Assembly (NCBI GenBank): GCA_024276745.1
Contig: JAJRWN010000056.1
Coordinates: 1-36,362, forward strand
Origin: Bacteroidota bacterium
GTDB taxonomy: Bacteria; Bacteroidota; Bacteroidia; Chitinophagales; S012-47
Reading direction: 5' to 3'
Length of the DNA stretch: 36,362 bases
The position numbers and the translations under genes are program-made. This document shows positions 1 through 36,362 of this stretch, one piece after another (the first letter of the stretch is position 1; the number at the start of each line of letters is the position of its first letter). The notes under the pieces were generated by a model. That model saw only the letters and a program-made list of their open reading frames with translations, had not been told where the DNA came from and did not search any database.

Positions 1-298
1 ATTCCATTTCAAGTTTCTTCATAATTATCCTTTACTTTACATTGCCCAGCCTTGTAAGCAACAAAAAACCTCCTGTAAACTCGGCCAAAGTAGCCAAAGC
101 ACATGCGTGTAAACCTCGCAAATGGTTGAAATTTCTTTTTCTATAGGGTAAAAATGTTTCAATATTGTGGTCGCTTAATTTCGTGATAGAAATTTTGTGT
201 GGACGGTTAAATGGAATGATTCTCCGGGTAACCATAGTCAATACAAACAATCGTGCTTTCGATGTTTTTGCTTTCTCTACCAGTTTTCTAAAATTCAT
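1..298 (-). pseudogene. DUF4442 (hotdog/PaaI-thioesterase-like) protein interrupted by an in-frame TAA; runs off the left edge
   Basis: ORF 32..298 reads ...IIPFNRPHKISI...LPYRKRNFNHLRGLHACALATLAEFTGGFLLLTRLGNVK*. The same frame continues past the TAA (32-34) as RIIMKKLEME(Y?), which resembles the DUF4442 continuation. Confidence 0.6.
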
Positions 299-352
299 AG
301 GTTTTAGTTTAATAAAGCACTTATCAGCATGATAAATAAGTAGGAAAATTAA

Positions 353-967
353 TTATTTTCTACCAAAATCAGCCGGTATTTCACCCCAGTCTTTTGTAGG
401 CCATTTTATAATTTTCGATTGATATGGATTTTGTTTCAGCCAGTTTAAAGCCCGGTTTGCCATTTGCCATACTTTTTGAGTTTGCTTATTGTGCGGAAGT
501 TTTGATCGAATCCATTGATGCCGGACCCAGGAAATGGCCGTTCTCGAATCAGAATATATATCCAAATTAAGTTTATTTTCTTTTTGCCAGGCCAAAGCAT
601 GAACAATAGCCAAAAACTCACCAATATTGTTATTGCCCATTTCAACAGGGCCTACATGAAATATTTGAACTGCCTCGGGCAAATAAACCCCCCGGTATTC
701 CATATTACCGGGGCTACCGTCACAAGCGGCATCTACTGCCAGACCTTCGAGCTGTTCAGGTGCCCGGAGCTTAGGTTTTCTTGCTTTTGAAACAGCCTGT
801 TGATAATCGGATTCAAAAGCCCTTTTTGCTTCATCCAGATTTTCGTAGCCCTTAAATTGAGCTCCACGATAGCCTTTAATTTGTAACTGGCACTTTGCCC
901 AGGAATTAAATATCCCGGTCTCGTGACCTGCCCAAACAACATAATATTTGTTTTTACTTTTAGCCAT
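353..967 (-). CDS. Ribonuclease H1-like protein with N-terminal viroplasmin (caulimovirus-type) domain
   Basis: N-terminus KYYVVWAGHETGIFNSWAKCQLQIKGYRGAQFKGY is viroplasmin-like. RNase H acidic residues appear in CDGSPG, NNIGEFLAI, IYSDSRTA and the C-terminal PADFGRK. Confidence 0.88.
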   Translation of the reverse strand: MAKSKNKYYVVWAGHETGIFNSWAKCQLQIKGYRGAQFKGYENLDEAKRAFESDYQQAVSKARKPKLRAPEQLEGLAVDAACDGSPGNMEYRGVYLPEAVQIFHVGPVEMGNNNIGEFLAIVHALAWQKENKLNLDIYSDSRTAISWVRHQWIRSKLPHNKQTQKVWQMANRALNWLKQNPYQSKIIKWPTKDWGEIPADFGRK

Positions 968-997
968 GTCCGACAGGCTAAAATAATCAATCCGGCA

Positions 998-1837
998 TTA
1001 GCGCTTCAGTAATTTAATCGTTCGGTGTGTATTCTTCAAGCGAAGATCAAGTAAATAAACTCCGGCAGGCAGATTGCTTAAATCGAGTTTGTTTTGTGTA
1101 TAACTCAATGGATGGTCAGGCAAAACCTTTTGCCCGTTTAGATTATACAGGCCGCCTAGCAATTCTGTGTTTTGAACTTGGGTATTGATATAAACAAAAT
1201 CACTGGTTATGCCGGGATAAACCGCTATTTCATCAAGTGTCAAAACCGGATTATTAATGCCTATAGCAACTTTTTCTTGTATGCTTACCGTATCAAAATA
1301 AATTTGGTCACCATTGTTTGTACCGTCATGATTGGTCACATTAACGGCTACAAAAAAATCAACCCTACCTGTACCGGAGGGTATGGGTGCCATCCAGTCG
1401 AAGGTCCATGTATTACTATCTACCTGATCGATACTCAATGCCGTATGCGTAATATAATTTGTATTGGTACTCAACTGGGTATTAAGGTCAAGGGGGGTAA
1501 GGGTTCCGGCTGCTGCTCCGGTATTATCCTGAGGAGATGCTTCAAATCCAAAACGGGTAATACCAGGCTCATGGATATGTACCGTTATAGAATAGCTTAC
1601 TCCCGGTATATATCCATCAGCAGGCACATTGCTGCTGATTAGTTGATCGCGATATTGAGCTGTTCCGGCATGGCATGCCGTACACAATCGGCCACTTTCC
1701 ATTGTTCCTCCGGTATATCCGCCATTGGCAATATTCGAAGGTGCACCGGCATGGTAGGTAAATAATTCGGGCTGTATGGCTAAAAAGAATACCGCCAGTA
1801 CAATCAGTCCGCTAATTAAAGATCTCGATGATTTCAT
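998..1837 (-). CDS. Choice-of-anchor V-type secreted protein with a CxxCH motif and a C-terminal T9SS type A sorting domain
   Basis: Signal peptide MKSSRSLISGLIVLAVFFLA; GRLCTACHAG (CxxCH); C-terminus LYNLNGQKV...LDLSNLPAGVYLLDLRLKNTHRTIKLLKR is a por-type sorting domain. Confidence 0.75.
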   Translation of the reverse strand: MKSSRSLISGLIVLAVFFLAIQPELFTYHAGAPSNIANGGYTGGTMESGRLCTACHAGTAQYRDQLISSNVPADGYIPGVSYSITVHIHEPGITRFGFEASPQDNTGAAAGTLTPLDLNTQLSTNTNYITHTALSIDQVDSNTWTFDWMAPIPSGTGRVDFFVAVNVTNHDGTNNGDQIYFDTVSIQEKVAIGINNPVLTLDEIAVYPGITSDFVYINTQVQNTELLGGLYNLNGQKVLPDHPLSYTQNKLDLSNLPAGVYLLDLRLKNTHRTIKLLKR

Positions 1838-1866
1838 AATAGTTGGTTTTATGGGCTAAGAATTAA

Positions 1867-2334
1867 TTAAGCACTTTCAAGTGCTTTCAGTATTTGTTCG
1901 GTATGGTTTGATGTATCTACTTTTTTAAATACTTTTTCTATGTTTCCGCTTTCGTTAATAATAAAGGTTGTTCTGAATATCGACATGTATTTCCGGCCAT
2001 ACATATTCTTCTCGCCCCAAACTCCGTAGGACTCAATAATGGCCTTATCCGTATCGGCTATTAAAGGGAAAGGCAAGTCAAATTTTTCAATAAATTTTTG
2101 ATGTGATTGTTCGTTGTCGGCACTTACACCAAGCACTATAAAACCCTTCGAAAGCAAGTCCATATAATTGTCGCGCAAATTACAGGCTTCTTTAGTACAT
2201 CCGGGTGTATTGTCTTTCGGATAAAAATAAAGGATTACCTTTTTCCCTATAAAATCAGATAATGAAATTTTATTAGCATTTTGGTCGATACCGGAAAATT
2301 CAGGAGCTTTATCTCCAGCCTTTAATGTGATCAT
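1867..2334 (-). CDS. bcp: Thioredoxin-dependent peroxiredoxin, BCP/PrxQ family
   Basis: LYFYPKDNTPGCTKEACNLRDNY: canonical peroxidatic and resolving cysteine region of BCP; 155 aa. Confidence 0.93.
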   Translation of the reverse strand: MITLKAGDKAPEFSGIDQNANKISLSDFIGKKVILYFYPKDNTPGCTKEACNLRDNYMDLLSKGFIVLGVSADNEQSHQKFIEKFDLPFPLIADTDKAIIESYGVWGEKNMYGRKYMSIFRTTFIINESGNIEKVFKKVDTSNHTEQILKALESA

Positions 2335-4050
2335 TATTTATGTTTTTTTATGCTTTGTTGATATATATTTTGATTTCCCACATAATCCTTAACAATTATT
2401 TTCAGGATATGTTCCTTATCGTCTGCCAAGCCGTCAATTAAACATGACAGAGTATGCAATCTTCCCGAATAGGCAGCCAGTATCCATTGGCCGTCCAGAC
2501 GGGCCTCGTACAAATGTACACCGGCAAGATTATCTCTTAATTTAAATTGGTAAACATATCCTGACCCATGCCCAATTGTAAGGGGTTTAATCATTGGGGC
2601 TTTTCGATCATAGGCCAGATAAAAAGTACCGAATGCTCTTGAAGAAGCATAAAAATTTCCATTTGACCATTTTCCAAGTGATGCGATTCTCCGGTTTTTA
2701 TGATCTATTCTGATTAACAAGGTTTTGTCTTTTAATGAATCCGGAATATTGGGGTTTTTAAAAATAATATCGAAATAATGCTGTACCGGAATATAAAAAG
2801 AACCAATACGATATACTTTTGAAACAGCTCCTGCCACAGTTTCCTTTTCTTCAAATGCTATGGGTGCGCTACTGTATAGTGCAAGAGCAGGAATATGAAC
2901 TTCAATACCGGTTGTTTGAAACTTTAGTGCCTTATTATAGGGGAAAAACCTGGGTCTGTTGCCAGGGCTTTCCTTAGCCTCTCCTAGTATGCTTAAATAT
3001 ATATCGCATTTATTGCCGTCAATATCCATTAATTGAATATGCAAATCGGTCTTTTTTCCTGCTTTTATTCTAATACTTCCATCCAACGACCGCTTAGGGT
3101 AATAGGGTGCCATATCACCGGGTTGCCGGTAACACAACATAATTTTCTTACCGCTCATTAATCGTTGCCTGTAATCGATATGGGCATTCACAAAATAATT
3201 ATCATCAAACGAAAATCGATTCATTCGAAAATGATAGGCTTCCTGATGATTGGTGTCCATAATGATTTCATAAATACCATTGTGGTTTCCTCCCGGGTAT
3301 AATTGGTCAAAAGCAGCTAAACCCACGGCAATATTGCCTTCCGGCAAATTGATAATCGTTTTGGTTTTGTATGAAGCCGTTTTAGCATCAGGTAATAAAG
3401 AGGCTGTTTTGATTGCACCACGCCATAGGGCATCGGCCTGATAAAAGTAAATTTTACTGGCTTTTGGTGCTGTCTTATCCTGAATGGGCAGATGAAATAG
3501 CAAAGGATTAACGGGATACTCTGTTTTGCTCTCTCTAACTTCAAAATGCAAATGAGGGCCGCTTGAAGAACCACTATTGCCCGAATAAGCAATAATTTCT
3601 CCTTTTTCCACAGAAAATTTTCCAGGTTCCGGATAGATATCTACTTCGTAGGAATGCAAATGCTTTTGTATGCCATTAATAAATTTTTGCAATTCAACAT
3701 TGAAAGCCGATAAATGTGCATAAACCGTAGTAAATCCATCGGGATGACTGATATAAACAGCCCTGCCGTATCCGAATGGAGAAATACGAATGCGCGAAAC
3801 AAAACCTGCTTCTACCGAATGCACCGGAATACCAGTTTTATTAAAAGTAGAAATATCGATACCCGAGTGAAAATGATTATAGCGTATTTCACCAAAATTA
3901 CCCGATAGTTTCGGATGAATATCCATTGGAAATGGAAACGATGGGTAGATATTTTCTGTTTGACTTATTAAATTATTTGTAATAAGAAAACAAAGAAAAA
4001 AAGCAATGTAAGGAAATTTAAAAATTCGGACGAAGGGTTGAAGTTGCATA
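2334..4050 (-). CDS. M23 family metallopeptidase (LytM/peptidoglycan endopeptidase-like), exported
   Basis: HFHSGIDIST...VYAHLSAF...GNSGSSSGPHLHFEVRE motifs of M23. Likely start is MQLQPFVRIFKFPYIAFFLCFLI at 4050 rather than the ORF-track start at 4091. Confidence 0.88.
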
Positions 4051-4725
4051 AAAATCATTAATACATTGCACGATAGCCTGGGGGTCGTCAATTACCTTCA
4101 ATAAATCAATATCTTCCGGATTAACATTGTTTGCTTCAAGGAGTGTTTTTTTAATCCAATCAATCAAACCAGCCCAATATTCGGTCCCCATCAGAATAAT
4201 AGGAATCCGGTCAATTTTTTGAGTTTGAACCAGGGTAACCGATTCAAAAAGTTCGTCTAATGTGCCAAAGCCTCCCGGCAGAACCACAAAAGCCTGCGCA
4301 TATTTTACAAACATTACTTTTCGTACAAAAAAGTAGTTAAAATTGAAATTTTTATCTGAATCAATATAAGGATTTGGATTTTGTTCGTGTGGTAGGTCTA
4401 TATTTAAACCCACCGATTTTCCATTGGCAGAACGGGCTCCCAAATTAGCTGCTTCCATAATTCCGGGACCACCACCGGTAATAATACCGTAACCGTCTTT
4501 TACCAGCATGGAGGCTAAATCAGCTGCTTTTTTATAGTATGGATGATTGGGTTGGGTTCGTGCCGAACCAAATATGGAAACACATGGTCCAATTTTATCG
4601 AGCCGTTCAAATCCTTCTACAAATTCTGACATTATCTTAAACATCCGCCATGATGAATCAGCTTTTATTTCTACCCATGTTTTGGGTTTAAAAAGTGCTT
4701 TTTTATTAAATTTTGATGGATTCAT
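4018..4725 (-). CDS. LOG family protein (TIGR00730-type Rossmann fold; putative nucleoside 5'-monophosphate phosphoribohydrolase)
   Basis: SIFGSARTQPNHPYY, GYGIITGGGPGIMEAANLGA and VVLPGGFGTLDELFE (PGGxGTxxE) motifs. Confidence 0.93.
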   Translation of the reverse strand: MNPSKFNKKALFKPKTWVEIKADSSWRMFKIMSEFVEGFERLDKIGPCVSIFGSARTQPNHPYYKKAADLASMLVKDGYGIITGGGPGIMEAANLGARSANGKSVGLNIDLPHEQNPNPYIDSDKNFNFNYFFVRKVMFVKYAQAFVVLPGGFGTLDELFESVTLVQTQKIDRIPIILMGTEYWAGLIDWIKKTLLEANNVNPEDIDLLKVIDDPQAIVQCINDFYATSTLRPNF

Positions 4726-6310
4726 TAAAAGGTGTTTTTTTCGAAAAAATCAATAATCCTATGAATGTAATTATTCCGTTCAAAATAAGCAATTCATAGC
4801 TAATGCTATATCCTTTCAAAGTTGTTTCATAATTAATTGCTAACAAACGACAAATTAGTTGAAAAATTTCAGCTGAATAGCGATAAAACAAATAAGTAAG
4901 CAGAGGTGCTGTTAAGGCGATAAAGGGAACGGCTTTATCCCTTACTATTCTTTTGGTCATCATGCCAAAAGAATACAAACCCAATAAAGGGCCATAGGTA
5001 TAACCGGCCACCCGGAACAACTGATCGATAACCGAGCGGTTGCCAATCAGGCGGAATGAAAGTACGGTAAGTAAAAGCAAAAGGGAAAAACCCAAATGAA
5101 CTTTAAAACGGGTTTTTATACCGGCCTGATGTTCACTTATTCCAAGAAAATCGACACAAAAAGAAGTAGTCAGGGCAGTTAGGGCCGAGTCGGCACTGGA
5201 GTAGGCAGCCGCAATCAAGCCGATAATAAAAAAAATACCTACAATTGGACTCAGATAACGAAGGGCTAGCATGGGAAACAAATAATCCGTCTGGAAATGT
5301 TGTGTTGTTTCTCCGCTGTCGAGACCTACATGTGTAGCCAAAGCATGTAAGGTCTGATTAGGAAAAATATTATTTCCATCAGGCAGTATATTGCTACCTG
5401 AAATAATGGAATATTGATGTGTGGCAAACAAAAAAAGTAATGCACCCAAAGCAAGAAAAAGAATATTTACCACCATATGCATCGCCATTTGCCAATAAAT
5501 ATTACGCTGTGCATCTTTCAATTTTCGAATACTCAGATTTTTTTGCATCATATCCTGATCAAGTCCTGTCATAACAATAGCGATGAAGGCCCCACTGAGT
5601 AATTGTTTGACAAAAAAGCGGCCATCGTGCCAATCCCAGAAAAAAACCCGGCTATAAGGACTATCCTTTACAGCAGTAAATAGTTCTCCAATGTTATAGT
5701 GCATATTTTTAGCCATAAGCACTATGGTAAGCAACATAGCAAGTAGCATAAAAAAGGTTTGCAAGGTATCAGTCCAGACAATAGTTCTGATACCACCTCT
5801 AAAAGTATATACCCAGATTAATGCTATGGTAATGATAACGGTAAGGGCAAAAGGAATATGCCAGGCATCGAAAACAAATAATTGCAATACACCGGCAACC
5901 AGAAAAAGTCTGAAACTGGCACCAATTACTCTTGAAACTTGGAAAAAAACGGCACCTGTTTTATAAGAATATTTCCCAAATCGTTCATCCAGATAAGCAT
6001 AAATTGAAGTAAGTTTCAGCTTATAGTACACCGGCATAAGCACTAGGGCAATCACGAGATAACCAAGCATATATCCCATCACCATTTGCAAATAAGAAAA
6101 AGCATTGGTACCCACCCAGCCGGGAACAGAAATAAAAGTGACCCCCGAAAGAGAAGCACCAATCATACCGAAAGCGACTAAAAACCAGGGTGATTTTCGA
6201 TTACCAATAAAAAAACTTTGATTATCTGCTTTGCGACCGGTCCACCACCCAACCATAATCAACAGGAAAAAATAAGCAAGAATTACAGATAAGATTAAAA
6301 CAGGTGTCAT
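4706..6310 (-). CDS. Sodium:solute symporter (SSS) family transporter
   Basis: Multi-TM 534 aa protein; GWWTGRKADNQSFFIGNRKSPWFLVAFGMIGASLSGVTFISVPG is typical of the SSS N-terminus. Confidence 0.9.
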   Translation of the reverse strand: MTPVLILSVILAYFFLLIMVGWWTGRKADNQSFFIGNRKSPWFLVAFGMIGASLSGVTFISVPGWVGTNAFSYLQMVMGYMLGYLVIALVLMPVYYKLKLTSIYAYLDERFGKYSYKTGAVFFQVSRVIGASFRLFLVAGVLQLFVFDAWHIPFALTVIITIALIWVYTFRGGIRTIVWTDTLQTFFMLLAMLLTIVLMAKNMHYNIGELFTAVKDSPYSRVFFWDWHDGRFFVKQLLSGAFIAIVMTGLDQDMMQKNLSIRKLKDAQRNIYWQMAMHMVVNILFLALGALLFLFATHQYSIISGSNILPDGNNIFPNQTLHALATHVGLDSGETTQHFQTDYLFPMLALRYLSPIVGIFFIIGLIAAAYSSADSALTALTTSFCVDFLGISEHQAGIKTRFKVHLGFSLLLLLTVLSFRLIGNRSVIDQLFRVAGYTYGPLLGLYSFGMMTKRIVRDKAVPFIALTAPLLTYLFYRYSAEIFQLICRLLAINYETTLKGYSISYELLILNGIITFIGLLIFSKKTPFNESIKI

Positions 6311-6323
6311 GCAGCTAAAGTAT

Positions 6324-6331
6324 CAAAAGTA
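6324..6331 (-). promoter_or_regulatory. Candidate Bacteroidota -7 element TACTTTTG upstream of the SSS gene
   Basis: Reverse complement of CAAAAGTA matches TAnnTTTG, 13 nt upstream of the SSS ATG; no convincing -33 TTG seen. Confidence 0.35.
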
Positions 6332-6349
6332 GCCATGAGAAAAAGTAGA

Positions 6350-7201
6350 TTAGTAAGAAGCAGGGCAACCGAAACCATTATGTTTACCTCCTTTTAACCC
6401 GGTTAGGGTAAAAGAAAAAGTAAACCCGGCAAAACCAAACCAATCCATATTGCTTGGATCACCTCTTTGTTCTCCATCGGCATGAATCACCGGATTGCCA
6501 CTTAGCTCTCCTGAACGATTCGATAATGCATTGGCCAATGCCCCGTTTTCTCCGGTTAAAATCATTTGATCAACATAAGTAGTGCTTACATCATCGAGAT
6601 AATCCGTAAAGGTTTTTCTCAAACCGATTTCGGCACCCATATTCACCAAATTTGCCAAAGCAAAACGAAAGCCCAAACCCATGGGGATGCTAAATTGGTA
6701 TAGAGGATATTTTTTCCTTTGAGGGTAAGCACTTGTTCCTTGCCCTTCGGTTCCTAAGGGTTGAAGATAAACCCACTCGCCCTTGTATGATGCTCTGGGA
6801 TTGAAATGAAATCCACTAATGCCAACAAATAAATACGGAGTAAAAGGTTGCAAATAATTATCGTAGCCAAGGATATTATATTCGGCTACCAAAGCCATAT
6901 CCAGTATATTGCTTTTAAAACTTAAGTTTCTGGCTTTCAATTGCGGATCCAAAGCATTGGCATCGGTACCTGAAATTACTCCATAGGTAAGCCCTAAGCG
7001 AAGCGATAAAAATTTTGAAGGATAATATCTGATAAATCCTCCGGCTGCCGAATGTGTTTCTTTCATTACAAAAGCAATGGGAGCCAAATCGCCAAAATAA
7101 TTGGATACTCCTGCAAAAGCACCCAATTCCCAGGTTTGTGCATTAGCTTCAATACTAAATAATAGTAAACAAACGGATAGCAGTTTTGTTATTTTTTTCA
7201 T
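6350..7201 (-). CDS. DUF6089-type outer-membrane beta-barrel protein
   Basis: Signal peptide MKKITKLLSVCLLLFSIEANAQ followed by TWELGAFAGVSNYFGDLAP, beta-barrel-like alternation, and GAEIGLRKTFTDYLDDVSTTYVD. Confidence 0.8.
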   Translation of the reverse strand: MKKITKLLSVCLLLFSIEANAQTWELGAFAGVSNYFGDLAPIAFVMKETHSAAGGFIRYYPSKFLSLRLGLTYGVISGTDANALDPQLKARNLSFKSNILDMALVAEYNILGYDNYLQPFTPYLFVGISGFHFNPRASYKGEWVYLQPLGTEGQGTSAYPQRKKYPLYQFSIPMGLGFRFALANLVNMGAEIGLRKTFTDYLDDVSTTYVDQMILTGENGALANALSNRSGELSGNPVIHADGEQRGDPSNMDWFGFAGFTFSFTLTGLKGGKHNGFGCPASY

Positions 7202-7226
7202 AAGGGCAAATAAGTATGAATCCGCA

Positions 7227-7234
7227 CAAATTTA
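7227..7234 (-). promoter_or_regulatory. Candidate -7 element TAAATTTG for the DUF6089 gene
   Basis: Reverse complement of CAAATTTA matches TAnnTTTG, about 25 nt upstream of the ATG; upstream TTG spacing is not ideal. Confidence 0.35.
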
Positions 7235-7297
7235 ATAAAGCTGCGTTCAAAATCACAGAATATCACGGATGAGGCTTGCTCATTTCAGCGAAAAAGT

Positions 7298-7305
7298 TAG
7301 ATTTG
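7298..7305 (+). promoter_or_regulatory. Candidate -7 element TAGATTTG with upstream TTG (7276-7278) for the TM2 gene
   Basis: TAnnTTTG match; 19-nt gap to TTG at 7276-7278; ATG at 7332. Confidence 0.45.
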
Positions 7306-7331
7306 TATCATACAATAAAAATCAATTTGCA

Positions 7332-8159
7332 ATGAAAAACAAAAAAACAGCCGGATTATTAGCACTTATTTTGGGCATCTTCGGCATTCATCGATTTTAC
7401 CTGCGCCAATATGTAAGAGGTGCTTTTTACATTATCTTTCCTGCTCTTTTAGCTCTACTCGTTGCCTTACTAACCGGTACGGTAGAAATTTTGAAAGATG
7501 CTTCTGCCGATTTAAACTTTGGCCCGGCATTCCTGAATCGAATTTTCTTTGTACCCATTGTGTACTATCTGCCGGTGTTGCTGCTGTCTATTGCCGAAGC
7601 GATCTACTTTTTTGTAATGAAAAAGGAGCATTTCAATAAACACTTCAACGGACAACACGAAAGCAGTGCCAAAGTATGGGGATTTTCCATTTTAAATATT
7701 GCTTTATCCATTCTTGTGCTCTTCCTCTTGTTTAATCGATATTTTAGCAAAGACAGCATTAATGTAAGTGGCACCGATGCGGCTTTCGAAATCACATCAA
7801 CGGACTTATTTGCCGCTTTTGATGAAGATGCTGATGCGGCTTATGCAAAATATGGTAATCAGGTTATCGATATTAGCGGAAATATTGTTGAAGTCGGACA
7901 AGAAATTACCGGTGAATATTATGTTAGTCTGGAAGGTGGTATTATATACAATGTAAAATGTAATTTTCAAGCATCTGAGCAAGAGAAAGTAAAAGATTTG
8001 GTCGAAGGACAGGAAATTACGGTAAAAGGATATTGCAGGGCATTGATTATGGATTTAATAGTGGACGACTGTCAACTGGTCAATATTGGTGAAAAACCTG
8101 CAGTACCCGAACCCGAACCGGTAACAGATAGTCTTTCAACTACTACCGATACCCTATAA
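7332..8159 (+). CDS. TM2 domain protein fused to a tRNA_anti-like/OB-fold domain
   Basis: MKNKKTAGLLALILGIFGIHRFYLRQYVRGAFY is TM2; C-terminal LFAAFDEDADAAYAKYGNQVIDISGNIVEV...VKGYCRALIMDLIVDDCQLV resembles the tRNA_anti-like OB fold. Start moved to 7332 from the ORF-track start at 7269. Confidence 0.8.
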   Translation: MKNKKTAGLLALILGIFGIHRFYLRQYVRGAFYIIFPALLALLVALLTGTVEILKDASADLNFGPAFLNRIFFVPIVYYLPVLLLSIAEAIYFFVMKKEHFNKHFNGQHESSAKVWGFSILNIALSILVLFLLFNRYFSKDSINVSGTDAAFEITSTDLFAAFDEDADAAYAKYGNQVIDISGNIVEVGQEITGEYYVSLEGGIIYNVKCNFQASEQEKVKDLVEGQEITVKGYCRALIMDLIVDDCQLVNIGEKPAVPEPEPVTDSLSTTTDTL

Positions 8160-8183
8160 TATTATTACTCATTTTATTCCATA

Positions 8184-8215
8184 AAAAAAAGGCTTGTGAA
8201 AACAAGCCTTTTTTT
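8184..8215. terminator. Bidirectional Rho-independent terminator
   Basis: AAAAAAA-GGCTTG-TGAAAA-CAAGCC-TTTTTTT: perfect 6-bp GC-containing stem extended by A7/T7, between the convergent stops at 8159 and 8229. Confidence 0.92.
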
Positions 8216-8228
8216 GTGTGCAGTCATT

Positions 8229-10601
8229 TTATCTAATCAAAGTAATATTACCGGAATCGGTACTAACCGTACCATCAACAATTGAGGTAATACTGATGAC
8301 CCAGGTATAAACACCTGCAGGTTGTTCTTTGTTTTTAAAGGTACCATCCCAACCAAATCCTTGACCGACTTCCGTTCCTTCAAATACCAATTGTCCCCAA
8401 CGGTTATAAATTCTAAAATAATTAAGTTGTACCGGTCCATTATTTAAAACATACAATTCGTCATTATGTGAATCGTTGTTAGGAGTAAAGGCATTGGGAA
8501 TAAATACTTGGCCCTCTATTAAAACAGTGACTAACACCGAATCCATAGACTGACAACCGTTTGAATCGGTAACGGTAAGATAGTACATGGTGGTTTGTTC
8601 GGGCGAAACATCGATATTTTGTGAATTGTAGGCTCCCGGCTCCCACATCCAATCGCTGATAGAACCTGAACCACTACCAAATAAATTGGCAATATCTCCT
8701 TTTAAAATGCTTGTATCATAATCGGCAGACACAGCTGGTGCAGGGATAACAGTTATGGAAACGGCATCTGAATTTTGACATCCATTTGCATCTGTTGCCG
8801 TTACCGTAAAAACAGTAGAAACATTGGGTTTAATTACAATATCGGCAAGATTAGGATCGGAAACAATAGCTGATGGAGGTTCCCATTGATAACTAACACC
8901 TGTTCCCTGTGCTGTTAAATTCATTTGATCTCCATAGCAAAGTATATCGTCTAAACCTGCATTAACGCTAGGTAAAGGATTTACCGTAATAGTTACCGTT
9001 CCCGTATCACTGCATCCCATATTGCTTATAGCATTTACCGTATAGGTTGTTGTGCTTGTTGGTGTGGCGGTAGGATTAGCAATATTGGGATTATTCAATG
9101 ATCCCGAAGGAGTCCATGCATAAGAAGCGGTACTGCCTCCGGCAGAAAGCTGAGCAGATTGCCCAATACAAATATCCTGATCAGGTCCAAGTGTTATGGT
9201 AGGGGTGATACCAACATTTACGGTTATAGTATCAGAAGCATCGCAATATCCGTTTGTACCACTCAATACATAGGTTGTGCTTGTATTGGGTTTTATAGTA
9301 GGATTTTTTATGGTATCGTTACTGATACCGGTACTGGGTGTCCATTGATAATGTGTAAAATCAACCGAAATAAGTGGATTCATAATCACAGAATCACCAT
9401 CACACAAAGCAATATCAGGACCTAAATCAATATCAGGATTTCTCACTTCAATATGATAAGCAAAAGTATTTCCACCCACATAAGGACAAGCATCATCTTG
9501 TACAATTACTGTAAAAAAGTGTGTTCCGATATCGGAAGCTGTAGGAGTCCAGCAGAATGTACCCACAGGATACTGACCACCGGTGGAGGTAAACGTACCA
9601 CCCGGAATACCACTATTCCACCCCATGCTGACTGTTTGAAAGGGATCAACATCATGGGTATAAATATCAAAACAAATCGCTTGATTCGGACAAATTGCAG
9701 TATCATACATAGAAGTACTGTCTATACCCGTTGCAGTAGGATTATTGTTGGTGCAGTTCACAATAATGAATTGAATATCACGAACTACCTCTCCGATTTT
9801 AACACCCATGCGGAATTCTTCCACTTTAACTGATAATACACCAACCTGAAGTTGATTGGGTATAAAAGTGATGGTACCCGTGCTAGGGTCAATAGTAACA
9901 CCGTTTACCGTAGATAAAGGATTGGTTGCCGAAAAGCCCAATTTATATCCCACTGGTGTTGAAGCCGAACTTAAAGGAGAAACGAGCGAAAACACTAAAG
10001 AATCTCCGTCAGGGTCAATCACACCATGATTATAGCTGGTAAACTGATTGACACATCCAAAAGGAACCGGAGTATTTAAAAACTGTGGTGAACTGTTGCA
10101 GGGAGCAACTGCATTATTCAATAATGCAGTAAGATAAATACTCTCACTACCCGGATTGCTTAAAGTTGTGATGGCCCCGTTGCGGCAACAGGTAGTCCAG
10201 GATAGATTCCAATCAGTGCATTGTGTATTTAAAACCAATATTCCTTGATAAACATATTGTTGCACACCATAGGGCGCTGAAGAATTGGTACAGGCACTTT
10301 GCCCTCCCGGACACAAAGGGGTGATATCCAAAGCACTTTGTCCAGGCACCTGATTTAAAATAATGGATCCGGAAATACCACACAAAACTGAACTATAAGA
10401 CAAGGTAGCCGAAGTAGGTGCAGATACGCCATTACAGTCTCTGTAAAATTTAAGGGTTATCAGAAAACTATCCCGGTTTCCATCAGTATCTAAACAGATA
10501 TAGGTAATTTCGCCCCCCATGCAATGTGAGGCAATGGCTTGCTTTCCAATACTCATAAAAAGCATGAGTAAAATGCTGAAAGATAAGTAGTATTTTTTCA
10601 T
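8229..10601 (-). CDS. Large secreted protein with tandem Ig/PKD-like repeats and a C-terminal gliding-motility-associated (CHU_C, T9SS type B) domain
   Basis: Signal peptide; SHCMGGEITY cysteine-rich N-terminal region; repeats with LGPD..LC.GD..; C-terminus FIPNAFTPNNDSHNDELYV...FRIYNRWGQLVFEG...WDGTFKNKEQPAGVYTWVISI. Confidence 0.9.
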   Translation of the reverse strand: MKKYYLSFSILLMLFMSIGKQAIASHCMGGEITYICLDTDGNRDSFLITLKFYRDCNGVSAPTSATLSYSSVLCGISGSIILNQVPGQSALDITPLCPGGQSACTNSSAPYGVQQYVYQGILVLNTQCTDWNLSWTTCCRNGAITTLSNPGSESIYLTALLNNAVAPCNSSPQFLNTPVPFGCVNQFTSYNHGVIDPDGDSLVFSLVSPLSSASTPVGYKLGFSATNPLSTVNGVTIDPSTGTITFIPNQLQVGVLSVKVEEFRMGVKIGEVVRDIQFIIVNCTNNNPTATGIDSTSMYDTAICPNQAICFDIYTHDVDPFQTVSMGWNSGIPGGTFTSTGGQYPVGTFCWTPTASDIGTHFFTVIVQDDACPYVGGNTFAYHIEVRNPDIDLGPDIALCDGDSVIMNPLISVDFTHYQWTPSTGISNDTIKNPTIKPNTSTTYVLSGTNGYCDASDTITVNVGITPTITLGPDQDICIGQSAQLSAGGSTASYAWTPSGSLNNPNIANPTATPTSTTTYTVNAISNMGCSDTGTVTITVNPLPSVNAGLDDILCYGDQMNLTAQGTGVSYQWEPPSAIVSDPNLADIVIKPNVSTVFTVTATDANGCQNSDAVSITVIPAPAVSADYDTSILKGDIANLFGSGSGSISDWMWEPGAYNSQNIDVSPEQTTMYYLTVTDSNGCQSMDSVLVTVLIEGQVFIPNAFTPNNDSHNDELYVLNNGPVQLNYFRIYNRWGQLVFEGTEVGQGFGWDGTFKNKEQPAGVYTWVISITSIVDGTVSTDSGNITLIR

Positions 10602-10752
10602 AATGGCTTTGACAATGAGAATACTAAATGAATAATTTCATAAGCTAAGTTACAGCATTGGATACAAAAAATGAGCTTCTCCGGAAATTTAGTTGAAATA
10701 TATATGTATAAACAAAGATAAAAGCAAACGAGTAAATACCTAATTTTAGGCA

Positions 10753-11376
10753 ATGAAATTTTCTTCACCCGTTATTGATCAAGCTGTAGCTGCTTTTAAA
10801 ACATTGCCCGGAATTGGCGAAAAAACGGCCCTTAGACTGGTATTACATTTGTTAAATAATGATCCGGATGACGTTAAACGTTTTTTAACATCTATTGGTA
10901 AACTAATAACTGATATTCAGTTTTGTAAACGTTGCCATAATATCTCATCAAATGATTTATGTAATATTTGTGTAGATATTCAGCGAAATCAGAAGCAAGT
11001 ATGTGTTGTTGAAAATATTCGTGAGCTTATGGCCATAGAAAACACCGGACAATATCAGGGAACTTATCATATTCTTGGTGGGCTTATTTCTCCGGTTGAC
11101 GGTATTGGCCCCGAGCAATTAAATATCGATTCATTAATAAACAGGGCAAGAGAATTTGACATTCAGGAAATTATTATGGCACTTAACCCAACCATGGAAG
11201 GAGATACCACTATATTTTATATATCGAAACGGCTCAAAGGCTTAGCCATAAAACTAACTACCCTGGCCAGAGGGGTAGCTTTTGGTGGTGAATTGGAATA
11301 TGTTGATGATCTGACTCTGGCCAGATCCTTGATGGCCAGGCTTCCTTACGATAATTATCTCAGTAATCAAAAATGA
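10753..11376 (+). CDS. recR: Recombination mediator protein RecR
   Basis: LPGIGEKTALRLVLHLL helix-hairpin-helix, CKRCHNISSNDLCNIC zinc finger, VCVVENIRELMAIENTGQYQGTYHILGGLISPVDGIGPEQLNI Toprim. Confidence 0.97.
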   Translation: MKFSSPVIDQAVAAFKTLPGIGEKTALRLVLHLLNNDPDDVKRFLTSIGKLITDIQFCKRCHNISSNDLCNICVDIQRNQKQVCVVENIRELMAIENTGQYQGTYHILGGLISPVDGIGPEQLNIDSLINRAREFDIQEIIMALNPTMEGDTTIFYISKRLKGLAIKLTTLARGVAFGGELEYVDDLTLARSLMARLPYDNYLSNQK

Positions 11377-13331
11377 AGCGTTTATCCGTCATTATTGTTA
11401 ATTACAATGTCAAGTATTTTCTTGAACAAGCTTTATATGCTGTCAAACAAGCCGGAAAAAATTTAAATCCTGAGGTCATTATTGTTGACAATGCTTCTTC
11501 TGATGCTTCGGTTGAAATGTTGGAAGAAAAATTTTCTGAATTTACATTAATCAAAAACAAAGAAAATACCGGATTTGCCAAAGCCAACAATATGGCTATC
11601 AGGCAAGCCACCGGAGAATATATTCTTTTGCTTAATCCGGATACACTTATAGCGGAAGATACTTTCGATAAAATCATCCGTTTTATGGATTCGAATCCTG
11701 AAGCCGGTGGTTTGGGAGTGAAAATGATAGACGGAAAAGGTAATTATTTACCCGAATCAAAAAGAGCATTTCCAAAACCCTGGATTTCTTTTTTTAAAGT
11801 ATTCGGATTCGCACGTCTTTTTCCTCATTCCAAATTATTTGCCCGTTATTATATGGGACATTTATCTGAAAAACAAGTGCAGGAAGTAGAAGTACTGGCC
11901 GGTGCATTCATGCTTATCAGACGAAGCGTGTTGGAAAAAACAGGTTTGCTGGATGAACAGTTTTTCATGTATGGAGAAGATATAGATCTTTCCTACCGGA
12001 TTATCAAAGCTGGTTTTAAAAATTATTATTATCCGGATACCCAAATTGTACATTACAAAGGAGAAAGCACCAAAAAAGGCAGTCTTAATTATGTAAAAAT
12101 GTTTTACAATGCCATGGTGATTTTTACCGAAAAACATTTTGGAAAAAACAAAGCAGGATGGTTCGGATTATTTGTGAAAATGGCTATCTGGTTCAGGGCT
12201 TTTTTGTCTTTAATATTTAATATTAGCCGTAAAATATGGCCTGTTCTTACCGATGCAATCGTTTTATATGGAGGTGTTTATTATATAAAATTATACTGGG
12301 AAACTCATATTAAAGAAGCACCGGCATATTATCCGGTCGAGTTTATGCTTTACGTAGTTCCTGCATACATAGGTATTTGGTTGATTTCGGTTTATTTCAG
12401 TGGTGGATATGATAAAAATTTCAGCGTATCAAAATCGATACGGGGCATTTTAGCCGGTACGCTGATTATTTCGGCTTTTTATGGTTTTATGAACGAATCG
12501 TACCGGTTTTCACGAGCTATTATATTGCTGGGTGCTGCCTGGGCAGGGCTTGAAATCATTATCAGCCGGGCCTTATGGCATTTGCTGACAAGTGGAAAAA
12601 TAAGTGCCAATCCTGATGCCGGTAACCGCCTGCTCATTGTTGGAAAGAAACAAGAATGCGAACGGGTAATCAACCTCCTTTCGCGAGCAGGAATAAATCA
12701 TACTTTATTGGGTTTTATCGGTCCTGAAAACGGAAACGATTATCTGGCCACCTATGATGAATTTGAAAAAAGTATAATAATATTCAAGGCTACCGAAATT
12801 ATTTTTTGTCTTAAGGATATTAAAACCGGTCATACTATTTCGCTGATGCAAACTTTGCACGACCGTTTAGCCTTTAAAACCATTGTACCCGGAAGCGAAA
12901 GTATTATCGGCAGCAATTCGAAAAACCATGCCGGTGATTTGTATGCCCTCGATTTGAATCTTGCTATTGAGCAAGCAAGCAATAAAAGGAATAAACGCAT
13001 GATGGATATCGGTCTTTGCATACTCATGATTCCTTTGCTTTTATCCGGCATATTCTTTATAAAGGATTATGTCCGGATGCTCAAAAACTGGTTGCTTGTA
13101 TTAATCGGTAAAATCAGTTGGGTTTCTTATACACCGGATATCAGCAACACACAAATATTACCCGAAATAAAAAAAGGCGTATTGCATCCTGATGATCCCT
13201 ATACGGATTTAAAACCCAATAACATCAGCATTCAAAGGCTAAACAGGATGTATGCAAAAGATTATTCTGCCTGGCAAGATTTCGCCATTTTCAGGAAGGC
13301 TTTCAGGCAGCTTGGCCGGAAAGCAGCCTAA
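11373..13331 (+). CDS. Glycosyltransferase family 2 fused to membrane, Rossmann-like and degenerate sugar-transferase-like C-terminal regions
   Basis: MKRLSVIIVNYNVKYFLEQAL...IIVDNASSDASVE...LLNPDT GT2 motifs. C-terminal half: TM helices, NRLLIVGKKQECERVINLLSRAGI Rossmann-like segment, NKRMMDIGLCILMIPLLLSGIFF segment. Confidence 0.85.
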   Translation: MKRLSVIIVNYNVKYFLEQALYAVKQAGKNLNPEVIIVDNASSDASVEMLEEKFSEFTLIKNKENTGFAKANNMAIRQATGEYILLLNPDTLIAEDTFDKIIRFMDSNPEAGGLGVKMIDGKGNYLPESKRAFPKPWISFFKVFGFARLFPHSKLFARYYMGHLSEKQVQEVEVLAGAFMLIRRSVLEKTGLLDEQFFMYGEDIDLSYRIIKAGFKNYYYPDTQIVHYKGESTKKGSLNYVKMFYNAMVIFTEKHFGKNKAGWFGLFVKMAIWFRAFLSLIFNISRKIWPVLTDAIVLYGGVYYIKLYWETHIKEAPAYYPVEFMLYVVPAYIGIWLISVYFSGGYDKNFSVSKSIRGILAGTLIISAFYGFMNESYRFSRAIILLGAAWAGLEIIISRALWHLLTSGKISANPDAGNRLLIVGKKQECERVINLLSRAGINHTLLGFIGPENGNDYLATYDEFEKSIIIFKATEIIFCLKDIKTGHTISLMQTLHDRLAFKTIVPGSESIIGSNSKNHAGDLYALDLNLAIEQASNKRNKRMMDIGLCILMIPLLLSGIFFIKDYVRMLKNWLLVLIGKISWVSYTPDISNTQILPEIKKGVLHPDDPYTDLKPNNISIQRLNRMYAKDYSAWQDFAIFRKAFRQLGRKAA

Positions 13332-14467
13332 TGAGTACTTTGCAACTTTTGTATCGTTTCTGTATAAAGCGATTCGTATAAAGGCAGTATTTTTTTTAAG
13401 TCGAATTTCATCGCTTGCCGGTAAGCGTTTTCACTCATTTGTTGATGTAATTCATCGTCTTTTAAAATCAGCAATGCTTTTGTGGCCATCGTTTGTACAT
13501 CACCCAGAGGGCATACAAAACCAGTTTTACCATCTATATTTATTTCCTTTAAACCACCAATATCGCTCGAAATAACCGGTACCCGGCAAAGCATAGCTTC
13601 GAGTGCAGCAAGACCGAAACTTTCATGTTCCGAGCTGATTAAAAAAAGATCAGACAATAAAAGTAATTTTTCAATGATTTCTTGATTACCCAAAAACCGA
13701 ACCTTACCGTTCAGTTTCAGCTCATCAACCAATGATTCCATGCTTGTTTTTTCAGGCCCGTCACCCACCAGCAATAAACGGGCAGGCATTTGTTTCGAAA
13801 CCAAATGAAAAACCCGGATGACATCCTCTACTCTTTTAAGTTTTCTAAAATTTGAAACATGAATTAATATTTTTTCCTGAAGGCTTGCAAAAGATTGCCG
13901 GAAGGCAAAATCAATATTTTTTAATTTTCCTGACGGATTAATAAAATTTGGTATAACTTCAATTTTCCGGCTGATATTAAAATACTCAATTGTTTCTTTT
14001 TTCAAACTTTCCGACACAGCCGTCACCCGGTCTGACTGATTGATAGAAAAAGTTACAACCGGTTCATATGATTTGTCGCGACCCACCAAAGATATATCGG
14101 TACCATGAAGTGTTGTAACCACCGGCAAAACATATCCTTTTTCGCCTAAAATCTGTTTTGCCATATAAGCCGCAGCTGCATGAGGAATAGCATAATGCAC
14201 ATGCAATAAATCAATTTTTTCCGATAACACAACTTCAACTATTTTGCTTGTCAGGGCTGATTCATAAGGGGCGTATTCAAACAGTGGATATTCGGCATAC
14301 CTTACCACATGGAAATAAACATTATCCTGATGAAGATTCAGCCTTGCCGGTTTGCGGTAAGCTATAAAATGAATATGATAACCTTCTTTGGCCAAAGCCA
14401 TACCCAATTCGGTAGCGACCACTCCGCTTCCTCCATAAGTCGGATAACAAACAATTCCTATTCTCAT
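13328..14467 (-). CDS. bshA: N-acetyl-alpha-D-glucosaminyl L-malate synthase BshA (GT4)
   Basis: MRIGIVCYPTYGGSGVVATELG...HVHYAIPHAAAAYMAKQIL...TTLHGTDISLVGRD...SEHESFGLAALEAMLC are diagnostic of BshA. Confidence 0.95.
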   Translation of the reverse strand: MRIGIVCYPTYGGSGVVATELGMALAKEGYHIHFIAYRKPARLNLHQDNVYFHVVRYAEYPLFEYAPYESALTSKIVEVVLSEKIDLLHVHYAIPHAAAAYMAKQILGEKGYVLPVVTTLHGTDISLVGRDKSYEPVVTFSINQSDRVTAVSESLKKETIEYFNISRKIEVIPNFINPSGKLKNIDFAFRQSFASLQEKILIHVSNFRKLKRVEDVIRVFHLVSKQMPARLLLVGDGPEKTSMESLVDELKLNGKVRFLGNQEIIEKLLLLSDLFLISSEHESFGLAALEAMLCRVPVISSDIGGLKEINIDGKTGFVCPLGDVQTMATKALLILKDDELHQQMSENAYRQAMKFDLKKILPLYESLYTETIQKLQSTH

Positions 14468-17460
14468 TAGTTTTTCTTCCCTGTTGTACTATCTGCCAAG
14501 CCTAATGAATATCGTTCATCAAAAGTTCCTTTATCTATACTTTCATACAATACATCCTGAATCCGGGTACGGATATTTTCAGTAATCAATTTCTTATTTG
14601 TTGCAGTAGGATGTACTCTGTTTGAAAGGAAAACATATACCAAACCATATTGTGGATCAACCCATGCACAAGTACCGGTAAAGCCGGTATGACCAAAAGT
14701 TTTGAGCGAAACCAATTCGCTGGTAGGACCGATATAATTATGATTAGGCTCAGGTTTATCGAATCCGAGGCCACGTCTTGATTTATTGTTTTGCCTTCTT
14801 GTAAAATAATTTATAGTAGAAGGTTTTAAAAATCTATCACCACCATATATACCTCCATTCAACAGCATTTGCATCAATACGCCCAAATTTTCAGCATTCG
14901 AAAACAAACCGGCATGACCGCTAACACCTCCAATCATAGCTGCTCCCGGATCATGAACATAACCCTGTATCAGTTGTTTTCTGAAAACAGAGTCGTACTC
15001 GGTAGGTACAATTTGATTAAGTCCGAATTTATCAAGTGGCCGGTAGGTCATATAATGCAAACCAAGCGCTTGATAGAATTGCTCTTGCACAAAATCTTCA
15101 ATCGGTTTTTTACTTAATTGTTCAACTACTTGTTTTAGCAAATAAAATCCCAAATCACTGTATTTATAATGTCCTTTTCTTTTCAATGGTGTTTCTCTGA
15201 TAATCTTATACATCGTATCGGGATAATCCTTACGGATATAAAGCTGATTGGCAACTTGGATTGTATAGGGTTCTTCGCGATAATGGCAATAATATTCATC
15301 AAACAGCGAATCGGCAATAGTTTTCAAATAGAAGGGTATCCAGGCTTTTAAGCCGGCCGTATGGGTCATAATATCTTTAATTAATGCCGTTGAAACGGCT
15401 GTATGGCCAAGACTTTTCAGATAATACCCGATTGGCCGGTTAGGATTAAAAAGATGCTGTTCAAACAGATACATTAACGACAAAGTAGTAGCTGCTACCT
15501 TGGTGAGTGAAGCCAAATCATACAAATCATCAGTTTGCACTTTTATGCGTTTATCATAAGTGAAATAACCGAAAGCTTCATCGTAAATAATTTGTCCGTT
15601 CCGGGCAATAAAAATCTGACATCCCGGGGTAGCTCCTGTCTGTATGGCTTCATGGGCAATTTGGTCAATTCGTAATGCCATATCGCTGGCCATGCCCATT
15701 GAAGCCGGATAATTATAGCCTAAGCGGATTAGGGTATCGCGTATCAATCCACTTCCAAAAGAATATTTTTCGGAAGCACTAACCGGCATATTTCCCTGAA
15801 TCATGACTCCACCAAAAAGTGCTTGTGCAGCCAAATCGCGGGTATAATCATTATCTTCATAAGCCAGAAGAATATGTTTGAAATCCGGAAAATATTTCAA
15901 ACTGTATGGATTTCCAAAAACCGTAAGTATTAATCGATTTTGATTATTCAATTGTTTAAGAAAAAACCGTTCGGTTTGGTTTATTCCATATTGTTTTGAG
16001 TAGTATCGGCTCATATCATGCAGGCCCACAATTACCCGGTCATAGTGTGATAATTGTTTGAGTAAACGATCAAATTGACCCTGACCGGCATTTTTATCTA
16101 TGTGATATATATCGCAAGAAGCATATTTACTGATTTTTTCTAAAAACAGGTTATCGCTACCGGCTCCAATACTTAAAGCGGCAAGTTTATAGTTTGAAAG
16201 ATGTTTTAAGGGAATCCAACGGGGATGGTCTTTTACCAGGGTTAGTGCATGGGCATAAAGCTGCCGGTTAAGTACCTGAACATATTGGTTGTTTAACAAG
16301 CGGTCCAAATTTTTTTCTGGAATTAAGTTTTGTTGGTTTTTTTTAGCAAATGCTTTTGCTTTCAGTATCCTGATTACGTGCCTATTCAATTGGTCAAGAC
16401 TTAAAGTACCATTTGAGAGGGCATTTTTAATTTGTACAATTGCCTTGGGTATATCTTCGGGGAAAAGCAAAATATCATTACCGGCCAGCAAAGCCTTCAG
16501 TTCCAGTTCACCGGGTTGATGATAATGGCTTACCCCTTTCATGCTCAGTGCATCAGTAATAATTAATCCGTCAAAACCCAAATCATCGCGAAGCACACCT
16601 TGAATAATTTTTGAAGACAGGGAAGCGGCCATATTTTTTGCATTATCGAGAGCCGGTACAAATAAATGAGCACTCATAATGCTCATCAAACCTTGAGGAA
16701 TGAGTACTTTATAGGGAAATAATTCGATAGAGTCAATACGTGCTTTATCTCCATTTACAGTTGGTAATGTTTTGTGCGAATCTTTATCGGTATCTCCATG
16801 TCCGGGAAAATGTTTTCCACAGGCAATGACTCCATTTTCCTGTAATCCCTTCATATACATTAATCCACGAAGCGCAACACTATAGCGGTTTTCTCCAAAA
16901 CTCCGGTCGTTGATAATCGGATTCCGGGGATTATTATTAATGTCAATGACAGGAGCAAAATTCATATTCACACCAAGTAAACGGCATTCCCTGGCTACTT
17001 CTTTACCAAAATCATAAATCAATTCTGGATCTTGAATAGCCCCTAATGTAAGCTGATGCGGAAATACAATAGTCGAATCAAGTCGCATAGCAGGCCCCCA
17101 CTCTGCATCCTGGGCAATCAATAAATAAGTTTTTGAAATGCTTTGAAAATAGGCAATCATATTTTTCTGTGCCAGCGGAGTTCCCTGCATGAAAATTAAA
17201 GCTCCGATATGATATCGCTTAATCAGATTTTCAATTTTATGTTGTTCATTTATTCCTTTCGAAGAATACACCGGTATCATAAACAACTGACCTATTTTTT
17301 CATCCAAAGACATTCCGTTAAGCAGACTATCGATATCAGCAAACTGATCAGTAGCAAAATTTAAATGATTGGGTTTGCCGGCAAATACATTAATCCACAG
17401 CAAAAACAAGAGACCAAAGCCGCTTGTTAGGAGCAATAAAACACGAGCATGGATTTTCAT
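14467..17460 (-). CDS. Fusion of GH3 (NagZ-like beta-N-acetylglucosaminidase) with a C-terminal serine hydrolase/beta-lactamase-like domain, exported
   Basis: GVIACGKHFPGHGDTDKDSHKTLP (NagZ loop), GLIITDALSMKGV; C-terminal LASLTKVAATT (SxxK) and YKYSDLGFYLL (Y-x-N-like). Likely start MKIHARVLLLL at 17460. Confidence 0.93.
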   Translation of the reverse strand: MKIHARVLLLLTSGFGLLFLLWINVFAGKPNHLNFATDQFADIDSLLNGMSLDEKIGQLFMIPVYSSKGINEQHKIENLIKRYHIGALIFMQGTPLAQKNMIAYFQSISKTYLLIAQDAEWGPAMRLDSTIVFPHQLTLGAIQDPELIYDFGKEVARECRLLGVNMNFAPVIDINNNPRNPIINDRSFGENRYSVALRGLMYMKGLQENGVIACGKHFPGHGDTDKDSHKTLPTVNGDKARIDSIELFPYKVLIPQGLMSIMSAHLFVPALDNAKNMAASLSSKIIQGVLRDDLGFDGLIITDALSMKGVSHYHQPGELELKALLAGNDILLFPEDIPKAIVQIKNALSNGTLSLDQLNRHVIRILKAKAFAKKNQQNLIPEKNLDRLLNNQYVQVLNRQLYAHALTLVKDHPRWIPLKHLSNYKLAALSIGAGSDNLFLEKISKYASCDIYHIDKNAGQGQFDRLLKQLSHYDRVIVGLHDMSRYYSKQYGINQTERFFLKQLNNQNRLILTVFGNPYSLKYFPDFKHILLAYEDNDYTRDLAAQALFGGVMIQGNMPVSASEKYSFGSGLIRDTLIRLGYNYPASMGMASDMALRIDQIAHEAIQTGATPGCQIFIARNGQIIYDEAFGYFTYDKRIKVQTDDLYDLASLTKVAATTLSLMYLFEQHLFNPNRPIGYYLKSLGHTAVSTALIKDIMTHTAGLKAWIPFYLKTIADSLFDEYYCHYREEPYTIQVANQLYIRKDYPDTMYKIIRETPLKRKGHYKYSDLGFYLLKQVVEQLSKKPIEDFVQEQFYQALGLHYMTYRPLDKFGLNQIVPTEYDSVFRKQLIQGYVHDPGAAMIGGVSGHAGLFSNAENLGVLMQMLLNGGIYGGDRFLKPSTINYFTRRQNNKSRRGLGFDKPEPNHNYIGPTSELVSLKTFGHTGFTGTCAWVDPQYGLVYVFLSNRVHPTATNKKLITENIRTRIQDVLYESIDKGTFDERYSLGLADSTTGKKN

Positions 17461-17613
17461 AAAATAAGCTTGCAAAAATGATGAAATTAGAGATAATCTT
17501 AAAACCTGTCATCGACAAGTTTACACATCGTGTGATCTGAAAAAAAAGGAACTCTTTTAGATAGATACGGCATGGCAAATGTTTATCGTTTACTTAAAGA
17601 ACAGGTAAATCAA

Positions 17614-17621
17614 TAGCTTTG
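17614..17621 (+). promoter_or_regulatory. Candidate -7 element TAGCTTTG upstream of the small membrane protein-mutL unit
   Basis: TAnnTTTG match about 40 nt upstream of the ATG at 17662; weak -33. Confidence 0.35.
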
Positions 17622-17661
17622 TTGTTAAATCACAGATGTTCAGAAAACGAATTTAATAGAA

Positions 17662-17973
17662 ATGATGGTTCAAAAGAAAACATTCAGATTTTTAAGCCGC
17701 TTGCCGGAGTATAGTCGTTTTCAGTATAAACCCCGGCATTACGACCCCGATAAGGAAGATCTTGCACGCAGGGTAAAAATGGCAAAAAGCGACCGCGAGA
17801 AAGAACAGTTGCAACAAGAATACAGAATTAGAGATAAATTTGGACATGTCAGAATGAACCGGCAGCAATACTCAAGATTACAACACCAAAGGGTGATGTC
17901 AAAAGTGCGGTTTTTAATCATTCTTAATATTCTTTTACTGCTTGCCTTGTATATCTTTGTGAAAGTTTTGTAA
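17662..17973 (+). CDS. Small basic single-TM protein encoded immediately upstream of mutL
   Basis: 103 aa; basic/charged N-terminus FQYKPRHYDPDKEDLARRVKMAKSDREKEQLQQEYRIRDKFG and a C-terminal TM helix VRFLIILNILLLLALYIFVKVL. Confidence 0.75.
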   Translation: MMVQKKTFRFLSRLPEYSRFQYKPRHYDPDKEDLARRVKMAKSDREKEQLQQEYRIRDKFGHVRMNRQQYSRLQHQRVMSKVRFLIILNILLLLALYIFVKVL

Positions 17974-18001
17974 TCAAAATAATACTTATTTATTAATATT
18001 C

Positions 18002-19795
18002 ATGCCCGACCTGATACAACTATTACCGGATGTTATTGCCAATCAAATTGCAGCAGGAGAAGTTATTCTCAGGCCTGCATCGGTAGTAAAAGAATTGCTT
18101 GAAAACAGTATAGATGCAGGCGCCAATCACATTGAATTAAACATTCGTGATGCTGGCAAAACCCTGATTCAGGTAATTGATGACGGATGTGGCATGAGCC
18201 CGACAGATGCCCGTATGTGTTTTGAACGGCATGCTACTTCAAAAATCAGGCAATACGATGATTTATTCAGCATACGAACCATGGGATTCCGGGGTGAAGC
18301 CATGGCTTCGGTAGGAGCTATAGCGCGGGTAGAAATAAAAACACGCTTGCATGATGAAGAAATAGGTACAAAAATTTTAATAGAAGGATCTGTTGTACAA
18401 AATCAAGAACCATGTTCCTGCCCACCGGGAACCATCATCAGCGTAAAGAATTTATTTTTTAATACTCCTGCGAGACGAAATTTTTTAAAATCGAATACCG
18501 TAGAAAACCGCCATATTTTTAATGCTTTTGAGCATGTGGCACTGGCCTATCCTGAATTGTCTTTTAATTTAAAAAATAATGATCTGGAAATATATCATTT
18601 AGGAAAAGGAATACTCCGGCAAAGAATTATCGGTTTGCTGGGAAAAAACTTAAATGAACGCCTGATGCCTGTTGAGGAACAATTGGATTTTGCCCGTGTT
18701 TACGGTTATGTGGGTAAACCACAATTTGCCCGGAAAACCAGAGGTGAACAGTTTTTCTTTGCCAATCAGCGTTATATAAGAAGCCCCTATTTACATCATG
18801 CGGTGCTTTCGGCCTACGAAGAATTGATTGCACAGGGCGCACATCCTTTCTATGTCTTATTTCTTGAAATAGATCCTGCCAGGATTGATGTAAATGTGCA
18901 CCCGACAAAGCAAGAAATTAAATTTGAAGAAGAAAAGTTATTGTATGCTTTTTTGCGTTCGGCCATAAAAAAAACAATTGGTCAGTACTCCATTGCACCA
19001 ACACTTGATTTTAATACCGAAAAATCCTTTGATGACAGCGAAAATCCAAAACATAAGTGGTTAAACAAAAACCAATCAACCCCGAATGCTGCAATTAATC
19101 GCGATGATTGGAAAATGTTATATGCCAACACACGCAGCAATAAAAACGAACAAATACTAACTATACCCAGCAACTGGCAATCTAAAATAAATCAAGACGA
19201 TTTTCATGAAAATCAGGCAGATTCCGAAGTAGTGCCGGTACAAATGCACAATAGTTATATTTTGGTAGAAATTAAATCCGGTTTTCTTATCATTGATCAA
19301 CAAGCGGCACACGAAAGAATTTTATTTGACCGCTATTTGAAGGCCTTTGAACAATCGAAACATGCAAGCCAAAAAACACTTTTTCCGGTAAAACTGGAAT
19401 TAAATAAAAATGATAGTGAGCTACTAAAAACCTTGCTTGAATTGATCAACCAATTAGGATTTGATATTCAGGAATTTGGACAAAATACTTTCGTAGTGCA
19501 TGGAATACCTGCCGAACTCGAACAAATCAATGAGCAAGAGGTAATAGAAGGCTTATTAGAACAGTTCAAAGAAAACAAGCAAAATCTAAAACTTGATTTA
19601 CGCGAAAATCTGGCTCGTTCACTGGCTGTAAATACATCTGTTAAACGGGGTAAAAAATTAAGTATCGCTGAAATGAAAAGCTTAATTGATGAACTTTTTG
19701 CTTGCCAAACGTTTTACAAATCACCGGGTGGTAAATTAATATTGGTTCGTTATACTTTTGATGAATTGGAAGGAAGTTTAGGCAAAATGACCTAA
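18002..19795 (+). CDS. mutL: DNA mismatch repair endonuclease MutL
   Basis: IQLLPDVIANQIAAGEVILRPASVVKELLENSIDAGA, DDGCGM, RHATSKI, TMGFRGEA motifs; C-terminal DQQAAHERILFDRYL. Confidence 0.97.
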   Translation: MPDLIQLLPDVIANQIAAGEVILRPASVVKELLENSIDAGANHIELNIRDAGKTLIQVIDDGCGMSPTDARMCFERHATSKIRQYDDLFSIRTMGFRGEAMASVGAIARVEIKTRLHDEEIGTKILIEGSVVQNQEPCSCPPGTIISVKNLFFNTPARRNFLKSNTVENRHIFNAFEHVALAYPELSFNLKNNDLEIYHLGKGILRQRIIGLLGKNLNERLMPVEEQLDFARVYGYVGKPQFARKTRGEQFFFANQRYIRSPYLHHAVLSAYEELIAQGAHPFYVLFLEIDPARIDVNVHPTKQEIKFEEEKLLYAFLRSAIKKTIGQYSIAPTLDFNTEKSFDDSENPKHKWLNKNQSTPNAAINRDDWKMLYANTRSNKNEQILTIPSNWQSKINQDDFHENQADSEVVPVQMHNSYILVEIKSGFLIIDQQAAHERILFDRYLKAFEQSKHASQKTLFPVKLELNKNDSELLKTLLELINQLGFDIQEFGQNTFVVHGIPAELEQINEQEVIEGLLEQFKENKQNLKLDLRENLARSLAVNTSVKRGKKLSIAEMKSLIDELFACQTFYKSPGGKLILVRYTFDELEGSLGKMT

Positions 19796-19810
19796 GGAAA
19801 AAGAAAAATT

Positions 19811-20515
19811 ATGTATCAGCAACGAAGATTCAGCAGTATGCCGGTAGCAGTAAAAAACCTGCTTATTATCAATGTTATTATGTTTCTTGCCACCTTATTG
19901 GTTCAGAATCAAGGAATAAATCTAAATTTTGAACTTGGGCTTTATTATTTCGATTCACCCAATTTTCATCCCTATCAAATTGTAAGCCACATGTTTATGC
20001 ATGGAGGCATCGGGCATATTTTCTTCAACATGTTTGCCCTTTGGATGTTTGGAAGTGCATTGGAAAAAATTTGGGGACCTAAACGTTTTCTATTGTATTA
20101 TTTTGCTACCGGATTGGGTGCTGCATTTTTATTGCTGGCCACAAATGCTTTTCAGGTTTATCAACTTACGGGTGGTATCACAGTAAACCTGGCCAATCCG
20201 GGAGTAAGCACTCAAGAAGCATTTAATAGTTTATCAATGATCTACAGCACACCAACGATTGGAGCATCAGGAGCTGTTTTTGGATTATTACTGGCCTTTG
20301 GCATGTTTTTTCCCAATACCAAACTGATGCTCATTTTTTTTCCCGTTCCCATCAAAGCCAAATATTTTGTCATGTTGTACGGAGCAGCTGAATTATTTCT
20401 GGGTTTTGGAAGAATACAAGGAGATAATATTGCTCACTTTGCCCATGTGGGCGGTATGTTGTTTGGATTTATCATTATTAAAATCTGGCAACATTCCCGA
20501 AAACGTTTTTATTAA
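19811..20515 (+). CDS. Rhomboid family intramembrane serine protease
   Basis: HMFMHGGIGHIFFNMFALWMFGSALE, GASGAVFGLL (GxSG), HFAHVGGMLFGF catalytic motifs. Confidence 0.93.
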   Translation: MYQQRRFSSMPVAVKNLLIINVIMFLATLLVQNQGINLNFELGLYYFDSPNFHPYQIVSHMFMHGGIGHIFFNMFALWMFGSALEKIWGPKRFLLYYFATGLGAAFLLLATNAFQVYQLTGGITVNLANPGVSTQEAFNSLSMIYSTPTIGASGAVFGLLLAFGMFFPNTKLMLIFFPVPIKAKYFVMLYGAAELFLGFGRIQGDNIAHFAHVGGMLFGFIIIKIWQHSRKRFY

Positions 20516-21438
20516 TGCCGGTAAGAAATTCTATATGGTCAGAGCTTCAAATGGCATTTAAAAGAGGCAATACAGTCAATCGTTTGATTTTTGTAAATAT
20601 TGCCGTTTTCCTGATCATCAATATCGGTATTGTTATAGCCCGTTTGTTTGCCATTGACGAATCGGCTGTAGCAGTTTGGTTAAAATTCTTTACCCTGCCG
20701 GCCGATTTACACCTATTGCTTTATCGCCCCTGGACCCTAATCACACATATGTTTAGCCATATAGGCTTTTTTCATATTCTATTTAATATGCTATGGCTCT
20801 ATTGGATGGGACGTATTCTTACGGAATATTTAGGAAACCGTAAAATCCTGCCGGTCTTTATGATGGGTGCCTGGGTAGGTGCACTATTTTATATTGCCAG
20901 CTATAATCTTTTCCCGGGACTGCAAAGCAGCCTGCCGATGGCAGAGGCCCTCGGAGCATCAGCCGGTGTAATGGCTATTATTGTAGCTACTGCAACCTTA
21001 TTGCCCGATTATACGATTTTCCTGCTTTTTATCGGTCCTGTAAAATTGAAATGGCTGGCAGCAGTGGCTTTACTCATTGATTTAATTAGCATTCAGGGAA
21101 TGAATTCAGGTGGACATATTGCCCATCTGGGAGGTGCTCTTTTCGGCTTTGTATTTATCAAAGAATTGCAAGCCGGTAATGATTGGTCAAAAGGTTTTAA
21201 CCGTATGGTTGATGCATTGATCGATGCGTTTAAACCCCGATATGATAAACCAATATTTACCGGAAAAAAAGAAAACCGGAAAAAAAGAAAATCAAAAAAA
21301 CCAATCTCAAATCATCTCGATGCTGCTACACAAAAAAAGGTCGATGCCATATTGGATAAAATTGCCGATTCAGGCTATGATAGTTTGAATAAATCTGAAA
21401 AAGAATTTTTATTCAAAATCAGCAAGCGTGATTTATGA
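20515..21438 (+). CDS. Second rhomboid family protease with a lysine-rich C-terminal extension
   Basis: HMFSHIGFFHILFNMLWLYWMGRILTEYLG, GASAGVMAI, HIAHLGGALFGF; C-terminal LDKIADSGYDSLNKSEKEFLFKISK. TAATG start overlaps the preceding stop. Confidence 0.92.
   Translation: MPVRNSIWSELQMAFKRGNTVNRLIFVNIAVFLIINIGIVIARLFAIDESAVAVWLKFFTLPADLHLLLYRPWTLITHMFSHIGFFHILFNMLWLYWMGRILTEYLGNRKILPVFMMGAWVGALFYIASYNLFPGLQSSLPMAEALGASAGVMAIIVATATLLPDYTIFLLFIGPVKLKWLAAVALLIDLISIQGMNSGGHIAHLGGALFGFVFIKELQAGNDWSKGFNRMVDALIDAFKPRYDKPIFTGKKENRKKRKSKKPISNHLDAATQKKVDAILDKIADSGYDSLNKSEKEFLFKISKRDL
21260..21291 (+). repeat. Perfect 2x16-bp tandem repeat CCGGAAAAAAAGAAAA inside the second rhomboid gene
   Basis: 21260-21275 and 21276-21291 are identical and directly adjacent; followed by TC then A7. 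Confidence 0.95.
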
Positions 21439-22526
21439 GTTTCAAGATTAACTTGTTTCAAAAAATTTTATTAGTGCTCAATATCATAGCATTGCTGGCA
21501 CTTACAACGGTTTATCTGGCTGCTTTGGTCAATCCGGTTCATAATTATTGGTTCTCCTTTATGGGGCTGATTGCCTCATTACCCATTATTATCTGTATCG
21601 GTTTTTTAGGCTTCTGGTTTTTGGAAAAAAAACACTGGGCATGGCTTAATCTCGGTGTATTGCTGATAGGCATTGGCACATACAGAAGTTTATTCGCTTT
21701 CCATATAGGCAACAATCAATTGGATTTGGGCATTCGTATTATGAGCTATAACGTGCAAAATTTTGATTTATACAATTGGAATCATAATCAAGAATCAAGA
21801 GATAAAATACTTGAAATTATTAAAAAGCAAAAACCGGATATTGTTTGTTTTCAGGAATTCTACACCGAATCGGGAGGTGCATTTGACAATATCAGCCGGA
21901 TTAAAGAAATACTCGGCTTAAAGCATCTGTATTTTCACCGGACTACCGTATTGAAAGAAACACATCAGTGGGGACTGGCAACATTTAGCCGGTATCCTAT
22001 ATTATCTTTTAAGAATATCACCTTTCCGAATACGAACAATAACGGAGCCGTTTTAACCAATTTATTAATCAATCAAGATACGCTTTCATTAATCAATGTA
22101 CACCTGCAATCTATTCAATTCAGAGATCCTGATTATGCATACCTGCAGCATCTGGGTCAACAAAAGCCCGATTTAAACCAATCAAGACATATTGCAGGTA
22201 AACTAAAACGTGCTTTTATAGCAAGAGCAGGGCAAGCAAAATTATTGGCCAAATCTTTACAAAACATCAAACATAAACTTATTCTTTGTGGTGATTTTAA
22301 CGATACTCCGGTATCGTTTGCATATCACACGCTCAGTAAAAATATGCAAGATGCATTTCTAAAAAAAGGTTTTGGTTTTGGTGTTACTTATGCCGGTAAT
22401 TTGCCCTTATTGCGTATCGACTATCTATTGTTTGGAAAGTATTTCAGAATAAACGGTTTTCGGGTAATACGCGAAACCTATTCGGATCATTATCCAATCA
22501 TCGCTTCCTTTAGCATTAAACCATAA
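21435..22526 (+). CDS. Endonuclease/exonuclease/phosphatase (EEP) family protein with N-terminal TM helices
   Basis: IRIMSYNVQNFDLYNW, PDIVCFQEFY, LINVHLQS, LILCGDFNDTPVSFAY, SDHYPIIASF. Confidence 0.92.
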   Translation: MSFKINLFQKILLVLNIIALLALTTVYLAALVNPVHNYWFSFMGLIASLPIIICIGFLGFWFLEKKHWAWLNLGVLLIGIGTYRSLFAFHIGNNQLDLGIRIMSYNVQNFDLYNWNHNQESRDKILEIIKKQKPDIVCFQEFYTESGGAFDNISRIKEILGLKHLYFHRTTVLKETHQWGLATFSRYPILSFKNITFPNTNNNGAVLTNLLINQDTLSLINVHLQSIQFRDPDYAYLQHLGQQKPDLNQSRHIAGKLKRAFIARAGQAKLLAKSLQNIKHKLILCGDFNDTPVSFAYHTLSKNMQDAFLKKGFGFGVTYAGNLPLLRIDYLLFGKYFRINGFRVIRETYSDHYPIIASFSIKP

Positions 22527-22543
22527 AGCTTTTTCAAATCCAC

Positions 22544-22551
22544 TATCTTTG
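22544..22551 (+). promoter_or_regulatory. Candidate -7 element TATCTTTG directly upstream of cysS
   Basis: TAnnTTTG match followed by CACC and the ATG at 22556. Confidence 0.45.
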
Positions 22552-22555
22552 CACC

Positions 22556-24052
22556 ATGAGTAAGCTAATGCTTTATAACACACTAAGCAGGAAAAAAGAA
22601 CTTTTCAAACCCATCAATCCACCACATGTGGGCATGTATGTTTGTGGGCCTACGGTTTATGGCGATCCTCACCTGGGACATGCAAAATCTTATGTAAGCT
22701 TTGATGTAATTTATCGCTATTTGCTTTTTTTGGGATATCAGGTACGCTATGTTCAAAATATTACCGATGTAGGCCATTTGACAGATGATGCCGATCAAGG
22801 GGAAGATAAAATAAGCAAACAATCAAGGCTAGAAGCTATTGAACCGATGGAAGTGGTAGAACATTATATGTACACCTATTATCGCGATATGGATGCACTG
22901 AATATCCTCAGGCCTTCCATTGCCCCACGCCCTTCGGGCCATATACCCGAGCAAATCGAAGCCATTCGAAAACTAATAGAAAAAGGATATGCCTACGAAG
23001 CCAATGGCTCGGTTTATTTCGATATTAAAAAATACAATGAAAACCATCACTATGGTAAATTATCGGGCAGGAAAGTAGAAGATATGCTCGAAGGAGCCGC
23101 AAACCGCGAACTGGATAAACAAAGCGATAAACACAGCACACTTGACTTTGCCCTTTGGAAAAAAGCTGATAAAACTCACCTGATGCAATGGCCAAGTCCC
23201 TGGGGAAACGGTTATCCCGGATGGCATTTGGAATGTTCAGTGATGAGCCAGAAATATCTGGGCGAAACATTTGATATTCATGGTGGTGGAAATGAAAATA
23301 TATTTCCTCATCACGAATGTGAAATTGCTCAAGCCGAAGGTATTCATGATAAAACATTTGCTCACTATTGGCTGCATAACAATATGGTGACGGTAAACGG
23401 GCAGAAAATGGGCAAATCATTAGGCAATAGTATTTATTTGCACGAACTGTTTTCAGGTAGCAATCAATTGCTCGATAAAGCGTATTCACCCATGACGGTA
23501 CGCTTTTTTATATTACAAAGTCATTACCGAAGTACCCTTGATTTTTCAAATGAAGCACTTCATGCTGCCGAAAAAGGTTACAACAGATTAATGGCTGCAC
23601 TTCAGGTTTTAGAACAATTAAATTACCCGGGTTGCAACAAAGAAAATACTCAATTGTCTGAAGAAATTGAAACAATCTGTACTTCACTATCTACTTCCAT
23701 GAATGATGATTTCAACACAGCTCAAGTATTGGCCGGATTATTCGATTTATCCAATAAAATCAATGCTTTAAAAGGTGGACAATTAGATATTAAGGAGATT
23801 AGTGAATCAAGCTGGAATCAACTGAAGACTATATTTCCTGCTTACATCAAAGATGTGCTGGGTTTGAAAGCCGAAAATGAAAACAATACGGATGCCATGA
23901 ATTCGGTAATCAAGCTTTTGATTGAAATTAGAAATACATCCAGAAAAAAGAAAGATTTTGAAACATCAGACCGGATCAGAGAACAATTGCTTGAAACGGG
24001 TATTATTTTGAAAGATGAAAAAGACGGTACAACCAGCTGGTCGTTCGCATAA
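22556..24052 (+). CDS. cysS: Cysteine--tRNA ligase
   Basis: MYVCGPTVYGDPHLGHAKSYVSFDVIYRYL...NITDVGHLTDDAD; WHLECSVMS; HGGGNENIFPHHECEIAQ; GQKMGKSLGN. Confidence 0.97.
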   Translation: MSKLMLYNTLSRKKELFKPINPPHVGMYVCGPTVYGDPHLGHAKSYVSFDVIYRYLLFLGYQVRYVQNITDVGHLTDDADQGEDKISKQSRLEAIEPMEVVEHYMYTYYRDMDALNILRPSIAPRPSGHIPEQIEAIRKLIEKGYAYEANGSVYFDIKKYNENHHYGKLSGRKVEDMLEGAANRELDKQSDKHSTLDFALWKKADKTHLMQWPSPWGNGYPGWHLECSVMSQKYLGETFDIHGGGNENIFPHHECEIAQAEGIHDKTFAHYWLHNNMVTVNGQKMGKSLGNSIYLHELFSGSNQLLDKAYSPMTVRFFILQSHYRSTLDFSNEALHAAEKGYNRLMAALQVLEQLNYPGCNKENTQLSEEIETICTSLSTSMNDDFNTAQVLAGLFDLSNKINALKGGQLDIKEISESSWNQLKTIFPAYIKDVLGLKAENENNTDAMNSVIKLLIEIRNTSRKKKDFETSDRIREQLLETGIILKDEKDGTTSWSFA

Positions 24053-24059
24053 TTAAAGT

Positions 24060-25091
24060 ATGAAAAGAAAGTTTTCCCTGCAGATTTTGATTTCAATATT
24101 GATGATATCAATAGTATCCTGCCATTCAAAAAAAGACAAACCGGCAACAAAAAATATTCCTGTACCGGAACAAAAAATCAATATTCCTGAATTTTCAGCC
24201 GATTCGGCCTATCAATATGTTGCCCGGCAAGTAAGTTTCGGTCCAAGGGTGCCGGGTTCTCATGCACAAATAGCCTGTTCTGACTGGCTTATTCATAAGT
24301 TAGGTTTATATTTTAAGGCTTCCAATGCCATCCGGCAAAAAGCACAAGTAAAATTATTCAATGGTGACATTGTACCGGCCATCAACGTGATAGGAATCTA
24401 TAATCCCAAAGCCAGGAAACGAATTCTATTATGTGCTCATTGGGATTCACGTATGGTAGCCGATCATGATACGGAAAACAGAGACCAACCCATTGACGGG
24501 GCCAATGATGGTGGAAGCGGAGTGGCTGTATTAATTGAAATAGCCCGTTTGCTAAAGACCAACCCTTTACAAAACTTAGGCGTTGACATTGTTTTGTTTG
24601 ATGTTGAAGATCAGGGGAAACCTGACAATATGGGCTATAATAGCGAACGTAATGATTACCTGACCTGGTGCCTGGGCTCTCAATATTGGGCATCGAACCG
24701 GCATCGTCCCGAATATCAATATCAGTATGGAATATTGCTGGATATGGTGGGAGCAGAAAATGCCACATTTTACAAAGAAGGCGGATCAATGGATTATGCT
24801 CCACGGGTAGTTAATCTGGTATGGAAAGAAGCATATACATCAGGATATGCCAATTATTTTCCTGCCTCAAAAGGTCAGCGGGTTACAGACGATCATGTAT
24901 TTGTAAATCAAATTCTTGATATTCCTATTATTGATATTATACATTTGAACAAAGAAACAGGAACTTTTGCACCTACCTGGCATACGCATGCCGATAAACT
25001 TGATGCCATTTCAAAACCTACATTAAAAGCAGTAGGGCAAACACTTATCAATATTTTGTATAAAGAAAATGCCGGCTTAACCGTAATGTAA
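24060..25091 (+). CDS. M28 family metallopeptidase / glutaminyl-peptide cyclotransferase-like lipoprotein
   Basis: Lipobox-like LMISIVSC; SFGPRVPGS, LLCAHWDSR, GANDGGSGVAVLIEIAR, VLFDVEDQG, DDHVFVNQILDIPIIDII. Confidence 0.88.
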   Translation: MKRKFSLQILISILMISIVSCHSKKDKPATKNIPVPEQKINIPEFSADSAYQYVARQVSFGPRVPGSHAQIACSDWLIHKLGLYFKASNAIRQKAQVKLFNGDIVPAINVIGIYNPKARKRILLCAHWDSRMVADHDTENRDQPIDGANDGGSGVAVLIEIARLLKTNPLQNLGVDIVLFDVEDQGKPDNMGYNSERNDYLTWCLGSQYWASNRHRPEYQYQYGILLDMVGAENATFYKEGGSMDYAPRVVNLVWKEAYTSGYANYFPASKGQRVTDDHVFVNQILDIPIIDIIHLNKETGTFAPTWHTHADKLDAISKPTLKAVGQTLINILYKENAGLTVM

Positions 25092-25094
25092 GCT

Positions 25095-27104
25095 TTAGTA
25101 TTGAAGCAAATCCATCAATTGTTTTTCAAAGCGGCTATTAGCCATAAACTGTTTTTCCAAAGCAGCAGCAAAAGGTACCGGTGTGTCGAGCGATGCACAA
25201 CGGATTACCGGAGCATCAAGATACTCAAATGCATGTTCTACAATCCATGCCGATAATTCACCACCGATACCACCGATTAAGGTGTCTTCATGCAGAATTA
25301 TCACTTTCCCCGTTTTCTGAACCGTTTTCAAAAGACTTTTTTCATCAAAAGGCATCAGGGTTCTTAAATCCAATAAATCGGCCGAAATCTCCGGATGTTT
25401 ATCTAATATTTCCAGTGCCCAATGCACGCCAAGCCCATAGCTTATAATACTAACATCATCGCCTGTGCGATGCAATCTTGCCCGGCCAATTTCTTCGGTA
25501 TAATAGGCTTCGGGTACCGCTTCTTTAATCTTTCTATAAAGTGCTTTATGTTCGAAAAACAAGATTGGATTCGGATCGTCAAAAGCAGCCAGCAAAAGAC
25601 CTTTTGCATCAGTAGGTGTAGAAGGATATACCACCTTTAAACCGGGAATATGGGTAAACCATGCTTCGTTTGATTGGGAATGAAAAGGACCTGCCGAAAC
25701 ACCACCGCCACAAGGCATCCGGACAACAAGATCGGCATTGATATTCCAACGGTAATGAATTTTTGCCAGATTATTTACAATTTGATTAAACCCACAACTG
25801 ACAAAATCGGCAAATTGCATTTCAACCATAGCTTTAAAACCCGAAGCCGCCAATCCCAACCCCGTGCCCAGAATGGCCGATTCACATAAAGGAGTATTCC
25901 TTATCCGCTCAGCACCATAGGTTTCAAAAAATCCTTTGGTTACTTTAAACACCCCCCCATAAGCTGCAATATCCTGTCCCATCAAAACTAATTGGGGATA
26001 TTTATTCATGGCCTCTTTCAATCCATCCGAAATTGCATCTACAAATCGCATTTCCTGTAACTTACTCCCTGGTTTTACCACATTCGTAAGAGCCGGTGCA
26101 TAAACCGATTTCAACTCATTCTCTTGGTTGGCTTTCAATGCAGGACTTTGATCGGCTTTCTGCCAGGCAACATTAATTTCGTCTTTAATATCCGAACGGA
26201 TTTTGATCTTTGATTTTTCGGAAAGTATTCCTTCGTCAAGCAAAAAATTTTCAAAACTTAAAACAGGATCTTTCTTACCCCAGGCTTCCATCAATTCTTT
26301 GGGCACATACTTGGTTCCCGATGCTTCCTCATGTCCGCGCATTCTAAAAGTCATGCACTCTAATAAAAAAGGATGTGGACTTTTCCGCATTTCAGCAGCA
26401 ATCTTTTTTACTTCAGTAAAAACTTCAAGAATATTATTTCCTTCAATGCTTTTCGAAGCAATACCATATCCTTTTCCTTTATCGGCAAGATATTCAATGT
26501 TAAACTGTTCGTTTACGGGTGTGGAAAGTCCGTAGCCATTATTTTCAATAAGAAATAATACCGGTAAATTCCATACCGCAGCAACATTCAATGCTTCATG
26601 AAATTCACCTTGGCTGCTACCTCCTTCTCCACTAAATACAAGCGTAATCTTAGCCTCATTACGGAGTACATTTCCCAAAGCATACCCATCGGCTACACTT
26701 AGCTGAGGACCCAAATGTGAAATCATACCGTGAATATGATAATCAAGGGTGCCAAAATGGAAAGAACGGTCGCGCCCTGCAGTAAATCCGTTTGCTTTTC
26801 CCTGAAATTGTAAAAACAATTGTTCCAGAGGGACATTACGAGAAGTGAATACTCCCAGATTCCGGTGCATGGGAAGCATCATCTCCTCCGGATTGATGGC
26901 TTTTGTAGCACCAACGGCAATGGCTTCCTGGCCAATACCTGCAAACCATTTACTGATCCGGCCTTGCCGTAGCAGAATAATCATTTTTTCCTCAATCAAG
27001 CGTGGTTTAAGTATCGCTTTATACAGTTCCAGTAAAGCTTCAATAGAAAAACCTTTTCTGTCGAAATGCAATGGAATATTTTCCGGTTTATGATGCCTTT
27101 CCAT
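25095..27104 (-). CDS. 2-oxo acid dehydrogenase E1 component, alpha and beta subunits fused
   Basis: E1 alpha: GQEAIAVGATKAI, GEGGSSQGEFHEALNVAAVWNLPVLFLIENNGYGLSTP. E1 beta: MGQDIAAYGGVFKVTKGF, NTPLCESAILGTGLGLAASG, VVRMPCGGGVSAGPFHSQSNEAWF. Likely start MERHHKPEN at 27104. Confidence 0.9.
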   Translation of the reverse strand: MERHHKPENIPLHFDRKGFSIEALLELYKAILKPRLIEEKMIILLRQGRISKWFAGIGQEAIAVGATKAINPEEMMLPMHRNLGVFTSRNVPLEQLFLQFQGKANGFTAGRDRSFHFGTLDYHIHGMISHLGPQLSVADGYALGNVLRNEAKITLVFSGEGGSSQGEFHEALNVAAVWNLPVLFLIENNGYGLSTPVNEQFNIEYLADKGKGYGIASKSIEGNNILEVFTEVKKIAAEMRKSPHPFLLECMTFRMRGHEEASGTKYVPKELMEAWGKKDPVLSFENFLLDEGILSEKSKIKIRSDIKDEINVAWQKADQSPALKANQENELKSVYAPALTNVVKPGSKLQEMRFVDAISDGLKEAMNKYPQLVLMGQDIAAYGGVFKVTKGFFETYGAERIRNTPLCESAILGTGLGLAASGFKAMVEMQFADFVSCGFNQIVNNLAKIHYRWNINADLVVRMPCGGGVSAGPFHSQSNEAWFTHIPGLKVVYPSTPTDAKGLLLAAFDDPNPILFFEHKALYRKIKEAVPEAYYTEEIGRARLHRTGDDVSIISYGLGVHWALEILDKHPEISADLLDLRTLMPFDEKSLLKTVQKTGKVIILHEDTLIGGIGGELSAWIVEHAFEYLDAPVIRCASLDTPVPFAAALEKQFMANSRFEKQLMDLLQY

Positions 27105-28470
27105 GCTGTTTTTTCCACTGTTGATTAAAAGAAGTGTTGGGAAATATGATTGCATCCCGGTCTTTTCCCCAGGATTTTGCAAATATTTTTTTAAACATAT
27201 AGTTTTTCATTTTCCCTGATGCCATATTCATCAAGCTACGCTTAAGCATGGCTTTGCGCCACCATTTCCATACCCGCTTTTCCATACTGCCGGCATACCC
27301 ATCATTGTTCAACAAATTTCGATTATACAAAAGTAAATTATGCAGATCGATTTTTACGGGACATGTTTCGGTACAAGCACCACAAAGACTTGAGGCAAAA
27401 CTAAGATGACCGGCTTTTTCTTTGCCGGCAAAATGTGGTGAAATTACCGAACCGATGGGTCCGCTATAGGTTTGCCCGTAAGTATGGCCGCCTATGGTTT
27501 TATAAACCGGACATACGTTAAGGCATGCGCCACAACGAATACAATGCATCACTTGACGCAATTGAACATCGGCCAATATATCCGAGCGGCCATTATCCAT
27601 TAATATCACATACATCTCTTCGGGACCACCGGCTTCGCTGTCTTTGGCAGGCCCGGTAAAGAGGGTATTGTAAACCGTAAGTTTTTGCCCGGTACCATAG
27701 GTAGCCAGCAAAGGCCAAAACAAAGCCAAATCATGGATTGAAGGCAATACCCGTTCTATTCCTGCAAGAGCAATATGAACTTTTGGAAAGGTAGTGCTAA
27801 GCCTTGCATTTCCTTCATTCTCGGTAATAGCAATACCCCCTACATCGGCAACTATGAAGTTTGCTCCCGTTATACCAATATCTGCCCGTATATATTTTTC
27901 GCGAAGAGCTTCACGGGCAGCCATGGTAAGTTGCTCCGGGGTATTGTCTTCGGGAGTACCTAATTTCTCGTGAAAAAGTTGGGCAACATCTTCTTTCGAT
28001 TTATGCATGGCCGGAGTTACAATATGATATGGTTTTTCACCGGCAAGCTGTACAATAAACTCCCCTAAATCAGTCTCCGACACTTCAATGCCTTTTGCCT
28101 CAAGGGCATCGTTTAATTCAATTTCTTCGGTGGCCATACTTTTTGATTTTACCACCGTTCTACCATTGTGTTTTTCTATGATTCCTAATATTAGATTGCG
28201 TGCCTCTTCCGCATCTTTTGCCCAAAGTATTTGCCCTCCATTACGCAAAAAATTACGCTCAAATTCCATCAGATAATTATCCAGCGATTCGATGGTTTTC
28301 CATTTTACGGCATGTGCTTTCCTTCTGGCAAGTTCAAGATCGGTATATTGTTTCTTCCCCTCTTCAACACCAGCCAAATACTTTGAGATATTAAACCTAA
28401 GCTTATTACGATGAGTAATATCGGCCGCTTTTAAACTTGATTTTTCTAAAAATTCTTCTTTAGGATTCAT
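27088..28470 (-). CDS. lutB: LutB-like iron-sulfur lactate utilization protein (LUD domain plus 4Fe-4S)
   Basis: SMATEEIELNDALEAKGIEVSETDLGEFIVQLAGEKPYHIVTPAMHKS, CIRCGACLNVCPVYKTIGGHTYG, CGACTETCPVKIDLHNLLL. Confidence 0.9.
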   Translation of the reverse strand: MNPKEEFLEKSSLKAADITHRNKLRFNISKYLAGVEEGKKQYTDLELARRKAHAVKWKTIESLDNYLMEFERNFLRNGGQILWAKDAEEARNLILGIIEKHNGRTVVKSKSMATEEIELNDALEAKGIEVSETDLGEFIVQLAGEKPYHIVTPAMHKSKEDVAQLFHEKLGTPEDNTPEQLTMAAREALREKYIRADIGITGANFIVADVGGIAITENEGNARLSTTFPKVHIALAGIERVLPSIHDLALFWPLLATYGTGQKLTVYNTLFTGPAKDSEAGGPEEMYVILMDNGRSDILADVQLRQVMHCIRCGACLNVCPVYKTIGGHTYGQTYSGPIGSVISPHFAGKEKAGHLSFASSLCGACTETCPVKIDLHNLLLYNRNLLNNDGYAGSMEKRVWKWWRKAMLKRSLMNMASGKMKNYMFKKIFAKSWGKDRDAIIFPNTSFNQQWKKQHGKAS

Positions 28471-28590
28471 GGAAGCATTTAAGGATGTAAAGTTATAAAT
28501 TGTATCTTGTAAGCGGTAAGTATCCGGCTACTCATTAATGCATATTTTTATGGCCTATAGTAATTGTTTATTTTTATTTTCTTTTTTTCT

Positions 28591-28698
28591 ATGAATTACA
28601 GTTGGAACAAACGAACCTTTATCCTCAGTAAAATCAGTCTGATTAGTCTTATACTCACCACTTTCCCGGCCTGTAATACCACACCCCAAAAGCAGTAA
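28591..28698 (+). other. Orphan lipoprotein signal-peptide ORF (35 codons) ending in TAA, in frame with the downstream VCBS/ASPIC ORF
   Basis: Translates to MNYSWNKRTFILSKISLISLILTTFPACNTTPQKQ*; the frame continues IKKPLFSLISAENSGIYFNN... (28591 and 28711 differ by 120 nt). Confidence 0.75.
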
Positions 28699-28710
28699 AT
28701 TAAAAAACCT

Positions 28711-31700
28711 TTGTTTTCTTTGATTAGTGCTGAAAATTCAGGTATTTATTTTAATAATACATTAAGAGAGGATACTCAAAAAAATTATTTCACTTATCAA
28801 TATATCTATAATGGTGGAGGTGTTGCTTGTGGTGATTTGAACGGTGACGGCCTGCCGGACCTGTTCTTTACCGCAAATCAAACAAAAGATCAATTATATC
28901 TGAATGACGGATCTATGCATTTTCATAATGCCAGCCAATTACTTGATCCATCAGCTGATTATGGGTGGTCAACAGGGGTTTCGCTGGCAGATGTAAACGC
29001 TGATGGTCTGCTGGATATTTATGTTTGCAAATCGGCAAAATATCCGGCTGCCAAACGTCAAAATGTACTCTACATCCAGCAAGCTGACGGACATTTTTTA
29101 AATCAGGCTTCAGACTATGGTTTAAATGATCCTGCTTATAGCACACAAGCTTCCTTTTTTGATTATGATCTGGATGGTGATTTGGATATGTATTTAATGA
29201 ATCATCCGCCTGATAATCAGGCAAGTCTTACTGATTTGGTTCAAAAAAATAATCAACGTGACCAAATGAGAAGCGATAAATTATACCGGAACAACGGAGA
29301 TCATACTTTTAGCGATGTAAGTACATCATCCGGATTGTTGCCCGATTATTATGGATATGGCTTAGGCTTGTGTACGGTTGATATAAACGGAGACGGATGG
29401 ACCGATATCTATGTAGCAAATGATTATAGTATTCCTGATTACATGTATATAAACCAAAAAAACGGAAGCTTTCTTGAAAGCTATTCAAACATGACCCAAC
29501 AAGGTTCCTTTTATGGTATGGGTTGCGATATTGCAGATTATAATAACGATAAACTACCCGATATTGTAGTAGCGGATATGCTCTGCCGTGATCACTACAG
29601 ACGATTATCACAATTAGCAGGAAAAGCCAGCAAGGATTTTACTCAATATTTAGAAGCCGGATTTCATCCTACCTATATGGCTAATAGTCTTCAATTGAAT
29701 AATGGTGACGGTACTTTCAGCGAAATAGCTGCTTTGGCCGGAATAAAAGCCACGGACTGGAGTTGGTCGGTATTATTGCAAGACCTGGATAACGATGCCT
29801 GGAAAGATCTCTTTATAAGCAATGGATATCTGCACGATGTACGGAATATTGACGTGATTAATAATCGAAAAAAAAGAGCCAATAAACAAGGTTTGTATAA
29901 AGTTCGATTGTTCGATGAACTGAATAAAATACCTTCTCATAAACTGAGCAATTTTACATTCAGAAATAATCATGACCTTACTTTTGATTGGGTAAGCGGT
30001 CAATGGGGATTAAACAAAGCTTCATTTTCTAACGGAGCTGTATTTGCTGACCTTGACCAGGATGGAGATCTTGATTTAGTCGTAAACAATCTTAATGATC
30101 CGGCCTTTGTTTACGAAAACAATAGCCGTCAAATTGGGCTAAATCATTATATTGATATCGCCTTAAGCGCAAGCGATAATCCCATATTGGTGTACAATAC
30201 AAAAATTGAAATTGAAACAGCATCAACTTTTCAAAATCAAGAATATACTCCGGTAAGAGGTTATGAATCGGCTGCTGCAATACCCTTACATTTTGGCCTT
30301 GGAGCCGATTCTTTAATCAAAAAAATGATTGTCACTTGGCCCGATGGAAAACAAAATATATTGGATAATTTACCGGCAGACCAACTCATTCGGGTCAATC
30401 ATCAAGATGCCACAGATGCTGACAAAAAAGATGAAAATGCTATTGCTTTGTTTAAAGAAATCACCCATCAGATTGGTTTTGATTTAAAAGCTACTGTCTG
30501 GAAACATCCAGATGATTATGCTTCACAAGCACTATTACCTTTCAGTGTCACCGCACAAGGGCCACAGCTTGCAAACGCTGATGTAAATGCAGACGGATTA
30601 GAGGATGTATATCTGGGCGGAGGCAAGGGAAGTGCCGGTAAATTATTTATCCAACAAAACAATGGACAATTTGTTTTATCAAAAAATAAAGTATTTGCAA
30701 AAGATAAAGATTTAGTTGACGGTCAAGCGGCTTTCCTTGATATCGACAACGATGGCGATGTTGATTTGTATGTAGCCACTTGTGCCGGCAGTAACGATTC
30801 TTCCAAAAATAATGCCCCCGACCGGCTCTATTTGAATAATGGAAAGGGAATATTTCAAAAATCATCTGCCTCAATTCCTGATATCAATACAGCAACATTT
30901 TGTGTATTGCCCATCAATGCAAACAATGATCAATACACCGATTTGTTTGTTGGCGGACAAGTGGTACCCGGACATTATCCGGAAACACCAAAATCTTATT
31001 TACTGATTAATCATGCAGGAAAATTTACAGACAGTACAGATGTTTTAGCACCGGCACTTCGCCAGGCAGGCCTCGTTAGAAGTGCTTTATTTGTCAATAT
31101 TTTGGGAGATCGAATGCCCGAATTGATCGTAGCCGGTGAATGGATGCCGATACGTGTTTTTGCTTTTAACGGGCATACTTGGATGCCAATGCATCCGGCC
31201 GGTTTGGAACATACAAACGGATGGTGGCAATCACTGGCTGCTGCAGATTTTGATCAAGATGGTGACCTTGATCTTGTTGCAGGCAATATGGGTTTAAACA
31301 ACGATTTTCATGCAAGTCCCGATCAACCCTTAGAAAATTATCTTCTAAGCAATTCGCAAAACAATAAACCATACTTATTTTTTAGCCACTACGAAAAAGG
31401 AACCCCTTATCCTATAGAACATTTCGATGTTTTAACTCAGTACTTGCCGCTTATTAAAAATAAATATCCGAATAACAATACATTTGCAAGAGCCAGTACA
31501 AACGAAATTATTTCAGGAATTCAGACAAGCGGACATTACACCATTCATCAATTGGCAAGCGTACTGTTGGAAAATCTGGGGGATAGCAGCTTCCGGGTTA
31601 AACCCTTTTCAAAAATCATTCAAAGAGCACCGGCAATGGGACTTTTGGTTGATGATTTTAATCAAGATGGAAACTACGATATTCTCGTAGCAGGAAATTT

Positions 31701-32025
31701 TAACCAAACTGCTTCCGGTAAAAGCCCATTTAACGGTTCAAGCGGTACTTATTTAAATGGAAACGGAATGGGTGATTTTTGGATTCAAATGTCTTATATT
31801 AGTGGTTTCAACACAACTGGTGCAGGAAGAAATATAATTTTAATCCATTTAAAATCAGGTGATCAGGTAATTTTGCAAAGTCAGTACAATGAAACTATAA
31901 AAGCTTGGTTAATACAAAATAATGATTCTGATGTGATTACTTTATCAACCAAAACACAATACGTCAATACTTGGGGAGACAGTCCTATAAGTACCAATGA
32001 TACCGGGTCATGGGAAGACGAATGA
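28711..32025 (+). CDS. FG-GAP/VCBS repeat plus ASPIC/UnbV domain protein (CRTAC1-like); N-terminal signal separated by an in-frame stop
   Basis: Repeated DxNxDG-type motifs (GDLNGDGLPDLFF, ADVNADGLLDIYVC, DYDLDGDLDMYL, DINGDGWTDIYVAND); UnbV-like VTWPDGKQNILDNLPADQLI. ORF-track start is TTG, not ATG. Confidence 0.85.
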   Translation: MFSLISAENSGIYFNNTLREDTQKNYFTYQYIYNGGGVACGDLNGDGLPDLFFTANQTKDQLYLNDGSMHFHNASQLLDPSADYGWSTGVSLADVNADGLLDIYVCKSAKYPAAKRQNVLYIQQADGHFLNQASDYGLNDPAYSTQASFFDYDLDGDLDMYLMNHPPDNQASLTDLVQKNNQRDQMRSDKLYRNNGDHTFSDVSTSSGLLPDYYGYGLGLCTVDINGDGWTDIYVANDYSIPDYMYINQKNGSFLESYSNMTQQGSFYGMGCDIADYNNDKLPDIVVADMLCRDHYRRLSQLAGKASKDFTQYLEAGFHPTYMANSLQLNNGDGTFSEIAALAGIKATDWSWSVLLQDLDNDAWKDLFISNGYLHDVRNIDVINNRKKRANKQGLYKVRLFDELNKIPSHKLSNFTFRNNHDLTFDWVSGQWGLNKASFSNGAVFADLDQDGDLDLVVNNLNDPAFVYENNSRQIGLNHYIDIALSASDNPILVYNTKIEIETASTFQNQEYTPVRGYESAAAIPLHFGLGADSLIKKMIVTWPDGKQNILDNLPADQLIRVNHQDATDADKKDENAIALFKEITHQIGFDLKATVWKHPDDYASQALLPFSVTAQGPQLANADVNADGLEDVYLGGGKGSAGKLFIQQNNGQFVLSKNKVFAKDKDLVDGQAAFLDIDNDGDVDLYVATCAGSNDSSKNNAPDRLYLNNGKGIFQKSSASIPDINTATFCVLPINANNDQYTDLFVGGQVVPGHYPETPKSYLLINHAGKFTDSTDVLAPALRQAGLVRSALFVNILGDRMPELIVAGEWMPIRVFAFNGHTWMPMHPAGLEHTNGWWQSLAAADFDQDGDLDLVAGNMGLNNDFHASPDQPLENYLLSNSQNNKPYLFFSHYEKGTPYPIEHFDVLTQYLPLIKNKYPNNNTFARASTNEIISGIQTSGHYTIHQLASVLLENLGDSSFRVKPFSKIIQRAPAMGLLVDDFNQDGNYDILVAGNFNQTASGKSPFNGSSGTYLNGNGMGDFWIQMSYISGFNTTGAGRNIILIHLKSGDQVILQSQYNETIKAWLIQNNDSDVITLSTKTQYVNTWGDSPISTNDTGSWEDE

Positions 32026-32042
32026 AATAAAAACCTAAAACC

Positions 32043-35000
32043 ATGAATAAAACAATCCAAAAAAATTTTGCTTTAATCTCAATTATTTTCGTGTATTCGT
32101 GCAATACCGGAGAAAAAACACCTTATGAAGGTAAAATGCTCGAATTAATGCCGCCATCGGCAAGCCATATTGATTTCATCAATCAAGTAGATGAAACCCA
32201 GGAAGCTAATTATATGACTTACGAAGGATTCTACCAGGGGGCCGGAGTTGCCACAGCTGATTTTAATAATGACGGTTTACCGGATATTTACTTTGCCGGA
32301 AATCTAAAAGAAGATAAACTGTACTTAAATAAAGGTGATATGCATTTTGAAGATATTACCGAAAGTGCAGGTATAGCCAATGACAAGGGATGGTCGGCTG
32401 GCGTCAGCGTAGCCGATGTAAACCACGATGGATGGCTCGATATTTATGTTTGCAAATTTCTTTGGAAACAAGATAGCTTAAGACATAATTTACTTTATAT
32501 CAATAATGGTGATATGACTTTTACCGAATCGGCTAAAGCATTTGGTATTGACGATGACGGATATTCGGTACAAGCCAGTTTTTTTGATTACGACCGGGAT
32601 GGTGATTTAGATTTATATGTTGTTAATCAACCACCGGATTATTATAAAGACCGGCAAGCACTAAGCGGATATGTTGATTATAAATATACCGACCGCTTGT
32701 ATGAAAATATGGGTCAAAATCATTTTGTTGATGTAACGGGGAAAGCAGGTATAAGCAATTATGCTTACGGATTAAGTGCAACGGTAGCCGATATAGATAA
32801 TGACGGCTGGCCGGATATTTATGTAGCCTGCGATTATGAAGCACCCGATTTTATGTATATCAATAATCATGACGGCACTTTCACAAATCATATCAACCAA
32901 TCACTCCGGCATATTTCCAATTACAGCATGGGGTCTGATGTAGCCGATTTTAATAATGACGGGTTTCTCGATATCTATGAAGCCGATATGGTAGCGCCTG
33001 ATAATTACCGGCTAAAAGCAAATATGAGTGGTATGAATCCACAAAAATTTTGGAATCTTGCCAATGCAGGCATGCATTATCAGTATATGTTCAATTCGCT
33101 GCAACTAAACCGGGGTAACCGGTATTTCAGCGAAATGGGTCAAATGGCCAATGTATCGGAAACCGACTGGAGCTGGACAGCCATGTTTTCGGATTTGGAT
33201 AATGACGGATTAAAAGATTTAATTGTCACCAATGGCATGAAACGGGATGTCACGAATACAGATTACCGGCACCGGATACAAGATTCTCTAAAAGTGCAAC
33301 AAGCAAGAGCACAAGCAAATGGTATTCAAAATTTTGAACCGGATTGGCTATCATTACTCACTTTGGCACCATCGGTAAAGCTGTCTGATTATCTATTCCA
33401 CAATAAAGGAGATTTAACTTTTAAAAATGTAGCCGCAGAATGGGGCTTCGACCGGCCGGGATGGGATCATGGTGTAGCACTGGCCGATTTGGATCAGGAT
33501 GGTGATTTGGATATGGTCGTCAACTCGCTAAACGATACTGCCCATATTTATCAAAATCATACCAACGATTTGAATGATAATAATTATATCAATTTCACAT
33601 TAAAAGGAAATTCCAGCAATCCTTTCTCTTATGGTGCAAGAGTTGAAATATACACACCAGACAGCAGCATGCAAGTACAAGAATTAATACCTGTACGCGG
33701 ATTTATGTCGTCAAACGAACCCATCATTCATTTTGGACTTCAACATAATCAAAAGGTCGATAAAATCATTATCAGATGGCCCAGCGGTCATACCATGGAA
33801 CTCAATAATCTGGAAGCAAACAAAACCTATGAATTGTACGAAAAAGAAGCTTCCCTTGAATATACCAGACCCAATATTACAAGCAATCCTTTATTTGCCG
33901 ATGTAAGCAGTGAAATAAAACTACATTACAAACATCAGGAAAACAATTTTGACGATTATGCCCGCGAAAGCCTTATTCCATATAAAATGTCGCAATTGGG
34001 ACCAAGCATTAGTTGTGCAGATGTAAATGGAGATTCCCTTCCAGATTTTTTTATTGGAGGTGCTCTTGGACAAAGCGGGAAAATATTTTATCAAACAACA
34101 TCAGGAAAATTTGAAAAATCAAATCAAGCAGCTTTAGAAGCAGATAAATCTTATGAAGATATCGGTTCAAGCTTTTTCGATGCCGATGGAGACGGTGATA
34201 TGGATTTATATGTATCGAGTGGAGGAAACGAATATGATATAGGTTCTACGTTTTATCGGGATCGATTATACCTCAATGACGGACAGGGACATTTTAGCAA
34301 AGCAACTAATGCCCTGCCTGATATCAGAGAAAGCAGCGGATGCGTAAAAGTTTTTGATTATGATCAGGACGGAGATCAGGATGTATTTATTGCCGGAAGA
34401 CAAAAACCCGGGCAATATCCTTTCCCGGCCAGTTCTTATATCTTACGAAATGATCAAGGTAAATTTACAAATGTCAGTCAGCAAATTGCACCTGCCTTGA
34501 AAGATATCGGCATGGTTACAGATGCAGTATGGACGGATATCAATCAAGATAATAATATCGATTTGGTATTGGTAGGAGAATGGATGCCTATTCGTATTTT
34601 AGAAAATCAGGCCGGCCGGTTTATCGACCAAACACAAGCTTATCACCTTGATCAGGAAACCGGATTCTGGAATACCATAAGCGCAGCAGATTTTGATCAA
34701 GACGGTGATATGGATTTAGTGGCCGGTAATATGGGTTTAAACCAAAAATACAAAGCCAGCGAGTCAGCTCCTTTTAGTGTTTATTGCACCGATTTTGATG
34801 AAAACGGTTCCCTCGATATCGTTTTGGGCTATGTAAACAATGGGGTTTCTTATCCTTTAAGAGGTCGCAGTTGTTCGTCAAGACAAATGCCCTATCTGAA
34901 AGACCGTTTCCCTACCTACGATACTTTTGCAAGCTCATCAATCGAAACTATTTATGGAGATAAATTAAACGATGCCCTGCACTATGATGCACATGATTTC

Positions 35001-35483
35001 GCCTCGGTTTACCTTGAAAACAAAGGCAACCGGCAGTTTGAGATTAACGCATTACCTATGATTGCTCAAATATCCACGATTTTTGATATTATTCCTTTTG
35101 ATTTTGATTTGGATGGAAATCTTGACTTAATTGTTTCGGGCAATTTATATGCACGCGAAATTGAAACCCAGAGAAACGATGGTGGCTATGGGCTTTATAT
35201 GAAAGGAGACGGGCATGGACATTTTAAAGCGGTTCCGATTGTAAAAAGCGGTTTCTTCACTCCGGGCGATGTTAAGCAATTGGCTTTGACCTATACGGCA
35301 GAAGGATTTCCTTTAATTCTGGTGGCTAAAAACAATGATTACATGCAGGCTATCGTGTGTACCAGCCGCTCGGCTGATGCCGGAACTACCACAAAATTTA
35401 AAGCCAAAGTAAAATATGCCAATACCTGGGCCGATGCACCGATAACCGATAATACCGACACAATTACCTGGAAGATTGAATAA
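32043..35483 (+). CDS. FG-GAP/VCBS repeat plus ASPIC/UnbV domain lipoprotein (CRTAC1-like)
   Basis: Signal/lipobox ISIIFVYSCNTG; ADFNNDGLPDIYFAGN, DYDRDGDLDLYVVN, DIDNDGWPDIYVACDY; UnbV-like IIRWPSGHTMELNNLEANKTYEL. Confidence 0.92.
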   Translation: MNKTIQKNFALISIIFVYSCNTGEKTPYEGKMLELMPPSASHIDFINQVDETQEANYMTYEGFYQGAGVATADFNNDGLPDIYFAGNLKEDKLYLNKGDMHFEDITESAGIANDKGWSAGVSVADVNHDGWLDIYVCKFLWKQDSLRHNLLYINNGDMTFTESAKAFGIDDDGYSVQASFFDYDRDGDLDLYVVNQPPDYYKDRQALSGYVDYKYTDRLYENMGQNHFVDVTGKAGISNYAYGLSATVADIDNDGWPDIYVACDYEAPDFMYINNHDGTFTNHINQSLRHISNYSMGSDVADFNNDGFLDIYEADMVAPDNYRLKANMSGMNPQKFWNLANAGMHYQYMFNSLQLNRGNRYFSEMGQMANVSETDWSWTAMFSDLDNDGLKDLIVTNGMKRDVTNTDYRHRIQDSLKVQQARAQANGIQNFEPDWLSLLTLAPSVKLSDYLFHNKGDLTFKNVAAEWGFDRPGWDHGVALADLDQDGDLDMVVNSLNDTAHIYQNHTNDLNDNNYINFTLKGNSSNPFSYGARVEIYTPDSSMQVQELIPVRGFMSSNEPIIHFGLQHNQKVDKIIIRWPSGHTMELNNLEANKTYELYEKEASLEYTRPNITSNPLFADVSSEIKLHYKHQENNFDDYARESLIPYKMSQLGPSISCADVNGDSLPDFFIGGALGQSGKIFYQTTSGKFEKSNQAALEADKSYEDIGSSFFDADGDGDMDLYVSSGGNEYDIGSTFYRDRLYLNDGQGHFSKATNALPDIRESSGCVKVFDYDQDGDQDVFIAGRQKPGQYPFPASSYILRNDQGKFTNVSQQIAPALKDIGMVTDAVWTDINQDNNIDLVLVGEWMPIRILENQAGRFIDQTQAYHLDQETGFWNTISAADFDQDGDMDLVAGNMGLNQKYKASESAPFSVYCTDFDENGSLDIVLGYVNNGVSYPLRGRSCSSRQMPYLKDRFPTYDTFASSSIETIYGDKLNDALHYDAHDFASVYLENKGNRQFEINALPMIAQISTIFDIIPFDFDLDGNLDLIVSGNLYAREIETQRNDGGYGLYMKGDGHGHFKAVPIVKSGFFTPGDVKQLALTYTAEGFPLILVAKNNDYMQAIVCTSRSADAGTTTKFKAKVKYANTWADAPITDNTDTITWKIE

Positions 35484-35510
35484 GTCAGCGCCTATTCTTA
35501 TTTTAGGTCC

Positions 35511-36362
35511 ATGAGTAAAATTCAAATACTATTTTCTTTGGTGTTGGTCTTTGCGGCTTCCTTCTACGCCTGTAAAAACAGTAGTAAACCGGCCGGTGAT
35601 ACCGGAAAAAATCCGGAGGAAAAATTGTTTACCTTGCTTAAACCCGGACAAACAGGTGTTGATTTTATTAATCAATTGAAAGAAGATGAAAAACGAAATA
35701 TTTTTACCTATGAATATCTCTACAACGGCAGCGGTGTTGCCGTAGGTGATTTAAACGGTGACGGTCTTCCTGAATTATTTTTTGCATCTAATTTCAGCTC
35801 CTGTAAACTCTATAGAAATGACGACAATATGCACTTCACCGATATCAGTGAAGCAGCCGGTATATCCACAAAAGGTTGGTGCTCCGGAGTTACAATGGCC
35901 GATGTAAACGAAGATGGACTTTTGGATATTTACGTGTGTCGATCGGCAAAATACCGGCCAAAAGGAAGAGCAAACTTACTTTTTATTAATGATGGAAATC
36001 TGCACTTCCACGAAGCGGCTGCCGAATATGGAATCAACGAAATGGGACACAGTACAATAGCCACATTTTTTGATTATAATCATGATGGACATCTTGATTT
36101 ATTCGTAGGCAATCATCAAATTAAATTTGCCCAGGAAATGGATTATTGGGCAAACAAACTAAAAACCACCGACCGCTGGGGCATGAACCGTCTGTATAAA
36201 AATGAAGGAAACGGCCATTTTATAGATGTAACCGAAGAATTTGATTTGAAGGATGTAGGCTTTGCTTTAAGTGTGACAACTGCCGATATTGACATGGACG
36301 GATGGGACGATATTTACGTTACCAACGACTATATCGACCGGGATTATATGTATATCAATCAA
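35511..36362 (+). CDS. Third tandem FG-GAP/VCBS repeat lipoprotein, truncated by the window edge
   Basis: 284 open codons: MSKIQILFSLVLVFAASFYACKNSSKPAG...GVAVGDLNGDGLPELFFASN...ADVNEDGLLDIYVCRSAKYR...DIDMDGWDDIYVTNDYIDRDYMYINQ; absent from the ORF track because no stop lies inside the window. Confidence 0.9.
   Translation, partial: MSKIQILFSLVLVFAASFYACKNSSKPAGDTGKNPEEKLFTLLKPGQTGVDFINQLKEDEKRNIFTYEYLYNGSGVAVGDLNGDGLPELFFASNFSSCKLYRNDDNMHFTDISEAAGISTKGWCSGVTMADVNEDGLLDIYVCRSAKYRPKGRANLLFINDGNLHFHEAAAEYGINEMGHSTIATFFDYNHDGHLDLFVGNHQIKFAQEMDYWANKLKTTDRWGMNRLYKNEGNGHFIDVTEEFDLKDVGFALSVTTADIDMDGWDDIYVTNDYIDRDYMYINQ

Follow-up and report, generated by a model that had tools for sequence, protein, structure and literature searches.

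A probable recent nonsense pseudogene among three tandem FG-GAP/UnbV_ASPIC lipoprotein paralogues in a Bacteroidota genome

The window analysed here is the whole 36,362-nucleotide stretch of contig JAJRWN010000056.1 (assembly GCA_024276745.1, Bacteroidota bacterium), and it carries near its end a tandem array of three paralogous genes. In the first of these, the ATG at 28591 opens a lipoprotein leader, MNYSWNKRTFILSKISLISLILTTFPAC-NTTPQKQ, that meets a same-frame TAA at 28696-28698, 35 codons on; beyond this stop the same frame reads IKKPLFSLISAENSG... and remains open until the TAA at 32023-32025. This layout, described by a first-pass annotation of the locus, can be read directly in the sequence. 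Past the stop, the longest listed open reading frame runs for 1104 codons from TTG 28711; this TTG and TTG 28720 are the earliest listed alternative starts. As the annotation had also remarked, there is no in-frame ATG until SMHFHN, at 28915. The features on which the following argument draws are these.

28567..28590, forward strand: T-rich stretch ahead of the leader ATG, with 17 T and 1 A in the final 20 bases
28591..28698, forward strand: 35-codon open reading frame encoding a lipoprotein-type signal peptide (lipobox-like FPAC, Cys at residue 28) and 7 linker residues, then TAA
28696..28698, forward strand: in-frame TAA dividing leader from body, the sole inactivating lesion seen in the gene
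28699..32025, forward strand: uninterrupted body with FG-GAP/VCBS repeats and a UnbV_ASPIC domain, 1104 amino acids from TTG 28711
28711..28713, forward strand: first TTG past the TAA, 12 bases on and with A-rich surroundings, a possible re-initiation site whose product would not be exported
31330..31365, forward strand: position of the family's DxDxxGxxD-type calcium-loop-like motif, SNSQNNKPY in the interrupted paralogue
32043..35483, forward strand: paralogue 2, intact, 1146 amino acids, with its own lipoprotein leader
35511..36362, forward strand: paralogue 3, leader intact, cut by the contig end, its last 548 bases overlapping the end of contig C8

Pfam assigns FG-GAP_3 (nine stretches), FG-GAP and UnbV_ASPIC domains to the body of the interrupted gene, consistent with the VCBS/ASPIC protein of about 1100 residues that the annotation had proposed. 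The same three domains are found in the paralogue at 32043, and FG-GAP repeats alone were detected in the truncated paralogue at 35511. Next to the array lie a LUD/4Fe-4S gene and a dehydrogenase gene, which occur in the same order in a genome of the same family (G002). Given that this genome keeps the neighbouring pair and that its corresponding contig gave no propeller-gene match, the array was probably gained or lost in a lineage-specific manner. Relatives at four loci elsewhere in Bacteroidota (L044, L048, L045 and L040) adjoin SusD or SusC-like genes, and at two of them (L044 and L048) a DUF6851/VCPO-like gene of the PAP2 superfamily is located between SusD and the propeller gene. Such Sus/PAP2 neighbours would fit a putative cell-surface role of the family members; literature searches on the function of the family returned nothing direct.

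Several lines of evidence support the view that leader and body once formed a single lipoprotein gene, as the annotation had argued from the downstream paralogues. When the N termini are compared, the leader is uninterrupted in both downstream paralogues and in every other homologue with its N terminus at hand, and a stop between leader and body is absent from all other family members inspected. A simple lipobox, defined by a rule of our own, is present in 72 of the 86 full-length family members, the remaining relatives having hydrophobic leaders that the rule misses. The linker from the Cys to the body measures about 12 residues including the stop, within the family range of 4 to 39, and the F-P-A-C box is compatible with the family, albeit with a proline at -2 that is rare (1/72). 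Chance is a poor source of such an arrangement: of the 5904 stop-to-stop segments of 30 to 150 amino acids in the sampled part of the genome (about 0.4 Mb), 35 resemble a lipoprotein leader, and among 222 open reading frames of at least 200 amino acids only that of the interrupted gene is preceded by such a leader ending at a stop just ahead of it. In short, the linker length and FPAC box fit, the relatives inspected have no such stop, and the juxtaposition exceeds chance, all of which suggests one former gene. Since the other inspected members lack the stop, the interruption appears to be derived, as judged from distant relatives (about 30 to 50% identity); among the 60 relatives searched, there were no same-genus orthologues. 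The interrupted gene aligns over its full length with 85 relatives, with FG-GAP and UnbV_ASPIC across some 1100 amino acids, as a family member should, but the export signal that ought to be in frame with the body is split off by the TAA, and we therefore file the gene as a broken rather than a working member.

No second stop or frameshift was found in the 1104 codons of the body. In simulations of neutral evolution over this length, the probability that no further stop arises was 0.26 at 1% divergence and 0.055 at 2%; with indels included, at an assumed 5% of substitutions, the corresponding probability was 0.05 at 1% divergence. The clean body and these simulations together imply that a stop that abolished function would be recent, with an age below roughly 1 to 2% neutral divergence. 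An intact body would also be expected under continued translation and selection of the body, which counts against a pseudogene.

The assembly in which this stop is found contains more than one haplotype. The end of the window's contig (C33; window positions 35815-36362) and the terminal 548 bases of contig C8 (L199, reverse strand) form a 548-bp overlap with 97.3% identity. Of the 14 codons that differ, 11 do so synonymously and 3 nonsynonymously, a pattern that looks like genuine alleles and not like random errors. Similar diverged overlaps, of 95 to 96%, are seen for other contig pairs. Contig C8 carries the remainder of paralogue 3, and the assembly break at the window end is probably due to strain variation. 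Elsewhere in the assembly there is no second haplotype or copy of the stop region. In Salmonella, pseudogenes are for the most part strain specific and carry one lesion; among the 346 that have a single lesion, premature stops account for 131 (PMC2916853). By analogy, a lesion as young as the present one may well be restricted to some strains. Among the homologues, a real mid-body in-frame TAA (KV*KGR) occurs at codon 1005 of the first homologue of locus L057 (G008 C162), in a frame that is otherwise open. The other internal TAAs that we had counted in homologues were mostly natural ends of reading frames, this one in G008 being the exception; nonsense alleles thus arise now and then in the family.

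The body itself is unusually diverged. Of 143 conserved columns, 19 are broken in the interrupted paralogue, more than in any other of the 86 sequences (next 16, median 5), and the length of its terminal branch ranks in the top 4 to 5%. The broken columns are concentrated in the C-terminal half, with 15 of the 19 (Fisher P = 0.0009), among them the calcium-loop-like motif DxDxxGxxD, which is replaced by SNSQNNKPY. Since these changes are too many to postdate so recent a stop, constraint on the body had probably weakened or shifted before the stop arose. The divergence would then reflect relaxed constraint, although it could be functional specialisation instead of decay, because the homologue at L059 (G057 C11) shows the same C-half divergence with its leader intact: 13 of 57 conserved columns are broken in its C-terminal half and none in its N-terminal half.

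How the stop is to be understood depends on the weight given to several alternatives. A sequencing or assembly error, in which the true codon at 28696-28698 is a sense codon and the gene encodes an ordinary lipoprotein, is unlikely but deserves consideration. Only one lesion is seen in the gene, and the assembly is fragmented, with 164 contigs, 90% completeness and mixed strains at contig ends. Isolated consensus substitutions are, however, rare in short-read de Bruijn assemblies, and it is probably such an assembly that we are dealing with: two pairs of contig ends (L135/L191 and L190/L195) share exactly 141 bp, a probable signature of de Bruijn assembly with k=141. (Overlaps of 399 bp involving L120, L188 and L196 were discarded, being identical over their whole length in both orientations, which suggests masked contigs; a search of viral contigs gave no match.) Moreover, an error would turn the unusual divergence of this particular paralogue into a coincidence. 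Another reading of the stop would be the retention of the 35-codon leader as a small lipopeptide gene, or a leader and body joined by recombination or phase variation. The still intact leader would suit this idea, which we nevertheless regard as extremely improbable, as positions 28300-29100 contain no inverted repeats and one short direct repeat that is probably due to chance, the region has no second copy in the genome, and neither of the other frames supplies a leader that could be joined to the body.

The two remaining alternatives keep the body in use. Re-initiation at TTG 28711 (or 28720) might yield a propeller protein that is still functional; since no signal sequence of its own was found in the body past the stop, any such product would be expected to stay in the cytoplasm. 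This TTG is only 12 bases from the stop, with A at 11 of the 20 bases of its context, and adenines upstream of the start are known to favour initiation in Flavobacterium johnsoniae (PMC6847099). By contrast, the sequence ahead of the leader ATG is richer in T and poorer in A than that of any other among 187 genes from the genome. Yet F. johnsoniae also favours A at the first base of a start codon (PMC6847099), whole-context scoring did not separate the two starts (36th percentile for TTG 28711, 50th for the leader ATG), and an export signal is present in the other family members inspected. We consider functional re-initiation improbable. Readthrough of the TAA, which would supply small amounts of full-length lipoprotein, whether regulated or simply tolerated, would take advantage of leader and body being intact and in frame across the stop, and appears less probable still. 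UAA is generally the least leaky bacterial stop. TAA is also the commonest stop in this genome, ending 125 of the 187 long open reading frames sampled; RNA folding past the stop in the gene is unremarkable (z = -0.87), as it is around it, and the stop with its flanking arrangement occurs in no homologue. Likewise, a suppressor tRNA or reassigned code was not found: none of the 37 tRNA genes found has a stop-reading anticodon, in a genome that is about 90% complete and might thus lack a tRNA. Conceivably, the TAA could be a maintained low-level switch, with rare readthrough or coupled re-initiation providing either small numbers of surface lipoproteins or a propeller form confined to the cytoplasm, for a paralogue specialised away from the family, a scenario to which we assign very little probability. 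Thus, of the four options that the annotation had left side by side (nonsense mutation, sequencing error, readthrough and re-initiation), a nonsense mutation is best supported, and the observations above gave no positive support to readthrough or functional re-initiation.

We conclude that the gene at 28591-32025 is probably a young nonsense pseudogene, likely strain restricted, of a paralogue already diverged in its C-terminal half, and the best reading is that this paralogue was redundant. The in-frame stop, the otherwise open body and the two adjoining paralogues with intact leaders are all in favour of a pseudogene. In the sequence of events that we envisage, the tandem trio would encode surface-type lipoproteins of Bacteroidota that combine FG-GAP/VCBS propellers with a UnbV_ASPIC domain, and one of these lipoproteins would already have lost conserved calcium-loop-like residues from its C-terminal half before the stop arose. 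A single point substitution would then have converted a linker codon just past the lipidated cysteine to TAA, in the assembled haplotype. Ribosomes starting at ATG 28591 would make only a 35-residue peptide, and a product restarted downstream, devoid of a signal sequence, would end up in the cytoplasm. We infer loss of export, loss of function and strain restriction for this gene. For annotation, recording the locus as a probable recent pseudogene, or a possible consensus error, is preferable to splitting it into two genes or calling a cytoplasmic protein that starts at TTG, and the locus illustrates that a strain-mixed assembly can pass off a transient nonsense allele as the gene of a species. 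Beyond annotation it is of little significance and an ordinary case.

The interrupted gene resembles the young single-lesion nonsense pseudogenes of Salmonella in having one premature stop in an otherwise intact, very recently interrupted frame, but its body has diverged to an unusual degree, unlike most young pseudogenes of Salmonella, in which there is little acceleration or none (PMC2916853). With the Bacteroidota VCBS/FG-GAP and UnbV_ASPIC lipoproteins of about 1100 amino acids (PF13517, PF01839, PF07593) it shares domains, length, type of leader and tandem paralogues, and it differs from them in the stop between leader and body and in the loss of several calcium-loop-like residues in the C-terminal half. 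Genes expressed by stop-codon readthrough likewise have a frame that is open past an in-frame stop; in contrast to these, the present stop is UAA, with neither a suppressor tRNA among those found nor a conserved arrangement or downstream structure.
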